DNA of 64,000 bases from Methylobacter luteus IMV-B-3098 (GTDB taxonomy: Bacteria; Pseudomonadota; Gammaproteobacteria; Methylococcales; Methylomonadaceae): assembly GCF_000427625.1 (NCBI RefSeq), contig NZ_KE386569.1, forward strand, positions 2,718,789-2,782,788. The letters are read 5' to 3'. The notes beneath the pieces are model-generated. The model did no database searches. It was not told the DNA's origin and saw only the letters and a list, made by a program, of their open reading frames with translations. The stretch's first letter is position 1; every line of letters starts with the position of its first letter. A program made the position numbers and the translations under genes. Below are positions 1-64,000 of this stretch, piece after piece.

Positions 1-1
1 G

Positions 2-433
2 CGCGGCGACAGACGCCATATTCAGGCGACCGCCGAAGCCATGGCCGGGCTTTTAAAGGACGGCCGCAACATCATCGCTTTCCCCGAAGGCACCACGACC
101 TGCGGCGACGGGGTGTTGCACTTTCATTCGTCACTATTCGAGCCGGCCCTGCTGACGCAGTCGATCATTCAGCCGGTGGCGCTGCAATATCATGGCGAGG
201 CCAGGGCGAAGGCACCTTTCGTCGGCGACGATGCGTTCGTGCCGCATTTGATCAGGATGCTGGCGCTGGATAAAATCGAGGTCCGGCTCAATTTTCTGCC
301 CGTTATTGCAGGTAGCGGCAACGCGCGCCATGCCGTCGGCATCGAGGCTAGAGACCGCATAGCGCGAAAGATTGCCGTCGCGCAGGCGCTTGAGCCGTTG
401 GCTGTCGATGAAAAGCCGCAAACTGTCGTCTGA
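2..433 (+). CDS. 1-acyl-glycerol-3-phosphate acyltransferase (PlsC-like), C-terminal part
   Basis: The reading frame is open from base 2, so the gene begins before the window; only the last 143 residues are here. The segment FPEGTTTCGDGVLHFHSSLF matches the PlsC/AGPAT block that binds the phosphate of the acyl acceptor (FPEGT), followed by the usual FKxGLF-like stretch. Such enzymes move an acyl chain onto lysophosphatidic acid or a related lipid at the inner membrane. The NHxxxxD catalytic motif would lie upstream and cannot be checked. The stop codon overlaps the next start by one base (TGATG), so it is translated with the following two genes. An ornithine-lipid acyltransferase (OlsA-like) is an alternative. 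Confidence 0.85.
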   Translation, partial: RGDRRHIQATAEAMAGLLKDGRNIIAFPEGTTTCGDGVLHFHSSLFEPALLTQSIIQPVALQYHGEARAKAPFVGDDAFVPHLIRMLALDKIEVRLNFLPVIAGSGNARHAVGIEARDRIARKIAVAQALEPLAVDEKPQTVV

Positions 434-1449
434 TGGGAATTATTAATTTTCCGGAGCTCGAACAGATCAACCGCATCATCGAGCAGCTGGGCGACCGGGC
501 CAGGGTCGAGGTGGTGGAACGGATTCAGTATCGGGATTACGAATTCCCGATTCATTGCATCACACTCGGTTCGACCCGGCCCGATGCGCCCGCGCTGGCT
601 TTGTTCGGTGGCGTGCATGGCCTGGAAAAAATCGGTTCCGAGATTATCCTGTCGTATATGCAGAGCATCAGCCAGCTCATGGACTGGGATGAGGAGTTTC
701 TGGCGCGTCTTGAAAAATCGCGGCTGGTATTCGTGCCCGTCGTGAATCCGGTCGGCGTCTGTTTCGGCATGCGCAGCAACGGCAACGGCGTCGATCTGAT
801 GCGCAATTCGCCCGTGCAAGGCGAGGGCGCTACGCGCATATACAGCGGCCACCAGCTGACGCCCAGGCTGCCCTGGTATCGCGGCGATGTGCTGAACATG
901 GAGAAGGAGGCGCAGGCGGTCTGCCGTGTTGTGGACCGGCAACTGTTCAGCTCGCCGTTGTCCATGGCGCTAGACTTGCACTCGGGCTTCGGCATCCGGG
1001 ATCGCCTATGGTTTCCCTATGCCGGCCGCAGAGCGCCGTTCGCATTCATCGCCGAAGCCCTGGCTTTAAAGGAACTGTTCGATCGCTGTTATCGGCATCA
1101 TGTTTACAGAATCGAGCCGATGTGCCTGGAGTACCTGATCAACGGCGATTTGTGGGATTATCTGTTCGACAGCTTCAGGCAGAGCCATGCCGATCAGCAC
1201 ATCTTCATGCCATTGACGCTGGAAATGGGCTCGTGGCTCTGGCTGCGCAAAAGCCCGCTCAATCTGTTCTCGCGGCTGGGCTGGTTTCATCCGCTGCTGC
1301 CGCACCGGCAGCAACGCATTTTCCGCCGGCATTTCATACTGTTCGATTTTCTGCATCGCAGCCTGCTCTATCCAAAGTCCTGGGCGCATCTGGATGCGCG
1401 GGAAAAAGTCCTGTATCAAAACAAGGCGGTAAGTCTGTGGTATGAATAA
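433..1449 (+). CDS. M14-family zinc peptidase-like / deacylase-like metallohydrolase
   Basis: A 338-residue protein with the layout of the zinc carboxypeptidase / succinylglutamate-desuccinylase fold. HGLE at residues 62-65 gives the first two zinc ligands and the DLHSG motif supplies the third at His183. NGVDLMRN (118-125) resembles the substrate-binding Asn-Arg block, and Glu264 in LTLEMGSW is a candidate general base. There is no signal peptide, so it should be cytoplasmic. The substrate cannot be named; such proteins remove C-terminal residues or acyl groups from small peptides or amino acids. It starts inside the acyltransferase stop and overlaps the next gene by 8 bases, which points to tight translational coupling. 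Confidence 0.8.
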   Translation: MGIINFPELEQINRIIEQLGDRARVEVVERIQYRDYEFPIHCITLGSTRPDAPALALFGGVHGLEKIGSEIILSYMQSISQLMDWDEEFLARLEKSRLVFVPVVNPVGVCFGMRSNGNGVDLMRNSPVQGEGATRIYSGHQLTPRLPWYRGDVLNMEKEAQAVCRVVDRQLFSSPLSMALDLHSGFGIRDRLWFPYAGRRAPFAFIAEALALKELFDRCYRHHVYRIEPMCLEYLINGDLWDYLFDSFRQSHADQHIFMPLTLEMGSWLWLRKSPLNLFSRLGWFHPLLPHRQQRIFRRHFILFDFLHRSLLYPKSWAHLDAREKVLYQNKAVSLWYE

Positions 1450-2206
1450 GCATTTAGGGCGCAATTGGATACTGTTGCGCGGATTGAGCCGCGAATCGGC
1501 GCATTGGGGCGATTTTGTGCCGCTGCTGCAGGCGGCTTTCCCCGAAGCCAGAATAACGGCGCTGGATCTGCCCGGCACCGGACGCTACTACCGGGAAGCC
1601 AGCCCGAACACGATCAGCCAGATCACGCACAAAGTGCGCGCGCAGGCGCAGCAGGCAGGCTTACTGCAACAGTCGGTAACGGTGCTGGGGCTGTCATTGG
1701 GTGCGATGGTCGCCTTCGAGTGGATGCTGACGTACCCGGGCGATATCTGCGGCGCAACGCTGATCAATACCAGCTTCGCCGGCTTAAGCCCTTTTTATCG
1801 GAGACTGCGCTGGCAGAGTTTAGGCTGGCTGCCTTCGCTGGTGCTGAAGCGGAACCTGCACGAGCGCGAATCGGCGATTTTGGCTTTGGTCAGCAACCGT
1901 AATCGGGATGAGCAGATTGTCAGGGCATGGGAAAAAATACAGCAAGAGCGGCCGGTCAGCTTTAAAAACAGCTGGCGTCAGATCAGGGCGGCGGCAAGCT
2001 ATAGGCCTTGCGACCGGCGGCCCGAGCAATCTGTGTTATTGTTGAATGCCAGGGGCGACCGTCTCGTAGCGCCGGAATGTTCGGTCGATATCTACAGAAA
2101 ATGGCATTGGCACTATCGCAGCCACCCCTGGGCAGGCCATGACCTGACGCTGGATGACGGCGCATGGGTGGCGTCTCAATTGCGGGAGTGGGTGGCGCAG
2201 AATTGA
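1442..2206 (+). CDS. alpha/beta hydrolase
   Basis: A 254-residue alpha/beta hydrolase. The nucleophile elbow GLSLGAM places Ser85 as catalytic Ser, and the terminal motif AGHDLTLDD gives His233. The segment LDLPGTGRYY near residue 41 resembles the strand and loop after the oxyanion region. There is no signal peptide. It is the third gene of an overlapping operon with an acyltransferase and an M14-like hydrolase, so a role in turnover of a lipid or acylated small molecule is possible, but this is inference. A strong rho-independent terminator follows within 60 bases of the stop, marking the operon end. Confidence 0.85.
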   Translation: MNKHLGRNWILLRGLSRESAHWGDFVPLLQAAFPEARITALDLPGTGRYYREASPNTISQITHKVRAQAQQAGLLQQSVTVLGLSLGAMVAFEWMLTYPGDICGATLINTSFAGLSPFYRRLRWQSLGWLPSLVLKRNLHERESAILALVSNRNRDEQIVRAWEKIQQERPVSFKNSWRQIRAAASYRPCDRRPEQSVLLLNARGDRLVAPECSVDIYRKWHWHYRSHPWAGHDLTLDDGAWVASQLREWVAQN

Positions 2207-2258
2207 CAAGCTTGTCGATTGGGTACTGATTCGCATACCGGGAATAATAAGGATAATA

Positions 2259-2298
2259 AAAAAACCGCCTTCGGATTGCCCGAGAGGCGGTTTTTGTT
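2259..2298. terminator. bidirectional rho-independent terminator
   Basis: An A-run, the stem AAACCGCCT / AGGCGGTTT with a 14-base loop, and then a T-run. Because A and T tracts flank both sides, it can end the hydrolase operon on the plus strand and the convergent PEP-CTERM gene on the minus strand. Confidence 0.85.
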
Positions 2299-2317
2299 GG
2301 GCAATAGCAGGCTATAT

Positions 2318-2923
2318 TTATGCCGCTAATGACCGAGCGCGCTTGCGGTTGAAGCCCATCAGTCCCATTAAGCCGGAAGCAAATAGCCAGACCGCGGCAG
2401 GAACGGGAACGGCGTTAACATTTCCGTTGAAAGTAAAGTTATCCATTGCCCAATGACTTCCTGAGTTATTGATCACCAGGTGATCAATACCTGTCCAATT
2501 CAATGCAATCCATAGAGGGCTTTGGTTATTGATAGCAAAAGCGTTAGATGAATATAACAATGAACCGTCATTCCAGCCTTCAAAAGTTAAAGTCTGAACG
2601 CTGTCCCAGGCTGAAGTCCAGTAAGCGCCGTTAAAATCAAAAGTACCTGCGCCAGCCCAGTCGATATAGGTCGGTGTAGAACCAAAATAATTGAAGACAG
2701 TATTGTTAGGCGACACAGTACCAAGGTCATACCCGGAACCAGGATGAAAAGAGTTGCTGATAGAACCAATTTGTGTAGCGCCATTCCAATTAAAACCGCC
2801 ATAACCATTAGTTACAGCAGATTCATCACCCGGCAAATCATCAAAAGTCAAAACAGCTGACTGCGCGGCATTTACGCCGAACAGAGCAGAACAAAGTACA
2901 ACAGAACAAAATATTTTCTTCAT
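2318..2923 (-). CDS. PEP-CTERM sorting domain protein
   Basis: A 201-residue secreted protein. The N-terminus MKKIFCSVVLCSALF followed by NAAQSA is a Sec signal peptide. The C-terminus carries VPVPAAVWLFASGLMGL, a hydrophobic segment and a basic tail (NRKRAR), the tripartite PEP-CTERM signal recognised by exosortase A systems. The central part is rich in Gly, Asn, Trp and aromatic residues with no recognised domain; it may be a cell-surface or biofilm-matrix protein. It stands alone, convergent with the upstream operon. A short inverted repeat (ATCACCC-4-GGGTGAT, 3017-3034) lies about 95 bases before the start and could be an operator. No exosortase gene is in this window. Confidence 0.9.
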   Translation of the reverse strand: MKKIFCSVVLCSALFGVNAAQSAVLTFDDLPGDESAVTNGYGGFNWNGATQIGSISNSFHPGSGYDLGTVSPNNTVFNYFGSTPTYIDWAGAGTFDFNGAYWTSAWDSVQTLTFEGWNDGSLLYSSNAFAINNQSPLWIALNWTGIDHLVINNSGSHWAMDNFTFNGNVNAVPVPAAVWLFASGLMGLMGFNRKRARSLAA

Positions 2924-3052
2924 GAATAACCCCCCCTAAATAAAAAAACTTGAATTTCCTACTGCCTAGTCCTAGCAGGTTAAAGAAGATAATATGTTTT
3001 ATTGTATTCTTCCGTCATCACCCATTTGGGTGATAAACCTGAAAAAAGAGAA

Positions 3053-3117
3053 GTAGGCTGGACTGATAAACCCGGCATTTCTGGGCCACCCATGCCGGGT
3101 TTATCAGTCCAGCCTAC
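3053..3117. repeat. intergenic perfect palindrome, 26-base arms
   Basis: Two perfectly complementary 26-base arms (begins GTAGGCTGGACTG, ends CAGTCCAGCCTAC) around a 13-base loop. The outer bases GTAGGCTG/CAGCCTAC and the inner ATGCCGGGTTT recur at 25393-25428 and 62670-62738, so this is one member of a dispersed hairpin repeat family. Confidence 0.85.
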
Positions 3118-3230
3118 ACAAGCTTAATTAACGGATGAAACCTTCTGACTAAGAGCTGTAGGGATTGCATCATATTCCATGAAAAACCAAGCAACGCTTC
3201 GTGAATTTCGTGGTGAATCTTAAGTTGATG

Positions 3231-3286
3231 TTGTCATGAAACTGTCACTGAATTGTCACGGAATTTACTCGTAAATTGGTTATGCT
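3231..3286 (+). promoter_or_regulatory. Pho-box array and -10 element
   Basis: Four 7-base units stand at exact 11-base intervals: TTGTCAT (3231), CTGTCAC (3242), TTGTCAC (3253) and the weaker TTTACTC (3264). This is the PhoB-binding pattern (two CTGTCAT repeats separated by 4 bases). After the last unit comes 10 bases and then TATGCT at 3281-3286, the normal place for the -10 of a PhoB-activated promoter. It drives the 40-residue ORF and probably the alkaline phosphatase downstream. Confidence 0.8.
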
Positions 3287-3317
3287 TATCGGATTCCCAA
3301 CAAGCGAGGATAGCCAG

Positions 3318-3440
3318 ATGAGTAAGTTACAAAAAGACATTGTTACCGGTCTGCTTGTAGTTGCCGCCGCTTTCGGTTTGATTTACGGTCAATTGATTGC
3401 CTTTATGGGCATCGCCCAGCATTTTATGGCGCACAACTAG
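3318..3440 (+). CDS. small membrane protein of 40 residues
   Basis: A short ORF with ATG at 3318 preceded by AGCGAGGATAG, a plausible ribosome-binding site. The product begins MSKLQKDIVTGLLVVAAAFG and ends GIAQHFMAHN. Residues 9-31 form one hydrophobic membrane span, with a charged N-terminus and a His-containing tail. It lies about 30 bases after the -10 of the Pho-box promoter, so it should be made under phosphate starvation together with the alkaline phosphatase gene 350 bases on. I do not recognise a family. It could assist phosphate uptake or sensing at the inner membrane; that is inference. Confidence 0.6.
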   Translation: MSKLQKDIVTGLLVVAAAFGLIYGQLIAFMGIAQHFMAHN

Positions 3441-3786
3441 ACCATCACTTTTAAAGAGACCTGTCAGAATTAACCGCTGATGTTACATAATCCTCAAAAC
3501 ATTATTAAGGCTACGAATGACTGTACGGATGTAACAGGCATGACTGGACAGATATTTGCTCCTCGGCAACTGCTCCTGCGTTGCTCTACTACACGCCATC
3601 CATGGCGTTATGCAATATCTGCATTCACCCCATCCATGGGGCTCATGCAGGAGGTAGGTAGAAAACTGCTCCCCGGCAACTGCGCAAAAGGCCATTAACG
3701 GGAGTTTTTATATTCCTCTTTTCATGCTATTTGCAGGAAAAAGACCTTGCCCATTACGTAGCAGCAATTAACATTTCAAACATCAC
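3441..3786. other. spacer between small Pho-regulated ORF and alkaline phosphatase
   Basis: No convincing gene. It contains imperfect direct repeats: CTCCTCGGCAACTGC (about 3561) and CTCCCCGGCAACTGC (about 3670), and CCATCCATGG twice (about 3597 and 3631). One CTGATGTTAC at 3478 looks like the end of the MITE-like family described at 23253, but no matching partner end is seen. An isolated CTGTCAG (about 3463) may be a single Pho half-site. Confidence 0.4.
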
Positions 3787-5361
3787 ATGCTGAAACTCTG
3801 GATTTATTGTTTTTTAACCTTTGTCCTGTTGGGCTGTACGCCTGCGGAAAACATCAGGCCGGAAACGGCTGCAGTCAAAAACGTCATTTTGATTATCGGC
3901 GACGGCATGGGCCCGCAGCAGGTCGGCTTGTTGCTGTCTTATGCGCGGCAGGCGCCCCACAGCGTGATCGCCAACCGCATGACGGCGCTGGACCGCATGA
4001 TGGAACACGGCCGGCTGGGCATCGCCATGACCTATACGGCCGGTGCCCTGGTGGCCGATTCGGCCGCATCCGGCACCCAACTGGCCACGGGACTGCCGGC
4101 CGGACCGGAAATGCTGGGATTGGACCAGGACGGCAACCGCCAGGAAAACATCATCGAAAAAGCGCGGCGCATGGGCAAGGCGACCGGGCTGGTTTCGGAC
4201 ACGCGCATGACGCATGCGACGCCTGCCGCGTTTGCCGCGCATCAGGCGCACCGCAGCCAGGAGAATGACATTGCCGAGGACTTGCTGGCCTCGCAGGCCG
4301 ATGTCATGCTGTCTGGCGGCCTGGACTACTGGATTCCGCAGCAGGCCGCTACCCCGTTGCTGCAACTGACAGGCAACGGCTTTGCCGTCAAGTCGAAACG
4401 CAAGGACAACAAAGACCTGTTGAGACTAGCCCAGCAGCAAGGTTATGCTCTGGCTTTCAATAAAGCTCAGCTGCAAAAGGCCAAAGGCAAAACCTTGGGC
4501 TTATTCGCCGATGCCGCCATGCCCGACGGCATCGCTGAGACACGGCTTAGAGAAGATGTTAGTCACTCGCGGCCCACGCTGCGCGAAATGTCGGCCAAAG
4601 CGCTGGACATTCTGGACGACAATGAGCGTGGCTTCTTTCTCATGATTGAAGCCGGCCAGATCGACTGGGCCTCGCACCGCAACGACACGGGGTTGCTGCT
4701 GCACGAAATGCTGCGCTTCAATGACATGCTGAATGCCGTGCTGGACTGGGCGGCCAATCGGCAGGACACGCTGATCATCGTTACGGCCGATCACGAAACA
4801 GGCGGTTTCGGCTTCAGCTATTCGGCCGAGAACATCCCGCAGCCGCGCAAATTACCCGGCGCCGTTTTTGCAAACAGTCTGTTCCAGCCTGGCTTTAATT
4901 TCGGCAGTCCCGACGTACTCGACAAGCTGTACGCGCAACAGCTCAGCTATCGCGATATTTTCAACCGGTTCGACGCCTTGCCTTTACCGCAACAAACGCC
5001 GTCGAAACTGGTCGAACTAGTCAACCGCTACACCGAATTCAAGATTACCGAGGCGCAGGCCGTGGACATTCTGACGACCGAGATCAATCCATTCTTCCAT
5101 GCCGGCCATGGCACGCTGGGCACCAGGCGTGTGCCCAGGATGGATGTCAACGGGGCATTTTTTGTTTATCAGCAAGACAATCGCGAAAACTTGTTAGCGC
5201 GTGCCGTCGCGGCCAGTCAGCAGGTGGTCTGGGCGACCGGCACGCACACCAGCACCCCGGTCTATGTGTTCGCGCAGGGCCCGGAAGCCAGCGCGAAACC
5301 CTTCGCTGGAATTCTGCATCACACGCAAATAGGCCGGTTAATCAGCGACGCATTGCATTGA
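3787..5361 (+). CDS. phoA: alkaline phosphatase, lipoprotein (PhoA family)
   Basis: A 524-residue alkaline phosphatase. The start MLKLWIYCFLTFVLLGC is a lipoprotein signal with Cys17 as the lipidated residue, so the enzyme should be anchored in the periplasm or outer membrane. GDGMGPQ at 38-44 carries the metal-binding Asp39. VADSAASGTQ contains the phosphorylated nucleophile Ser92. Later motifs TRMTHATPAA, EAGQIDWASH, TADHETGG and THTSTPV supply further zinc and magnesium ligands. It releases phosphate from organic monoesters. A Pho-box array 500 bases upstream fits induction under phosphate limitation. The lipid anchor differs from the soluble E. coli enzyme. The symbol is by family, not proven orthology. 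Confidence 0.9.
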   Translation: MLKLWIYCFLTFVLLGCTPAENIRPETAAVKNVILIIGDGMGPQQVGLLLSYARQAPHSVIANRMTALDRMMEHGRLGIAMTYTAGALVADSAASGTQLATGLPAGPEMLGLDQDGNRQENIIEKARRMGKATGLVSDTRMTHATPAAFAAHQAHRSQENDIAEDLLASQADVMLSGGLDYWIPQQAATPLLQLTGNGFAVKSKRKDNKDLLRLAQQQGYALAFNKAQLQKAKGKTLGLFADAAMPDGIAETRLREDVSHSRPTLREMSAKALDILDDNERGFFLMIEAGQIDWASHRNDTGLLLHEMLRFNDMLNAVLDWAANRQDTLIIVTADHETGGFGFSYSAENIPQPRKLPGAVFANSLFQPGFNFGSPDVLDKLYAQQLSYRDIFNRFDALPLPQQTPSKLVELVNRYTEFKITEAQAVDILTTEINPFFHAGHGTLGTRRVPRMDVNGAFFVYQQDNRENLLARAVAASQQVVWATGTHTSTPVYVFAQGPEASAKPFAGILHHTQIGRLISDALH

Positions 5362-5406
5362 GCCGAGCCGCTGTTTCATGTCCTCGTCAACTATAGAGGT
5401 ATAGTT

Positions 5407-7140
5407 TTGATAGCAAATTCTTATCGTTTTTTTGCCGTTGCCGCGACAGCCCTGAGCCTGATAACGATAGGTTATAGTGCTGTATTCCGGGCTGGCGCGG
5501 ATAAGCCGGAATCCTTTAAGCTAGTCAGCATCTTCCCATCCGAAACCCGGGCCGCCGTGACTTTTGACGGGAGCATCCTCGCATCGCCTTTACTGGACAT
5601 GTCTCAAGGCCGGCCTTTGCTGATTGTGGCGGCGTCGAACGGCATTATTGCGGTTCAGGATGCCGACACAGGCGCGCTGGAGTGGCAGATTGCAGTGCCT
5701 GTTCCCGACGGCCAGCAGGCGGAGATCGCTTCAACGCCGGCACTGGTCGGCGATAAGCTGATCGTACTCTATCAATGCCTTGAACAAGGCCGGCGCACTA
5801 AACACCGTATCGCCGTTATTGATCTGACCCGGAGACAGGTGCACAAAAATTTTCCGGTGCTGACTTTATCGGCTGAACAGCCCGCCGCCGATGGCGTTGC
5901 CACCGTAAAATTCAATCCACCCACGGCTTATTCGCACGCGGCCGTCAAGCATGCGGATAAAGCGGGGACCGAGCTGGGTTATGTTTATGCATCCTTCGGC
6001 AACGCAGGCGATGAGCAACCCTTTCACGGCTGGATTTTCGAGATCGACATGGATGCCTGGCAGCAACAAGGCTTGAAGCCGGCTGTCAGCAGTGTGCTGG
6101 TGACCACGCCGGAGGACAAATGCCCGACCACAACGGTTTATGGCGGAACAACCGAGATGATCTGCGGCGGCGGCGTCTGGACGCCGGCCGGACCGCAGAT
6201 TTACCAAGCGGGGGATGATTTCGAACTGTTTGCGCCGACAGGCAACGGGCAGGTGGATCTGGCCCGGCGCGACTATGCCAATGCCGTGATGCGCTTGAAA
6301 CCGGGGCTGCAATTCGACCCCGGCTGCGACGCCCGGTTGTGCGCCAATTTCAATCCGGGCAATCCCGCTACGGACTGTATCGCGTCCTGCAAGAATCTGT
6401 TCATTCCTCGCCTGCCGGACAACAGTGCGCCGTTGCGGCCGCACGGCGGCGAGTGCGACGATAAAACCTTTTGGGAATGCCTGGCGCGCATGGATTATGA
6501 TCTGGGTGCAAATGCGCCGATAAAGGCAGAACTGGAAAACGGCTCTTCGGTGCTGGTGCAACCGGGCAAGGAAGGCGGCGTTTACCTGATTGATGCGGGC
6601 CATCTGGGTACGCAGTACGATCGTTTGCAGATCGTCGATCTATGCGGCGCGGCAGATGACGGATGCGCATTAGTCTGGCGGGGTATGATCGTCACGCAGC
6701 CGGTCATGGCTTATATTGACCGGACGCCAGTCGTCGTTATCGCCACGTTTGTCTCCGATAAAACGCATCCGGCAGGTTTGGTTGCCCTGAAAATCGTGAT
6801 CGAGAATGGCCGGCCGCAATTCAAGCGGCTCTGGCGGTTTCCTGACCCGAAAAGTCCGGAAGCCGTGCGCGCTTTCCGGAGCCACCCCAGCTTGCCGGTT
6901 ATTGCATCACCCGGTAAAAAAGGCGAGCCTTATGTCTGGGTGGTCGACATTGAGCAGCGCGGCGTCATTTACGGCGTGCGTCTGAAAGATGGCGCACTGG
7001 GGGCCAAAGGCTTCATGCAGGGCGCGGGGCGTCCTTTATCCGCGCCCGTCATTCATGATAACAAGATTTATATCGCGTCAAACGAGCCGGGCACGAACAA
7101 GTCCATGATGGAGGCCTATCGGATCGAGCCGGCCGATTAG
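5407..7140 (+). CDS. PQQ-like beta-propeller protein
   Basis: A 577-residue exported protein read from a TTG start, chosen because AGAGG lies 7 bases before it and the product begins with a hydrophobic signal or anchor (residues 6-25). Repeats such as VAASNGIIAVQDADTGALEW and TPALVGDKLIVLY match the blades of PQQ-binding-like quinoprotein propellers. A Cys-rich middle part (CDARLCANFN, CIASCKNLF) is probably disulfide bonded in the periplasm. Residues for PQQ itself were not identified, so enzymatic activity is uncertain; it may be a structural or assembly factor. It follows the alkaline phosphatase by 45 bases and may be cotranscribed with it. Confidence 0.65.
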   Translation: MIANSYRFFAVAATALSLITIGYSAVFRAGADKPESFKLVSIFPSETRAAVTFDGSILASPLLDMSQGRPLLIVAASNGIIAVQDADTGALEWQIAVPVPDGQQAEIASTPALVGDKLIVLYQCLEQGRRTKHRIAVIDLTRRQVHKNFPVLTLSAEQPAADGVATVKFNPPTAYSHAAVKHADKAGTELGYVYASFGNAGDEQPFHGWIFEIDMDAWQQQGLKPAVSSVLVTTPEDKCPTTTVYGGTTEMICGGGVWTPAGPQIYQAGDDFELFAPTGNGQVDLARRDYANAVMRLKPGLQFDPGCDARLCANFNPGNPATDCIASCKNLFIPRLPDNSAPLRPHGGECDDKTFWECLARMDYDLGANAPIKAELENGSSVLVQPGKEGGVYLIDAGHLGTQYDRLQIVDLCGAADDGCALVWRGMIVTQPVMAYIDRTPVVVIATFVSDKTHPAGLVALKIVIENGRPQFKRLWRFPDPKSPEAVRAFRSHPSLPVIASPGKKGEPYVWVVDIEQRGVIYGVRLKDGALGAKGFMQGAGRPLSAPVIHDNKIYIASNEPGTNKSMMEAYRIEPAD

Positions 7141-7148
7141 GCGGCAGC

Positions 7149-7832
7149 TCAAACAGTGCGAAGCAGCTTCAGCAATGCTTCCGCCGCGGGTTCCGAAGAA
7201 GCCGGGTTCTGGCCGGTCACGAGTTTGCCGTCTATCTCGACATAAGGCGCCCAGTCGGCGGCCCGGCCGTAAATGCCGCCCCGTTCCTTCAGCTTGTCCT
7301 CCAGCAGGAAAGGGATGACGGATGTCAAGCCTACCGCGTCTTCTTCGGTATTGGTAAACCCGGCCACACGCCTGCCTTTGACGAGATACTCGCCGTCCTT
7401 ATTACGCACATTGGCCAGCGCGGCCGGCGCATGACAGACCGCGGCGACGGGCTTGCCGGCCTTCACGAAATTCTCGATCAGGGCGATGGCATCGGCGTTG
7501 TCGTACAGGTCCCACATCGGGCCGTGCCCGCCGGGGAAGAAGACGGCGTCGAAATCGTCCGCCGACACGTCGGCCAGCTTCTTCGTATTGGCAAGCTCGG
7601 CTTGCGCGGCAGGATCGCTCCGGAAGCGCTTAGTGGCTTCTGTCTGGTTTTCGGGCAGATCGCTTTTCGGATCGACCGGCGGCTGACCGCCTTTGGGTGA
7701 TGCCAGCGTGACCGCTGCACCGGCATCCTTCAGCACGTAATAGGGCGCGGCGAACTCCTCCAGCCAGAACCCCGTTTTTTCGCCCGTGTCGCCGAGCCGG
7801 TCATGGGACGTAAGCACAATCAGAATCTTCAT
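7149..7832 (-). CDS. DJ-1/PfpI family protein (type 1 glutamine amidotransferase-like)
   Basis: A 227-residue cytoplasmic protein of the DJ-1/PfpI class, close in length and sequence to Hsp31-type chaperone or glyoxalase proteins. VAAVCHAPAAL holds the nucleophile Cys133 followed by His134, and FFPGGHGPMWDL (98-109) is the usual loop before it. Family members convert methylglyoxal to lactate or act as holdases and deglycases; the exact activity cannot be decided. AGGAGG lies just before the ATG. It is convergent with the propeller gene, with only 8 bases between stops. Confidence 0.88.
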   Translation of the reverse strand: MKILIVLTSHDRLGDTGEKTGFWLEEFAAPYYVLKDAGAAVTLASPKGGQPPVDPKSDLPENQTEATKRFRSDPAAQAELANTKKLADVSADDFDAVFFPGGHGPMWDLYDNADAIALIENFVKAGKPVAAVCHAPAALANVRNKDGEYLVKGRRVAGFTNTEEDAVGLTSVIPFLLEDKLKERGGIYGRAADWAPYVEIDGKLVTGQNPASSEPAAEALLKLLRTV

Positions 7833-7909
7833 AGCAGACCTCCTGAAGTTAGTGGATCGGTTCTGGAACGCCAGGGTTGCGTTGCCTGGCTGTCCACATT
7901 ATTAAATTA

Positions 7910-8593
7910 TTAGACCGACTGGATAAGCAACATTTCATTGCCGCCCCGCTGAAATTCATAGGGGACGCGCTTGATTTCTGTACTAAAACCAAGTTTTTCA
8001 ATAAGTTGCATTATGAAGCTCACGTGGGGCGACCGGGTTCCGGCCAGGGTAAGCAATGGAAATACTCTCACCTGACGGGCTACGCGCAGCATTTCCTTCA
8101 AAGCCTGAAGATGGAACTCGGCAGATAAATGGTTGCTGTACAGAAACAGAAAATGCGAAGACAGAGCAATATCAAATTTGCCGCTTTCAAAAGGCAGAGA
8201 AGGTAATTCCGCGGCAATATACCGGCCTTCGCTCTTGCCGGTCTCATAATCCGACAGGAACGCGTCCATAGCGGACATGCGAACGCGTCCGAGTTCCTCA
8301 ACTGAAGGGATAGCTTCCCAGATATAGTCGGCCTGGTTCTTGCGCATTTGCGTCATCACCGTTTCATAAGTCGTCAGAATGCGGCTTTTGATTTGCGCAG
8401 CACCAAATGCATAAATCGGATCGGCTGAAATGATGTGGCCGCCGCGCCGGGTCAATTCCGCGTTGAATCCGGCCGGGCCGTCGCCGCAACCGAGAATGTC
8501 CAGCTTCAGCTCGGAGTCCGTAAGATCAAACATGGCGATATATTCTTCATAAGAACGTCCCCACGGTACGATATTTTCCAATGCCAAACTCAT
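7910..8593 (-). CDS. class I SAM-dependent methyltransferase
   Basis: A 227-residue protein with the AdoMet-binding motif LDILGCGDGPAGF at 31-43, followed by an acidic strand end (ISADPIYAFG) that binds the ribose. A conserved later segment FDIALSSHFLFLY is typical of motif IV. There is no signal peptide. The methyl acceptor is unknown and neighbours do not help: a DJ-1 protein downstream and a secreted protein upstream. The family is clear but function is only general. Confidence 0.85.
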   Translation of the reverse strand: MSLALENIVPWGRSYEEYIAMFDLTDSELKLDILGCGDGPAGFNAELTRRGGHIISADPIYAFGAAQIKSRILTTYETVMTQMRKNQADYIWEAIPSVEELGRVRMSAMDAFLSDYETGKSEGRYIAAELPSLPFESGKFDIALSSHFLFLYSNHLSAEFHLQALKEMLRVARQVRVFPLLTLAGTRSPHVSFIMQLIEKLGFSTEIKRVPYEFQRGGNEMLLIQSV

Positions 8594-8819
8594 TGCTGTG
8601 ATTTATCAGGTTAAAATTGGTTAAAGGGTGTTGTTCGCAAAGAAATACTGACGAACTTGCAGGGATCCTGGGTCTTAAGAGCGGCGAGAAGCTCCGATAT
8701 ATATTCCGTCATCACGATCTTCACTGTAGTTAATTTCCAGCGGATAAAATAAGTCGCGGCAAAAAACATAATGATAACAGGCTCGATGCCTTTTGCCGCA
8801 AGAGGAACTCGTAGGGGTA

Positions 8820-9347
8820 CTATTTCACCATTCCCGGGCAAGGCGCGAATTCGCATGAGGGCGGTTGGCGACTGACATAAGAGCCGTCAGGACATATTTT
8901 TGCGTCCATAGTGCAGAAAACGTCACCGTTATCGCCACTATCGTCGCCGCTATCATTCGTGCCGCAGCTTGCGGAGGGTTCTATATTGTAGAAAGTGCCT
9001 TCCTTGGGGCTGACTGAATGCAATTGTTCGATGAAAGCATCAAATTCCGCGTCAACTGTGCTGGCGCCCGCTTCAGCGCACATTGATAAATTTCCCTCAA
9101 CAGGCATCGGCATAGGCAAGCCGATTCTGGGGTTGTTGACGATTCCGGGGCCATTGACAATAAATTTATCGACAGTCTGGCTGGCGACCGCATGGCCGAC
9201 GATTTGACGGACTGTTTGCACAGCGGCCTCATCCAAGGCACCGCCAATGCTGCCGATGGAGATATTAACCGCGCGGTTTCCGGCAAAGGCTGATGCACTG
9301 ATCGCCAATACTGGCCCAAGCAAAAGCAGACAAGCATACTTCTTCAT
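8820..9347 (-). CDS. secreted protein of unknown function with C-terminal Cys-rich motif
   Basis: A 175-residue protein with a clear Sec signal peptide ending near SASAFA. The middle has no recognised domain. An acidic low-complexity linker (NDSGDDSGDNGD) leads to CTMDAKICPDGSYVSRQPPS and a CEFAPCPG end, a small four-Cys motif seen at the C-terminus of many bacterial exported proteins. It is likely to act in the periplasm or outside. The 226 bases between its stop and the methyltransferase hold no convincing gene. Confidence 0.7.
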   Translation of the reverse strand: MKKYACLLLLGPVLAISASAFAGNRAVNISIGSIGGALDEAAVQTVRQIVGHAVASQTVDKFIVNGPGIVNNPRIGLPMPMPVEGNLSMCAEAGASTVDAEFDAFIEQLHSVSPKEGTFYNIEPSASCGTNDSGDDSGDNGDVFCTMDAKICPDGSYVSRQPPSCEFAPCPGMVK

Positions 9348-9610
9348 TTTATTTTCCTTCTAACGATTGAAAAACAACAGGTTGAATGGGTTTTGGCTTG
9401 AAAAGTCGACGATGAACAAAGTCAACTTATTTTGAATGTTAGCAAATAAGGAATGGAAGTCAAATCGCAACAGATCGGAGGGTAGGATGCCTGCCATGGT
9501 GGTTAAGCGCGCATCCTGCATCTCAACGCTTTTATAGCGTTGCGGAGATTTGCCTGGCTTTTCAGTTCAGGCGCCGATCCCGATCAGTCTGGCGATCATT
9601 ATGCACCGGA

Positions 9611-10663
9611 TCAGTCCTGCACTGATGGTCCTGTGTTTTTCCCGAGCACTCGACTGTACGCGCCATGAATGAACCGACTGACTGGCATGGAAAACACGAA
9701 AGGAATCCTGTAGCTGTGGATTAAATGCACAACCAGCAGAGGCGCTGCTATGCCTGTAATACAACCGGCTATCAAGTGGACTGGAATCGAGGTTATATCG
9801 AAAATATTCATCAGGAAAATTCGGGCTCCGCTGCCGGCCAGTATATGAATCAGGTATATGGCCATCGATGACGAACCGATCAGTCTGAACCAGCCAACCG
9901 GCTTTTTCGACAGGGTCTGAGATAACGCCACTATGAACAATATGGACACCAACGCCACCACTAGCGACAGCACGCCTTTATTGATATAGGATAGCCCGAG
10001 CACCCCGTGGAACAGGTATTGGGACGCAATGAATCCCGCAAACGTGATCAGCAGCAGGAATTTTGAGGCCAGCAGTTCTATTCCGGACCCTCTGCTCAGC
10101 AACATGCCGAAAGCGAAGAATACAAAATTGTTGGTGATGAAATCGAGATGAAATGTTGACGAAATCTCAGTTTGAAAAATGTAAGCGAATACGGATGCGG
10201 CAAACACCGGCAGGATAAATTTCTCCGAAGCCTTGCTGAAAATGAGCGTCGCCAGGGTAAATACCATGAATAAGGCATAAAGAAACCAGAACTGCGCCCT
10301 GGGCTGCCATAACAAGGCAAACACGTCCGAATAGCCGATACTATTGTTTGTATAGACGGACAGGTTCGCTTCTATGGTTCCCTGCAAAATAGACCATAAC
10401 AGGTAGGGATAGACGATCGTATCGATCTTGTTGGCGAATAAACCTTTGGCGCCTCTTTTCTTCAGGGAACCGTAAAAAAACAGGCCCGACAGAAAAAAGA
10501 ACAAAGGCATGTGAAAACTGTAAATGACGCTATCGGTCAGCCCGTACAGTTTTTCATCGATCTGAAGCCCCGCCTTGAACACGCCTCTGGCGACATGGCC
10601 ATAGACGAGCAGAAACACGCCAATGGCTTTGGCATAATCTCCCCATATACTCCGCTCACTCAT
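9611..10663 (-). CDS. acyltransferase 3 family membrane protein
   Basis: A 350-residue protein with about ten hydrophobic spans. The N-terminus DYAKAIGVFLLVYGHVARG contains the conserved His23 in the first span, the hallmark of the acyltransferase 3 family (OafA, NodX, WcfX type). Such proteins move acetyl or succinyl groups across the inner membrane onto sugars of O-antigen, capsule or exopolysaccharide. It stands alone with 263 non-coding bases downstream, which include a hairpin built on TAGGATGC/GCATCCT near 9482-9518. The acceptor glycan cannot be named. Confidence 0.85.
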   Translation of the reverse strand: MSERSIWGDYAKAIGVFLLVYGHVARGVFKAGLQIDEKLYGLTDSVIYSFHMPLFFFLSGLFFYGSLKKRGAKGLFANKIDTIVYPYLLWSILQGTIEANLSVYTNNSIGYSDVFALLWQPRAQFWFLYALFMVFTLATLIFSKASEKFILPVFAASVFAYIFQTEISSTFHLDFITNNFVFFAFGMLLSRGSGIELLASKFLLLITFAGFIASQYLFHGVLGLSYINKGVLSLVVALVSILFIVALSQTLSKKPVGWFRLIGSSSMAIYLIHILAGSGARIFLMNIFDITSIPVHLIAGCITGIAAPLLVVHLIHSYRIPFVFSMPVSRFIHGAYSRVLGKNTGPSVQD

Positions 10664-11291
10664 TACATGCTCCTTTTTTGTTTAGCGGGCTATTATCTAA
10701 ATTCGTGTAATCTCTGCAAGTTTTAATTATTCAACAGTATTACGGTTAAGGTCAGTTTAAGATGTAAACTAGTTATTTATCTAACATGCAGTATTGGTTG
10801 GTGATTTAAGGAAGCCCGGGTTCTCCGCTATATCGGGCATCCCGGAGCGGATTGTCAGGGTTCAAGTAAGATGCGGATGGGATCAGATTTCAAGGTAATC
10901 ATCCTTCATTTTGTTTTTTGCAAAACTTGACTCCTTAGTCTTTTATTTTTGTCCGATACCGGCTGAACCTGCCTGACTTTTAAAACCAGTATTGAGGGAT
11001 TCTCTCAATTATCATGAAAAAAAATAACCATAAGCTTACTGACGAATGCTATGATCGTTTTGCTTTTCTCGCCTGATGAGTGTTGGATGTCCTAACCTTC
11101 AAATCAGGCAAATTCATGCTCTCTTCCTCTTAATCCGGTGGCATTTTAATTCGAACTTACAACTGCATAAGTAAGGATAACAGCCGCTGAGATGGGGTAA
11201 CCACGAAGGAGAGTCCGTAGCCTTATTCAAAGACACTGGCTTGGAGAGCCTAATCAGTACCATAATTTTAATTAAAAAAACAAAGAGACAA
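10664..11291. other. long leader region before the subtilase gene
   Basis: No gene found. Two hairpins stand out: ATTGAG/CTCAAT near 10993-11011, and a possibly structured stretch at about 11167-11260 where TAAGG pairs with CCTTA and encloses TGG-5-CCA and GGA-GAG-TCC stems, followed by GGCTTGGAGAGCC. It resembles a 5-prime RNA leader, but I cannot assign it to a known riboswitch class. Confidence 0.35.
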
Positions 11292-12572
11292 ATGAAAAAG
11301 TATTTATATTTTTGTTTACTTACTGTGTGTCAGATAGCCGTTGCCCAAGACATTCCGCCTGTCAGTGAACGAGCAGGCAAGGCGCGCAGTGAGATCATAA
11401 AAGGATCTTACATTGTAACCATGGACCCGGACGAGCCGGAAGTACCGGGCTTATTCATCGCGGCTCAGAAAAAGTCGGCGCACATGGGGCAACCGGCCAA
11501 GATTAAGGAAGACTTTGCGGATAATCTGAATATAGACGGGACAGTGGAAAATATTTATCCGTCCATCCATGCCGTCCACATCAAAATGAACTCCTTTGAA
11601 GCACACTTGCTGAACAGTGACAAGCGGGTGCTCAGCATTGAGCCCGATATGACGCTGACCATCCAGGGGGCACAAACCAACCCCGGATGGGCGTTAGACC
11701 GGTCTGACGGCGCTACCACGGTGCTTGATAACACCTATCATTGGAACGCTAACGGCGCCGGACGGACTGTCTATGTCCTGGATACCGGCGTCAATACCAG
11801 CCTGTCCGAATTCGGCGGGCGAGCCGTCACGTTCTGGGATGTCAACGATCCCAATCACACAACACCGACATGGGGCCAGGATTGCTTCAATCATGGCACT
11901 GCTGTGGCCGATGCGGTCGGAGGCAAGATCTTCGGGGTGGCCAAAGGCGTATCAATTATCTCAGCGAAGGTAACCAATGGCTGCACGAAGCAATCTTATT
12001 TGTCCACGCATATTACGGCTTTCGATTGGTTGGCTACTAACGCGCCTCCCGGCACCATTGTGAACTGGAGCTTCGGGTTTGAGCCCGGAAATTGCAGTGT
12101 TCCGGCTATCTCAACCGCGCTGGAAAACGCCATGCGGGCAGCCTATGCGCATGGCGTAATCATTGTGGTTTCCGCGGGCAACGATGGTTGTAACACGGCT
12201 AATTATTCACCGACCCGGATAGGCGAGGTCTTTGTCGTCGGCGCTACCAGCAATGCCTTGCTATCATCCGGCAAGGATGCAAAAGCGTCATTCTCGCGCA
12301 CAGGCTGGCAGATCGACTTATTCGCGCCAGGGCAAGGCGTTCCTTTATATGGGAATGACGGCATACTCTATGCCTGGAACGGCACATCGCTTGCCGCGCC
12401 TTATGTTAGCGGGTTGTTTGCTATTGGTTGTCAGAGGTACCCTGCCGAGTGTGCGAAACCGCAGGCCGCTTTTGACGGGCTGAAAAGTGCCATGACACCC
12501 GGCACGGTCACCAACACAAACGGTACGCCCTTGACTGGCGCAACGTCTTTAATGATCAGGCAGGCTTGGTGA
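11292..12572 (+). CDS. subtilisin-like serine protease (S8, proteinase K type)
   Basis: The start at 11292 is preferred over one 51 bases upstream because it gives a clean signal peptide (MKKYLYFCLLTVCQIAVAQ) and has AAAGAGA before it. The product is 426 residues. Residues 35-125 look like an inhibitor-I9 propeptide. The catalytic triad is visible: Asp164 in YVLDTGVN, His201 in NHGTAVAD and Ser366 in NGTSLAAPYVSG, with the oxyanion Asn in NWSFG. It ends soon after the catalytic domain, with no anchor, so it is probably a free secreted endoprotease. Confidence 0.93.
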   Translation: MKKYLYFCLLTVCQIAVAQDIPPVSERAGKARSEIIKGSYIVTMDPDEPEVPGLFIAAQKKSAHMGQPAKIKEDFADNLNIDGTVENIYPSIHAVHIKMNSFEAHLLNSDKRVLSIEPDMTLTIQGAQTNPGWALDRSDGATTVLDNTYHWNANGAGRTVYVLDTGVNTSLSEFGGRAVTFWDVNDPNHTTPTWGQDCFNHGTAVADAVGGKIFGVAKGVSIISAKVTNGCTKQSYLSTHITAFDWLATNAPPGTIVNWSFGFEPGNCSVPAISTALENAMRAAYAHGVIIVVSAGNDGCNTANYSPTRIGEVFVVGATSNALLSSGKDAKASFSRTGWQIDLFAPGQGVPLYGNDGILYAWNGTSLAAPYVSGLFAIGCQRYPAECAKPQAAFDGLKSAMTPGTVTNTNGTPLTGATSLMIRQAW

Positions 12573-12630
12573 GTTTTTCATTCTGCACTATAGTTTGTTT
12601 TTTGGATTTTTTTAACAAGGAAAAATATTT

Positions 12631-13269
12631 ATGCGTTTAAGTCATTTTTTGAGTATGGGAGTGTCGGTCAGTCTATTGTCCATAGGGTCCGCTTTTGCGG
12701 CAAATCCCCGTGCGGACGGTTACCCGACTTATCAGGATGGAATCCTGACAATTCCGCGCGTCGATACGCCCGATCAGGTCGGCAATTATCTGGATGCAAC
12801 GTTTAAACAGGTCGCCGATGATCTTTGGGAATTGCAGGGTTATAAAACGGTTAATGAATATCCGTTGGAAAAGGCCCCGGTCGAGCAAGTCAAGCTGGTT
12901 GTCACCGATACTTTCCCTGTGCAGGTGTTTTTAAACATTCAAGGTACGTTTAACGATGGCTGCGGTAATTTAAGGCCAATCAATCGCCGCCGGGTCGACA
13001 ATCGTTTCGAAGTCACGGTGCAAGCCGAATTTCCCGACTTACCGCCTGGCACGATTTCGTGTACGATGAGCTTGGTACCTTTTGAGAAGAACATTCCCTT
13101 GCCCGTTTATGATTTGAATGCGGGCAACTATGAGTACAGCGTGAATGGCGGTGACTATACCGGCACATTTGCGTTGACCCGGGATAACCGGTTTGAGCTG
13201 ACCTGGGATAACCGGTCTGGGCTGGCCCATCGTGGTGCTCTGCAGCCGGTTTCCGAACCCGGCCAATGA
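12631..13269 (+). CDS. exported protein of unknown function
   Basis: A 212-residue protein following the protease by 58 bases with AAGGAA before its ATG. A signal peptide ends near SAFAAN. The mature part contains two Cys (in DGCGN and ISCTM) that could form a disulfide, and a C-terminal Tyr/Gly/Asn-rich part (YEYSVNGGDYTGTFALTRDN). The bases near the end contain two nearly identical copies of GATAACCGGT about 30 bases apart, encoding DNRFELTWDNRSGL. Its place after the protease suggests a partner or substrate. No family is recognised. Confidence 0.65.
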   Translation: MRLSHFLSMGVSVSLLSIGSAFAANPRADGYPTYQDGILTIPRVDTPDQVGNYLDATFKQVADDLWELQGYKTVNEYPLEKAPVEQVKLVVTDTFPVQVFLNIQGTFNDGCGNLRPINRRRVDNRFEVTVQAEFPDLPPGTISCTMSLVPFEKNIPLPVYDLNAGNYEYSVNGGDYTGTFALTRDNRFELTWDNRSGLAHRGALQPVSEPGQ

Positions 13270-13347
13270 GAAACGAGCTCGTCAAACAAGGATAAAATCT
13301 TAATGTGGCCGGGGCTATCATCACTACGATATCCCTGGCTACTCTCT

Positions 13348-14649
13348 TCAAGACACAAACCTATGGCCTTTCCAGCCGTAATAAACAATATACAAATAGC
13401 AGAGTACGGGGATAAAGAAGGCCGGCTGGATGCCGAACCGGTCCGCGAGCAGACCCTGTACAACCGGAACGATCGCGCCGCCGACGATGGCCGCGCATAA
13501 AATCCCGGAGCCCTGGCCGGTGTTTTTTCCCAAACCGTTAACGGCCAGAGAAAACAGCGTCGGGAACATGACGGAGTTGCACAGCCCCACGGCCAGAATG
13601 GCCCACATGGCCACGGGACCGCTGCCGGCCATGCTCGCTACCACCAGAACGGACGCCGCCAGGGCATTGAACGCCAGGACTTTGCCGGGCCGGATATTGC
13701 GCATGACGATCGCGCCGACGAACCGGCCGACCATGGCGCCGCCCCAGTACAGCGACACATATTTCGCGGCCTCGTGTTCGGCCAGTCCCGAGATGGCCGG
13801 CTGGGCCAGATAATTGACCAGAAAACTGCCAATCGAGACCTCCGCGCCGACATAGACAAAGATGCCGACCGCGCCCAAGACCAGGTGCCGGTAATGCCAG
13901 GCGCTCTTATGGACCGCCCCATCGGCAACCTGCTGAACGTGCGGGTCCGCAGCCTTCACCTCGGGCAATTTGATCGCGGCAAAGATGCCCGCGATCAAAA
14001 ACAAAACCGCGGCCAGCCCCAGATAAGGGTTTTGCACGACGGCCGCCTGCGCCGCTTGATAGGCAGACAACTCCCCGGCACTCAGCAATTTGATTTCATC
14101 GGCAGTTTTAACGGCGGCGGACAGAATAAACAAGGCGCCGAAATAAGGCGCGATCGTCGTGCCCAGCGAATTGAAGGCCTGCGTCATAGTCAATCGGCTG
14201 GAGGCGGTTTCCGGCCTGCCCAGAATCGTCACATAAGGATTGGCGGCGACCTGCAACAAAGTGATGCCGGAGGCCAGCACGAAGAAGGCCGCGAGAAACA
14301 ACGGGTAGGAATGCCGGCCGGCAGCCGGATAAAAAAACAGGCAGCCGAGTCCCGCTATGGACAAACCGGTAATGATACCGCCCTTGAAACCGATCCTTTC
14401 AACCAGATAGCCGCTGGGCATCGAAACCACGAAATAAGCTGTAAAGAAGCAGAACTGGATCAGCATGGCCTGCGCGTAGTTCAAGGTGAAAACCGCTTTC
14501 AGATGCGGAATCAATATATCGTTCAGGCTGGTGATAAAGCCCCAGATGAAAAACAGCGAAGTCAGCGCGGCCAGCGAGCCGAAATAAGAATTTTTGGCGT
14601 TATCCGCCGGTTTGTCGGATGTCATTGTGGTATGGGGCATATTGGCCAT
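13348..14649 (-). CDS. sugar MFS transporter, FucP/GluP type
   Basis: A 433-residue major facilitator with about twelve spans. The N-terminal block [19 protein letters not shown] is the signature of the FucP/GluP family (proton-coupled uptake of fucose, glucose or galactose). [12 protein letters not shown] is the loop 2-3 MFS motif, and [10 protein letters not shown] near the middle is also typical. It lies 74 bases after the beta-glucosidase-like gene in the same direction, so the pair probably takes up the sugar released in the periplasm. A hairpin between them may set the ratio of the two products. Confidence 0.9.
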
Positions 14650-14691
14650 GCCTGTATCCTGCCTGTTAATAGTATTGGTTATGTAAGCGGT

Positions 14692-14712
14692 AGGGTACGC
14701 AATGCGTACCCT
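14692..14712. repeat. short palindrome between glycosidase and transporter
   Basis: AGGGTACGCA and TGCGTACCCT flank a single A. A related sequence, GGTACGCGATGCGTACTCTAC, stands at about 23010-23030, so this may be a dispersed hairpin repeat or an intra-operon attenuator. Confidence 0.55.
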
Positions 14713-14723
14713 GCGATTATTGA

Positions 14724-16970
14724 TTATTCCGTTACGAAAAAACCGGCCGTTTCATTGCCGACCATCACCTTAAACTCCCCCGGCTCGACGATGCGCTTCA
14801 TATCGACGCCGATAAACGACAGATCGCGCGGCGTCAGAGTAAAGCTCAGGCTTTGCTCTTGCCCCGGCTCCAGCTCCACTTTTCTGAAGGCTTTGAGCTG
14901 CTTGACGGGCCGCGTTACGGAAGCCGCGACATCGTTGAGGTAAAGCAGCACGGTTTCCTTGCCTTTCAGCATGCCGGTGTTCTTGACGGTGACATGGACG
15001 GCAATATTCTCGTCGCCGCGGATCCGCGCCTTGTCCACGCTCAGGCCGCGGGTCTCGAACGTCGTATAGCTCAGGCCATGGCCGAACGGATAGAGTGGCT
15101 TGTAAGTGTTGGATTCAAAGGTTTCGATTGGCTTGTGGTCGTACAGTACGATGTCGTTGGTGTTTCTCGGATAGCTGATGGGCAGCTTGCCGTTGGGATT
15201 GTAGTCGCCATAGAGGATATCGGCGATGGCTTCGCCGCCCTCCATGCCCGGCAGGAAGCCCAGGATCACGCCGGGCACTTTATCGGCGATGGCCGTGATG
15301 ATGCGCGGCCGGCCGCCCAGGGTCAGCAGAATGACCGGCTTGCCGGACGCGATCACGGCATTGGCCAGATCGATTTGCGCCTGATCGAGCATCAACGAGT
15401 CGATATTGCCCAGCGTTTCCGTATAAGGTTTCTCGCCCAGCGCCAACAGGACATAATCGTGGTTTTTGGCCTCGGCGACGACTTTGCCGATATCGATCGG
15501 GTCGTTAAACGCCTGGCCGCCAACATACGTGACCTTGCCGGCCGATTTTTTTTGCAGGGCTTCAAAAACGGTCAATTTATCCTGCGGATACAGGCTTTCA
15601 TTGTCCCCTTGCCAAGTAATGGTCCAGCCGCCGTTCATGACGCTGAGCAGATTGGCGGTAGGCCCCGTGACCAGAATCCTGGCGTCTTTTTTTAAAGGCA
15701 GGATATGGTTGTCGTTTTTAGCCAGAATAATGGATTCGCGCGCCGCCTGACGGTTCGTCTCCAGGGCCTCGGGCGTGGCGAAATGGCCCTCGACGGGCAA
15801 AACGGGCCTCTCGGGATCGAACAGCCCGGTCTGGAACTTGACGGTCAGAATCCTCGACACGGCCTCGTCTATGCGCGACATCGGCACTTCGCCCGCCTGG
15901 GCCAGCTCAACCAGCAGGTCGTAAAAGGTAAAATCGAACGGCACCATGCTCATATCCACGCCGGCCATCACGGCGATCTTGACCGCTTCTTTCGGGGAGG
16001 CGGCCAGCCTGTCTCGCGTGTAAAGGCGCTTGATGTCTTCCCAGTCGGATACGGCAATGCCCTTGAAGCCCAGTTCGCCGCGCAGAATCGTGGTCAGATA
16101 CTGATAGTTGGCATGGCCCGGAATGCCGTCGACTTCGGCCGAGTTGACCATGATCGTCGGTGATCCGGCCTGCACGCCGGCTTCGAACGTCGGCAGGAAA
16201 TACTCGCGCAGCATGCGCTCGCCGATCCAGGCCGGGGTCCGGTCCTTGCCGTTGATCGGAAAGCTGTAGCCGACGTAATGCTTCAGACAGGTCGGCACTT
16301 TGTCGGGCGCCGAGAAATCATCGCCCTGATGGCCTTTGATATAGGCCGTGCCCATGACGGACGCCAGATGCACATCCTCGCCATAGGTTTCCCACAAGCG
16401 CGGCCAGAGCGGTTGCCGGCCGATATCCATGACCGGCGAGAAATTCCAGTGCAGCCCCGATGCCCGCACTTCGCGGGCCGTAATCTCGCCTTCCTTGAAG
16501 CTCAGCTCCGGATTGAAAGTGGCCGCCATGCTGATGGCCTGCGGAAACAGCACTGAACCTTGCGTATAAGTCGCTCCATGAATGGCGTCAATGCCGTAGA
16601 TGACAGGAATTTTCAGGCGCGTCCTTGAAGACGTCTCTTGTATGGCGGCCGTTATTTTCCGCCAGGTTTCAATGGGGATCGCTTTGTTAAAGGGTGTGAA
16701 GGGCGTATTCAGAATGGACCCGACATGGCGATTTATCACGGCATCTTCGAGCCTGGCCCGATCAATCGGCGGCTCTTCGCCCGGCGCCACAGGCACGCCC
16801 ACGACGCTGAAGTCAATCTGCGTCATCTGCCCGACTTTTTCTTCCAGCGTCATTTCGGACAGCAGTTCTTCAACTCTATCTTCTACGGCTTCGCTTGCGG
16901 CTTGTGCATTCATGGAACACTCCAGTAAGAGAGAAATGGACAGGATTAGAACAATGTTTTTTGCTTTCAA
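14724..16970 (-). CDS. glycoside hydrolase family 3, beta-glucosidase type (BglX-like)
   Basis: A 748-residue exported enzyme. The signal peptide covers about residues 1-24. The N-terminal (beta/alpha)8 barrel starts with [39 protein letters not shown] is the classic BglX substrate block. IAVSDWEDI holds the nucleophile Asp309. The second alpha/beta domain follows, and residues from about 640 form the fibronectin III-like end ([14 protein letters not shown] then VTVKNTG). It would cut beta-linked glucosides in the periplasm, feeding the FucP-like carrier downstream. Sugar use is not expected of an obligate methanotroph, so it may instead recycle its own oligosaccharides. Confidence 0.92.
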
Positions 16971-17195
16971 TTTTTTCGCTTATTCAATTGTTTAAGCCGG
17001 CCTTTATCGACTGTGGCTTAGTGGGGATTAATAAATTCCTGCATAAATGCTCAAGGTTTTTTAACTTGCCCGGGGTGCAGCGGGCAAAGGTTAACAAGCC
17101 TGAATTGGTTGCACGGCATCGATGCTTGCGCTCATGCAGGGCATGGAAACAGAATTTTAAAGAACTTGCCGCAAATAAAGTAGTTTTTCTCAACA

Positions 17196-17293
17196 GGTGA
17201 GGACATGCCCTGCCTGCTCGTCTATCTGTCAATGGTGCAGGATAAACGCATCAGTTAATTAATAATAAAGGAGAGTCCATGATAGACACTGCA
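17196..17293 (+). promoter_or_regulatory. duplicated leader, copy 1, with candidate ECF promoter
   Basis: The leader of the receptor gene. TGAGGACA (17198-17205), 13 bases, then CGTCTA (17219-17224) fits the promoter pattern seen before other iron-uptake genes in this window. The whole stretch, through TGCAGGATAAA, GCATC, GTTAA, GGAGAGTCC and the first codons ATGATAGA, is repeated with few changes at 20656-20750 in front of the PepSY gene. The segment 16971-17195 holds no gene. Confidence 0.55.
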
Positions 17294-19786
17294 ACGAGGG
17301 CCGATGGAGCGTCGGCTATGCGGAAACGCGACCATTTACCGGCCGGCAAACCGGCGTTCCATTCACCATGTCTGACTAAAAAGCAGGCGGCGGGCCTGGC
17401 TTTGATGCTGACGCTGTGTCATGCGGCATCGGGCCAGCCCGTAGAACGGGACAAAGCCCGGGTTTACCGCTTCAGCATTCCGGCCGGGAACATGGCCTCT
17501 GCGTTGGAGGCTTTCTCGGAAACGACCGGCACGCAATTGAGCTACCCCTCCGTCCTGGTCAGGGACGTCAAATCCAACGCACTATCCGGTAGCTATACAC
17601 CCGAGCAGGCGCTGGCAAAGCTGTTGGGCGACTCCGACATCGGCTATCGGTTTGCCGACGACAAGGTTGTCGCCCTGGCTCAGGCTCCGAAAAAAAATTA
17701 TCCGGATAATCCTGCTCCTGGCAAAACGGTGGAGTTGTCGGCTATGACGGTAAAGGGCGACAGTTTCGGTCCTGATGACAGCAGCCCTTATATCAAGTCC
17801 GAATCAACGGCGGGCTCAAAAATTCCAATCGAAACGACCCGAATCCCTCAAAGCATACAGGTCATTACCGGCGAGGCGCTCAAGGACCAGGGCGCTCTCA
17901 GTATCGGCAATATTCTGAAACAGGTGCCTTCGGCCACCGTGATCGGAACGCGATTCAGCCGGTTTCCCAAAATAAGCATTCGCGGATTCAGAGCCGACCA
18001 GAACCGCAACGGAATCAGGCAGATTTTTGGAGGAGATGTCGATTGGTCCGCGCTGAGCCATATTGAGAACGTGGAAGTATTGAAAGGGCCGGGCAGCACC
18101 GTGTACGGGCAGCAAACCAATGACGGCGGCGGGGTGATCAACGTCATCACCAAGCGCCCGTTCGACGAATTTGCCTCCGAGTTCAGCTTTACTCGAGGCG
18201 GATATGATGAATTCGACGGCGATATCACCAGCGGACAATGGGATCTTAACGGCCCTTTATTGGCGGATGGCGCGCTGAAAGCGCGCTTTACCGGAGAAAT
18301 AGAAGGCTCCGAAAGCTTCATTAACTTCCAGAACCTGGACAGGGAAAATTTCGGCCTGGCGCTCGCCTGGGATGACGGCGGTCCGGTGCGCGGTTTCATC
18401 AATGCCGAATATCAGCATCGCAGTACGGCGCCGAATCCCGGATTGCCGGTATTCGGCACCGTGCGCGGCAGCGGTTTCGGAAACATATCCCGCGACACTT
18501 ATCTGGGCGAGCCTAATTTCGACAATCTTGAAATCGAAACACCTTTGGTTCAGGCCTGGCTGGACATTGATGTGGGGGAAAACTGGAAAATATCGCCGCG
18601 CTTTCAATATGACGAATTCAATGGCGACCAGGATCAGGTATTTCTTGGTCCGACAACACTCGATGCCGCAACCGGGCGTATCAATGTAGCGCGCACGGGC
18701 AGAACCGGCTTCAAGGAAAGGGATAGAGCCTACATCGGGCAAATCGACATTACCGGTACAGTGGAAACAGGCTTCCTGACGCATCAGATCTTCCTGGGCG
18801 GTGATTACACCAAGTCGCATTTTGGAACGAGCTCGGTGAATCTGGCCGGCGTGCCCGCCATTGACGCCCTCAATCCCGTTTATCTGGCTGCACAACCTGC
18901 GGCAGGGCCGGTACTGATCGGCAGTCACGGCACTTCGGAACTGGGCTCGTTTGCGTTTCAGGATATCATTTCGATCACTCCGGAATTTGACTTGACGGGA
19001 GGCCTGCGCCAATCCACCTACAGCGCAAAGCGGCTCAATATCGCCAGCGGCGTAACGTCGGAAATAGATACCGACAACACGTCCTATCAGGTCGGAGGCA
19101 CTTTTCACGCCACCGATTCCATCCACTTTTTCGCGGGATACGGCGAGGGATTTTCGCCTCTCCCTGCGATTGCGATGGCCAACGGCGCCTCGCTTGAACC
19201 GGGCGAATCGGAACAAGTGGAAGCCGGCGTCAAGATTAACTTTCCTTCCGGCCTGAGCGGAACGGCCTCGTTTTTTGATATTACGCGCAGCAACGTGACT
19301 ACGCCGGATAGATTCAATCCGGGCTTTCAGGTGGCTACCGGCGAAATTCAATCCCGGGGCGCGGAGGTGGAGCTGGCTTATCAGGTGACCGAACAATGGT
19401 ACATCCAGGGCGGCTATGCCTTCATTGACGCGGAAATCACCCAAAGCAACGCGAACGATGTCGGCAACCGGCCGGAAAAAATTCCGGAGCACCAGGCCAA
19501 TATCTGGACCCATTACAGATTCGACAGCGGCGTCCTGAAAAACCTGACCCTGTCCGCAGGCGCCAATTATGTCGGCAATCGCCCATTAGACAATGCCAAT
19601 ACCGCCGTGCTTCCCAACTATACGACACTGGATCTGGCCACTTCCTATACCTGGAAGAACATAAAACTGGAACTGTTCGCGAACAATGTGCTGGACAAGC
19701 GCTATTTCGTCTCGGCCGATTTTGGCCCGGCCGTGTTCCCCGGCGACCCGAGGGCTATTTTCGGCCGGGTATCACTGAAGTTTTAA
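17279..19786 (+). CDS. TonB-dependent siderophore receptor with STN signalling domain
   Basis: An 835-residue outer-membrane receptor. A long N-terminus precedes the signal peptide (hydrophobic core at about 38-54). Residues 62-135 form the STN domain (YRFSIPAGNMASALEAFSE), which in FecA/FpvA-like receptors contacts a FecR protein. LSAMTVKG near 155 is a TonB-box-like site. The plug follows (IPQSIQVITGEALKDQ, VEVLKGPGSTVYGQ, GGVINVITKRP), and then the barrel ending in Phe. It would import a ferric siderophore. Unlike the other two receptors here, no FecI/FecR pair is adjacent. The PepSY gene downstream shares a duplicated leader with it. Confidence 0.92.
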   Translation: MIDTATRADGASAMRKRDHLPAGKPAFHSPCLTKKQAAGLALMLTLCHAASGQPVERDKARVYRFSIPAGNMASALEAFSETTGTQLSYPSVLVRDVKSNALSGSYTPEQALAKLLGDSDIGYRFADDKVVALAQAPKKNYPDNPAPGKTVELSAMTVKGDSFGPDDSSPYIKSESTAGSKIPIETTRIPQSIQVITGEALKDQGALSIGNILKQVPSATVIGTRFSRFPKISIRGFRADQNRNGIRQIFGGDVDWSALSHIENVEVLKGPGSTVYGQQTNDGGGVINVITKRPFDEFASEFSFTRGGYDEFDGDITSGQWDLNGPLLADGALKARFTGEIEGSESFINFQNLDRENFGLALAWDDGGPVRGFINAEYQHRSTAPNPGLPVFGTVRGSGFGNISRDTYLGEPNFDNLEIETPLVQAWLDIDVGENWKISPRFQYDEFNGDQDQVFLGPTTLDAATGRINVARTGRTGFKERDRAYIGQIDITGTVETGFLTHQIFLGGDYTKSHFGTSSVNLAGVPAIDALNPVYLAAQPAAGPVLIGSHGTSELGSFAFQDIISITPEFDLTGGLRQSTYSAKRLNIASGVTSEIDTDNTSYQVGGTFHATDSIHFFAGYGEGFSPLPAIAMANGASLEPGESEQVEAGVKINFPSGLSGTASFFDITRSNVTTPDRFNPGFQVATGEIQSRGAEVELAYQVTEQWYIQGGYAFIDAEITQSNANDVGNRPEKIPEHQANIWTHYRFDSGVLKNLTLSAGANYVGNRPLDNANTAVLPNYTTLDLATSYTWKNIKLELFANNVLDKRYFVSADFGPAVFPGDPRAIFGRVSLKF

Positions 19787-19988
19787 TCACGCAGGCCGGC
19801 TTGCATGCTTTTCGCAATCCGGCGTCCCGATGGCAGTGCGGGTTATGGTTGTTTACGGCAGACCATAGCCTGCGCAAAACCGGAAAGACAGGATTGGCGC
19901 ATGTTGTCCTTCTTCGCCGGGATGCCTGCGGGGAAATAGGCCGCTATCGAAGCGGCGAGCGGTACCGGAACCACCGCAGGTTGTCCGC

Positions 19989-20447
19989 TTATCTCAGCGT
20001 CCTGTCTGTGTTGCGCCTGTCCCCGTTCATGCTGGGCAGTTGCTGCATTGCGTCGGGTGCCGGAACCGTAACCACTAAAGGCGGCCGGCTCATTTCGTCG
20101 GCCTGTCTGTGTTGCGCCCGCACCCGTTCATTTGGGGCGGCTGCATTGCGCCGAGCGGCTTCAACTTCAGCGGCTTTTAATTGCGCTTCCCATTGCTCTT
20201 TCGCTATTTCCGCTTTCAGCGCTTCTTCCTCCGCGAGTCTGGCTTGCCAGACTCGCAGTCTTTCGGCCGCCGCTGCTTCTTCCTCTGCGCTGCGGCGTTC
20301 CACCTCAAGCCGTTGCTCGACTGCAGCGCCAGCGCACGGTTCCGTCTGATACAGGGGGCGCTTGGTTTGAGGATCCGTGCATTTGAATAAATCGGCTTGG
20401 GCAGGAAAAGACAAAGCGACCAGCGAAATAATGAGAATAGCCTTCAT
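19989..20447 (-). CDS. DUF4124-type exported protein with coiled coil
   Basis: A 152-residue protein with a signal peptide (MKAILIISLVALSFPAQA). Residues 19-45, FKCTDPQTKRPLYQTEPCAG, match the short DUF4124 module with its two Cys. After it comes a long Ala/Glu/Arg-rich helix (about 48-110) that is probably a coiled coil, and then a Pro-containing tail. The role is unknown; such proteins are common in the periplasm of beta- and gammaproteobacteria. The long frames on the opposite strand here are shadows. Confidence 0.75.
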   Translation of the reverse strand: MKAILIISLVALSFPAQADLFKCTDPQTKRPLYQTEPCAGAAVEQRLEVERRSAEEEAAAAERLRVWQARLAEEEALKAEIAKEQWEAQLKAAEVEAARRNAAAPNERVRAQHRQADEMSRPPLVVTVPAPDAMQQLPSMNGDRRNTDRTLR

Positions 20448-20655
20448 GAACTGATTTTCCCTAACGCAGAAAATTAAAATTTTAGCATTCTGAATATGAC
20501 GTTAAAACTTTTTGGATAAGTGTGCTGAATTCGAGATGATTTTTCACAATACCGGCTGTCCTGTTGATCCTGCTGATGGCTTTAATGATGCGTCGATGCC
20601 GCAGAGCCTTGGACACCTAAAGTATTAGATCAAAGAAAATAAATTTTTTTAAGGG

Positions 20656-20750
20656 GTGAGGATATTGCCTCGTTTGTTCGTCTATCTCTTCAATGATGCA
20701 GGATAAATGCATCGGTTAACTAAAAAGGGGAGTCCATGATAGAGACAACA
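20656..20750 (+). promoter_or_regulatory. duplicated leader, copy 2, with candidate ECF promoter
   Basis: A second copy of the leader at 17196-17293. GAGGATAT, 13 bases, CGTCTA (20680-20685) is the candidate promoter. The same TGCAGGATAAA, GCATC, GTTAA and GAGTCCATGATAGA blocks follow in the same order. It now drives a tiny ORF and the PepSY membrane protein. The rest of the 320-base gap after the DUF4124 gene holds nothing else recognised. Confidence 0.55.
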
Positions 20751-20771
20751 GCCTGCAGGAAAATACGATGA
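20736..20771 (+). other. 11-codon ORF, relic of a receptor start, overlapping the PepSY start
   Basis: ATG at 20736 behind AGGGGAG encodes MIETTACRKIR and stops with TGA at 20769-20771, overlapping the PepSY ATG at 20768 (ATGA). Its first residues mirror MIDTATRADG of the receptor at 17279, so it looks like the leftover start of a duplicated receptor gene. It could now act as a translation-coupling leader for the PepSY gene. Confidence 0.5.
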
Positions 20772-22015
20772 CTGAAAACATCCAATCCATTCCTGGCCGT
20801 AGCAAGCCGATACGCCTGGCATGGCTCAACACCGGACGCAAATTCTGGCTGGACGTGCATGTCTATATCGCCCTGTCGCTGGGCTTTATCTTTGTCATAC
20901 TCGGTCTGACGGGCGCCTTTAATGTGTTTTATTTCGAACTGGAAGAGCTGGGTTTGCCCGACGTGCATAAAGAAGCCCGCGCGCAGCCGCTCCCGCTGAA
21001 TGACATCATGCGGATCGTCAGGGCCGCTCATCCGCAAAGGCAGGGCGTATGGAACCTGCATATGCCCGGCGAGAACCGCGACTATTTATGGGCGACGTAT
21101 GCAAAACCCGAGGAAACCGCCGGTGAGCTCTTTGCGCCGCTGCGAATCATGATCGATCCGTACACCGGCAGGATTGCCAGTGAAACCTTCTGGGGACGCA
21201 CCGTATGGAGCCTGGTTTACGAAGTGCATGCCACTTTCCTGATAGGCAAGGTGGATGCGGACATTGCGAAGGTGATTTTTAAAATCATCTGTTTTCTCGG
21301 CGTTTTTATGTTCATATCGGCCTTGTCCGGGCTTTACTTGTGGTGGCCCAGGTCCGGCAACTTCAGGCAGGCCGTCACCGTCAAGCGCGGCGCGAGTCCC
21401 GAGCGGTTCTGTTTCGATCTGCACAAAACGGCCGGTTTTTACAGCGCTGTCATATTGCTCATTCTGGCGTTCAGCGGTTTCGCGTTCGGTTACCGCGAGC
21501 AGATCAAATCGGTGGTCAGTTGTTTTTCAGAGGTCAAAGCGGAACGCTTCAAAACGCCGGCAGCGGTTAAATCCGACTATCAAGGGCAGACCGAAACGAT
21601 TTCCATTGATCGCGCCGTCGCGATAGCCGACCAGATCTTTCCCGGCGCGCCACTGCGCTGGCTGGCAACGCCAGACGGCAGGGAAGGCGTTTATGCCATC
21701 GAAAAACGGCAGGATGGCGAAGCCAGCCGCAGAAGGCCGCGCAGCAAAGTCTGGGTCGACCAGTACAGCGGCAAGGTGCTGGCGGTCGAAGACCCCAACC
21801 GGTTCACGGCCGGCGAAACCTTTTTAAACGTGATGTGGCCGCTGCACAGCGGCGAAGCATTCGGGTTTGCCGGCCGGGTTTTATGGAGCATCGTGGGATT
21901 CGTGCCGCTGATTTTGTATGTTACGGGTCTGATCCGCTGGCTGCAGAAACGCAAGGCAAGACAGTTAAAAGCAGGCAGGGCAAACCGACTGCTGTCCACG
22001 GGCCGCGGGATTTGA
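20768..22015 (+). CDS. PepSY-associated membrane protein, iron-regulated (PiuB-like)
   Basis: A 415-residue inner-membrane protein. The first span follows RKFWLDVHVYIALSLGFIFV, with the typical His. Further spans lie at about 170-190, 230-250 and 370-395. Two PepSY-like regions sit in the periplasmic loops (IDPYTGRIASETFWGR and WVDQYSGKVLAVEDPNRF). DLHKTAGFY is a conserved block. Proteins of this kind occur beside siderophore receptors and some are proposed to reduce or release iron from siderophores in the periplasm. It shares a duplicated promoter region with the receptor at 17279 and is followed by a phosphopantetheinyl transferase gene. Confidence 0.88.
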   Translation: MTENIQSIPGRSKPIRLAWLNTGRKFWLDVHVYIALSLGFIFVILGLTGAFNVFYFELEELGLPDVHKEARAQPLPLNDIMRIVRAAHPQRQGVWNLHMPGENRDYLWATYAKPEETAGELFAPLRIMIDPYTGRIASETFWGRTVWSLVYEVHATFLIGKVDADIAKVIFKIICFLGVFMFISALSGLYLWWPRSGNFRQAVTVKRGASPERFCFDLHKTAGFYSAVILLILAFSGFAFGYREQIKSVVSCFSEVKAERFKTPAAVKSDYQGQTETISIDRAVAIADQIFPGAPLRWLATPDGREGVYAIEKRQDGEASRRRPRSKVWVDQYSGKVLAVEDPNRFTAGETFLNVMWPLHSGEAFGFAGRVLWSIVGFVPLILYVTGLIRWLQKRKARQLKAGRANRLLSTGRGI

Positions 22016-22062
22016 AAGAACCGGCCGATAAAAAATGATAAAAGGCAAAGAGGGCTTGAAAA

Positions 22063-22293
22063 ATGCTGGTTTTAGAGTTGACGGGGGTTATCGATCCCAT
22101 TTTAGAATCGTTCGGCATGGAGCATACCGGTTTGAGGCGCGATGCCTTTGCGGTGTTGATGAAAGACGGCAAGCTTATTGCCGAGATTGAGATAGAACGG
22201 CTTAACAAAATGCAACCAAGCCGACATAGCGCGGCTTATGACCGGGCAATAACCGCCGGACCCTTTAGACGGAGGCCAGCAATTGGACGATAA
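22063..22293 (+). CDS. small protein of unknown function (uncertain)
   Basis: A 76-residue frame between the PepSY gene and the phosphopantetheinyl transferase gene, with GAGGG about 8 bases before its ATG. The first 50 residues look like a folded protein (DAFAVLMKDGKLIAEIEIER); the last 25 are Arg/Pro-rich and overlap the next gene by 11 bases. No family is recognised. It may be real and coupled to the next gene, or chance. Confidence 0.35.
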   Translation: MLVLELTGVIDPILESFGMEHTGLRRDAFAVLMKDGKLIAEIEIERLNKMQPSRHSAAYDRAITAGPFRRRPAIGR

Positions 22294-22978
22294 AAATATT
22301 GATCTATGGATCGAACCACTAGCCGCAACCGATGATGAATACCAACAGTACTGGACGCTGCTGGATGAAAAAGAGAAAGCCAAGACGATGCGGTTTATTC
22401 AGAAAAAACACCGCATTCAGTATGTCGTCAGCCACGGCAAGCTGAGAACGATACTGGCGTCGTATATAGACAGGCCGCCGGCAAGCCTCCTCTTTACCGA
22501 AAGAGTTGGCGGCAAACCCGGTCTTGTCATTGACGGCAGGCTCCACGAGGTCAAGTTTAATCTGTCGCATACGGACAATACCATGATCCTGGCGGTCGGC
22601 CGTGATGTGCCTGTCGGGGTGGACATCGAGGCATGGAACAACGGCATCGATTTTGCCGCTGTCGCCGAAGAATGTTTTGCCGAAACCGAGGCGGCGTTCT
22701 GGCGGGCATTGCCGGCGCATGAAACAGTCGGCGCGTTTTACCGGTTCTGGACCCGCAAGGAGAGCTTTGTGAAGGCGGTCGGCGCAGGTCTGTCGCTTGA
22801 TGTCTCGCAAGTCGTGACCTCGGTGGACGGAGCGACCCGATTCATGTCGCTGCCCGCCCGCTATGCGGCCGGACAATGGCAACTCGTGGATCTGGATTTG
22901 GGGCCGGGCATCAGCGGCGCCTTGACGGTCAGAGCCGGCCACATGGAACGCCTGAATTTCAAGAGTCTTTTGCCTTAA
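22283..22978 (+). CDS. 4'-phosphopantetheinyl transferase, Sfp type
   Basis: A 231-residue enzyme. The TTG start is supported by GGAGG 7 bases upstream and by alignment-like length. VGVDIEAW gives the magnesium-binding Asp114 and Glu116, and FWTRKESFVKAVGAGLS (155-171) is the second signature with its catalytic Glu and Lys. FNLSHTDNTM (92-101) is the family SHT block. It moves phosphopantetheine from CoA to carrier proteins of NRPS, PKS or fatty-acid systems. Its place among siderophore uptake genes suggests it activates a siderophore synthetase, but no NRPS or PKS gene is in the window. Confidence 0.9.
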   Translation: MDDKNIDLWIEPLAATDDEYQQYWTLLDEKEKAKTMRFIQKKHRIQYVVSHGKLRTILASYIDRPPASLLFTERVGGKPGLVIDGRLHEVKFNLSHTDNTMILAVGRDVPVGVDIEAWNNGIDFAAVAEECFAETEAAFWRALPAHETVGAFYRFWTRKESFVKAVGAGLSLDVSQVVTSVDGATRFMSLPARYAAGQWQLVDLDLGPGISGALTVRAGHMERLNFKSLLP

Positions 22979-23252
22979 TTGAATATCGGCTTTTGCCGAT
23001 TCCGAAAAGGTACGCGATGCGTACTCTACCCCGTTGCCTTAAAAAATCAGCGATCAGCCTGGCTGACTGCCGATTGGCTCCATCAGCTTGCCTAAACTCA
23101 GCAGCATGTCCGCTCCAGCCTCCGGGATTCTTTGTCCTCAGGCCGGATGGGGCAGGGTTCCTTGCGGTTGGCTTACGGCCCGACAGCTGTTTTGCTTGCG
23201 TCAGACCTTTCATCAACGGCTTGGCAGGCATTGTAAAAATCAAATTAAAAAA
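22979..23252. other. intergenic stretch after the phosphopantetheinyl transferase gene
   Basis: Begins with a hairpin ATCGGC-TTTT-GCCGAT at about 22985-23000 that may weakly terminate the operon, then the GGTACGCGATGCGTAC repeat near 23010. Small frames on both strands carry no recognisable domain and are not called. Confidence 0.4.
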
Positions 23253-23473
23253 CAGATGTTACGCAGACAATTGGTCCATACGTCAAATGCGCCTGTAGGG
23301 TTGAATTAATTCGACCCGAGACGCCTTGTTAGTCATTTAGTGCGAATACCCATGGGGCACAAGTGAATTCGCACCTACAAGCGCATTGGGCCGCTTTCGG
23401 TAAAGGAGGCTCAAGAGTTGTAGTGCCCGGGAGCGGCAAATGGCATAAAAAGCTACCTGTGCCGTAACATCAG
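23253..23473. mobile_element. MITE-like element, family A, copy 1
   Basis: A non-coding element of about 220 bases with inverted ends CAGATGTTACG and CGTAACATCAG. It matches the element at 29753-30014 along its length, sharing ACGCAGACAATTGGTCCATA near the left end and GCTTTCGGTAAA, AGAG.TGTAGTGC and GGGAGCGGCAAA near the right. Inside is a hairpin around GTGCGAAT and ATTCGCAC. No transposase is encoded, so it would need one acting in trans. Confidence 0.7.
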
Positions 23474-23692
23474 TTAAAAAAACTGTGTTATATGACGCAC
23501 TCAGTAGGTGATATGGCATGCTTTTTTGACTTGTTAAGAGCGCGTTCTAACTGAAGAAATGAGTGTCAGGTCGTTTAATTACAAGGCTTAGTCGTGAATG
23601 GCATTGTATTTGCTTATTATGTTAAGGGGATTTCCCCTTCTTAATTTCCATAGCAACATCATTACTTGAACATCAAAGGATTTGGTTTGACG

Positions 23693-24193
23693 ATGAGTCT
23701 ATTTCCCGAGCAAAGTTTGTCATCGTTCTTTCTTCAGCATCAAAAGGATTTGATGCAATTTTTGACCTACAAGGTACAGTGTGCCGAAACTGCAACGGAT
23801 TTAACCCAGGAAACGTATTTACGTCTTGTCCGTCATCGGAAGGTGGACACTATTGAAAATATGCGCGCCTATTTGTTTCGTATTGCCAATAATCTTGCCC
23901 TTGACCATCTTCGCAGTCGAACCCGGCAGCTTCAGCGCGATGGTGGGCAGGTGACGGACGATTTGATGTGCGAGGCGCCCGAACCGGAGGCCGTATTGGC
24001 CGACCGCCAGCAATTGGAAATGCTTGAACGGATCATTTACGATCTGCCGCCGAAATGCCGCGAGGTTTTCCTGATGTGCCGCGTGGAAGGCAAAAGCTAT
24101 GCCGAGATCGGCGATGCACTTACCATTTCTCCGCGTACCGTGGAAAGCCATATGCGCAAGGCGATGGAACAGATTCGCAAACAGTTCGATTGA
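23693..24193 (+). CDS. FecI-type ECF sigma factor
   Basis: About 166 residues from the ATG at 23693; in-frame TTG starts at 23666 or 23687 are possible (AAGGA precedes the latter by 6 bases). Region 2 is visible as ATDLTQETYLRLVRHRKV and RAYLFRIANNLALDHLRS. Region 4 is LPPKCREVFLMCRVEGKSYA followed by SPRTVESHMRKAM, the -35 binding helix. Such factors direct RNA polymerase to siderophore receptor genes when a FecR partner relays the signal. The matching FecR gene follows by 119 bases and a receptor gene follows that, giving a full fecI-fecR-receptor set. Confidence 0.92.
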   Translation: MSLFPEQSLSSFFLQHQKDLMQFLTYKVQCAETATDLTQETYLRLVRHRKVDTIENMRAYLFRIANNLALDHLRSRTRQLQRDGGQVTDDLMCEAPEPEAVLADRQQLEMLERIIYDLPPKCREVFLMCRVEGKSYAEIGDALTISPRTVESHMRKAMEQIRKQFD

Positions 24194-24231
24194 CTCGCTT
24201 CAGATAACAGACAAAAATTACTCCCCTTTAT

Positions 24232-24258
24232 AAGGGTAAGGAGACTGTCAAACGTCTT
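24232..24258 (+). promoter_or_regulatory. candidate ECF sigma promoter before fecR
   Basis: AAGGGTAA (24232-24239), 13 bases, CGTCTT (24253-24258), 54 bases before the FecR start. The two boxes and the spacing are identical to those at 25505-25531 in front of the receptor gene of the same set, and similar to 34018-34044. Confidence 0.5.
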
Positions 24259-24312
24259 ATTAACAACTCCTTTTCTGTTTATTAAAAACCTTGGTACTGC
24301 AAATACCCTGCC

Positions 24313-25296
24313 ATGCCCATCAAGAAACCTTCCGTACCGCCCCCATCCGTTTCCGAACAGGCGTCCGCCTGGTTTGTGCGTCTGCAGGCGGATGACGTGA
24401 CGGCCGAGGAACGGGTCCAGTTCAAAAGCTGGTATCAGGCCAGTCAGGAACATGCCAGGGCATATGACAAGGTGCGGGGGCTCTGGGCAATGCTTGAAGC
24501 CCCCGCTCAACGGGTTCAGGCAAGAGTCGGGGCCGAACAAGTGGCGGACACATCGCTGCCTTTCACAAATAAACGCCCTTATTCTCGGCGATTCATGACT
24601 GCCTCCTCGTCGCTTTTGATGGTTGCCGTATTGCTGTCCAGTCAATTGGCGACACTCTACCAGAATTGGCAAAGCGACTATCATACGGCGCCGGGCGAGC
24701 AATTAACCGTTGCGCTCGATGACGGCTCACGTATCACCCTGAATACCAATACCGCCCTGAATGTGGATTTCTCGGCGGATCAACGACGGATCAGGCTGCT
24801 GCGCGGCGAAGGGTATTTCGATGTGGCGCCGAATAAAAGCCGTCCGTTTACCGTGACTAACGGGACAGCCAGCGCGCGCGCTGTCGGCACGGCATTCAGC
24901 GTCAGGGGTTCCGGCGACGCCATGCGCGTGATCGTCAGCGAAGGCACGGTGGAAGTCTCGGCCAACAATACCCATGAAGCCGTTCTGGTGCATCTGAATC
25001 AGCAGGTTGCTTATCAACAGGGCCGGATCGGGCCGGTCCTGTCCGCTGATATTTTTGAAGCGCTCGCCTGGCAGCGCAGGCAGCTGGTTTTCAGCCGTCA
25101 GCCGTTGTCGCAGGTGATCGATGAAGTCAATCGCTACCGGCGCGGCCAGATCCTGCTCATCAATCCCGCGCTGAAAGAACGCATCGTCAGCGGCGTGTTC
25201 GATACCACAGACCCTGGCGCCGCAGTCGACGGGATCAAGGCAACGTTGAAGATAAAATCCCTGAATCTGTCGGAGCGTCTGGTTCTGTTTTATTAG
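24313..25296 (+). CDS. FecR-family anti-sigma / signal-transducing regulator
   Basis: A 327-residue inner-membrane protein. Residues 14-58 match the N-terminal cytoplasmic anti-sigma module (QASAWFVRLQADDVTAEERV, then HARAYDKVRGLW). One span lies at about 98-115. The FecR domain follows (GEQLTVALDDGSRITLNTNT, RGEGYFDVAPNKSRPFTV, GTAFSVRG), and a C-terminal STN-like part (LSQVIDEVNRYRRGQILLIN) would meet the signalling domain of the receptor. It passes the presence of ferric siderophore at the receptor at 25552 to the sigma factor at 23693. Confidence 0.93.
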   Translation: MPIKKPSVPPPSVSEQASAWFVRLQADDVTAEERVQFKSWYQASQEHARAYDKVRGLWAMLEAPAQRVQARVGAEQVADTSLPFTNKRPYSRRFMTASSSLLMVAVLLSSQLATLYQNWQSDYHTAPGEQLTVALDDGSRITLNTNTALNVDFSADQRRIRLLRGEGYFDVAPNKSRPFTVTNGTASARAVGTAFSVRGSGDAMRVIVSEGTVEVSANNTHEAVLVHLNQQVAYQQGRIGPVLSADIFEALAWQRRQLVFSRQPLSQVIDEVNRYRRGQILLINPALKERIVSGVFDTTDPGAAVDGIKATLKIKSLNLSERLVLFY

Positions 25297-25303
25297 AAGC
25301 GTT

Positions 25304-25365
25304 GTAGGGGCGAATTCATTCGATCTCTGGAAGGTCCACCCAAGGGCGAATGAATTCGCCCCTAC
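25304..25365. repeat. intergenic palindrome, 19-base arms
   Basis: GTAGGGGCGAATTCATTCG and its exact complement CGAATGAATTCGCCCCTAC stand 24 bases apart just after the fecR stop. The GGGGCGAAT.ATTCGCCC theme recurs in shortened form at about 38690 and inside both MITE-like families. It could also act as a transcript end for fecR. Confidence 0.75.
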
Positions 25366-25392
25366 AGACGCCCAGCCATGAATCAGTCGCCC

Positions 25393-25428
25393 ATGCCGGG
25401 TTTCCGCTAAAGCTCCAACTCAGCCTAC
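25393..25428. repeat. dispersed intergenic repeat, half-element
   Basis: ATGCCGGGTTT, then CGCTAAAGCTCCAAC and CAGCCTAC. It is nearly identical to 62703-62738 and shares both ends with the right arm of the palindrome at 3053-3117. The left arm is not seen here. Confidence 0.6.
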
Positions 25429-25504
25429 ACAGACGCACGGCCGGAAATCACCGCAGATAAATTTGCCTGTCTTCGACAGCGCCTGCATTTTTTCTTCCCA
25501 GACT

Positions 25505-25531
25505 AAGGGTAAATTTATTGTGCTTCGTCTT
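25505..25531 (+). promoter_or_regulatory. candidate ECF sigma promoter before siderophore receptor
   Basis: AAGGGTAA (25505-25512), 13 bases, CGTCTT (25526-25531), same boxes and spacing as at 24232. The -10-like box is 20 bases before the receptor ATG at 25552, or 41 before the in-frame ATG at 25573. Confidence 0.5.
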
Positions 25532-25551
25532 TCTCAAGAAGGCAACGCTTT

Positions 25552-27981
25552 ATGATCAATGAGAAATACAGCATGAAATTATCAAAAAAACATAAACAGA
25601 GACAAAAAACCATCAAAGCAGCGGGGATTCTGACTGTCCTGCTGGTCACAGGACAAAGCGGTTATGCTGCCGATACCGGCAAGCCGGTGCAATTCAACAT
25701 GCCGGCGCAATCTTTATCGAGCGCATTAACTCGCTTTTCCACCGACACGCGGCTGCAAGTGCTTTATGACAGCGATATTGCCGAACACCTGCAAGCGCCC
25801 GCACTTAACGGCACTTATACGCCGGAGCAGGCGCTGGAAAAATTGCTGAAAGGCTCCGGGCTTAACTACCGATACAGCAATGACAAAACCATCACTTTAG
25901 AACCGAGCCGTCAAAGTCAGCAGCAAACAGGCAATGCGCCTACATTGGCAGCGATGACGGTAGTAGGTGCAACCGAAGATGACGACCCGACGGCTTACGC
26001 CGTCACCCATGCGGCTACCGCCACCAGAACCGATACGCCGATTTTGGAAACGCCGATGTCCATTCATGTCATCCCAAAGGCCGTGACGGATGACCAGCAA
26101 ACCATTACGGTGGAAGAAAGCTTGCGCAACGTGAGCGGTGTTGTTCCGCGCCTTTCGGCTATCACGCCCAATTTTGAACCGACCCTGATTCGCGGGTTTG
26201 CATCGCGGCAGTTTATCGACGGTTTCACCCAGTATTTAAATGCGGGAGACCAGGGCAGCATGGTCAATATCGAGCGGATTGAAGTGCTGAAAGGCGCGAA
26301 TGCAGTGCTTTACAGCGGCGGCAACGGTTCTCCGGTAGGCGGGATGATCAATCTGGTTTCCAAGCTGCCGAAAAAGGAAGCGTTTTATGAAATAGGGGTC
26401 AAAGCCGGCCTGTATGATTTTGCCCAGCCGTTCGTGGACTTGAACCAGCCGATCAACGACAACATCCTGTTTCGGTTCACGGGTGAATACACGACCAATA
26501 AAAGCAATATCGACGTGCTTGATACAGACCGGTTTAATCTCAATCCAACCCTGACCTTCACTAACAATGATGACACCAACTTCACCCTGCAAGGCAAGTT
26601 TTCGAGATGGGAGCAGCAGGATTACCAAGGATTGCCGGCGACCGGCACAGTCACGGGCAATTTCAGGATTCGGCCGGAATTGTTCATTGGCCCGCAGGAT
26701 ATCGACAAAAGCAACTCGGAATTTTACGGCGTCTGGGCTACGTTGGATCACCAGTTGAACGATATCTGGTCGTTAACTGCTAAAGGACGCTATTCCCATT
26801 CCAAATTCGATACTTTGGCGCAAAACTTGTTTGGCGCCGATGGCTTTGGCGCCGATCAACCGTTCTTTGCGCCTTCAACGTGGGGCTTGATCAATACAGA
26901 GCTGGCACAAGAGCAGGAAGAAAAGAGTGTTCAAGTTTATGCCACGGCTAAATTCGATCTGGGCCCGACCAAGAATACCGTGCTGCTGGGCGCTGATTTC
27001 AGCGAACTGGATGATGACGGCTTCATGGATTTCGCCATGCTCGCGGACACCGTCAACCTGGCTGCTCCGGTTTTTACGGCTCCGTTCAGTACTCCGGGCG
27101 CGCGTGAACAAAATCAATTGACCAGAAACACGACTTACGGCGGCTATGTTCAGTTGCAGAGCACGATCTATGACCGCCTGCACCTGCTGGCAAGCGTGCG
27201 TAGAAGCAATGTGACGACGGATTTTGTCAATACGGTTTCCGGGGCGGAATTCAACTCCGATTCCGGCCGTTTCCTGCCCAATGTCGGCGGGCTTATCGAC
27301 ATAACGGATGAGTTTTCGCTGTTTGCCGACTATAGCGAAGGCATGCGCGGCCAAGGCGGAGCCAATTATGCTTCGACGCCCGAGCCTGAACTCTCCAATC
27401 AGATCGAGGCCGGCGTGAAGTTTGATATAGCCGATCAACTGACAGGACAACTTGCGGTTTATCAAATTGAACGGGAAAACGTCAAAGTCACGGATTTTAC
27501 AGATCCTCTGTTCCGGTCGGCAACCAAAGGGCAGCAGCGCTCGACGGGTATCGAGACGGATATGACCTGGCAGGTAACCGAAAGTTTGAGCTTGTTGGGT
27601 AATTATGCCTTTACCGAGGCGGAATTCACCGATAATTTGGCGGGCGTGCCTGACGGGAACCATTTGCCGGGCGTTCCGAAACATTCCGGCCGTTTCTGGG
27701 CGAATTATGCTTTTCATGACCCGATGCTGGAAGGATGGAGCGTAGGCTCGGGCATCTATGCGCAATCAAGCGCCTATTTGGACAAAGCGAACCTCTACAA
27801 AAGCGATAGCTTTTACACCATAGACGCGGACATCGCATACAGAACAAAAGCTTACAAACTTGGGGTCTCGATCAAGAACCTGACCGACAACGACTATTTT
27901 CAACGGCTGAATTACTTCGACACGCGCGTGACGCCTGCTCAGGGGACAACCGTCTATTTCAGCGGATCGGTGACTTTTTGA
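25552..27981 (+). CDS. TonB-dependent siderophore receptor with STN domain
   Basis: An 809-residue outer-membrane receptor. The signal peptide core is near AAGILTVLLVTG, and an in-frame ATG at 25573 would give a more usual leader. The STN domain covers about 45-112 (VQFNMPAQSLSSALTRFSTD). A TonB-box-like LAAMTVVGA follows at about 130. The plug has TPILETPMSIHVIPKAV, IEVLKGANAVLYSG and GGMINLVSKLP. The barrel runs to a terminal Phe. It imports an unidentified ferric siderophore and, through its STN domain, should signal to the FecR at 24313. The set sigma-FecR-receptor is complete here. Confidence 0.94.
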   Translation: MINEKYSMKLSKKHKQRQKTIKAAGILTVLLVTGQSGYAADTGKPVQFNMPAQSLSSALTRFSTDTRLQVLYDSDIAEHLQAPALNGTYTPEQALEKLLKGSGLNYRYSNDKTITLEPSRQSQQQTGNAPTLAAMTVVGATEDDDPTAYAVTHAATATRTDTPILETPMSIHVIPKAVTDDQQTITVEESLRNVSGVVPRLSAITPNFEPTLIRGFASRQFIDGFTQYLNAGDQGSMVNIERIEVLKGANAVLYSGGNGSPVGGMINLVSKLPKKEAFYEIGVKAGLYDFAQPFVDLNQPINDNILFRFTGEYTTNKSNIDVLDTDRFNLNPTLTFTNNDDTNFTLQGKFSRWEQQDYQGLPATGTVTGNFRIRPELFIGPQDIDKSNSEFYGVWATLDHQLNDIWSLTAKGRYSHSKFDTLAQNLFGADGFGADQPFFAPSTWGLINTELAQEQEEKSVQVYATAKFDLGPTKNTVLLGADFSELDDDGFMDFAMLADTVNLAAPVFTAPFSTPGAREQNQLTRNTTYGGYVQLQSTIYDRLHLLASVRRSNVTTDFVNTVSGAEFNSDSGRFLPNVGGLIDITDEFSLFADYSEGMRGQGGANYASTPEPELSNQIEAGVKFDIADQLTGQLAVYQIERENVKVTDFTDPLFRSATKGQQRSTGIETDMTWQVTESLSLLGNYAFTEAEFTDNLAGVPDGNHLPGVPKHSGRFWANYAFHDPMLEGWSVGSGIYAQSSAYLDKANLYKSDSFYTIDADIAYRTKAYKLGVSIKNLTDNDYFQRLNYFDTRVTPAQGTTVYFSGSVTF

Positions 27982-28061
27982 CGTTTTCGGCAATTCCTGA
28001 TGGCCATCACTCGCGTCATCGGGATTCACATTAATACCACGATTATCATCAGGACTATTTT

Positions 28062-28895
28062 ATGGATCGTCGACAATTTACCAAGCTGGCATTATTTTCC
28101 GCTTTCCTGGCGCCTTTAGGAAATAGCATTAGAGCCGCTGAAAGTGATGAACAGCGGAAACTCGGAGCCAAAGCGGTCTCCCGGCAAGCGCATAAAGCTT
28201 TTATGAGCGATCCGGACGTAAAAATGATGGGGAATGAAAAAATTGCGATGCTTTTATACCCCGGCTTTTATGCACCGGATCTGATTAACCCGCAGTTTTT
28301 GTTTACCGCCATGATGGGCGCTGAAGTGTGTTTGATATCTCCCACGGATGACTTGACGCCGGTGTCCTGCGGTAATTTTTCAATTGTTCCCACGCACAGG
28401 CAGAGCGAATGTCCGGAAAAATTGGATATTCTGTTTGTCCCCGGTGGTGCAAGCGGGACACTGGAAGCCATGAAAAACAAGCCGTTTATCGACTTCATTA
28501 AAACCAGGGCGGCTAATGCCAGATACATCACCAGCGTCTGCACCGGCAGTTTACTGCTCGGCAAGGCCGGTCTGTTGAAAGGCAAAAAGGCCACTTCGCA
28601 TTGGTCGACGCTGGAATTATTAAAAAAGTTCGGCGCGACGCCCATGAACGAACGCGTGGTCTGGGATGGCAATCTGGTGACCGGCGGCGGCGTTACGGCC
28701 GGGATCGATTTGGGCCTGCAAATCGTGGCCGCTTTACGCGGCAAGGAATATGCGGAAGCGATTCAACTGCAAGCCGAATATGATCCGGCGCCGCCCTTTA
28801 ACGCCGGCTCACCTGAAAAAGCGCCGGCTTTTGTCCGGGATAGCGTCAGGGGAATGTTTGCGCCGTTAGTGCTGGATATGGAACTGGAAATCTAA
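28062..28895 (+). CDS. exported DJ-1/PfpI family protein with Tat-like signal
   Basis: A 277-residue protein of the DJ-1/PfpI fold. The N-terminus MDRRQFTKLALFSAFLAP holds a twin-arginine-type motif, which is odd for this mainly cytoplasmic family. FVPGGASGTLEAMKN is the nucleophile-loop block, and SVCTGSLLLGKAGLLKGKKA contains the catalytic Cys, close to isonitrile-hydratase-like and AraC-associated members. It follows the receptor gene by 80 bases in the same direction. A periplasmic DJ-1-like enzyme beside a siderophore receptor may act on the siderophore or on thiols, but this is inference. Confidence 0.85.
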   Translation: MDRRQFTKLALFSAFLAPLGNSIRAAESDEQRKLGAKAVSRQAHKAFMSDPDVKMMGNEKIAMLLYPGFYAPDLINPQFLFTAMMGAEVCLISPTDDLTPVSCGNFSIVPTHRQSECPEKLDILFVPGGASGTLEAMKNKPFIDFIKTRAANARYITSVCTGSLLLGKAGLLKGKKATSHWSTLELLKKFGATPMNERVVWDGNLVTGGGVTAGIDLGLQIVAALRGKEYAEAIQLQAEYDPAPPFNAGSPEKAPAFVRDSVRGMFAPLVLDMELEI

Positions 28896-28972
28896 TGTGC
28901 CGCGTTTCTGCGCTCTTCGTGGAAACGCACCCTATGGGACGGGAAGCGCAAACCACCCTGTCTTCCCCGCCT

Positions 28973-29473
28973 CTATTCCGGCAGCCGTTTTTTCATCTGT
29001 TTGCGGCAGTGCAGCAGGCCTTTCATGATGTGCTTTTCGACGCCGCTTTCGGAGATGCCTAGTTCCAAGGCTATGTCGCGATAACTCATGCCGTGGATGT
29101 TATGCAGGATGAAAGCCTGGCGGCAGCGGGGCGGCAGTTCGTCTATGGCCTGCCTTAAAATATGCTGCCTCTGGGCTTCCGATGCCAGTTGTTCGGCCGA
29201 TGGCGATTCGGTCGCCGGCATCAGGGTCGGATCCAGTGACTGAGCGTAGTGTTCCATCACCTTTCTGTGCTTCAGATGATCGAGCGCCAGATTGTGGGCG
29301 ATGCGGAACAGCAGGCTACGGGGATGTTCGATCTTTTGCCTCTCGGCTTCGTGTGACAATCTGATGTAACTTTCCTGAACAATATCCGCAGCGATATCCC
29401 GGCAATGCAGTATGCCGAAGACATGGTAGATCAATTCGTTTTGATGTTGCTGGTACAGGGCTTCTATGTTCAA
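28973..29473 (-). CDS. FecI-type ECF sigma factor, without adjacent FecR
   Basis: The sigma part begins LNIEALYQQHQNELIYHVFG. A TTG at 29473 behind AAGGAAGAG gives about 166 residues, the normal family length. The frame stays open to an ATG at 29749, but the extra 92 residues show no sigma similarity. Region 2 is DIAADIVQESYIRLSH and RSLLFRIAHNLALDHLKH; region 4 is LPPRCRQAFILHNIHGMSYR and SESGVEKHIMKGL. It is read opposite to its neighbours. A FecR without its own sigma gene lies 3.5 kb away at 32977, with an acylase gene and a MITE-like element in between. Confidence 0.88.
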   Translation of the reverse strand: MNIEALYQQHQNELIYHVFGILHCRDIAADIVQESYIRLSHEAERQKIEHPRSLLFRIAHNLALDHLKHRKVMEHYAQSLDPTLMPATESPSAEQLASEAQRQHILRQAIDELPPRCRQAFILHNIHGMSYRDIALELGISESGVEKHIMKGLLHCRKQMKKRLPE

Positions 29474-29752
29474 CTTCTCTTCCTTGGTCGTAATAGCGTG
29501 ATAAAGATCATCCGGAAAAATGAGCGGTTGGATGCGCGAGTTCAAGTCTTCGCCTGAATGCGGAAAAGCATTTTTTATGCCTGAAATGATGAAAGCACGT
29601 GGCACAGCAAGGCTTTTATGGCGCGGGCTCTTAATTTCAGGACAGCATGAGGTTTTGATTTTGCGTTTATCGGACAAAAAGCCATCGAGCAAATCAAGCT
29701 GATACTGAGCATTAAGTGATTTCCCGTACCGGCATGCGGTAAATAACATAGC

Positions 29753-30014
29753 TTAATTAACTGATGTTACGCAGACAATTGGTCCATACGTCGAATGCGC
29801 CTGTAGGGTCGAATTAACTTGTGCCCTATAGGGTATTCGACCCGAGACGCCCGCCCAAGCTTTCCAGGAATCGATATGGCTCTTGTTGAGTGCGAATTAA
29901 TTCGCACCTACGCGAACATTTGGTCGCTTTCGGTAAAAGGGACTCAAGAGCTGTAGTGCTCGGGAGCGGCAAACGGCATAAAAAAGCTGCCCGGGCGTAA
30001 CATCAATTAATTAA
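29753..30014. mobile_element. MITE-like element, family A, copy 2
   Basis: About 260 bases with inverted ends TTAATTAACTGATGTTACG and CGTAACATCAATTAATTAA (18 of 19 matching). The body matches 23253-23473. Inner hairpins are built on GTAGGGTCGAATT and on GTGCGAATTAATTCGCAC. The ends are rich in TTAA, which may be part of the terminal repeat or a target duplication. It sits immediately upstream of the sigma gene frame on the minus strand and may alter its expression. Confidence 0.75.
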
Positions 30015-30400
30015 AGGGGTTGCCAACCCGGCCAGAAATCTTCCATTCCGTGTTTTTCGCCTTCATTTAGGGGTGAGGTGACTCGCTCGCCCATGCGTCT
30101 ATAATAAATACCGCAATCGCCTGGCTCTGACCGCTGCATCAAACCGGAGGAAGGACGCATCAAGATTATCGAATACCCGCAGGCCCGGAAACGCCAGGCA
30201 GCGGGACCTGAACAAGTGGAAAAATGACCGCATTTTCTAATGATGGGTTGGAATTACGCAGGCTTTATGCCGGTCTATAGGATGATTGACACTTCGCAAA
30301 CCGTAATAACCAGCGCCTCAAATTTTATAGGCCTGCTTCTTCGTGACCTTTGTGGTAATTCCTGCGCAACCTTAAGAAGGGCACAAAAACCGGAATATTC
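30015..30400. other. intergenic stretch before the acylase gene
   Basis: Contains TATAAT at 30100-30105, a possible -10. GGAGGAAGGACGC at about 30147 looks like a ribosome-binding site but is followed by ATC, not ATG; the frame after it would read IKIIEYPQARKRQ and stops after 22 codons, so it may be a dead small gene. Nothing else is supported. Confidence 0.35.
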
Positions 30401-32794
30401 ATGCAACGAATTCGAAAATTATTTTTATATGCCCTGCTCACTCTCCTCGGCCTCAGCATGCTTGTCACCGGCGCAGGGATGTTGTTCCTGCAACGGTCGC
30501 TGCCGCCGCAAGACGGCGAATTCATGGTGGAAGGGCTATCCGCTCCTGTCGTGGTCATATCCGACAGCCACGGTATTCCCGTGATCAAGGCCGGCAATCG
30601 GGCCGACGCCCTGCGCGCGCTGGGCTATGTCACAGCGCGCGACCGCCTGTTTCAGATGGATCTGATGCGCCGCAAGAATGCCGGCCGCCTGGCCGAGCTA
30701 TTCGGTCAGGCCGCCGTCAATAGCGACATCAGGGCGCGAACTTACGGATTCCCGCGCGTCGCGAAAGCGGTCGTGGCGAAACTGCCGCAGGCTCATCGCC
30801 GCTATCTCGAGGCCTACGCCGAAGGCATCAACAGCTACATCGGTAGTGCGCCGGCTCTGCCTTTCGAATTCACGGTCCTGGCTTACCGTCCCGAACGCTG
30901 GAAGCCGGAAGACAGCCTATTGGTGGTTTTGGGCATGTTCGACAACCTGACGGCCTCGGCAGAGCGTGAGGAGCGCATGCTGACGGTCATGGAGAAAAGC
31001 CTGCCGGCCGAGGTCGTGTCTTTCCTGACGCCGGACACCGACCGGTTCACCGACAGCCTGTATGGCGCCGCTGAACCTTATCGGCCCGTTCGACCGATTC
31101 CGGTGGCCTCGCTGGAGACCGCTCTTGCCCGGCATGCGCCGGATGCGCTGAAACTGGCCGAAGCCGTGCAGTTGAACGATCTGATGGCCGGCTCCAATGC
31201 CTGGGTCGTCAGCGGCGCTAAAACGCACGATGGGCGGGCCATCCTGGCCAACGACATGCATCTGGGCATTTCAGTGCCCAATATCTGGTACCGCGCCGAA
31301 ATGGACTACGGCACCGGCCGCACGGCAGGCGTGACCTTGCCCGGCGCGCCCGTGTTCATCGCCGGCGGCAACGACCGGCTGGCCTGGGGCGGCACCAATC
31401 TGACGGGCGATTTCCTGGACCTGGTGAGCCTGGAGATCAATCCGGAGAATCCGGATCAGTACCGCGTCGGCGACAAGTGGCAACGCTTTGAACGGACCAA
31501 CGAAATCATTCGCATCAAGGAGGCCGAGCCATTGCAGATTACCGTCAGGCGCAGCATCTGGGGGCCGGTAGCCCTGGAGCCGTTGCTGGGCAAGCCGGCC
31601 GCCGTGCACTGGAGCGCGCTCGATGACAACATCGTCAATCTCGGATTGCTGGATCTGGATCAGGCCGAAACACTGGAACAGGCCATGGCGATCGTCAACC
31701 ATACCGGCGGCCCGCAGTTGAACTTCTTGCTGGCCGATAATCATGGCCGTATCGGCTGGACGGTCATGGGCCAGATTCCCAAACGTGTCGGTTTCGACGG
31801 CTCGGTCAGCCGCTCCTGGGCCGACGGTTCGGTCGGTTGGGACGGCTACGTCGATGCGCGACAGTTGCCGCGCGAGATCGATCCGGCCGCGGGCTGGCTG
31901 GTGTCGGCCAATGACCGCCGTCTCGGCAGAGAATACCCGCATGTGATCGGGCACCAGTTCGCAAGCGGTTATCGCGCCTACCGCATCACCCAGCGGCTCA
32001 AGGAGATGCCGGTCATTAACGAATGGGCGATGTTCGGGTTGCAGCTCGATACCGAAAACGAATTTTACGGGTTTTATCAGCAACTGGCGCTGAGCGTGCT
32101 GTCGCCCAGGAATATTGAACGGCAACCGGAACTGCAGGAGCTGCGCGACACCCTGCTCGCCTGGAACGGCCGGGCCGATACGGACAGCCTCGGATTTGCC
32201 TTGCTGGTGCGGTTTCGGCAGCAGCTGGCGACAAGCGTGTTCAGCCCGTTCCTGGAAGCCAGCCGAAGCCTCGATGCGCATTTCAGCTATGCCTGGACCT
32301 ATATCGATACGCCGCTGCAGGCCATGCTGACCGGGAAAGTGCCGCAACTGCTGCCGGACCCGGTCAATTACCGAAACTGGGACGACTTCATCCGGGGCCA
32401 GCTGAAGCGCAGCGCGCAGCAACTGAGCGCGGACTATCCCGATACGGCGCTGTCCGAACTGACCTGGGGCCAGGTCAACAAGGCGCGTATCGGTCATCCT
32501 TTCTCCAGGGCTGTGCCGCTGCTCGGGATTTTGCTGGACATGCCGGCCGATGCCCTGGCCGGCTGCGCCAACTGCGTGCGTGCGCTCGGCTCGGAGTTCG
32601 GTGCCAGCGAGCGATTGGTCGTTTCGCCAGCGCGCCTCGACGAAGGCATCATGCACATGCCCGGAGGCCAGTCGGGACATCCGCTGTCGCCCCATTACCG
32701 TGATCAGCACCGCTACTGGGTGAAAGGCCTGCCACTGGCGCTGCTGGCGGGCAAGCCCGAGCACAGTCTGATACTGAAACCTGATGTCGATTGA
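30401..32794 (+). CDS. penicillin acylase family protein (PvdQ/QuiP-like Ntn hydrolase)
   Basis: A 797-residue Ntn hydrolase of the S45 family. The N-terminal hydrophobic segment (about 7-30) is a signal or anchor. The alpha chain ends in DLMAGS and the beta chain would start at Ser265 in SNAWVVSG, the self-processing nucleophile. Other family blocks are HGIPVIKAGNRADALRALGY, RDRLFQMDLMRRKNAGRLAE and GGNDRLAWGGTNLTGDFLD. Family members remove acyl chains from beta-lactams, acyl-homoserine lactones or, for PvdQ, from a pyoverdine precursor. Its place inside a siderophore island favours acyl-siderophore maturation or degradation, but quorum-signal quenching is equally possible. Confidence 0.9.
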   Translation: MQRIRKLFLYALLTLLGLSMLVTGAGMLFLQRSLPPQDGEFMVEGLSAPVVVISDSHGIPVIKAGNRADALRALGYVTARDRLFQMDLMRRKNAGRLAELFGQAAVNSDIRARTYGFPRVAKAVVAKLPQAHRRYLEAYAEGINSYIGSAPALPFEFTVLAYRPERWKPEDSLLVVLGMFDNLTASAEREERMLTVMEKSLPAEVVSFLTPDTDRFTDSLYGAAEPYRPVRPIPVASLETALARHAPDALKLAEAVQLNDLMAGSNAWVVSGAKTHDGRAILANDMHLGISVPNIWYRAEMDYGTGRTAGVTLPGAPVFIAGGNDRLAWGGTNLTGDFLDLVSLEINPENPDQYRVGDKWQRFERTNEIIRIKEAEPLQITVRRSIWGPVALEPLLGKPAAVHWSALDDNIVNLGLLDLDQAETLEQAMAIVNHTGGPQLNFLLADNHGRIGWTVMGQIPKRVGFDGSVSRSWADGSVGWDGYVDARQLPREIDPAAGWLVSANDRRLGREYPHVIGHQFASGYRAYRITQRLKEMPVINEWAMFGLQLDTENEFYGFYQQLALSVLSPRNIERQPELQELRDTLLAWNGRADTDSLGFALLVRFRQQLATSVFSPFLEASRSLDAHFSYAWTYIDTPLQAMLTGKVPQLLPDPVNYRNWDDFIRGQLKRSAQQLSADYPDTALSELTWGQVNKARIGHPFSRAVPLLGILLDMPADALAGCANCVRALGSEFGASERLVVSPARLDEGIMHMPGGQSGHPLSPHYRDQHRYWVKGLPLALLAGKPEHSLILKPDVD

Positions 32795-32976
32795 TACGGT
32801 AGCTGGCGGGATCTTCACATGATCCTCCCTGGCATCGACTTGACCACAAAGGCTTCCTTAAGATGATGCGCATGAGATCCATGCATGAGGTGGCCAAAAA
32901 AATTAGACGATAGAAGTGAGGTCGGATTTCATTATAATCGTCTACTAATATAGGGTGGGGCAGGTGAAATACCGAT

Positions 32977-33954
32977 ATGAAGCACGATAACGATTTTAAC
33001 GGCGAATCAGGGGGCGAGGATTTGATTGATGAACAGGCCGCCGCCTGGTTTGCGCGGCTGCGCTCGGAGAATGTCACCGGAGAAGAAAAAGCCGCGTTCG
33101 CGCGCTGGCTGGCTCAGGACTTTGCGCATCGGCAAGCATTTGATGAAATCAGCATGTTATGGGGCGATGCCCGTTTGAAGCAGGTATTAAGCGAGGCCGA
33201 AACGAAGTCGACCGAATTTTCCCGCCTGACAAAGAAAACGCGCCCTGGTCCGCGGTTGTTGCTGGCCGTGGCTGCCAGCCTGGCCCTGCTGTTCGTCTTT
33301 CGCATTGAACTGGCCGTGCTGCTTCAGGCCGACTATGCCACGAAAGTCGGCGAACAGAAAACCGTGCGCCTGGAGGATGGATCCTCTGTCACGCTTAACA
33401 CGGACAGTGCGCTGGCTGTTACGATGCAGGGCGATCAGCGGACTATCGAATTGCTGAAGGGCGAAGCCTTTTTCGATGTGCAGCCCGATGCCGGCCGGCC
33501 TTTTATAGTCCATGGCGAATATTCAATCACGCGCGTGCTGGGCACCCGGTTTTTCGTGCACAAAAAAGGCCGCAGCGATGAGGTCAAAGTGCTGTCCGGC
33601 CGCGTGGAAGTGACGGACGGTCAGCGCTGGCGCCAGTCTGTCGTTCTGCGGGACGGCGATGCCGTATCGGTCGACCGGGACGGGCACGGCGAAACCGGCA
33701 GGCTCGATACGAAGCTGACCACGTCCTGGCTGGACGGCTACCTGGTCTTTGAAGACATGGCCCTGGGCGACGTCATCGAGCAGGTGCAGCGCTATAGAAA
33801 CGGCCTGGTTATTTTCAAGGACAACAGCCTGCGCGAGCTGAAAATCAACGGCCGCATCAATCTGCGCGATTCGGCGCACATACTGCAAACACTGGAAAAA
33901 ACCTTGTCAGTCAAGATTACGCGCCTGAGCGACTGGTTCGTCATCATCGGTTAA
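32977..33954 (+). CDS. FecR-family regulator without an adjacent sigma gene
   Basis: A 325-residue FecR protein. The anti-sigma module is EQAAAWFARLRSENVTGEEKA and FAHRQAFDEISMLWG (about 17-64), a span lies at about 90-107, and the FecR domain shows GEQKTVRLEDGSSVTLNTDS, KGEAFFDVQPDAGRPFIV and GTRFFVHK. The C-terminal STN-like part is LGDVIEQVQRYRNGLVIFKD. No sigma gene precedes it and no receptor follows; the orphan FecI at 28973 on the other strand is the likely partner. TATAAT at 32933-32938 may be its promoter -10. The split suggests a rearranged fecIR pair. Confidence 0.92.
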   Translation: MKHDNDFNGESGGEDLIDEQAAAWFARLRSENVTGEEKAAFARWLAQDFAHRQAFDEISMLWGDARLKQVLSEAETKSTEFSRLTKKTRPGPRLLLAVAASLALLFVFRIELAVLLQADYATKVGEQKTVRLEDGSSVTLNTDSALAVTMQGDQRTIELLKGEAFFDVQPDAGRPFIVHGEYSITRVLGTRFFVHKKGRSDEVKVLSGRVEVTDGQRWRQSVVLRDGDAVSVDRDGHGETGRLDTKLTTSWLDGYLVFEDMALGDVIEQVQRYRNGLVIFKDNSLRELKINGRINLRDSAHILQTLEKTLSVKITRLSDWFVIIG

Positions 33955-34017
33955 CGCCAAAACATCGGGCCGCCAAACCCTGCAACCCGCTTAAAAATAA
34001 TTTTTTATTTCCAGAGT

Positions 34018-34044
34018 GAGGGATTTTTATGGCTGAAACGTCTT
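34018..34044 (+). promoter_or_regulatory. candidate ECF sigma promoter before the tonB operon
   Basis: GAGGGATT (34018-34025), 13 bases, CGTCTT (34039-34044). The spacing and the CGTCTT box equal those at 24232 and 25505. It lies 250 bases before the small ORF at 34297 that opens the tonB-exbB-exbD run. A 19-codon frame starting at 34030 overlaps it and is probably chance. Confidence 0.4.
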
Positions 34045-34296
34045 ACATAATGAAGCGCCGAAATAACCGCTATTCCCTCCCAATATAATGGCTATTCGGA
34101 GCTTCGCACCCCTAAAAAAATCGTCAGGCATGACGTCCGGAATCCAGGGATGGATTAACTGAATCATAGACATATCGGCTGTCCGTGATTTGTGAAGACA
34201 ACTTATTGTTATGCTGATATGAATTTAGAGTACCCGTTTCGTTTTAATGAAGAAAAACCGGTAAGACCGATCAACCATCGCAGCGAGGAAGGACGC

Positions 34297-34569
34297 ATGC
34301 CAACATCAAAGCTGGTTCAAGAACGCAAAAGAGGCGCCATGCCTCCCAAGATGCCCGAGGAGCGCAGTGTTCACGAGGGTGATGACTTGCTGGACCTGTT
34401 TCCGTTGCCTCGGTATTTCCAGATTCATTTCCAGCATGTCCATGAGAACTCCAGGGATATTCAGGCGCAAATGGTTCAGCTCAAAGAATATGTCAGGCAA
34501 GTGGATGTGAAACTGGACCGGCTCACGGCGCTTTTAAATACGCTTTCCGGCAAGTGTCTGGAAGAGTAA
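34297..34569 (+). CDS. small coiled-coil protein of unknown function
   Basis: ATG at 34297 is preferred over in-frame GTG 34192 and ATG 34219 because AGGAAGG stands 4-7 bases before it. The 90-residue product begins MPTSKLVQERKRGAMPPK. The second half (HFQHVHENSRDIQAQMVQLK, then VRQVDVKLDRLTALLNTL) is a predicted amphipathic coiled coil. No signal peptide or span is seen. It lies just before tonB-exbB-exbD in the same direction, so it may be a regulator or accessory of that complex. No family is recognised. Confidence 0.55.
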   Translation: MPTSKLVQERKRGAMPPKMPEERSVHEGDDLLDLFPLPRYFQIHFQHVHENSRDIQAQMVQLKEYVRQVDVKLDRLTALLNTLSGKCLEE

Positions 34570-34784
34570 ACAAAAAAGCCATCCGGCTTCAGTTACGCCT
34601 ACAGCAAAAATCATCATCAATAAAAAAGGTTATAAATTCATGACATGCTTTGAGGGCGCCGGTTACGACAATCTATAACGATGCTGTTTGCACCTTCGTT
34701 ACCTTGGCTAACTAAATAATAATAAAGCACCATGGGTTGGATTGACGCTATCTGCCAATCTGACACAGATGACAAAATGTCGGG

Positions 34785-35660
34785 TTGACAGACAACAGGC
34801 AATCTCCGGCATTGGTGCAAATTGAGGAAGACCTATTTTCCATGTATTTATTCAACAACCACGAACAGGGCCTGGTCGGACAGAGTTTATCGCCTCTGGG
34901 CGGTGCGGCACCCTTTGTCAGGCGCAAAAAGCGAACCTTGCTTGAAGTTTTAACCGGAGAAGAACAGCCTCGCTCTATTGGTAGTTTACTGCTGATTTTA
35001 GTGCTGCTGTTGCACATCCGGGCTGGTCAATGGTTGTTGCAACCGCGGGAGCCTGTCACATTGGCACAGCCATTGATGATGGCTGTGTCATTGGTTTCGG
35101 TACCGGGCCAACAAGCCTCAACCGCGCCGCCCGTGCAGCCCAAACCGGTCGAGCCGCCCAAACCGAAAAAAACACCGGTCAAAAAGCCGCTGAAGAAAAA
35201 AACGCCGGTGAAACATAAACCAGCGCAACCGCCAAAAACTGAGGCGATTGCCGAGGAAATACCGCTCACGCCTTCCCCCGCGGAATCGACAGCGGAATCG
35301 TCAACTTTAAAGGACTCAAGCCCCGCCTCCAGTACTTCAGCCTCGGCAAGCAAAACACAGAGTAATGCGGAGCCCTATACCGAAGCCAGTGTTAACGCCA
35401 ACTACGGTTTTAATCCCCCACCCAAATATCCGGCAACTTACCGTAGGCGAGGCTGGCAGGGTACCGTGCGGCTACGGGTAAGCGTGTCCGCTGAAGGGCA
35501 TAGCGAGGCTGTCGCCATACAAAGCAGCAGTGGCCACGAGGAACTGGATGAAGCGGCCATCGAGGCGGTCAAGAAATGGCGGTTTATTCCCGCCAAACGG
35601 GGCGATACGGCAATAGCCAGCTCGGTGATCGTGCCCATTATTTTTAAACTAGACCATTAA
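34785..35660 (+). CDS. tonB: TonB energy transducer
   Basis: Up to 291 residues from a TTG at 34785; an ATG at 34842 (MYLFNN) is an alternative and neither has a strong ribosome-binding site. A span lies at about 65-82 (SIGSLLLILVLLLHI). The Pro/Lys-rich periplasmic linker follows (VEPPKPKKTPVKKPLKKKTP) and the C-terminal TonB domain from about 200 has PPKYPATYRRRGWQGTVRLR, SSGHEELDEAAIEAVKKWRF. It passes proton-motive energy from ExbB/ExbD to the three receptors in this island. The exbB start is 15 bases after its stop. The cytoplasmic N-terminus (about 60 residues) is long for TonB. Confidence 0.9.
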   Translation: MTDNRQSPALVQIEEDLFSMYLFNNHEQGLVGQSLSPLGGAAPFVRRKKRTLLEVLTGEEQPRSIGSLLLILVLLLHIRAGQWLLQPREPVTLAQPLMMAVSLVSVPGQQASTAPPVQPKPVEPPKPKKTPVKKPLKKKTPVKHKPAQPPKTEAIAEEIPLTPSPAESTAESSTLKDSSPASSTSASASKTQSNAEPYTEASVNANYGFNPPPKYPATYRRRGWQGTVRLRVSVSAEGHSEAVAIQSSSGHEELDEAAIEAVKKWRFIPAKRGDTAIASSVIVPIIFKLDH

Positions 35661-35675
35661 CGGAGGAAAGAGGGA

Positions 35676-36341
35676 ATGCCCTATCATATTGCCCCCCAAT
35701 TGATTATCGACGGGACTTTGTACGCCTTGCTGGCTTTTTCAGTGATCACCTGGACGCTGATTCTGTTCAAGCTCTGGCAATTCAGCAAGAACGGCTATTA
35801 CAACCGCCGTTTTAACAGCGCCTTTTGGGAGGCGCCGAATCTTGCTACCGCCAGGGCCTTGCCTGAAACCCTGGCCCGCGGCCCGCAAGCCCGCATCGCG
35901 ACAAAAGGCTTCACCTGGCTGGACGGCAGCCAGCAGGCGTCAGGCAAACATCTTAAATATCAAGGTTCGCCGACTGAGCAACTGGAACAATCGCTGCTTA
36001 TTCACATGCAGCAGGAACAGCGCGCGATGGAAACCGGCCTGACCATGCTCGCCAGTATCGGCAGCACCGCGCCCTTTGTCGGATTATTCGGTACGGTCCT
36101 GGGCATCATGCATGCCATGCATGAGATTACCCAAAGCGGATCAACCAGCCTGGATGTGGTCGCCGGCCCCATTGGCGATGCCCTGGTCGCCACCGCCATC
36201 GGCATTGCCGTCGCCGTGCCAGCGGTATTGGCCTACAATTTCTTCCTGCGCGGGGTCAAACAACACCGTGCCGATCTGGAAAACTTTGTCGCCGGTTTCA
36301 TGCACATCGTTTTCAGCGCTGACCGACAAGTCAGGGGATAA
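35676..36341 (+). CDS. exbB: ExbB-type proton channel protein
   Basis: A 221-residue member of the MotA/TolQ/ExbB family. Three spans are seen at about 13-33, 125-150 and 165-190. LASIGSTAPFVGLFGTVLGI is the second-span signature and IGDALVATAIGIAVAVPAVL the third. It has a strong ribosome-binding site (GGAGGAAAGAGGG). With ExbD it forms the proton-driven motor that energises TonB. Its place between tonB and exbD makes ExbB more likely than TolQ. Confidence 0.93.
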   Translation: MPYHIAPQLIIDGTLYALLAFSVITWTLILFKLWQFSKNGYYNRRFNSAFWEAPNLATARALPETLARGPQARIATKGFTWLDGSQQASGKHLKYQGSPTEQLEQSLLIHMQQEQRAMETGLTMLASIGSTAPFVGLFGTVLGIMHAMHEITQSGSTSLDVVAGPIGDALVATAIGIAVAVPAVLAYNFFLRGVKQHRADLENFVAGFMHIVFSADRQVRG

Positions 36342-36343
36342 CC

Positions 36344-36754
36344 ATGGCCTTTAAACCGCAGTCAGACAACGAAGACACAATGAGCGAAATCAATGTCACT
36401 CCGCTGGTCGATGTGATGCTGGTGCTGGTGATCATTTTATTGGTGACCGCGCCGTTGCTGACTCAATCCGTGCATGTGGCTTTGCCAAAAACCGCCGAAA
36501 CCACGGCGGACGTGAAAGAGCAGCCGTTACAGTTGGGTATTGACGCGCAAGGGATCATCACACTCAATAAGCTGCCTGTCGCCGATCTCGCCTCCCTGGA
36601 AACCGCTTTAAAGGATAAGCTTGCGCAAGACTCTGAGGCTGGCGTGCACTTATACGCCGACCAAGCCGTGGTGTATGCCAAAGTGGCTGAAATAATGGCG
36701 GCCGTTCAGCATGCGGGCATCACAAAAATAGCCTTTGTAACGGTGGAGCAGTAG
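36344..36754 (+). CDS. exbD: ExbD-type biopolymer transport protein
   Basis: A 136-residue protein with the family start MSEINVTPLVDVMLVLVIIL after a short leader. The single span covers about 22-42 and includes the Asp that carries protons (VDVMLVL). The periplasmic part ends with HAGITKIAFVTVEQ. It begins two bases after the exbB stop, so the two are coupled. It completes the TonB-ExbB-ExbD motor. Confidence 0.93.
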   Translation: MAFKPQSDNEDTMSEINVTPLVDVMLVLVIILLVTAPLLTQSVHVALPKTAETTADVKEQPLQLGIDAQGIITLNKLPVADLASLETALKDKLAQDSEAGVHLYADQAVVYAKVAEIMAAVQHAGITKIAFVTVEQ

Positions 36755-36791
36755 TTGGCGGGGCTTATGGAAGACCTATAAAGACAAGTAG

Positions 36792-36824
36792 GTCGGGTTA
36801 GCGATAGCGTAACCCGACTTTTCC
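36792..36824 (+). terminator. hairpin terminator of the tonB operon
   Basis: GTCGGGTTA-9-TAACCCGAC followed by TTTTCC, 37 bases after the exbD stop. A related GGTT...AACCCGCCTAC half stands at 36838-36868, so the hairpin probably also belongs to the GTAGGT..ACCTAC repeat group. Confidence 0.65.
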
Positions 36825-37047
36825 GCCCGGATGTGTTGGTTTACGGCTAATGCCCAACCCGCCTTACGAAACTCTGAAACTATGCCATTTCACCCAGTCA
36901 ATACGGCATATGCCGCACTTTTGCGTCCATAAGCAACAAGTTCTTTTAAATATCAATCGCATACATATTGGCTCGGTTTTTGCTGGCCTGTTTGAGCCTG
37001 TCGAAAAGGCAGGCTCCAGTTTTTCAGCAAAACTAAAAACCATCGCC

Positions 37048-37581
37048 ATGACCAGTCTTACTCTCGCTATCAACGATTTGTTTTTGCATCATCGGCAATC
37101 GTTAATTCAAACCATCTATCGCATTGTCGGCTGTCCGCAAACGGCGGAAGATCTGGCGCACGAGGCATACTTGAAAATGCTGCATGCTTCAACAACCCAG
37201 GACATCCACCAGCCGCGTCCCTTCCTTTACCAAATTGCCCGCAATCTGGCGCTGGATCATCTTCGCAAGGAAAGGGTACGTCAACACAGCGATAACCACT
37301 CAACAGACGATGAAGATGCCGATAATCTGCTGGAACGCATTCCTTCAAACGCACCCGCACCGGAACAGCAAATTGACGAACGGCAGCAGGTCGCGCTCAT
37401 GCTTGAAGCGCTGAACGGCTTGTCGGAACGTCGTCGCCAAATTCTGGTGCTGCATAAATTCCATCACTGGACTTATGAGCGCATCGCCCGACATTACGGC
37501 ATTTCCCGCAGCGCGGTGGAAAAAAACGTGTATGCCGCGCTTGCCCACTTGCTGTCCGCACAAGGCAAATCACCCATTTAA
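37048..37581 (+). CDS. FecI-type ECF sigma factor
   Basis: ATG at 37048 gives 177 residues and starts at the sigma fold (LTLAINDLFLHHRQSLIQTI). The frame is open upstream to 36850, but that part lies in an intergenic repeat and shows no sigma similarity. Region 2: TAEDLAHEAYLKMLHAST and PFLYQIARNLALDHLRKE. Region 4: LSERRRQILVLHKFHHWTYE and SRSAVEKNVYAALAH. It is followed by fecR (72 bases) and a receptor gene, forming the third signalling set of the island. Confidence 0.92.
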   Translation: MTSLTLAINDLFLHHRQSLIQTIYRIVGCPQTAEDLAHEAYLKMLHASTTQDIHQPRPFLYQIARNLALDHLRKERVRQHSDNHSTDDEDADNLLERIPSNAPAPEQQIDERQQVALMLEALNGLSERRRQILVLHKFHHWTYERIARHYGISRSAVEKNVYAALAHLLSAQGKSPI

Positions 37582-37653
37582 AGTATGGATATTGCGCATT
37601 GCGCACGTCTAATTAATGATAGAATTTTGCCAAATCACTCAGGTGTACCCCCT

Positions 37654-38616
37654 ATGTCTTTACATGCCGAACCAAACTCGATCCCTACCTTGGGCAAAAC
37701 GCAAGACCAGGCGTTAGCCTGGTTCGCCCGTTTGCAGGACAGTAAAGCCAGTCAACGCGACCGCGCCGAATTTGCCGATTGGCTGGCCGCCAGTCTGGCG
37801 CATCGAGCCGCTTACGACAGGGTCGCTCAATTATGGCAATCGCAGGCGCTGAATGTCGCCTTGAGCCAATGCGCGGCGATACCGTCGCCGCCAGCGCAGC
37901 GAAAATTACGCCCGCAACGCTGGGCCACCGCAGCCTGCATGGTATTGGCGAGCGGCTGGCTGCTGCTGGGTTCGGGCTTGATCGAACGCTGGCAAGCCGA
38001 CGCGGTGACGGCGGCCGGAGAGCAACGCCGCCTGGTGCTGGCCGATGGCTCGGCGGTAACGATGAACACCGACACCGCGCTGGCGTTTAATGACGAAGGC
38101 GAGCGGCGCGGAGTGAAAATACTCAGCGGAGAAGCTTACTTTGAAGTACAGCCGGACAAAACCCGGCCCTTTATCGTCGAGACAGCGCAAGGCACGGTAC
38201 GCGTGGTCGGCACCCGCTTTAACGTCAAAACCGGCGACGCCACTCTGGTCGATGTCGAAAGCGGCATTGTCGTTTGCGCCGGACAGCAGGGCGACAGCCG
38301 GCAACTCACTGCCGGGCAGCACACCCGCATAGTCAGCGAGGGCGTCGGCGCCGTCACCGGCATTGACGCCAGCCGGGCTTTCGCCTGGCTTGACGGCCGG
38401 TTGATCTTTCAGGATCAGCCGCTGGGAGAAGTGATCGCCGAACTCGACCGCTACCATCCCGGCATCATCGTCATTACCGATGCCAAACTCGCCAAAACCC
38501 GCATCACCGGCAACTACAAGCTTAAAGATACCGATGCCATTGTTCGCGCCTTGGCCGGCATCGCCGGCGCGCGCGTTATCAACCTGTCGGCGTATCTGAC
38601 GGTGTTGAAAGGCTGA
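37654..38616 (+). CDS. FecR-family anti-sigma / signal-transducing regulator
   Basis: ATG at 37654 with AGGTG 8 bases upstream gives 320 residues; an earlier in-frame ATG at 37585 only adds 23 residues without similarity. The anti-sigma part is DQALAWFARLQDSKASQRDR and HRAAYDRVAQLWQ. One span lies near residues 90-105 (MVLASGWLLLGSGLI). The FecR domain is seen in GEQRRLVLADGSAVTMNTDT, SGEAYFEVQPDKTRPFIV and GTRFNVKTG, followed by LGEVIAELDRYHPGIIVITD. It links the sigma factor at 37048 to the receptor at 38880. Confidence 0.93.
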   Translation: MSLHAEPNSIPTLGKTQDQALAWFARLQDSKASQRDRAEFADWLAASLAHRAAYDRVAQLWQSQALNVALSQCAAIPSPPAQRKLRPQRWATAACMVLASGWLLLGSGLIERWQADAVTAAGEQRRLVLADGSAVTMNTDTALAFNDEGERRGVKILSGEAYFEVQPDKTRPFIVETAQGTVRVVGTRFNVKTGDATLVDVESGIVVCAGQQGDSRQLTAGQHTRIVSEGVGAVTGIDASRAFAWLDGRLIFQDQPLGEVIAELDRYHPGIIVITDAKLAKTRITGNYKLKDTDAIVRALAGIAGARVINLSAYLTVLKG

Positions 38617-38641
38617 ATTTCCATTGTGGTTGCCGTATTGC

Positions 38642-38686
38642 TAAGGATTCGGCTAAAAATAACTTTCCGATTTATCGATGAAATCA
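38642..38686. repeat. solo left end of MITE-like family B
   Basis: TAAGGATTCGGCTAAAAATA and the following CTTTCCGATTTATCGATG match the left end of the element at 42929 with two changes. It runs on into GGGGCGAATTTATTCGCCC, but no right end is found before the receptor gene. It is probably a truncated copy. Confidence 0.6.
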
Positions 38687-38817
38687 TGTGGGGGCGAATT
38701 TATTCGCCCTGGGCGACTTTGGACCTGATTGTGCCGGGAAAGCCACGCCCCCAAAACTGCCGCCTCAAGCTGCACGAAAAAAAATTCTCTGCAAGTGTGT
38801 CGTCAGCCATGCTGATA

Positions 38818-38823
38818 CGTCTT
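38818..38823 (+). promoter_or_regulatory. CGTCTT box before the third receptor
   Basis: CGTCTT 56 bases before the receptor ATG, the same distance as at 24253. The AGGGTAA-like upstream box is not seen at the 13-base spacing (GTGTCGTC instead), so this promoter is weakly supported. Confidence 0.3.
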
Positions 38824-38879
38824 GTTAGCTATGCGCCTGCAAACGCGCCGACTAACCACATGACAAATCAGGAGAATTC

Positions 38880-41351
38880 ATGCCTCAGGTTCAACCTAAC
38901 GCACCAGGGACACTGCGCCAGCTGGCCATCGCCATGGCTTTAACATTACCCGCTTTCGGCTCGCCGCTGCCGGTATCGGCCGCCGACACAGGCGAGCAAA
39001 ATACCGCGAAGCCGCAAAGCGCGGCGCTCAACTTCAACATTCCGGCCCAGCCTTTAGTGGACGCCCTCAACGCCTTCATCGCCGTCAGCGACTGGCAAGT
39101 CGGCTTTCCGGCCGGCATGGCGAAAGATATACGCTCCAGTGCCGTCCATGGCCGCTACACCCCGCAGCAGGCGTTGCAGCAGCTACTGACCGGCAGCGGG
39201 TTACGTTATCGATTGACCGGCGCCAATACGGCCACGCTGGAGAACGCGCCTCAATCACAGGCAGACACGCCTGTCTTGACAACGATGACTGTAGTTGGCG
39301 AGGCGGTTAAGGACGTGAATGATCCCTATAACGAAGACTATTACATCAGCAACACCTCTACCGCGACCAAAACCGATACGCCGATTATGGAAACGCCGAT
39401 GTCGGTGCAAGTGATACCTAAACAAATACTGAAAGACCAACAGGCGATTCGAATAAAAGATGCGCTGAAAAACGTCAGCGGCGTATTCTGGGCGACCGAT
39501 CCGATGTACGAAGGCTTCCAGTTGCGCGGCTTTCAAACCGACGGCACAACGACCGTTTATCGTAATGGTTTGCGTATCCGGCGCGCGCAGCACGAGGTCG
39601 TCAACTTGGAACAGCTCGAAGTGCTGAAAGGGCCGGCCGCCGCCATCTATGGGCGCATCGAGCCCGGCGGCTTGATCAATGTTGTGACCAAAAAGCCGTT
39701 GGATAAGCCCTATTACGCGTTGGAGCAGCAGTTTGGTTCCTATGATTTGTATCGGACGACCATAGATGCGACAGGCCCGATCAATGACGATCGTTCGCTG
39801 TTGTACCGCTTCGATTTGGCTTACCAAAACAACGATCTGTTCATCGACAAAATGGACCAGGAGCGTGTATTTGTTGCGCCATCGCTGAGCTGGAAGCCCA
39901 GCGACCGAACCGAAGTCAATCTGAATCTGGAATACCAGTACGACACCCGTACCAGCTATACGGGGCTTCCGGTACTGGGCAACCGTCCGGTGAATGTTCC
40001 CGTTACGCGCTTTTATGGTTTCGGAACCGATAACGAGACCTCCGTGTTCGAAAAGGTGTTGGTGGGCTTCGATTGGTCGCACCAATTCAATGACGACTGG
40101 AAAATCCAGCACCGTTTTCACTATTACAACCTGGATTATCAGATCAACAATTCGTCGTTTTTTCCAAGGCCGGTGAACCCTCTGAATCAACGCACGGCTG
40201 TTCGTAATGTCAGCACCCGGCCGATTGACGATACCGATACAGTCGCGACTAGTATCGATCTGACCGGTAAATTCGAATTATTCGGCACCCGGCATCGGGT
40301 ATTGGCGGGTTTCGATTACTTCTGGGAAACGGCTGAAAGCCAAGGATTCTTCGGCGCTCCGGCGCCGGCAGTCTATCGACCTGTGGTTGATATTTTCAAT
40401 CCGGTCTATGGACAGGTTCCGTTAGCCTCGGCCAAGGACTTCAACCAGTTCACCACCTTCAACCAATCTTGGTACGGCACGTATTTTCAGGATCAGATCA
40501 CCTTATTCGACAAGCTGCATATCATGGGGGGCGGGCGTTACGACTGGGCGGCCCGCAGCAACGGTTCGGCTTCGACTGCCATCGAAACTGCCAGAAACAA
40601 TGAAACGGAAGTCAAAGACGAGGCTTTCAGTCCGCGTGTGGGCATGGTGTATCAACCCTGGCCTTGGCTTTCCCTGTACGGGAACTATGTCGAATCGCTT
40701 GGCGGAGCGAATACCGCACTGGCATCCAACGGTCAACCTCTCTCTGCCGAAACGGCGCAGCAGCACGAGGTCGGATTCAAAACCGAATTGTTCGATAAAA
40801 AGTTGCTGACCACGGTGGCCTTTTACGAATTGACCAAGCAAAACATTGCCACACCCGATCCGATCAATTCGAGGTTTTCCGTATCGACCGGAGAAGCACG
40901 CAGCCGCGGCATAGAAGTGGATGTTTCTGGCCAAGTCACGGACGGGTTGAGCCTGATCGCCTCTTATGCCTACACCGATGCGGAAATCACCAAGGACAAT
41001 CAAGGTAATCAAGGGCACAAGCTTTGGAACGTCCCCAGAAATTCGGGTAGTTTCTGGGCCAAATACTCGGTTCAAGATCCAGTGTTGCGAGGTCTGAATT
41101 TCGGCGCCGGTGCCTATGTTGTCGGTGAACGGGAGGGCAATAACGCGAATGACTGGCAAATGCCGGGCTACGTCAGAGTCGACGCGCTGATCGGTTATTC
41201 CTTGGAATTGGGAAAGTCCAAAGTGACCGCTCAGTTGAACGTCAATAATCTGTTGGATAAGACGATTTATGAAACGTCCGCATTCAACGGCTATTTGACT
41301 CAGCCGGGCGCGCCGCGCAATTTCATGGGCTCGATCCGCTTGGAATTTTAA
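38880..41351 (+). CDS. TonB-dependent siderophore receptor with STN domain
   Basis: An 823-residue outer-membrane receptor; GGAG stands six bases before the ATG. The signal core is LRQLAIAMALTLPAFG. The STN domain covers about 48-118 (LNFNIPAQPLVDALNAFIAV). A TonB-box-like LTTMTVVGEA stands at about 137. The plug has TPIMETPMSVQVIPKQIL, LEVLKGPAAAIYGRIEPGG and INVVTKKPLD, as in ferrichrome/FpvA-like receptors. The barrel ends in FMGSIRLEF. It should signal through the FecR and FecI genes just upstream. The PepSY gene downstream probably handles the imported siderophore. Confidence 0.94.
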   Translation: MPQVQPNAPGTLRQLAIAMALTLPAFGSPLPVSAADTGEQNTAKPQSAALNFNIPAQPLVDALNAFIAVSDWQVGFPAGMAKDIRSSAVHGRYTPQQALQQLLTGSGLRYRLTGANTATLENAPQSQADTPVLTTMTVVGEAVKDVNDPYNEDYYISNTSTATKTDTPIMETPMSVQVIPKQILKDQQAIRIKDALKNVSGVFWATDPMYEGFQLRGFQTDGTTTVYRNGLRIRRAQHEVVNLEQLEVLKGPAAAIYGRIEPGGLINVVTKKPLDKPYYALEQQFGSYDLYRTTIDATGPINDDRSLLYRFDLAYQNNDLFIDKMDQERVFVAPSLSWKPSDRTEVNLNLEYQYDTRTSYTGLPVLGNRPVNVPVTRFYGFGTDNETSVFEKVLVGFDWSHQFNDDWKIQHRFHYYNLDYQINNSSFFPRPVNPLNQRTAVRNVSTRPIDDTDTVATSIDLTGKFELFGTRHRVLAGFDYFWETAESQGFFGAPAPAVYRPVVDIFNPVYGQVPLASAKDFNQFTTFNQSWYGTYFQDQITLFDKLHIMGGGRYDWAARSNGSASTAIETARNNETEVKDEAFSPRVGMVYQPWPWLSLYGNYVESLGGANTALASNGQPLSAETAQQHEVGFKTELFDKKLLTTVAFYELTKQNIATPDPINSRFSVSTGEARSRGIEVDVSGQVTDGLSLIASYAYTDAEITKDNQGNQGHKLWNVPRNSGSFWAKYSVQDPVLRGLNFGAGAYVVGEREGNNANDWQMPGYVRVDALIGYSLELGKSKVTAQLNVNNLLDKTIYETSAFNGYLTQPGAPRNFMGSIRLEF

Positions 41352-41484
41352 TGTCTGGTGGGTTCGGGGTGTAATTTGGGCCTCATGATGCCGGCGACCT
41401 TGGCGAAGGTGCCGTCTGGCAACATGAGCCTGGATTATTCTACGAAGCGGCCGAATTTCTCTTTTCGTCAAAGAACACAAGAAC

Positions 41485-42684
41485 ATGATCTCGTTCCCTG
41501 CAAAGAACAATCGTCAGCGTTTATCGAGGCTTAAGACCCGCCGCAAGTTGTGGCTCGGTGTACATTTATGGCTAGGCTTGGCACTTGGATTTCTGCTGTC
41601 GATTTACGGCATCACCGGCAGCATCCTTGTGTTTTATGAAGAAATCGACGAATGGCTAAATAACGAGCTGTTAATCGTCCAACCGCCGGAGTCTCAGGCG
41701 GCTTACCAGCCCTTGGCGGCGATTTTCGAGGCCGGGCGCCGGGCCGTGCCGGCACAGGCCAAACATACTTTCGCCACTTATCCGCACAATGCGGAGGCGG
41801 CTTTTAAGCTCAGATACACTGTCGCTACGGTGGACGGAGCCGCTGAAACATGGCAGGTGGCCATCGACCCCTATACGGCCAAGGTAACCGGCAAGCGTTT
41901 GCAGGATCGCTCGGATAGTGTTATTCCCAAAACTTTTATCGACTTCATGTTTAAACTGCATTACGCGCTGTTGATTAAGTCGCATGATGTCAGCACTGTA
42001 GTGGTAGGGTTGTCCGGGGCTTTATTGATAATCTCGGTGCTGACCGGCTTGATCGTTTGGTGGCCGTTGACCGGGCGCTGGTGGCAAGCCTTGACAGTCA
42101 AATGCAAGGCCAGCGCCGAGCGGCTGCACTACGACCTGCATAAAACCGCCGGATTCTATACGGCGTTGGTGATGCTGCCGGTCTTGTTTTCCGGCGTTTA
42201 CATGGTGTTGCCGCATAACGTGGTGCCAGTGCTGGAACTGTTCTCGCCGGTGACCTATCGCTATTGGTTCCGTTCGACGCCGCCGGCGGGCGGCGGTCAG
42301 GCGATTGGTATGGACGAAGCTGTCACGATAGCTTTACAACGCTACCCGACCGGGCGACCGCATTTTATTTACGGAGCGCCTACGCCGACTAAAGCCTATA
42401 CCGTCTGTCAGGATGGTGTCGATGCGCCCGGCAGCCTGTTGCAGCGGCGTTGCGTGGTGATAGATCGCTATAGCGGCAAAATACTGGATGCGGACGATCC
42501 GACCACCGGCAGCGCCGGCGAAGTGTTCACGCATTGGCAGTGGCCGTTGCATTCCGGGCGGGCGTTCGGCATGACTGGCCGGATACTGGTGTTTTTGACC
42601 GGCTTGGCTTGTCCGCTGATATTTGTTACCGGCGTGATTCGCTGGTTGCAAAAACGGCGGGCAGGAAAGACACGCAGGATATAG
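41485..42684 (+). CDS. PepSY-associated membrane protein (PiuB-like)
   Basis: A 399-residue relative of the protein at 20768. The first span follows RRKLWLGVHLWLGLALGFLL, and others are at about 170-195, 225-245 and 350-380. PepSY-like loops are visible as VAIDPYTAKVTGKRLQDR and VVIDRYSGKILDADDPTTG. DLHKTAGFYTALVM is the conserved block. It follows the receptor gene by 133 bases and ends at a strong terminator, closing the fecI-fecR-receptor-pepSY set. A role in reductive release of siderophore iron is inferred from family context. Confidence 0.88.
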   Translation: MISFPAKNNRQRLSRLKTRRKLWLGVHLWLGLALGFLLSIYGITGSILVFYEEIDEWLNNELLIVQPPESQAAYQPLAAIFEAGRRAVPAQAKHTFATYPHNAEAAFKLRYTVATVDGAAETWQVAIDPYTAKVTGKRLQDRSDSVIPKTFIDFMFKLHYALLIKSHDVSTVVVGLSGALLIISVLTGLIVWWPLTGRWWQALTVKCKASAERLHYDLHKTAGFYTALVMLPVLFSGVYMVLPHNVVPVLELFSPVTYRYWFRSTPPAGGGQAIGMDEAVTIALQRYPTGRPHFIYGAPTPTKAYTVCQDGVDAPGSLLQRRCVVIDRYSGKILDADDPTTGSAGEVFTHWQWPLHSGRAFGMTGRILVFLTGLACPLIFVTGVIRWLQKRRAGKTRRI

Positions 42685-42724
42685 TTAGACCTTCCAGGTT
42701 TTAAAAACCTGGAAGGTCTAACTT
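42684..42724. terminator. rho-independent terminator (perfect palindrome)
   Basis: GTTAGACCTTCCAGG-TTTTTAAAA-CCTGGAAGGTCTAAC immediately after the PepSY stop codon. A- and T-runs lie in the loop rather than after the stem, so it may be a repeat acting as terminator for the receptor operon. Confidence 0.6.
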
Positions 42725-42928
42725 GACTTGTCCCTGAGCCGGACGAGGCATGTTGCCCCGTTTGCAGGGTTTAAGACAAGCCAAGCAATCCCAACCGGTT
42801 CTTTCGCAGAGTCTGTCAGGCTGGGCGATCATCAGGGCAAGCCCATATAAATCTTAAGCGGAGAATATCACTTTTTCTCTGAATTGATCATGGACTTGCC
42901 GCCGGGCGCAGGCCGCAACGCACCCGCG

Positions 42929-43197
42929 TAAGGATTCGGTTAAAAATAACTTTCCGATTTGTCGATGAAATTAGCGCTTATGTAGGGTGAATTCATTTAT
43001 GCCCTTGGAGTACTTATACTTATGCCCTCTGGGTATTTGCCTTGGGCGACTCCGGCAACCAGTTTTAAATCCGGGCAGCAACTGTGGGAGCGATGCCTAC
43101 ATCGCGACTTGTGGCGGTCTTTAGTCGCGATGTAGGCATCGCTCCCACAGGGCTCATAAAAATCGACATCAGGATGTTATTTCTAGCCGAATCCTAA
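42929..43197. mobile_element. MITE-like element, family B
   Basis: A 269-base non-coding element. The left end TAAGGATTCGGTTAAAAATA is matched in inverse orientation by TTATTTCTAGCCGAATCCTA at the right, with imperfect pairing continuing for about 15 more bases (GTCGAT region). A solo left end stands at 38642. It carries the long palindrome 43082-43150 inside. No transposase is encoded. Confidence 0.65.
43082..43150. repeat. perfect palindrome, 27-base arms
   Basis: Arms beginning CTGTGGGAGCGATGCC and ending GGCATCGCTCCCACAG pair without mismatch across a 15-base loop. GTGGGAGCGATGCC repeats resemble dispersed hairpin elements of many gammaproteobacteria. It is nested in the family B element. 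Confidence 0.8.
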
Positions 43198-43281
43198 AAT
43201 ATCAAAGTCACGGTTCCGACCGATTCTGCTGGCGTTCCTGACCAACTTTGCGGGCTTTCTGCCCATGCTGCTGGAAACCAG

Positions 43282-43374
43282 CGCGTAGGTTAGGGTGAGC
43301 GTGCGAACCCCAACAATTCGATTACCCCGGGTACTTTGCTTGTTGGGGTTCCTATCGTCACCCCAACCTACGCG
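43282..43374. repeat. long imperfect palindrome
   Basis: CGCGTAGGTTAGGGTGA at the left and TCACCCCAACCTACGCG at the right, with an inner AACCCCAACAA / TTGTTGGGGTT stem. It ends two bases before the stop codon side of the membrane-protein gene and could terminate its transcript. Confidence 0.75.
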
Positions 43375-43375
43375 G

Positions 43376-43933
43376 CTAACTCCTTGAATTTTTATAATAT
43401 TTCGAAATCCTGAATTTTTCCGTCAGCTTGCGTACGAACAGGCGCGGCCCGGACAGCCGGTTTTTCAGCCATTCCTTCACGGATTTAAGCCGGGCGACGA
43501 TGTGCTGGTGAATGGCGCTGGACTTGATCTTGTGAATAGCCAGTATCAACAGTTCGTAAAGCCGCCTGAACCAGCCGAAGGTCATGAGTTTTTCCTTCGA
43601 GATGTTAAAGAGCCAGAAGGTAAAGGCCGCAATGGGGAATTTACCCGCATACAATGCCGTGCCGGCGATGACCTGGCCTGTGGCCATGAGCTTCAGTGCG
43701 ACGATGCCTTGCACTTCCACCAGGGCAAACAGCGCTAGAAAAAGCACCAGCAGCGCATGGCGATCGAACCTGTAAATCAGCGTCTCGATTTTCTGTAAAA
43801 TTTTGAGGCTGTGAATAAAAGCATAAATCGGTTCGGCGATTTTGTCCCAGACCAGCTCTTCCAAAACGATATAAATGGTCACCAATAATCCCAAAAAGAT
43901 ATCGGCGATTTTGGCGATGATTTTTTTCAACAT
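43376..43933 (-). CDS. membrane protein of unknown function
   Basis: A 185-residue protein with hydrophobic segments at about 8-25, 58-78 and 82-108 (LLVLFLALFALVEVQGIVAL and others), and a strongly basic C-terminal third (LKSVKEWLKNRLSG, FRISKYYKNSRS) that would lie in the cytoplasm. No motif or family is recognised. It is a single gene bordered by repeats, so context gives no clue. Confidence 0.7.
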   Translation of the reverse strand: MLKKIIAKIADIFLGLLVTIYIVLEELVWDKIAEPIYAFIHSLKILQKIETLIYRFDRHALLVLFLALFALVEVQGIVALKLMATGQVIAGTALYAGKFPIAAFTFWLFNISKEKLMTFGWFRRLYELLILAIHKIKSSAIHQHIVARLKSVKEWLKNRLSGPRLFVRKLTEKFRISKYYKNSRS

Positions 43934-44058
43934 AACACGATTTCCATAACGCTCATTGTCGGCTTTTCATTGTATAGCAATTACATGCCATCCATACGGA
44001 AACAGGGTCCGGTAAGCAGAGGCAGTCTCCGCCCCTCCCTCATCGGCCGGGCACGAAC

Positions 44059-44529
44059 TTATCCGCATTGGGCACTGAAAAGCGTCTCGGCGCGTCTGCT
44101 GATCTCTTCATGCGACAGGTCTTCTATGTGGGAAGCCAAATACCAGATATGTCCGAAAGGATCTTCCAGCGTGCCGGTGCGGTCGCCGTAAAACTGATCC
44201 AGCAATGGGCTGATGACTTTCGCGCCGGCGCCGACGGCCTTGGCAAACTGGGCATCGACATCCGCTACATAGAGATACAGGCCGATGGATGAGCCACCCT
44301 GCGATTGGGGATTGCGTAACGGGCTTTGATCACAGGCGTCGGACAACATGAGGGATGAGTCGCCGATCCTGATTTCGGCGTGTCCGATTTCGCCACCCGG
44401 CGTCACCAGCCGGAACACTTCGGCCGCGTCGAACGCGCGCTTGTAAAATTCAATGGCTTCAGTCGCGCCTTTAATACATAGGTAGGGAGTGATGTTGTGG
44501 TAACCGTCGGGGATGGGTCTAACTGTCAT
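44059..44529 (-). CDS. VOC family protein (PhnB/glyoxalase-like)
   Basis: ATG at 44529 behind AGGAG gives 156 residues; the frame is open further up, but that part lacks similarity. NITPYLCIKGATEAIEFYKR and GEIGHAEIRIGDSSLMLSD are the first beta-alpha-beta module, and LYVADVDAQFAKAVGAGAKV with DRTGTLEDPFGHIWYLASH the second, as in PhnB-like proteins. The vicinal-oxygen-chelate fold covers glyoxalases, dioxygenases and resistance proteins, so the reaction is unknown. Confidence 0.88.
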   Translation of the reverse strand: MTVRPIPDGYHNITPYLCIKGATEAIEFYKRAFDAAEVFRLVTPGGEIGHAEIRIGDSSLMLSDACDQSPLRNPQSQGGSSIGLYLYVADVDAQFAKAVGAGAKVISPLLDQFYGDRTGTLEDPFGHIWYLASHIEDLSHEEISRRAETLFSAQCG

Positions 44530-44680
44530 GACTATTCTCCTTCCGAAATGAACATACCGGACCGCTTGATATGGCCGGAAGCGGACGGTCGGCAGCGCGA
44601 ACGGCACGCCAACTCGTCAATTGAACGCTTTTGTTAGACCCTGTTTCTGCATTTTGTTGCCGTTAAACTCATAGAAAAGG

Positions 44681-45151
44681 CTACAAGTGATCCAGCGGCA
44701 AAACACTCGTATCGACGGCCTTGCGCAGCACAAAACTGGACTGAACGCCGGTGACGCCGTCGATGCGGGTCAGTTTTCCGAGCAGGAAGTCCTGATAATG
44801 GTCCATGTCTGGCACGATCACTTTCAGCAGATAATCCGCGGTCTGGCCGGTGATCAGGTAACATTCGAGCACTTCCGGCCAGGTGCTGGCGTGGGCTTCG
44901 AAATTCTCGAACCGGTCCGGCGTGTGCCGGTCCATGCTGACTTGAACGATAGCGGTCAGTTTCAGCTGCAGCTTGGCTTGGTTCAGCAAAGTCACATGGC
45001 GGTCGATGAAGCCGCTGTCTTCGAGCTGTTTGACTCTTCTTGAGCAGGGTGAGGGCGATAGTCCTATCTTGTCGGCCAGTTCCAGATTGGAAATGCGTGC
45101 ATTCCTTTGCATTTCATCCAGGATGCGTCGGTCTGTTCGGTCTATTTTCAT
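44681..45151 (-). CDS. Lrp/AsnC family transcriptional regulator
   Basis: A 156-residue regulator. The N-terminal helix-turn-helix is RTDRRILDEMQRNARISNLE through SPSPCSRRVKQLEDSG (residues 4-47). The C-terminal RAM domain (about 68-150) binds amino acids and sets oligomer state. It is divergent from a leucine-pathway gene with 181 bases between them, so it most likely senses leucine or another branched-chain amino acid and controls leuA and itself. It is closer to single-target Lrp-like regulators than proven to be global Lrp. Confidence 0.93.
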   Translation of the reverse strand: MKIDRTDRRILDEMQRNARISNLELADKIGLSPSPCSRRVKQLEDSGFIDRHVTLLNQAKLQLKLTAIVQVSMDRHTPDRFENFEAHASTWPEVLECYLITGQTADYLLKVIVPDMDHYQDFLLGKLTRIDGVTGVQSSFVLRKAVDTSVLPLDHL

Positions 45152-45181
45152 GGCAATTCAACAGGGTTGTTGTCGGCTTCA

Positions 45182-45280
45182 GGCAATCACGGAAATGATT
45201 ATACAAACAGATGATAATCAGTAGGCAATAATTGCTCAAAAAGCCGTTTTTACCCGCGTATTGGCAATCATTCGCTCAAG
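45182..45280. promoter_or_regulatory. Lrp-leuA control region
   Basis: An inverted repeat TGATTAT-11-ATAATCA (45196-45220) lies here. GGCAAT recurs at 45182, 45224 and 45263, the last two as GGCAATAATTGCTCAA and GGCAATCATTCGCTCAA, about four helical turns apart. Spaced AT-rich sites on one DNA face suit an Lrp octamer. Binding is inferred. Confidence 0.45.
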
Positions 45281-45332
45281 CCTTTTTCCTATACTGTGGC
45301 TTCATTCAACGACCATGGAGCGAGGAGACACT

Positions 45333-46985
45333 ATGAATACAGCACAGCGAGCGGTTTTCGATCATCATAAATACAGGCCAAGCCCTGTCATCAGTCTGCC
45401 GCGGCGGCAATGGCCCGACCGGCGGATTGACCAGGCGCCGATCTGGTGCAGCGAGGATCTGCGCGACGGCAATCAGGCGCTGATCAATCCCTTGACCATC
45501 GAGCAAAAAACGGCTTTCTTCAAGCTTCTGGTCAGGATCGGCTTCAAGGAGATCGCCGTCGGCTTTCCTTCCGCGTCCCAGACCGATTATGACTTTATCC
45601 GCTTGCTGATCGATGAGCGGCTGATACCGGACGATGTGACGGTGTCGGTCCTGATGCCGGCGCGCGAAGGGTTGGTCCGGCGCAGTTTCGAGGCCTTGAA
45701 AGGCGCCAGGCGGGCCATCATGCATCTGTACAATTCCACGTCCAGGGTGCAGCGCGAGCAGGTCTTCAAAATGGGCAAGGACGGCATTACCGCGCTGGCT
45801 GTGGACGGCGCGCGAGTGATGAAGGAATGCGCCGCGGCGCAGCCGGAGACCGTGTGGCAGTTTCAGTACTCGCCGGAGAGTTTTACGGCGACGGAACCGG
45901 ACTATGCGCTGGAAATCTGCAACGCCGTCGCCGATGTCTGGCAGCCGACGGCCGAGCGGCCGATTATCTTTAATCTGCCGTCGACGGTTGAGATTTCGAC
46001 GCCGAATGTCTACGCCGACCAGATCGAATGGTTCAGCACGCACATCCGGCATCGCGAGGCGGTCATCGTCAGCGTGCATACGCACAATGACCGGGGCTGT
46101 GCCGTTGCCGCCGCCGAACTGGCGCTCATGGCCGGCGCCCAGCGTGTCGAAGGCACCTTGTTCGGCAACGGCGAGCGTACCGGCAATGCCGATATCATGG
46201 TCATGGCCATGAATTTGTACAGCCAGGGCATCGATCCCGGGCTGGATTTTTCCGATCTGGACGCGATCAGCCGTCAGGTCAGCCGGTTCAACCAGATCGC
46301 CGTGCATCCGCGCCATCCTTATGCGGGCGACCTGGTGTTCACGGCTTTCTCGGGCAGCCATCAGGATGCGATCAAGAAATGCCTGGAAGCCCGCCAGCCG
46401 GGACAGCCGTGGAACATCGCCTATCTGCCCATCGATCCGGCCGATGTCGGCCGCGATTACCAGGCGGTCATCCGCATCAACAGCCAGTCCGGCAAGGGCG
46501 GCGCCGCGTATGTCATCGAGCAGGAACTGGGCCTGCAACTGCCGCGCTGGCTGCAGATTGAATTCAGCCGGATCGTGCAGCGCCGGACCGAAGAGGAGGC
46601 GGGGGAAATAAGCGCGCAGCAGCTTGTGGCATTATTCGAGCAGACCTATTTCACCGCTGAGGCGACTTATCGACTGGCCGGATTTCATCTCGATCACGAC
46701 CGGCAGGAGACGCTGTCGGCGCGCCTGGTTTCGGCGTCGGGCGAGATTACGGTAACAGGGTCCGGCAATGGCGCGCTGGATGCGTTTGTCAATGCGCTGG
46801 AAAGGCAGTTCGGCCAAACTATCGAAATCACCGACTATCATGAGCACGCCCTGTCGGCCGGCAGCAATGCCAAAGCTGCGTGTTATATCCGGCTGAAATA
46901 CAATGGTGAGACACATACCGGCATAGCCTGCCATGACGATATCGTCAGTGCCTCGCTGAATGCCGTTTTAAGGCATATTCGTTAA
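45333..46985 (+). CDS. leuA: 2-isopropylmalate synthase, type 2
   Basis: ATG at 45333 with GAGGAG five bases upstream gives 550 residues, the length of LeuA2 enzymes; the frame upstream to 45261 is non-coding. SEDLRDGNQALINPLT (40-55) is the catalytic and metal-binding block. VHTHNDRGCAVAAAELALMA holds the His metal ligands, and EGTLFGNGERTGN is the second synthase signature. A C-terminal regulatory domain (about 420-550) gives leucine feedback control. It condenses acetyl-CoA with 2-oxoisovalerate, the first step to leucine. It is divergent from an Lrp-like gene that probably controls it. Confidence 0.95.
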   Translation: MNTAQRAVFDHHKYRPSPVISLPRRQWPDRRIDQAPIWCSEDLRDGNQALINPLTIEQKTAFFKLLVRIGFKEIAVGFPSASQTDYDFIRLLIDERLIPDDVTVSVLMPAREGLVRRSFEALKGARRAIMHLYNSTSRVQREQVFKMGKDGITALAVDGARVMKECAAAQPETVWQFQYSPESFTATEPDYALEICNAVADVWQPTAERPIIFNLPSTVEISTPNVYADQIEWFSTHIRHREAVIVSVHTHNDRGCAVAAAELALMAGAQRVEGTLFGNGERTGNADIMVMAMNLYSQGIDPGLDFSDLDAISRQVSRFNQIAVHPRHPYAGDLVFTAFSGSHQDAIKKCLEARQPGQPWNIAYLPIDPADVGRDYQAVIRINSQSGKGGAAYVIEQELGLQLPRWLQIEFSRIVQRRTEEEAGEISAQQLVALFEQTYFTAEATYRLAGFHLDHDRQETLSARLVSASGEITVTGSGNGALDAFVNALERQFGQTIEITDYHEHALSAGSNAKAACYIRLKYNGETHTGIACHDDIVSASLNAVLRHIR

Positions 46986-46997
46986 GCAGGCGCGGGG

Positions 46998-47897
46998 CTA
47001 AACTTTCATCTGTTGCCGATAGGCTTTGGGCGAGCAGCCGAAGCGCTGTTTGAACGCCCGGCTGAAGTGCGATAAGTCGTTAAATCCCCAGCGGAATGCG
47101 ATGTCGGAAAGCCGATGGCCGGCATGAATCGGGTCAAGCAGGTCTTTCCGGCAGTTTTCAAGCCGGCGCTGCCAGATATAGCGCATCAGGGAAGTGTTTT
47201 CGTCCTTAAACAGATCGTTGACATAGCGCGACGACAAACCGGCACCGTAGGAGACCATCGCGGAATCCATAGCCGGATTGGCAAGATGCCGGTCGATGAA
47301 ATCCTTGATCCGGTTCAGCGCGAAGGAACGGCTTCTGGACAAGTTGAAGTTAGCAGGGCGTACGGAGGCCAGCGCCAGAGTCAACAGGTCGAGAGAATGG
47401 TCTGCAAGCGCGGAAAATTCCTGCGCACTTAATTGATCGGTCTGGCTCGCAGAAGTGCGTAAGAGATTGGCTGCCACGGCGCCTATGCCTTGATTGCCGG
47501 GGATGCGCAACGCCGTGCAGTGTTCGATGCCGGCTATTCTGTCTCTCAGCAGCGGTCTCGGGATCGAAACGATCAGTTTCGAGAAGTTCCGCGGGCAGTG
47601 TATGCGATGGGGCAGCGTGGCGTCGTAGAGCGTCATATCCCCAGGCTGTAGAAAAACGGCTTTGCCGTTCTGCTCAAGCTGGTAACCGCCTGATAGCAGG
47701 ACGACCGCAAAGTAGGCATCGTGACTGATCAAATGGGGCTCGCGAGGCAGCCGCTCCAGGCAAACGGCGCTGGAGCGGATGGCGGACAGGCGCAGAGCCT
47801 GCCACGGGTAAATTGTCATTTCGTTGAACAGGCTGCCGTCGGCCGGTGGCGTGACTTCAACATTGGCATATTCCGTCCTATGACTTCGCGCAGCCAT
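46998..47897 (-). CDS. AraC family transcriptional regulator, main part of a frameshifted gene
   Basis: The uninterrupted frame holds 299 residues. From about 200 on is the AraC/XylS DNA-binding domain: two helix-turn-helix units ending with FSRAFKQRFGCSPKAYRQ. Residues 10-180 match the AraC_binding_2 sensor domain. The first eight residues (MAARSHRT) do not fit, while the other frame just upstream encodes ERHEWLREVIGR, which does. Restoring one G near 47873-47875 would join them as GREYANVEV. The protein may thus be truncated or the gene inactive unless this is a sequencing error. Confidence 0.8.
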   Translation of the reverse strand: MAARSHRTEYANVEVTPPADGSLFNEMTIYPWQALRLSAIRSSAVCLERLPREPHLISHDAYFAVVLLSGGYQLEQNGKAVFLQPGDMTLYDATLPHRIHCPRNFSKLIVSIPRPLLRDRIAGIEHCTALRIPGNQGIGAVAANLLRTSASQTDQLSAQEFSALADHSLDLLTLALASVRPANFNLSRSRSFALNRIKDFIDRHLANPAMDSAMVSYGAGLSSRYVNDLFKDENTSLMRYIWQRRLENCRKDLLDPIHAGHRLSDIAFRWGFNDLSHFSRAFKQRFGCSPKAYRQQMKV

Positions 47898-47992
47898 TCA
47901 TGCCGCTCGCGTGGCGGACGGTCGTCCGTCGATAACCTGATGCCCTGCGTCGTGCCTGAGTCTGTTGAGGATGTCGAGCCGTGAATATCCAT
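47873..47992 (-). pseudogene. out-of-frame N-terminus of the AraC regulator
   Basis: ATG at 47992 follows AGGAG by eight bases, a much better start than the one at 47897. The frame reads MDIHGSTSSTDSG, then RPPRERHEWLREVIGR, the expected beginning of an AraC_binding_2 sensor domain. It must shift by one base near 47873-47875 (CGGAAT, probably once CGGGAAT) to continue in the main frame. Confidence 0.65.
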
Positions 47993-48180
47993 GATCAAAA
48001 CTCCTATTTTCAGAGATTGGCTGTTGCCAATGTTAGAGACAACAGTGGCGCATGTAAATGGCGTATTGCCTTTTCAGTCAAGCAGTTGTTCCGTCCTGAG
48101 CACGCGCGTGACAAGCCGATGTCTTTATACTTAAAAAGGCAGTATCAATTTAAATTGAAAAGAACATGAGGCGATTGGTT

Positions 48181-48747
48181 ATGAATCAGGATTCAAGACA
48201 TGCGGGAAATGTGCTTTTAATCAGAGGCGCCGTTTTATGGCTGCTGGCGGCTTTGGTTCTGGCGTGGTGCATGGTGGGCATGAGCATCGACATTGCACCG
48301 ATCAAGCTGGTTTTCCAGGGCAAGTTCACGCGCCTGTTGCAGGCGCATCTCGATTTCCTGTTAATGAGTGCGCTGCTGTTCGGGTTTTACGCGGCCAAGG
48401 TGCCGTTGCCGTGGCATGTGCGCTGGGCCATGGTTGTTGGCGCATTCACCAATTCGAGCCTGTTTCTATTGCAGGCCATATTTCCGGTACTGGATACGCC
48501 GACACCGGCCGAAGGTTTGTTGCCGGCGATCTTTCGCCTGTTTCAGATGGCAAGCATTACCATCACGAGTTACGGGTTTGGCAAGGGCGCTGTGATTATT
48601 CTATTGTCGACCTTCAATAAGGATATCTTCAGCTTGAAGACGACTGGTCTGGAAAGCTCGGATAGCGTTTTTGGGTTTCGGGAAATGCCAGGCGAAGGCA
48701 TGGAAGAAAGGCTGCCGATAAGATCGGAAAACAACAATTCTTTTTAA
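48181..48747 (+). CDS. membrane protein of unknown function, four spans
   Basis: ATG at 48181 is preferred to 48166 because GAGG lies 8 bases before it. The 188-residue product has four hydrophobic spans (about 13-37, 58-76, 88-108, 128-148) with LQAHLDFLLMSALLFGFYAA and FTNSSLFLLQAIFPVL between charged loops, and a soluble acidic tail. The pattern recalls small hydroxylaminobenzene-mutase-like membrane proteins but no catalytic motif can be claimed. It converges on the regulator gene with one base between stops. Confidence 0.65.
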   Translation: MNQDSRHAGNVLLIRGAVLWLLAALVLAWCMVGMSIDIAPIKLVFQGKFTRLLQAHLDFLLMSALLFGFYAAKVPLPWHVRWAMVVGAFTNSSLFLLQAIFPVLDTPTPAEGLLPAIFRLFQMASITITSYGFGKGAVIILLSTFNKDIFSLKTTGLESSDSVFGFREMPGEGMEERLPIRSENNNSF

Positions 48748-48748
48748 A

Positions 48749-49819
48749 TTATTCAGCCTCCGGGAACTCAACCTGATCAAGCTGAGCCAGGTGTTGCAGG
48801 GACAGTTCCCGGCACACGCCGCGATGAAGCAGTTCCTCGCGTAGTTTTTCAATGCGCTGGACGCCCGCGCTGTTTTCGCAAGGACGATAACTGACGATAA
48901 TCAGCAATCTCGCTTCAGAGCGCCGAAACGCCAGCAAGGCAATTAAATCCAAAGTCGCTTCATCAATCCAGTGCGCGTTATCGACTATCAGGATAAAGAA
49001 CGAACCGGTGCTTAAATTCTCAAAAAATTCGGCGGCTTCTCTGAGCATACGTCGCGTACTGTTTTGGGAGACTTTCGGAATCAGGTCGGCGAGTTCATCG
49101 GCGCTCAACAGATTCGACATTTGAAAGAGCCAGGTTGGGGCAATCTGATCCAGACGCTCGATCAAGGTTCTTCCGGACGGTTCGCGGCAACGGCGTTCGA
49201 GCGCCTCCAACAAGGGCAGAAACGGTTCTGTGCTTCCGTGCATTTGCACGCATCGGGAACGGAGCACTGCCAGATCGGGGTATTTGATTCCGGACAGGAA
49301 CATGTCGAGCAAGGTCGTTTTGCCCGTACCGCGTTCACCACTCAGAAAAACCACGCACCGCTCCCCATCGGCCGCCTGAAGAAAGGCTTTTTGAAGCAGG
49401 GCCAATTCCGAAGGCCGCTCGAACCAGGCAGATGATGGCTCAATTTTAGGCTGGTAATACAAAGGAATGCGATCATCGCCAGACCGCTTGACGGTGACAT
49501 CAGCCAGAAAACGATAGCCTCGTCTGCTGACTGTGGCAACAAAGCGGGGGGTTTTGCGATCGTCGTGCAAAATATTGCGCAAGGAATTGACAGCCAGCCT
49601 CAATGCCGAATCGTCGACAAGCCGGCCATCCCACACCGCCTCAAACAACTCTTCCCGCGATATCAGCTGACCCGCATGCTGCAGGAAATAAAGCAATAAG
49701 CGGTAAATCTTGGGCGGTAGATTGACATGGGTTTCACCTTCCCACAATAAATGGGTCGTCACTTCCAGGCGAAATGTTTCAAACTCGTAAATAGAATTTT
49801 GATCCATTGACACAAGCAT
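48749..49819 (-). CDS. winged-helix DNA-binding protein with AAA-type ATPase domain
   Basis: A 356-residue regulator. Residues 11-108 form an OmpR/CadC-type winged helix (LPPKIYRLLLYFLQHAGQLI, SALRLAVNSLRNIL, VSRRGYRFLADV). An ATPase domain follows, with Walker A GERGTGKTT (161-169) and Walker B FFILIVDNAHW (274-284). Relatives usually continue with several hundred residues of TPR repeats; this one stops soon after the ATPase core, so it is short for the family. It is divergent from the riboswitch-controlled PEP-CTERM gene at 50366 and probably regulates it. A decayed copy of its first 100 codons lies at 52175-52500. Confidence 0.88.
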   Translation of the reverse strand: MLVSMDQNSIYEFETFRLEVTTHLLWEGETHVNLPPKIYRLLLYFLQHAGQLISREELFEAVWDGRLVDDSALRLAVNSLRNILHDDRKTPRFVATVSRRGYRFLADVTVKRSGDDRIPLYYQPKIEPSSAWFERPSELALLQKAFLQAADGERCVVFLSGERGTGKTTLLDMFLSGIKYPDLAVLRSRCVQMHGSTEPFLPLLEALERRCREPSGRTLIERLDQIAPTWLFQMSNLLSADELADLIPKVSQNSTRRMLREAAEFFENLSTGSFFILIVDNAHWIDEATLDLIALLAFRRSEARLLIIVSYRPCENSAGVQRIEKLREELLHRGVCRELSLQHLAQLDQVEFPEAE

Positions 49820-49845
49820 AAAAAGCCTGAATTAGAATAATGCCA

Positions 49846-49903
49846 AACTCTAACACAAAAATAACAAATTACTAACAACTTACAGAAGCGGCTTAAGTAT
49901 ACT
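49846..49903. promoter_or_regulatory. divergent promoter with direct repeats, module 1
   Basis: Repeats of the form CTAACA / ATAACA / CTAACA at about 10-base steps, and then TATACT at 49898-49903 as a -10 for the PEP-CTERM transcript. The same pattern recurs before the other two PEP-CTERM genes: CTAACG, ATAACA, CTAACA then TATACT near 51228-51284, and CTAATA, CTAATA then TATATG near 52518-52563. Spaced direct repeats suit an OmpR-type winged helix, so this may be the binding site of the divergent regulator. Confidence 0.5.
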
Positions 49904-50083
49904 GGCTCTCAGCCAAAGATTTAACTAAAAATTAAGGTGTATTCAATGGAAGTGCTGAAGCTTAAATGGAATTTTTGAGAATTAAAACTGGGAGCACAAT
50001 CGGATATAAAGTTGAATGGCTTTTCGATCGAGTTTGATCCCATTGATTTCAAAGGGCGGCTTAACCAAATCGACGTCATAAAA

Positions 50084-50157
50084 CACGCCACACCTGCTGC
50101 GAAGCAGGGCCGGAAAGTCCAAGGTCTTCTAGAAGTTTAGAAGATGGCTGGATTGCA
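50084..50157 (+). ncRNA. GEMM-I (cyclic-di-GMP-I type) riboswitch aptamer, first of two
   Basis: CGCCACACC leads to a CTGCT-GCGA-AGCAG hairpin with a GNRA tetraloop, then GGCCGGAAAGTCC, and a second arm GTCTTCT / AGAAGAT closed by GGCTGGATTGC. This is the GEMM-I order: conserved CAAACC-like strand, GNRA hairpin, GGACGCAAAGCC-like joint, receptor arm and GGTTGC end. It is more diverged than the second aptamer. A T-rich run with TTGCAAT pairing follows and may be its expression platform. Confidence 0.65.
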
Positions 50158-50260
50158 ATTTTTTTTAAAATTATTGCTGAAGGGGGGCTAGAACGGAAAA
50201 ATCACTGAGAGCTAAGGGTCGATAGCACTTATCAGCTTTTAAAACTCAAATGATGAGACA

Positions 50261-50330
50261 TGCCAAACTCGTTGCGAAGCGAGGACGGAAAGCCACAGAT
50301 CTTTCAAGGGCGGAAGATGGCTGGGTTGCA
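50261..50330 (+). ncRNA. GEMM-I (cyclic-di-GMP-I type) riboswitch aptamer, second of two
   Basis: TGCCAAACTCGTT-GCGA-AGCGAG forms the GNRA-capped hairpin, then GGACGGAAAGCCAC, one base from the family consensus GGACGCAAAGCCAC. The arm ATCTTTC / GGAAGAT and the closing GGCTGGGTTGCA follow. Right after it CAAATTATT-TT-AATAATTTG can form a hairpin just before the GTGGA ribosome-binding site, so it likely controls translation of the PEP-CTERM gene at 50366. The ligand (c-di-GMP or c-GAMP) cannot be told by eye. Confidence 0.75.
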
Positions 50331-50365
50331 AATTATTTTAATAATTTGTATTTGTGGAAAATCTC

Positions 50366-50938
50366 ATGAAAACACTAAATAAAAAAACTTGTGCGGCTTT
50401 AATGCTCGTTGCCGTATCGGCTGGTCCTTTAGCTAACGTTCAGGCAGCTACCTGTGGTAACTTTGAAATGAACGCGGCTTCGGGATCGGGAACTGTACTG
50501 TCTTGCACTACTGAAGATAAAAATATCGAAATCCAGGGGGGAAACAATGTAGTGACAAATCCTGGTCAAGATACATTATTTACCAATGTGACAGATCTTA
50601 CCGGCAGTATTACCGGTATAACCCCAAATGCTCCCCAAGATGCAAATGGATTCGGAACTTTTAGTATCGATGCCAGTATTTGGGATAGCTGGGATTCAAT
50701 ATATATCGGCCTGAAGCAAGGCAATGCGTATGGACTTTTTCTCCTGACAGAGGCCGTATTTTCAGGTACTTGGAAGACAGCTCCTGGAGGCGGAACAGGG
50801 CTTTCGCACTATATTGCTTTTGGCGGCGATCCTGGTCCTGCGCCTGATCCAGTACCCGTCCCGGCGGCTGTCTGGCTGTTCGGATCAGGCCTGTTAGGTT
50901 TGATCGGCGCAGCGCGTAGAAAATCAGCCGCTGCGTAA
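50366..50938 (+). CDS. PEP-CTERM sorting domain protein, module 1
   Basis: ATG at 50366 (eight bases after GTGGA) gives 190 residues. The signal peptide is MKTLNKKTCAALMLVAVSAG with cleavage near VQAA. The mature part has two Cys early (ATCGNF, LSCTTE) and Gly/Asn/Trp-rich sequence. The end PVPVPAAVWLFGSGLLGL, followed by RRKSAAA, is the PEP-CTERM signal. It is the first of three related genes with shared leaders. Control by two tandem riboswitch aptamers suggests production tied to cyclic-dinucleotide level, that is to surface or biofilm life. Confidence 0.92.
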   Translation: MKTLNKKTCAALMLVAVSAGPLANVQAATCGNFEMNAASGSGTVLSCTTEDKNIEIQGGNNVVTNPGQDTLFTNVTDLTGSITGITPNAPQDANGFGTFSIDASIWDSWDSIYIGLKQGNAYGLFLLTEAVFSGTWKTAPGGGTGLSHYIAFGGDPGPAPDPVPVPAAVWLFGSGLLGLIGAARRKSAAA

Positions 50939-50959
50939 GCTTAACATCCGGTTGCAATC

Positions 50960-50985
50960 AAAGGGGGCTTTGGCCCCCTTTTTTG
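50960..50985 (+). terminator. rho-independent terminator, module 1
   Basis: AAAGGGGGC-TTTG-GCCCCC followed by TTTTTT, 21 bases after the PEP-CTERM stop. The same kind of stem ends modules 2 and 3. Confidence 0.92.
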
Positions 50986-51180
50986 TGCCTGCCAAGATGA
51001 GGTAGTCCGATGGATACTGTATTGGATAAGGCTGCTATATACCGCATAGAACAATTTTTTCCGTGATAATTAACTGCCCCCCGTTGCAGTGGGTATTAAA
51101 GCGGTCAATCCCGAGTGGCAAACTGATTAATATTTCATTTTTTCTGCAATAAATGGGGGCTGTTTCAAGGCGAAAAATTG

Positions 51181-51473
51181 AATATCAGCTACAGATCCTA
51201 ACAAATATAACAATTTAAGCTCAGACTCTAACGCAAAAATAACAAAACACTAACAACAAGAATAAGCGGCCAAGGTATACTTCAAATGTCCGAAAATTTA
51301 ACTAAAAATTCATATTAATTTAATGAAAATTCAGTTTTATTTAATGGAATCACTGAAACTTTAATGGAATTATTAAGAATAAAAAAGGAATCCAGTGATG
51401 GGGGCAAAATAAATAGGTTTTTCGGTTAAGTAGTTTGTTCCAAATTTTTTTAAATTAATTGTGGAGAAATGAA
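51181..51473 (+). other. leader of module 2, aptamers lost
   Basis: Homologous to the module 1 leader: CTAACGCAAAAATAACAAA, AAGCGGCC, TATACT, TTTAACTAAAAATT, ATGGAATTATTAAGAAT and TTTTTCGGTTAAG parallel 49846-50035. At GTTTGTTCC (about 51436) it jumps to AAATTTTTTTAAATTAATTG, which matches the bases after the second aptamer of module 1. About 290 bases holding both aptamers are therefore missing. Confidence 0.6.
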
Positions 51474-52049
51474 ATGAGAAAACATGGTTTATTTGGCCTG
51501 ATGCTAGTTTTTGTTATGTTAGGAATGAATGTGGCAAACGCTGCTACATTTGGACCTGTAACGCCTTCCCAGGACTCCCGAGATGGATCTGTTAATGATT
51601 CAAACGATACTGCGGCCGATCTGAATGCGGGCAATTTCTTTGGCCTTAATGATTGGCAGGAAATAACTAAAATAGATACGAATGACACCGATAATTCATA
51701 TACCAATGGTCCGTTGAGTATCGATAATGGTATTAGACAAAACGGTGACTTGGTAAGTGGAACCTGGTCGCTTGATCCTTCCGTATGGCAAAGTTATAAA
51801 GCGATTACTCTGGTTCTTAACGATGGCAGAGCATCTAACGGTGTCTTTTGGACGGCTTGGTTGCTGGATCCAGGCGCAACATCCGGTACTTGGGAAATGA
51901 ACATAATCGGCACCAATGATTTCAGGAATTTGAGTCATATGACAGTTTATGGAAGCCCTGTGCCTGTGCCAGCGGCAGTCTGGCTGTTCGGATCAGGTTT
52001 GTTAGGCCTGATTGGCGCAGGACGTAGAAAATCACCAAATCAAGCTTAA
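51474..52049 (+). CDS. PEP-CTERM sorting domain protein, module 2
   Basis: ATG at 51474 behind GTGGAGAA gives 191 residues; the earlier TTG only adds five. The signal peptide is MRKHGLFGLMLVFVMLGM with cleavage near ANAA. The mature part is rich in Asn, Asp and Trp (SLDPSVWQSYKAITLVLNDG, SGTWEMNIIG), with a core similar in pattern to module 1. The end VPVPAAVWLFGSGLLGL plus RRKSPNQA is the sorting signal. It has its own leader, which keeps the promoter repeats but lacks the riboswitches, so it should no longer answer to the cyclic dinucleotide. Confidence 0.9.
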   Translation: MRKHGLFGLMLVFVMLGMNVANAATFGPVTPSQDSRDGSVNDSNDTAADLNAGNFFGLNDWQEITKIDTNDTDNSYTNGPLSIDNGIRQNGDLVSGTWSLDPSVWQSYKAITLVLNDGRASNGVFWTAWLLDPGATSGTWEMNIIGTNDFRNLSHMTVYGSPVPVPAAVWLFGSGLLGLIGAGRRKSPNQA

Positions 52050-52066
52050 CTTTCTGTCTTAATGCT

Positions 52067-52092
52067 AAAAGGGGCTTTTCGGCCCCTTTTTT
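52067..52092 (+). terminator. rho-independent terminator, module 2
   Basis: AAAAGGGGC-TTTTC-GGCCCC then TTTTTT, 18 bases after the stop. Confidence 0.9.
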
Positions 52093-52174
52093 ATGTCGGC
52101 TAAGTCAATACGCCGGCGAATGCCTATGCAACTGTTAAGACAGTATGGCATGAATTCTTAGCGTTTTTTCAAGC

Positions 52175-52500
52175 CCGGCCTTGGGCGTTTTCATATCCTT
52201 TAAGATCGAACACGGACGGAAGCGATAGATTCGCCGGCTGCCAGGAAATAAAGCGCGGCATCTTGCTATCATCCGCAAAATTCCATAAGGAATTAAAGGC
52301 CAGCATCAATGTCGGCTTATCGTCAGGCCGACCGCATCCGGTGCTGCACCGAACAATTCTTCTAACCATATCCATCGGGTCCGCTTAATGCTGGAAATGA
52401 TGCGACAGGCGATACATCTTGGGCGGTGACTGAGATGCCTTTCATTCTCCAACAACAGATAGGGCGTTGTTTCCAAAACAGCATACCAGACTCTGAATTA
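52175..52500 (-). pseudogene. decayed fragment of a winged-helix regulator
   Basis: Read on the minus strand, broken frames give YAVLETTPYLLLENERHLSH, then LEELFGAAPDAV and DDKPTLMLAFNSLWNFADDS followed by KMPRFI. These align with FETFRLEVTTHLLWEGETHV, REELFEAVWDGRLV, and SALRLAVNSLRNILHDDRKT in the intact regulator at 48749-49819. Frames are shifted and the ATPase part is gone. DNA identity is also visible (ATCTTGGGCGGT on the plus strand near 52413). It is the remnant of the divergent regulator of module 3. Confidence 0.75.
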
Positions 52501-52769
52501 GAGATGCCGGATTAAGCCTAATACTAATAGTTACTAATAATCTAAATTGATGACTTAAGTATATGGCAGCTTATCAATTAATTAACCAGTAATTAATCAA
52601 TAATTAACCAGTAATTAAGATTGATTTAATGAAAATATTGAAAACTAAACGAAATTGTTAAAAATTGAAAAAGGAACACAATGGGAAATAAACATAATTG
52701 AATAACTTTTCAACCGAGTTTTATTCCATTGATTTTTGAAAGGTGGTTATTGGAATTAAAGCCACAAAA

Positions 52770-52845
52770 CAAGCCATATCTGCTGTGAAGCAGCTGCTGA
52801 AAGCTCCAGGATCTTATACTGTTTTAAAAAGTATTTGGAGTGCAA
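52770..52845 (+). ncRNA. degenerate GEMM-I-like riboswitch aptamer, module 3
   Basis: CAAGCCATAT leads to CTGCT-GTGA-AGCAG, still a GNRA hairpin, then CTGCTGAAAGCTCC and an arm with CTCCA/TGGAG and ATACT/AGTAT, ending GTGCAATT. Helices are kept, but the joint differs from GGACGCAAAGCC. It occupies the same place in the leader as the aptamers of module 1. It may be inactive or have changed ligand preference. Confidence 0.4.
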
Positions 52846-52882
52846 TTTATATTTATTGGTTAATTTATATAGGGATTAAAAA

Positions 52883-53443
52883 ATGAAAAAAATATATTGC
52901 GTTATCTTAATGATAATAAGTATATCAATAACAGTAACGGCAGCAGAAGCTGCATCTTATACGGACACTTATAATCCAACTGATATGCTGTTGGGAACCG
53001 GTGATGATCAAACATCGAGCTATTCCTGGGAGTTTGATATAACGGATTCTGGATTTAATCCACTCACTCAGGATGTCACTAATGCGTTAGTGAATTTACA
53101 ACTACGTGATGATAAAGGACCTCAGGATGGTGCTGAAAAATTATCCTTCTCCGCTGAGAGTACTAGCTTAGCTGGTAATGCAAATGCAAATCATGACTTA
53201 AGCTTTAATTTATTTGATAACGGCAATGCCTTGTTGAGATTGAGCGATATAGGCAAGTTATTGATAGTTTTAACAGCTACTAGCGGAGATTTCATATTTG
53301 AAGCAGCAACGCTTCATGTTACCGCTACTGATGTTGACGTTAATTCGGTTCCATTACCAGCAGCAGTCTGGTTGTTCGGATCAGGTTTGGCAGGTTTGAT
53401 CGGCGCAGCAGCGCGCAGAAAATCAACAGCCGTTCAAGCTTAA
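52883..53443 (+). CDS. PEP-CTERM sorting domain protein, module 3
   Basis: A 186-residue protein. The signal peptide begins MKKIYCVILMIISISITVTA, with cleavage near AEAA. The mature part shows LTQDVTNALVNLQLRDDKG and other strands, suggesting a beta-sandwich, but no domain is recognised. The C-terminus VPLPAAVWLFGSGLAGLIG followed by ARRKS is the sorting signal. The coding region and leader are more AT-rich than the neighbouring genes. Upstream are a degenerate aptamer and the remains of a divergent regulator. Confidence 0.9.
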   Translation: MKKIYCVILMIISISITVTAAEAASYTDTYNPTDMLLGTGDDQTSSYSWEFDITDSGFNPLTQDVTNALVNLQLRDDKGPQDGAEKLSFSAESTSLAGNANANHDLSFNLFDNGNALLRLSDIGKLLIVLTATSGDFIFEAATLHVTATDVDVNSVPLPAAVWLFGSGLAGLIGAAARRKSTAVQA

Positions 53444-53458
53444 AATCCGGTTTTACAT

Positions 53459-53483
53459 GAAAGGGGCTTCGGCCCCTTTTTTA
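53459..53483 (+). terminator. rho-independent terminator, module 3
   Basis: AAAGGGGC-TTCG-GCCCC then TTTTTT, 16 bases after the stop. It has a stable UUCG-type loop. Confidence 0.92.
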
Positions 53484-53512
53484 TGTCTTTTACAGTCAGT
53501 TTCAAATAGGCT

Positions 53513-54202
53513 TTATGAGGGCCTATATTCTTCCTGCGGCGGGCCTGACAGTTCCAACAGATTGATCACATTCATCCTGATAGCCAGGCGGGTCAGCTCG
53601 ATATCGTTGGCGACGCCCAGTTTCCGCTTGATCAGGTAATGGCAGTTCAGCACGGTTTTCGGGCTGATATGGAGCAGGCGGGCAATGTCTTCGGTCGATC
53701 GCGCTTCGGCCAGCAGCCGCAAGATCTCGAATTCGCGTACGGTCAGTTCTTCCAGCGCGATGCGATAGGCGCCCAGCTTTTCCAGGGCAAGCGCCTGGGC
53801 GATATCGGCGCTCAGCGTGTGGCGACCGGCATGGACGTCATAGACGGCCCGGATCAGGACATCGGGCGCACTGCTCTTGGTTACGTAACCTAAAGCGCCG
53901 GCCCGCGCGGCCTGAATCGCAAAAACCGGATGCAGGTGCATGCTGAAAACCAGAACTCTGGCATCGGGGCGGCTCTGTCTGATATGAGCGATAACCTCCA
54001 GTCCGCCCTGGCCGGGCAGCGACAGATCCATGATGACCAGATCGGGGTTGCAATCCTTGAAGCGGGCATACGCCTCGGCTCCGTCCGCGGCCTCCGCGAC
54101 GATCTCCAGCCTGGGTTGCTTTTCCAGCAGCGAGCGATAACCTTCGCGGACGATGGCATGGTCGTCGACCAGTAAAATCCTGATGTGTGCAGAAGTCGTC
54201 AT
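53513..54202 (-). CDS. NarL/LuxR-type response regulator
   Basis: ATG at 54202 overlaps the kinase stop by four bases (ATGA), so this start is preferred over one 36 bases upstream; 229 residues. The receiver domain has DDH at 13-15 and the phosphorylated Asp59 in DLVIMDLSLPG, with KSSAPDVLI as the Lys block. The C-terminal LuxR helix-turn-helix is LTVREFEILRLLAEARSTED and SPKTVLNCHYLIKRKL. It works with the kinase at 54199. It lies next to the PEP-CTERM modules and could control them, though that is only position. Confidence 0.93.
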   Translation of the reverse strand: MTTSAHIRILLVDDHAIVREGYRSLLEKQPRLEIVAEAADGAEAYARFKDCNPDLVIMDLSLPGQGGLEVIAHIRQSRPDARVLVFSMHLHPVFAIQAARAGALGYVTKSSAPDVLIRAVYDVHAGRHTLSADIAQALALEKLGAYRIALEELTVREFEILRLLAEARSTEDIARLLHISPKTVLNCHYLIKRKLGVANDIELTRLAIRMNVINLLELSGPPQEEYRPS

Positions 54203-55560
54203 GTCGGCGCGCCTGTAGCGGGTTGTACCGGCAGCCATGCCCGGACCATCAGACCGCCGGCTTGGGCCGGCGCCAGCGTTAGTTGACCACCCAGCGCCGC
54301 CACGCGCTCGCGCATACCAAGCAGTCCAATGCCGGACGCTTCTTCAAACGGCAGTTTATCGGCGATGCCGTCGTCCTCGACCCGCAATTCGACAAGTCCG
54401 TCGGATAGTATGAGCGTGACTTTCGCGTTGGCGGCGGATGAATGCTTGGCGATATTGGTCAGGCATTCCTGAACGATGCGAAAAATATTGACGGGCACCG
54501 GCTCGGGCAGCCGGTTAAGATCGCCGTCGATGGTCAGCTGATAATGAATCTTGCCGCCGCTTCGGGCATTCCAGCCGGCCACCAGGCTGCTCAGCGAGGC
54601 CGACAATCCCAGTTCATCGATATCCATGGGCCGCAATCGCAGCAGCAGTCCGCGCAACAAATCCATCATGTGGCCGGTAATGCGAGCGATGTTTTTGCCT
54701 TCGGGCACCAGCGCAGGGCAGCCCTGTTCCGCCGTTTGCGTCATGGATGCCGCGACGGCGTTGATGGCGGCCAGGCATTGGCCGAACTCGTCGTGTAGCT
54801 CGCGCGCCAGATAGCGGCGCTCTTCCTCCTGGACAGTCATCAGCTTTAGGGCCAGTTTTCGGCGTTCGGCAAGCAACTGCTGCTGACTGGCCGCCAGTAG
54901 GTTAATGGCCTGGCCGGTGCGCTGCCATTCGATCAGCTCGAAAGCGGGCAGACGGGTAGATAAGTCGCCATTGCTCATGTTTTCCAGGCCGGCAACGATC
55001 ACTTGTGCCGGACGCAATGCGCGACTCACCGTGACATAAACCAGCAGGCAAAGAGCCAGCACGGTTGTTGCGGACAGCCCCATCAGGCCGCGAAGCTGTT
55101 GCCAGGCGCTGGCAATCTCGATTTCGGCGCTGGGTGCGACAATGACGGTGCCATGAACGCGATCACGAAAGGCAATCGGCCGCATGGCCTCAAGGCCGGG
55201 TTTGAAAGCCCATCGGTATATGCCTTCGAACCAGTCCGGCACGCTCCGGGCGATTACGTTGCCGCCGCTGCATACGCTGCGGACCTGATCTCCGTCTGTC
55301 GGCATGAACCGCACGCAAGTGCCGGATACGGTGCTGATCTGTTGCCATAATCCCAGATCCGGGAACCTCGCCACATGGTCGAAGCCCGCATTGATGCGTA
55401 GCAGTTGCACTTCCAGTTGCCGGCCTATCGAGTCGGCCGTTGAACGGGCCTCGCGCCGGAATTCCCGGTCGGCCTGATACAGCACCCAGATAGCCGTTGC
55501 AGCCAGGCAGGCGAAGCCGATCAGGATGATGCGCGAGAGCAAGTAAATTTTCAGATTCAT
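54199..55560 (-). CDS. sensor histidine kinase, NarX/UhpB class (HisKA_3)
   Basis: A 453-residue kinase. Spans at about 8-28 and 157-178 enclose a periplasmic sensor of about 125 residues that contains two Cys (SGTCVRF, RSVCSGG). A HAMP-like linker follows (RALRPAQVIVAGLENMSNGD). The HisKA_3 dimer box EERRYLARELHDEFGQCLAA carries the phospho-acceptor His256. The ATPase domain has NIFRIVQECLTNIAKHSSAA and EDDGIADKLPFEEASGIGLL. It phosphorylates the partner regulator encoded next to it. The signal is unknown. Confidence 0.93.
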   Translation of the reverse strand: MNLKIYLLSRIILIGFACLAATAIWVLYQADREFRREARSTADSIGRQLEVQLLRINAGFDHVARFPDLGLWQQISTVSGTCVRFMPTDGDQVRSVCSGGNVIARSVPDWFEGIYRWAFKPGLEAMRPIAFRDRVHGTVIVAPSAEIEIASAWQQLRGLMGLSATTVLALCLLVYVTVSRALRPAQVIVAGLENMSNGDLSTRLPAFELIEWQRTGQAINLLAASQQQLLAERRKLALKLMTVQEEERRYLARELHDEFGQCLAAINAVAASMTQTAEQGCPALVPEGKNIARITGHMMDLLRGLLLRLRPMDIDELGLSASLSSLVAGWNARSGGKIHYQLTIDGDLNRLPEPVPVNIFRIVQECLTNIAKHSSAANAKVTLILSDGLVELRVEDDGIADKLPFEEASGIGLLGMRERVAALGGQLTLAPAQAGGLMVRAWLPVQPATGAPT

Positions 55561-55784
55561 AGTAATGCCGGATGAGATTTTTTGCTGACGATCAGACGCT
55601 TTGAGGCTCGGCGCGCCCTTGAGCGCATTCTATGCGCCTGTGACCGGCATGGAAAGCAGCCTCGATAAAGTCGGGCAAATTGCCCGTATTCAATGGGCAA
55701 TGATCAGGTTACGGACGCAGGCCGCCACGCTAATCTGGCAACTGTTACGCAAGCAACGTTTCTTAAAAATAAGGAGAACAGAGG

Positions 55785-56300
55785 ATGAAATTAATAAATG
55801 CAAGAATAATTCCTGCCTGGATCATACTGGCTATGGGGCTGATTTTTAATGGTGCCGTTCATGCAGGTACTCGCATAGCGGTTTTAAACTTCGAGCTGAA
55901 CGACATCACGTCAATGCCCAATACGCCGGATGAACTCACGCGCACGGCTACAATCAAGCCGTTGCTTGAACAGGCGATCGGTCAAGCCGGCGATTACGAA
56001 ATCATTCGCATCAATGTCGATGAACAAGCGGCCGCGAATGCCGGGTTCGGTTATCTTTTCAAATTTCATGATGCGGCGGCTGAGTTGGCCAGCCAGTCTG
56101 GCGCCGATTGGGTCGTAGTCGGACAGCACAGCAAACCCAGTTTTCTGTTTTCTTATCTGATGGTGTATTTGGTCAATGTGAAAACGCCTGATCTTTCCGC
56201 AAGATATGATATTGAACTGAAAGGCACGCATGAAAAGGTAACAAAACGCGGAATCAATACGCTGGCGAAAAAGATTCATGCCGCGATCAAGCGGATGTGA
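55785..56300 (+). CDS. exported DUF2380-like protein
   Basis: A 171-residue protein behind AAGGAGAACAGAGG. A signal peptide covers about residues 8-27 (IIPAWIILAMGLIFNGAVHA). GTRIAVLNFELNDIT is the first strand, and SGADWVVVGQHSKPSFLFSY resembles the DUF2380 fold, in which small periplasmic or lipoprotein domains share the strand order of the TolB N-terminal region. No catalytic motif is seen and the role is unknown. The 224 bases before it hold no convincing gene. Confidence 0.7.
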   Translation: MKLINARIIPAWIILAMGLIFNGAVHAGTRIAVLNFELNDITSMPNTPDELTRTATIKPLLEQAIGQAGDYEIIRINVDEQAAANAGFGYLFKFHDAAAELASQSGADWVVVGQHSKPSFLFSYLMVYLVNVKTPDLSARYDIELKGTHEKVTKRGINTLAKKIHAAIKRM

Positions 56301-56485
56301 ATGCTGATGTGCCAACACTTTCCCGGACACAAGGTTAGGCAGATTCTGGCCGCATTCCTAAATAAATAGCAGGAAGCTATATCCAATGGGCATTTTCAGG
56401 GCTCAGCTTGACTATAAGCAAAACTGAACTATTCTCAGGCATGACCCGATTAAATTGTCCGTAGGCTCACAGGAGTGTATCCCCC

Positions 56486-58075
56486 ATGTTAAAAAAAATT
56501 TCCCCTTTATTACTGCTCTGTTCATTTGGCCTATGCGCCGAACCTGGTCCTCTAAAGGGACCCGAGCAACCCACAAGCCCCACAGACCCCACAGACCCGA
56601 CAGCACCCACAGCGTCGCAGGTTGTGGCGTACGATGACGGGATCACCGTGAGGCCAAATGATGTTGTTTCCGTGACTGGCAATGTGACAGCAAATGACCT
56701 GAATGGGACGAGTGCTTACCTTAACAGCTCGCCAGCGAGTGAATATGGCACTCTGCTTTTCAATTCCGACGGCAGCTTTACCTATACCTTGTATAAAAGC
56801 GCTCCCAGCGTTAATAAGCTAGCGGCTGGCGAAGTCGTCAAAGACTCTTTTTCCTACACCCTTGTCGACCAGTTCGGACAAAGCGCTACCGCGAACCTAA
56901 ATGTAACTATTATTGGTAACCCGGTTGATGCTGACGGCAATACTGTTTTTGAACAGCCGAAGGATGAACTTTACGATAATGTGGACGTTGAATTTAATGA
57001 TCATTCTACCGATGCAACACCTTTGAATTCCGGCAGAAATATTAAAGGGCATTTGCTCCACGCGGCTGATAAGGATTGGTTTTTCTTGCACAGTGCCGGT
57101 AACGAAATCATCAAGCTTGACGTTTGTCCGCAGGGCAGCAGTTGCTTCGGTAAAAAAAGCAGATGGGTACTGTATGTGTTTGACAGTGCTCAGTTCACGC
57201 CTGAGTGGGAAGAATCTGCCTATTATCCGCTCCACCGTTGGGTGAAGGAAACCGGCAGTAGATCGGACATACGGAATAAGATAGTTATACATAATGATCC
57301 CAAGTATCCAGGGGAAGAAAAGGTGGATGAGCCTGCGATCATAGGCGCTTCAGATAACCTGTATCTGGCTTATAGGGCGGGGTTATTCGATGGGGCTCTC
57401 ATCGGTATAGTTGATCCTTGTTTTGATACGGCTAATTCTCTTGAAATCGGTGTTCCTCCAGGCGAAAGAGATTACTACATTGCTATTTCCTCGCCTCTAC
57501 ATGGAGATGCGGACCAAGGGGATGACGAATGTGGTCAAGGATCAGTTCTTTTGAGTGAACCTGGGCTCCCTGTAACCACCTCGTGGACAGACTCTTTAGG
57601 AACTTGGTATCAATCTCTTCCAACTACACAGGAATATATCTCATCTTTCTATAGCGATGACCAGTATACGATCAACATTACCAGCACTGGCCTCGATCCG
57701 TTATTGCCAACAATCCATCCGTTATTATCGCCATCCGCAATTGAAAAATCGGCAACATTCAATGGCTTCAGCGGTGAACTGAATATCCCTAAGGTCAAGG
57801 TTGAAGGCAAGCTATACGCGGCCCGCCTGGTACGGCAAGCTCCATTCTCGGGCAATACTTATAAATTTGCTCTGATAGACCTCAACGAACTCGGCTCCGG
57901 GGAAACTGTCGATCCGTTCCAGGCCACGTATAATCCGGCTAACGGGCAGGTGTTAATGCCTCGCGTGACTGATGCCGCCAATGGCAACGCCTATTCTGTG
58001 ATTATGCAGTATCATCCGGCGGCTAACGGTAATGCTCAATGGCTGGAAGCGATTGCTATTACAGCTATCAAATAG
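56486..58075 (+). CDS. secreted protein with cadherin/VCBS-like domain
   Basis: A 529-residue protein. The signal peptide is MLKKISPLLLLCSFGLC; Cys17 follows LLLLCSFGL, so lipidation is possible but the lipobox is poor. A short Pro-Thr repeat linker comes next (PTSPTDPTDPTAPTA). Residues 47-135 match a VCBS or bacterial cadherin-like domain (NVTANDLNGTS, GTLLFNSDGSFTYTLY, DSFSYTLVDQFGQSATANL). The remaining 390 residues form an Asp/Asn-rich region with Cys pairs (DVCPQGSSCFG, VDPCFD) not recognised. It is probably a surface or extracellular protein. A terminator lies 115 bases after. Confidence 0.75.
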   Translation: MLKKISPLLLLCSFGLCAEPGPLKGPEQPTSPTDPTDPTAPTASQVVAYDDGITVRPNDVVSVTGNVTANDLNGTSAYLNSSPASEYGTLLFNSDGSFTYTLYKSAPSVNKLAAGEVVKDSFSYTLVDQFGQSATANLNVTIIGNPVDADGNTVFEQPKDELYDNVDVEFNDHSTDATPLNSGRNIKGHLLHAADKDWFFLHSAGNEIIKLDVCPQGSSCFGKKSRWVLYVFDSAQFTPEWEESAYYPLHRWVKETGSRSDIRNKIVIHNDPKYPGEEKVDEPAIIGASDNLYLAYRAGLFDGALIGIVDPCFDTANSLEIGVPPGERDYYIAISSPLHGDADQGDDECGQGSVLLSEPGLPVTTSWTDSLGTWYQSLPTTQEYISSFYSDDQYTINITSTGLDPLLPTIHPLLSPSAIEKSATFNGFSGELNIPKVKVEGKLYAARLVRQAPFSGNTYKFALIDLNELGSGETVDPFQATYNPANGQVLMPRVTDAANGNAYSVIMQYHPAANGNAQWLEAIAITAIK

Positions 58076-58190
58076 TTCGTAGACTGGTGATATAGGTTTT
58101 TTCCCCGCCTCGGCAGTTGCATAAGATATCTCGGAGTCAGGCTCGATTGAGACTATTTTATTTGGCTGCTTGAGGCAATCCATTACCTCG

Positions 58191-58225
58191 AACAGGAAAG
58201 ATAAGTCATGTTCTTTCCTGTTTTT
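58191..58225 (+). terminator. rho-independent terminator
   Basis: AACAGGAAAGA-10-TCTTTCCTGTT, perfectly paired over 11 bases and followed by TTT. It closes the transcript of the cadherin-like gene. Confidence 0.85.
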
Positions 58226-59046
58226 CAATCTTGATTTATAAAAACATCAGAAAGCAGGGCTTATCTTTTATCTGCAAATGAATCTGCTCTTTATCCGGTT
58301 TATAAACGGATAGCGGTGGTTTTTATATGTTGATATTTTTAAGGGGCTTTTTAAGCGTCTCCGAGATCTATGCCCTTACGCGATTAAATATCTCGAAAGC
58401 GGGTAGTAAAGCAAGGTGATTGTGAAGCACAGTCGCTTCTTCGAGAAATTTGATTTTTCGGTAATGCTGTCCTCATGTTTTATATGTCCATCATTACAAT
58501 TGGCAATTGATATCCCAATGCCGGTTGTGGTTAACGTCGTTTTGCTTGTACCTTTGGCATGTTTTCAACCGTGATAAGTATTTCATGGATGAATGCCCGC
58601 GCTAAAAGAACAGGCATTTCTTGAAACATTGGTTATATAAACTATAATGCTATTTTTTGCGTAACGCCGATTTATTCTCTGCCTTTTAAACATAAAAAAT
58701 AGAGATATATCAAGGTAATAGCACGACTATTTTTCTGTCCCTCGGCTTAACCGAACCAGGACGCGTGATTCTGGCGGCTGGAGCACAGATAAAAAGGTCG
58801 GATGATCAGGCGGCGGAACTGCTTGATAGGTATGGCGCCTAGTCTCTAATTTAGAGTGCGGATTGCGGCTTCAGAGGCTTTCCCATAGCCATAGCCATTG
58901 CCGATCTGTTTGGGGGGAATTGAATTCATATATAACTAAAAAATGGCAACGCAATGCCAAATTTTCTTGGGAACGGAAGCCTTCCGTCTCCTTGAAACCT
59001 TAAGGGCCAATAATAAATACTAATAAATGCCAAAAGGAGACTCTTT
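58226..59046. other. long AT-rich gap before the lipid-enzyme operon
   Basis: No gene is supported in about 820 bases. Near the end are two small palindromes, TGGCA-6-TGCCA at about 58943 and ACGGAAG-C-CTTCCGT at 58973-58987, which could be operator sites for the operon starting at 59047. AGGAG stands at 59035-59039, eight bases before that start. Confidence 0.4.
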
Positions 59047-60099
59047 ATGCTTTCGCAAACGCCGGGCGGCCAATCGCCTTATGATGAGCGGATCATCCCC
59101 TTTACTGCCGATGATGGCGTCGAACTTAACCTGATCAATGTCCGGGGGCGGAAAGCGCCGGACAAAGGCCCGGTCATTCTGGTGCATGGCGCCGGGGTGC
59201 GTGCCTCCATATACCGGGCGCCGGTAGCGACAACGATAGTCGATGCGCTGATTGAACAGGGCTATGATGTATGGCTGGAAAACTGGCGGGGCAGCATCGC
59301 TTTTCCGCCGAATTTATGGACGCTGGATCAGGCGGCCCTCTACGATCATCCCAAGGCCGTCAAGACCATTATCGCCGAGACCGGCGCGAAAAATCTCAAG
59401 GCCATCATCCATTGCCAAGGCTCGACCAGTTTCACCATGTCGGCCCTCGCGGGGCTCGTGCCCGAAGTCACGACCATCGTCAGCAATGCCGTTTCCCTGC
59501 ACCCGGTCGTGCCGCGCTGGTCCACGTTCAAGCTTCAATACCTGGTGCCGCTGGTCAAGCTGCTCACGCCCTACCTGAATCCGCACTGGGGCGTCGAGGC
59601 GCCCGGTCTGGCTGCAAAGTTGATTACCCTGCTGGTCAATATGACCCATCACGAATGCCATAACGCCGTTTGCAAACAGGTCAGTTTTACTTACGGCAGC
59701 GGCTTTCCGGCTTTGTGGAGCCATGAAAACCTCAATGAAGAAACCCATGAATGGTTGAAGGAAGAATTCGGCGCCGTGCCGCTGCGCTTTTTCGAGCAGA
59801 TCACCCGCTGCACGCAGCAGGGCCATTTGGTTTCCGTCGAAGGCTTCAAGGAACTGCCGGACGATTTTCTCAAGGCCGCCCCCAAGACTGACGCCCGGTT
59901 CGCCTTCTTTGCCGGGGAAAACAACCTTTGTTTTCTGCCCATCAGCCAAATCAATTCCTATAACTATTTTTCCGGATTGCGCCCGAATTACCATTCGCTG
60001 CATGTGCTGCCCGGCTACGGCCACCTGGATGTGTTCATGGGCAAGCATGCGGCTCGGGACACGTTTCCCTTGATCCTCGACGAACTCGATAAAGATTAA
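59047..60099 (+). CDS. alpha/beta hydrolase with Cys in the nucleophile position
   Basis: A 350-residue alpha/beta hydrolase. VILVHGAGVRASIYR (43-57) is the oxyanion block, ENWRGSIAFP follows, and IIHCQGSTSF places Cys123 where most relatives have Ser. PHA synthases also use a Cys there, so this may still be a working nucleophile. The late motif LPGYGHLDVFMG (near 323-334) supplies the His and Asp. No signal peptide is seen. It begins a run of four genes in one direction with an ADC-like, a patatin and a GMC oxidoreductase gene; similar hydrolases are known as partners or fusions of cholesterol-oxidase-like GMC enzymes. Confidence 0.88.
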   Translation: MLSQTPGGQSPYDERIIPFTADDGVELNLINVRGRKAPDKGPVILVHGAGVRASIYRAPVATTIVDALIEQGYDVWLENWRGSIAFPPNLWTLDQAALYDHPKAVKTIIAETGAKNLKAIIHCQGSTSFTMSALAGLVPEVTTIVSNAVSLHPVVPRWSTFKLQYLVPLVKLLTPYLNPHWGVEAPGLAAKLITLLVNMTHHECHNAVCKQVSFTYGSGFPALWSHENLNEETHEWLKEEFGAVPLRFFEQITRCTQQGHLVSVEGFKELPDDFLKAAPKTDARFAFFAGENNLCFLPISQINSYNYFSGLRPNYHSLHVLPGYGHLDVFMGKHAARDTFPLILDELDKD

Positions 60100-60161
60100 T
60101 TCATAACAACAACAATAAAACCGCGCCATAAAATCAACGGCGCCAAGAGGGAGTAAAAATC

Positions 60162-61034
60162 ATGTTTTGCATGCCAAAACGCATTAAAGAATACGCGGGT
60201 CGGTTTTCATTGGTCGACGGCATTCCGTTCAAGCTACCCGTTGCCGCAACGAATTCGCCAGCCTTGATGGCGGTATTCCCGATTAATCCGGAAAAAGCCA
60301 AAGCCTTTTTGCCCAAAGGCGTCCATCCCTTCCGCTTGTGGAACACCGGGTTGCTGATCGTGACCGTTATTGATTATCGCGAAACGCCTATTGGCAAATA
60401 CGTCGAATACAGCATCGCCATCGCCTGCACCCATGGCGCAAAACCGGCGCCAAGACTGCTGCCGGCCCTGTTCATGAATTTCTTCAAGACCGGCCAGTAT
60501 GTCGTTGACCTGCCGGTATCGTCCGAAATATCGGTCAAAGGCGGCAAAGGCATCTGGGGCATGCCGAAGCACCAGGGACATCTGAATTTTAAAATCACCG
60601 AGGACAAGGTCAGCAGCCAGTATGACCTGGATGGCAAACTGGTGACTTATGTCGAAATAGAGCCCCCGAAAAAAACCTGCCTGCCGGTCAAGATGCGCGC
60701 CTCCAATTACTGTTCATTCCGCGGCATGCTGATGAAGTCGGACATCCTGCTCGACACCAAATGCGGCGTTCGCCTGTTCAAGAACGCCAAAGCCCGCTTT
60801 GTCATCGGCGACCATCCCCGCCTGCAAGCCATGAAGGAACTGGAAATCGGCGATGCCATTGCCACGGTTTTCCTGCCGTCCATTACCGGCACGCTCGATG
60901 ATCACATCGAGAGCTGGTTTCTCGATTTCGACCAACTGCCCGAGAAAGCTCCGGAAGGCTTTGAGTCCGTGATCAATCTGGGTTTGAGCGAAGAATGGCT
61001 GTCTCCGCCTGATGCGCCGATTCCACCGGCATGA
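60162..61034 (+). CDS. acetoacetate decarboxylase family protein
   Basis: A 290-residue protein of the ADC fold. Blocks include LMAVFPINPEKAKAFLPKGV, LIVTVIDYRETPIGKYVEYS and GKGIWGMPKHQGHLNF; the last matches the conserved GxWGxPK region. The Lys of this block may or may not correspond to the Schiff-base Lys of true acetoacetate decarboxylase, so the activity is uncertain; many relatives are not decarboxylases. It lies 62 bases after the hydrolase gene behind GAGGGAG and 37 bases before the patatin gene, so it is very likely cotranscribed. Confidence 0.85.
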   Translation: MFCMPKRIKEYAGRFSLVDGIPFKLPVAATNSPALMAVFPINPEKAKAFLPKGVHPFRLWNTGLLIVTVIDYRETPIGKYVEYSIAIACTHGAKPAPRLLPALFMNFFKTGQYVVDLPVSSEISVKGGKGIWGMPKHQGHLNFKITEDKVSSQYDLDGKLVTYVEIEPPKKTCLPVKMRASNYCSFRGMLMKSDILLDTKCGVRLFKNAKARFVIGDHPRLQAMKELEIGDAIATVFLPSITGTLDDHIESWFLDFDQLPEKAPEGFESVINLGLSEEWLSPPDAPIPPA

Positions 61035-61071
61035 TCATGATGGTAACAATCAACAGGCAGGAGTAATAGTT

Positions 61072-62652
61072 ATGACGGCACAAGCCCATATTCCTCAAGG
61101 CGCGGCGGCTAACGACAGTCGATTGCCCAAAAGGGCGCTCATTCTTCCGGGAGGCGGCATGCGTTTGTCCTATGCCGCCGGCGCGCTGACCGAGATTTTC
61201 GCGCATGACCTCAAGTTTCAGCACATGGACGGTACGTCCGGAGGCTCGCTGAATCTGGCCATGCTGTTTTCCGGTTTGCAGATTGACGACATCTGCGAAC
61301 GCTGGCGCACCTTGAAAATGCGCGATACGATCTCTTTTATGCCATTGGGCAATTATCTCTGGCCGCCCAAGTTTGTCGCCGCCGGTTCAGCAAAGGCGTT
61401 CCGCGAAAAAGTCTATCCGCATCTGGGCATCGATTTTGAAAAAATCCGCGCCGCGGAAGGCGTGCAGGGCACGTTCAACGTCTGCAATTTCGGCAGGAAA
61501 ATGAACGAAGTCATCCGACACCAGGATATGACCGAGGATTTCCTGGTGGCCGGCATGTCATTGCCTGGCACGCTGCCGCCCGTCACGATCAAGGATACGG
61601 TTTATCTGGATTCAGGGTTTATCCAGGATGCCAATTTGCTGGAGGCCGTCAAGCGCGGCGCCAATGAATTATGGCTGATCTGGATCATGGGCAATATTCC
61701 CAGCTACCGAAGCGGCCCGCTGGACGCCTATGTGCAAATGCTGGAAATGAGCGCCAACGGCGCACTGATCAAAGAGCTTCAACAAATCAAGGACATCAAT
61801 ACCCGGATAGCCAACGGCGAACAACCATACGGACATCAACAACCCATCACTCTCCACCTGATCAAACCCGCGCATCCGCTGCCACTGGACTCGGCGCTGT
61901 ACACGGGCGCGATCAGCCACGCCACCCTGATCGAAATGGGACGGGCCGATGCGAGAGCTTATTTCAACAGCATGAAACCGGAGGGGGTTCCGTTTGAACC
62001 TTACATACTGAAAATGACAGCACAAAAAACAGGTTTGCAATTTAAAGAAACGATGACGGGCGGCTTTGCGCTCGATGCCAGCGATCCCCAGGACGGCAAG
62101 GCGAAAGGCAAACAGGCGGGTACGCAACTGGCCATGCACGCGATGGTCAGCATCGACGACATGGATGCCTTCGTCAAGGATGCCGAGCATCCGGGCCACT
62201 TGACCGGCACCATCGATTTTGCCCCGTTGGGCATGGGCATGGTCGCCAAGACCGGGGTGTTCAATTTGTTCAAACCCACGGCCGATCCGAAATTGACCTT
62301 GATGGTTTATGAGCTGGGCTTTGAGCATCAAGGCGAAGCCTATTACCTGGCGGGCAGGAAGGAAGTACGCGACGGCTCGCTGCTCAAGCTCTGGCCTGAG
62401 ACTACAACCCTGTACACGCAGCTGCACAAGGGTACCGACAAATCGGGTCCGGTCATCGGCGCGGGCATCCTGACATTGGGCGTAGTCGATCTGATGAAGC
62501 TGGTGTCGACCGTGACGGTCACGCAGGCTGATGGCTTCGCGGCAAAAGCCGGGACGATCGGCGCTTTCGGCGGCTTTTTCATGCGCGAGCTTTGGGACAC
62601 GTATGTCACGCACGTCCACAAAAACGGTGCGGGCGCCCAGATTCAATCCTGA
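61072..62652 (+). CDS. patatin-like phospholipase
   Basis: ATG at 61072 with AGGAG eight bases upstream gives 526 residues; an earlier ATG at 61012 overlaps the previous gene and is less likely. ILPGGGMRLSYAAGAL (24-39) is the oxyanion loop, GTSGGS holds the nucleophile Ser56, and YLDSGF the partner Asp180. The second half (from about 330) is an extra domain with IDFAPLGMGMVAKTGVFNLF and PKLTLMVYELGFEHQGEAYY, which looks like the N-terminal domain often found in cholesterol-oxidase-like GMC proteins. It should release fatty acids from lipids or steroid-type esters. It is part of the four-gene run. Confidence 0.88.
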   Translation: MTAQAHIPQGAAANDSRLPKRALILPGGGMRLSYAAGALTEIFAHDLKFQHMDGTSGGSLNLAMLFSGLQIDDICERWRTLKMRDTISFMPLGNYLWPPKFVAAGSAKAFREKVYPHLGIDFEKIRAAEGVQGTFNVCNFGRKMNEVIRHQDMTEDFLVAGMSLPGTLPPVTIKDTVYLDSGFIQDANLLEAVKRGANELWLIWIMGNIPSYRSGPLDAYVQMLEMSANGALIKELQQIKDINTRIANGEQPYGHQQPITLHLIKPAHPLPLDSALYTGAISHATLIEMGRADARAYFNSMKPEGVPFEPYILKMTAQKTGLQFKETMTGGFALDASDPQDGKAKGKQAGTQLAMHAMVSIDDMDAFVKDAEHPGHLTGTIDFAPLGMGMVAKTGVFNLFKPTADPKLTLMVYELGFEHQGEAYYLAGRKEVRDGSLLKLWPETTTLYTQLHKGTDKSGPVIGAGILTLGVVDLMKLVSTVTVTQADGFAAKAGTIGAFGGFFMRELWDTYVTHVHKNGAGAQIQS

Positions 62653-62669
62653 GTTTTTTAAGAACAGTT

Positions 62670-62738
62670 GTAGGCTGTGAACCTGGCATGGCCGGCTTCG
62701 AAATGCCGGGTTTACGCTAAAGCTCCAACCCAGCCTAC
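62670..62738. repeat. dispersed hairpin repeat
   Basis: GTAGGCTG at the left and CAGCCTAC at the right, with CGGCTTCGAAATGCCG inside. The right part, ATGCCGGGTTTACGCTAAAG onward, is nearly identical to 25393-25428. It lies between the patatin and GMC genes. Confidence 0.65.
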
Positions 62739-62815
62739 ATGAGCGGCTTCATGCGCAAGCCAGGAAGCTATAAATCAAATCCTAACAATAAAAAAAACAA
62801 TATCGGGGAAATACG

Positions 62816-64000
62816 ATGAATACCGAATACGACTACGAAGCTATTGTCATCGGCAGTGGTTTTGGCGGATCAATCAATACCTGCCGCTTATCGAAAAAAT
62901 GGCCCGGCAAGGTCATGCTGCTGGAGCGCGGCAAACGCTACCCCTTGGGGGCTTTCCCGCGTTCGCCGCATGACATGGCCAACAACTTCTGGAATCTTCT
63001 GCCGGAAAAGCGCAGCAGGCCGAAAAACATCGCCAGCAAGGAAACGCACGGCATGTTCGATATACGCAATTTTGACCATATCGATGCCGTGGTCGGCGCG
63101 GGTTTGGGCGGCGGCTCGCTGATCTATGCCAATGTCTTCCTTCAGCCGCCCGATGAAGTGTTTGACCACACCTGGCCCGAAACCAGCAAGAAAGACGCTT
63201 TGCAGCCTTATTACGCGGTCAGCAAGGAAGTTCTGGGCGCAAGACCGATGCCGCAAAACGACGATCCGCGCCGGCAGGTCATCCGCACGGGCTTATTCCA
63301 GGAATTCGCCAAGGCGGACGGCCACGAGTCGCAAATGCTCGATATCAATGTATTTTTCGGAAATGACTTCGACAATCCGACCGACATCGGCGTACAGGAA
63401 AAAAACCGTTACGGCGCGCTGCAGACTTCCTGCGTCTATTGCGCCGAATGCGATCTGGGTTGCAACACGCAATCGAAAAACTCGCTGGATTTGAATTACC
63501 TGCATGTCGCCGAAACGCGCTATCAGGCCGCGATTAAAACCGAAGTTCTCGGCCAGAAAATCGTGCCCCTGGATGCCCAAGGCAATGAAAACTCTGCTGC
63601 CAGCGGCGAGTTCGGTTACCGGGTCTATTGGCAGGATTTGAATGACGGCCACACGGAGCACAGCGCCGTGACCCGCCGCGTGGTGGTTTCGGCCGGCACG
63701 CTGGGCTCGAACGAGCTTCTGATGCGCTGCCGGGATGTCTACAAAACCCTGCCCAATATCAGCCAAAAGCTCGGCCAGCATTTTTCCGGTAACGGCGATT
63801 TTCTCTCTTTTGTCATCGACGGCGACAAGCCCGCCAATCCCAATTACGGCCCGGTCATTACCCAGGGCACTGATTACAATCTGTTCAAAAATTTCAATCG
63901 GGATAACGCCTTCATACTGGAAGACGCCAGCTATCCCAATTTTGCCGCCTGGTACTCAGAGGGGCTCAGACCCGGCTTTTCGCATTTCAATGCCTTTATC
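62816..64000 (+). CDS. GMC oxidoreductase (cholesterol-oxidase-like), N-terminal part
   Basis: The frame starts with ATG at 62816 and is open to the window end (395 codons), so the C-terminus is missing. AIVIGSGFGGSINTCRLSKK (9-28) is the FAD-binding dinucleotide fold, and VVGAGLGGGSLIYANVFLQP is the second GMC flavin block. A Cys-rich stretch TSCVYCAECDLGCNTQSKNS is characteristic of this subgroup of bacterial cholesterol-oxidase-like GMC proteins. It oxidises an alcohol on a hydrophobic substrate with FAD. Substrate is unknown; sterols or hopanoids are possible given the hydrolase and patatin neighbours. Confidence 0.9.
   Translation, partial: MNTEYDYEAIVIGSGFGGSINTCRLSKKWPGKVMLLERGKRYPLGAFPRSPHDMANNFWNLLPEKRSRPKNIASKETHGMFDIRNFDHIDAVVGAGLGGGSLIYANVFLQPPDEVFDHTWPETSKKDALQPYYAVSKEVLGARPMPQNDDPRRQVIRTGLFQEFAKADGHESQMLDINVFFGNDFDNPTDIGVQEKNRYGALQTSCVYCAECDLGCNTQSKNSLDLNYLHVAETRYQAAIKTEVLGQKIVPLDAQGNENSAASGEFGYRVYWQDLNDGHTEHSAVTRRVVVSAGTLGSNELLMRCRDVYKTLPNISQKLGQHFSGNGDFLSFVIDGDKPANPNYGPVITQGTDYNLFKNFNRDNAFILEDASYPNFAAWYSEGLRPGFSHFNAFI

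Follow-up and report, generated by a model that had tools for sequence, protein, structure and literature searches.

The window, a 64 000-nucleotide stretch of the Methylobacter luteus IMV-B-3098 genome, ends with four ORFs (59047-64000) that run in the same direction on the forward strand. The first (abH, 59047..60099) encodes an alpha/beta-hydrolase of 350 aa with a cysteine nucleophile and an acid-lipase fold. It is followed by the gene for an acetoacetate decarboxylase (ADC)-like protein of 290 aa (60162..61034; PF06314, 2.3e-16) and by a patatin gene (61072-62652; PF01734, 4e-18), in which a patatin-like phospholipase domain (61072..62004) is joined to a C-terminal beta-barrel domain (Cdom, 62005..62619). 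There is a clear Shine-Dalgarno sequence (AGGAG) for the patatin ATG at 61072 but no clear one for the earlier ATG at 61012. The fourth gene encodes a cholesterol-oxidase-like GMC oxidoreductase of 574 aa in full (PF00732, 4.5e-13); it starts at 62816 and is open at 64000, with its end at the window-equivalent position 64540. The sequence-only reading had expected the operon to run on past 64000, and it does: the rest of the GMC gene is followed by a metallophosphoesterase gene and, starting 1 bp past it, a CHAT gene, giving a cluster of six. The gene 3' of CHAT is on the opposite strand and, judged by eye, is Rep/UvrD helicase-like.

Gene spacing and conservation suggest that the six genes may be cotranscribed as an operon. 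Cotranscription of all six is less certain in M. luteus itself, because the gaps on the two sides of the GMC gene are 163 bp each and the first, 5' of the gene, is occupied by a palindromic interspersed repeat (62668..62771). This repeat is a hairpin (z -1.93) with a second copy at 25393-25429 of the window, and it gave 50 BLAST rows in the genome, its own among them; some of the rows are paired arms of a single copy, and 40 of 133 candidates were scored. A promoter and terminator scan showed no excess over shuffled sequences.

The same six-gene order is present at nine loci, in Methylobacter, Rheinheimera, Shewanella and Azotobacter. With starts taken from the longest ORFs, Azotobacter beijerinckii has five intergenic distances of -4, 3, 1, 37 and 2 bp and Shewanella salipaludis of 33, -4, 20, 1 and -59 bp; the -59 may be a miscalled start. 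A smaller core, consisting of the GMC, the barrel domain and the hydrolase, often with a phosphoesterase, is more widely spread than the six-gene set, and Methylomonas has the core only. Among 80 GMC loci, the best 80 of 94 relatives retrieved with the GMC query, the barrel domain and hydrolase lie within 7 kb of the GMC gene at 64, and at 47 of the 50 loci with long flanks. In a family survey of 151 genomes the GMC was found in 25 and was adjoined by the hydrolase and barrel domain in 24; the match in the remaining genome is truncated by a contig end. All nine ADC-like matches in that survey are within the cluster. The two surveys overlap (L062 and G074, for example, are contigs of equal length) and so are not independent. 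Gene counts were taken from tblastn maps because greedy ORF calling overlooked genes at loci of high GC content. Conservation of the gene set is far beyond chance. The earlier proposal of a conserved run of co-directional lipid- or ester-type enzymes is therefore borne out, and the possibility that these genes are nowhere else kept together can be dismissed. The set is not confined to methanotrophs.

The other members of the cluster are less constant. The phosphoesterase is near 33 of the 50 long-flank GMC loci and was not found at 17; it belongs to several different subfamilies, yet recurs at core loci. At the same 50 loci the ADC-like gene was not found at 35 and the patatin not at 37, so that no full pathway is universal. 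The ADC-like gene is present at 19 of the 80 loci and CHAT at eight. Lipid-type neighbours at other loci include a fatty-acid cis/trans isomerase, a cytochrome P450 and an SDR. ORF calling gave the GMC, barrel domain and hydrolase as a single protein of 1134-1251 aa in Rhizobium, Azospirillum, Leptospira, Bernardetia, Persicobacter and Variovorax. There are exceptions to the linkage: the hydrolase is alone in G085 and L151, the phosphoesterase is alone in G088, and three well-flanked GMC loci (L107, L109 and L141) are without hydrolase and barrel domain. L147 has a hydrolase-ADC-patatin set without an adjoining GMC; the same genome has a GMC-barrel-hydrolase fusion at L149. Additionally, L079 is an in-frame deletion remnant in which pieces of the hydrolase and patatin are fused.

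Structure comparison places abH in the acid-lipase fold (lysosomal acid lipase: Z 32.9, rmsd 3.0, 324 aligned), the next-best fold group being PhaC (Z 26.0, rmsd 2.8, 289 aligned). The assignment comes from this comparison and from profile alignment rather than from Pfam, where Abhydrolase_1 scores 24.9 bits, just below the curated cut-off of 25.8; the NCBIfam class III PhaC model scores an insignificant 13.6 of 365.3 bits (E 0.026). In the profile alignment Cys123 (codon 59413..59415; context IIHCQGSTS) lies opposite the lipase Ser, at the HSQG position, and His326 (60022..60024; GHLD) opposite the lipase His. A weak second stretch of this alignment sets Asn293 (59923..59925) opposite the D of GGND in dog gastric lipase (1k8q), the position of the catalytic Asp. 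The nucleophile position is Cys in 65 of 66 hydrolase homologues, the only other residue being in the L079 remnant, which is included in the 66, and the Asp position is Asn in 65 of 66, with L085 as the exception. The His is present in 64 of 66, L085 being gapped here too. The alignment holds 41 of the 48 sequences that a filter of the 66 had offered; L079 and six plasmid fusions are out.

Since Cys and Asn are each kept in 65 of 66 homologues, we propose a Cys123-His326-Asn293 triad, with Asn293 placed provisionally on the weaker stretch, instead of the Ser-His-Asp triad of the acid lipase family. The sequence-only reading rightly saw Cys123 in place of Ser; the Cys is a trait of the family rather than of one gene and is coupled to an Asp-to-Asn change. 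This linked change speaks against a plain Ser-to-Cys variant, which was rejected on that ground. With gastric and lysosomal acid lipases abH shares the fold over a nearly full-length alignment (Z 32.1-32.9), the HxxG elbow and the HLD motif, whereas it differs in the Ser-to-Cys and Asp-to-Asn changes and has, by eye, no signal-peptide-like N-terminus. The polyhydroxyalkanoate synthase PhaC is a Cys-nucleophile acyltransferase of the same fold class, but its triad is Cys-His-Asp rather than Cys-His-Asn. abH appears to be a natural Cys-His-Asn enzyme on an acid-lipase scaffold. A Cys-His-Asp lipase has been engineered in the laboratory (PMC6642262).

The GMC protein has the FAD-binding motif and the His/Asn catalytic region of its family, and its nearest solved relative is cholesterol oxidase. 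H..GG occurs in 77 of the 78 homologues, and the exception, L118, is truncated at the end of its contig; the GMC alignment holds 14 of 16 listed sequences. The bacterial GMC-type cholesterol oxidases of Streptomyces and Brevibacterium share the FAD motif and the HxLGG and VGxNP regions and are the best PDB matches. However, the 394-residue part inside the window scores only 163 bits against the NCBIfam equivalog NF058674 (CholsOxChoxAB), for which 850 are needed, and the cluster protein differs from cholesterol oxidase in its linkage to the hydrolase and barrel domain and in a four-cysteine motif, C206-x2-C-x2-C-x3-C216 (63431..63463), which the alignment shows to be missing from the Streptomyces enzyme. 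Cx2Cx2Cx3C is kept in 77 of 78 GMC homologues and at four further loci, although it was not found at two actinobacterial loci (L054 and L142). This conservation suggests a probable Fe-S dehydrogenase, the Fe-S centre being predicted from the cysteines only. The catalytic subunit of FAD-glucose dehydrogenase, a 3Fe-4S GMC enzyme, also has a Cys-rich stretch, a loop at 212-222 that carries the cluster (PMC6719666). Its cysteines (212, 213, 218 and 222) are spaced differently from those at 206-216 here, the two stretches being set side by side rather than aligned, and it was not among the PDB sequence matches of the GMC protein under E 0.001.

In the patatins, G27-29, Ser56, G57-58 and Asp180 are present in all 17 homologues and supply the oxyanion GGG, the nucleophile (GTSGG) and the dyad Asp (DSG); GxSxG opens with Gly in 13 of them and with Ala in four. 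The sequence-only reading had attached an extra C-terminal domain to the patatin. This domain is confirmed (at about residues 312-516), and it belongs also to the GMC/hydrolase system: in relatives it occurs as a free protein of about 200 aa or between GMC and hydrolase in the fusions. The barrel model has a pLDDT of 88.5, and Foldseek found no match in the PDB under E 0.001. VIA aligned it with a miscellany of small barrels, at best with Z 11.4 (2gtl_N, rmsd 3.2, 115 aligned), and we therefore claim no family for this domain; kinship with lipocalins proper is conceivable. Filtering 69 barrel sequences at 85% identity left 56, of which the alignment holds 55; a divergent second copy from L127 is out. 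The ADC-like protein scores 60.5 bits against the PF06314 gathering score of 29.8, and 12.8 of 150 bits with the NCBIfam ADC model. It has the GMPK motif in common with this family. The Lys of the motif, Lys136 of WGMPKH, is a candidate for the Schiff-base Lys (Lys115 of Clostridium ADC) and is present in all 16 sequences (18 were found) of an alignment made up of ADC-like proteins. A sequence search with the protein found no solved ADC chain. The CHAT protein (PF12770, 1e-24), probably a regulatory protease, has H245 and C302 in nine of nine sequences, which we take to be the His/Cys dyad.

A search of the literature turned up no account of the cluster. What was computed here is the gene order, the conservation across genera, the fusions, the assignment of families and the conserved active-site residues; the pathway steps are our inference. 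Together the enzymes probably remodel some fatty molecule. We lean, with modest confidence, towards an intracellular pathway, encoded by one operon, in which an acyl group is released or transferred from a hydrophobic ester and the freed hydroxyl is oxidized. The patatin, through its Ser-Asp dyad, and/or the phosphoesterase would open a phospholipid or other phospho- or acyl-ester. The Cys-His-Asn enzyme would form a thioester and hand the acyl group on, to water or to some other acceptor, in the manner of PhaC rather than of a plain Ser lipase. The barrel domain may hold the hydrophobic substrate between the hydrolase and the GMC, which would oxidize the alcohol via FAD and pass the electrons on to a carrier via an Fe-S cluster at its surface, acting more as a dehydrogenase than as an oxidase that uses O2. 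In clusters that have it, the ADC-like enzyme could take CO2 off a beta-keto product via a Lys Schiff base. A bolder and more doubtful form is that of a new, widely scattered lipid pathway, with the Cys-His-Asn 'lipase' as acyltransferase, the barrel as a channel, an Fe-S GMC dehydrogenase and interchangeable phosphoesterases, which would make an undescribed lipid class or signal. Every part but the barrel domain belongs to a known enzyme family; what points to a lipid transformation not yet described, in methanotrophs and in other bacteria, is the gene combination, the three-part fusion seen across several phyla and the pair of altered active sites. Azotobacter, Shewanella and Methylomonas (the last with the core only) are genera with genetic tools, and as the cluster is compact and occurs in such genera, deletion and lipidomics could reveal its product.

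Other explanations of the cluster have been considered. A polyester, lipid A or an aminolipid might be the source from which the lipases release 3-hydroxy fatty acids, which the GMC would convert to 3-keto acids and the ADC-like protein then to methyl ketones, perhaps a signal. Decarboxylation of beta-keto acids fits ADC chemistry, the hydrolase is closest in fold to PhaC after the acid lipases and one Rhizobium fusion is near phaC, phaE and a CoA-transferase gene, but the ADC-like gene is at just 19 of 80 loci and no PHA genes were recognised by eye beside the M. luteus cluster; we consider this pathway unlikely. The sterol or hopanoid derivative suggested by the sequence-only reading, with the hydrolase cleaving a triterpenoid (steryl) ester, the GMC oxidizing the 3-hydroxyl and the ADC-like protein removing a carboxyl, is improbable. 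It draws on the nearest solved relatives, lysosomal acid lipase/cholesteryl ester hydrolase and cholesterol oxidase, and on two squalene/oxidosqualene-cyclase family matches in the M. luteus genome. However, a structural resemblance with 15-19% identity is not enough to settle the substrate, and 11 of 16 carrier genomes (several are drafts), including both Rheinheimera and both Shewanella, gave no match to SQHop_cyclase_C (PF13243, E 1e-10). With a cyclase in five of 16 only, a sterol or hopanoid of the cell's own making is unlikely to be the general substrate and was rejected in that role; the cyclase result bears on compounds made by the cell, not on sterol taken up from outside.

A conflict or defence system, with the patatin, CHAT protease and phosphoesterase as effectors, seems very improbable to us. 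The CHAT protein matches PADLOC SAVED_CHAT (1.6e-9), the patatin matches an effector profile (0.0037) and reaches 14.8 of 400 bits, far under the cut-off, with NCBIfam DS2_1_antiphage, the phosphoesterase-CHAT pair occurs by itself in Paraburkholderia and on a plasmid of Methylobacterium, and occurrence is patchy (25 of 151 genomes). PADLOC, however, has no match for the hydrolase, ADC-like protein, GMC or phosphoesterase, and PHROGs at 0.01 none for the five cluster proteins other than the GMC. The core is mostly without CHAT, and the flanking genes are, by eye, housekeeping-like; MarR-like and YifB-like families are also nearby in Methylomonas, which suggests a shared chromosomal site. With PADLOC matches limited to CHAT and, weakly, the patatin, and none in PHROGs, defence was rejected as the main reading. 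That these are independent lipid enzymes which merely adjoin is barely credible: the 163-bp gaps and the repeat between some of the genes here would agree with it, but the genes are repeatedly linked in distant genera and are naturally fused.

The four genes that the sequence-only reading placed in one direction at the end of the window are all present. They encode an alpha/beta-hydrolase with Cys123 (an ORF at 59047-60099, +), an ADC-family protein (60162-61034, +; PF06314, 2.3e-16), a patatin that is indeed extended by a C-terminal domain (61072-62652, +; PF01734, 4e-18) and, continuing past 64000, a GMC oxidoreductase (+). The sequence beyond this point was read in L009, the locus from the same genome (window position = L009 position + 57211). 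There the GMC protein is complete at 574 aa and is followed on the same strand by genes for a 495 aa metallophosphoesterase (PF00149, 6.5e-9) and, 1 bp later, a 652 aa CHAT-domain protein (PF12770, 1e-24), after which comes a gene on the opposite strand. The intergenic gaps measure 62, 37 (taking the ATG at 61072 as the patatin start), 163, 163 and 1 bp. A copy of a palindromic interspersed repeat (REP- or MITE-like), foldable as a long hairpin, lies between the patatin and GMC genes (62668-62771), with another at 25393-25429. BLAST within the genome gave at least 50 rows for it, itself included and some being the two arms of one copy; BLAST comparison with loci of five relatives gave no match to it. 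As no signal-peptide-like N-terminus was seen by eye in the four window proteins, the pathway is probably cytosolic. Upstream of the cluster, on the other strand, is a pair named by eye as a sensor kinase and a NarL-type regulator (53513-55560).

Co-occurrence of the families was surveyed in a family draw of 151 genomes and in a named survey of the best 80 of 94 GMC-profile relatives, with some genomes common to both. The family draw gave matches to the GMC in 25 genomes, the hydrolase in 25, the patatin or its C-terminal domain in 24, the ADC-like protein in nine and the commoner phosphoesterase type in 17. GMC and hydrolase occur together in the same 24 genomes that have the C-terminal domain and in no others, and the matches adjoin in all 24; the exceptions are G006, where a contig end truncates the GMC match, and G085, which has the hydrolase alone. 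All nine ADC-like matches are inside the cluster, and the phosphoesterase adjoins the GMC in 16 of 17 genomes (exception, G088). In the named survey, the hydrolase and C-terminal domain share the strand of the GMC and lie within 7 kb of it in 64/80 loci, and in 47 of the 50 loci flanked by 5 kb or more on each side (without: L107, L109 and L141). These 50 loci include 15 with the ADC-like protein, 13 with patatin, eight with CHAT and 33 with a phosphoesterase of any kind. A class-wide draw of 369 genomes, in which the top few candidates per genome were scored, gave the hydrolase family in at least 10 genomes, the GMC in at least eight and both in at least seven; among the 11 hydrolase matches listed, six are in frames of fusion-like length (1147-1334 aa). 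Two of these matches, when inspected closely, depart from the linkage: 14 kb around the hydrolase of L151 contain none of the other core genes, and L147 has hydrolase, ADC-like and patatin genes without the GMC, with a fusion elsewhere in the same genome.

The genes occur in two architectures, types A and B. Type A has the order hydrolase, ADC-like, (patatin-)barrel domain, GMC, phosphoesterase. All six genes are found in identical order at nine loci: this genome, M. marinus, another Methylobacter and two each of Rheinheimera, Shewanella and Azotobacter. Azotobacter beijerinckii has gaps of -4, 3, 1, 37 and 2 bp (longest-ORF starts). Methylovulum and some others have a free barrel domain of about 200 aa and no patatin. 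An Arthrobacter megaplasmid carries GMC-barrel, an unassigned 608-aa ORF, hydrolase (57%), ADC-like (51%) and patatin (41%); therefore most of the type A set is also present in Actinomycetota. Type B (Methylomonas, Gallionella, one of the Chitinimonas, Herbaspirillum and others) has the GMC followed by a single barrel-hydrolase protein and often a phosphoesterase. The GMC, barrel and hydrolase are fused in a single 1134-1251 aa protein in Rhizobium, Azospirillum (where the gene adjoins a metallophosphoesterase), Leptospira, Bernardetia, Persicobacter and Variovorax. YifB/ComM-like and MarR-like families, named by eye, are near both type A here (L009:14181-16655) and type B in Methylomonas (L099-L104), which suggests that the two occupy the same chromosomal site, with the cluster types exchanged. 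In Paraglaciecola arctica there is an in-frame deletion remnant beside the GMC gene (L079:8144-9226), with part of the hydrolase joined to part of the patatin-barrel protein and no ADC-like match between the joined pieces. A Candidatus Methylumidiphilus cluster (L127) contains two copies each of the GMC gene (61% and 36% identity) and the barrel domain, and in two MAG loci (L113:11730-12863 and L115:3749-4858) a DUF6765 protein (PF20551, profile checked for L113) is directly downstream of the GMC.

Lysosomal acid lipase (6v7n_B; Z 32.9, rmsd 3.0, 324 aligned) is the nearest match to the AlphaFold model of the hydrolase (pLDDT 93.0), followed by gastric lipases (Z 32.2 and 32.1); both are clearly ahead of the next group, PhaC (9knj_A; Z 26.0, rmsd 2.8, 289 aligned). 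Of 66 homologues, 65 have Cys at position 123, 65 have Asn at position 293 and 64 have His at position 326. These residues align in a profile alignment to gastric lipase, weakly in the C-terminal stretch, with the Ser of HSQG, the D of GGND and the His of HLD, the lipase catalytic triad. The hydrolase triad is therefore most likely Cys-His-Asn; the fold is that of the lipases but their Ser and Asp are replaced. Cys-nucleophile alpha/beta enzymes are known, among them thioesterases, N-acyltransferases and dienelactone hydrolases (PMC9825947), and attempts to swap just the Ser of hydrolases for Cys have generally cost activity (PMC6642262). As the change here is conserved at both positions, this suggests thioester chemistry or acyl transfer. 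A Rhodococcus pyridinivorans plasmid has a hydrolase homologue (30%) after a PKS and a thioester-reductase protein (L058:5722-9086).

The GMC is cholesterol-oxidase-like (4u2l, 5.6e-24), with HxLGG and VGxNP invariant in 14/14 aligned sequences. A C206-x2-C-x2-C-x3-C216 motif is present in 77/78 homologues and at four further loci, whereas the Streptomyces cholesterol oxidase has no cysteines aligning with this motif. The GMC loci of Pseudonocardia and Arthrobacter gave no match to it either. In FAD-glucose dehydrogenase, also a GMC enzyme, a Cys stretch carries a 3Fe-4S cluster relaying electrons, although its spacing differs from that seen here (PMC6719666). We infer that the cluster GMC is probably an Fe-S dehydrogenase.

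The barrel domain (55 sequences aligned) is modelled with pLDDT 88.5 as a small antiparallel barrel that has a helix at its C-terminus. Foldseek gave no match reaching E 0.001 and VIA gave assorted small barrels (best, 2gtl_N; Z 11.4, rmsd 3.2, 115 aligned). That the domain holds hydrophobic ligands is a reasonable guess, no more. The Lys of WGMPKH is kept in 16/16 aligned ADC-like proteins, the patatin Ser, Asp and oxyanion glycines in 17/17 (four have Ala for the first Gly of GxSxG), and CHAT H245 and C302 in 9/9. Several subfamilies supply the phosphoesterase, including PF00149 members and PhoD-like ones (one PhoD-like match is weak). In the commonest type, 24/24 sequences keep the D, GD, GNHD, H and GHTH residues; two members have no Pfam match and one distant member matches PF00149 (1.4e-5). 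That different types replace one another suggests that the pathway requires phosphoester cleavage. The phosphoesterase-CHAT pair is also found alone on a small Methylobacterium plasmid (L143:5114-8586), near a second metallophosphoesterase and a Dam-family methyltransferase, and in Paraburkholderia (L144). The pair is therefore a cassette, and it may be a separate one of conflict type.

The observation of four co-directional lipid- or ester-type genes is confirmed and extended, and its interpretation is supported in part. No description of the gene cluster was found in the literature searched; it brings known families together, two of them with altered active sites. A sterol or hopanoid derivative had been suggested as substrate. 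Of 16 carrier genomes searched for SQHop_cyclase_C, five gave a match (this one, M. marinus, A. beijerinckii, Methylovulum and Methylomonas) and 11, some of them drafts, did not (two Rheinheimera, two Shewanella, A. chroococcum, an Alteromonadaceae, two Paraglaciecola, Neptunicella and two Chitinimonas). An endogenous triterpenoid is therefore unlikely as the general substrate, but could serve in some hosts. Neighbouring genes at other loci encode a fatty-acid cis/trans isomerase, P450 and SDR, with PHA genes in Rhizobium, and these point to fatty-acyl chemistry without settling it.
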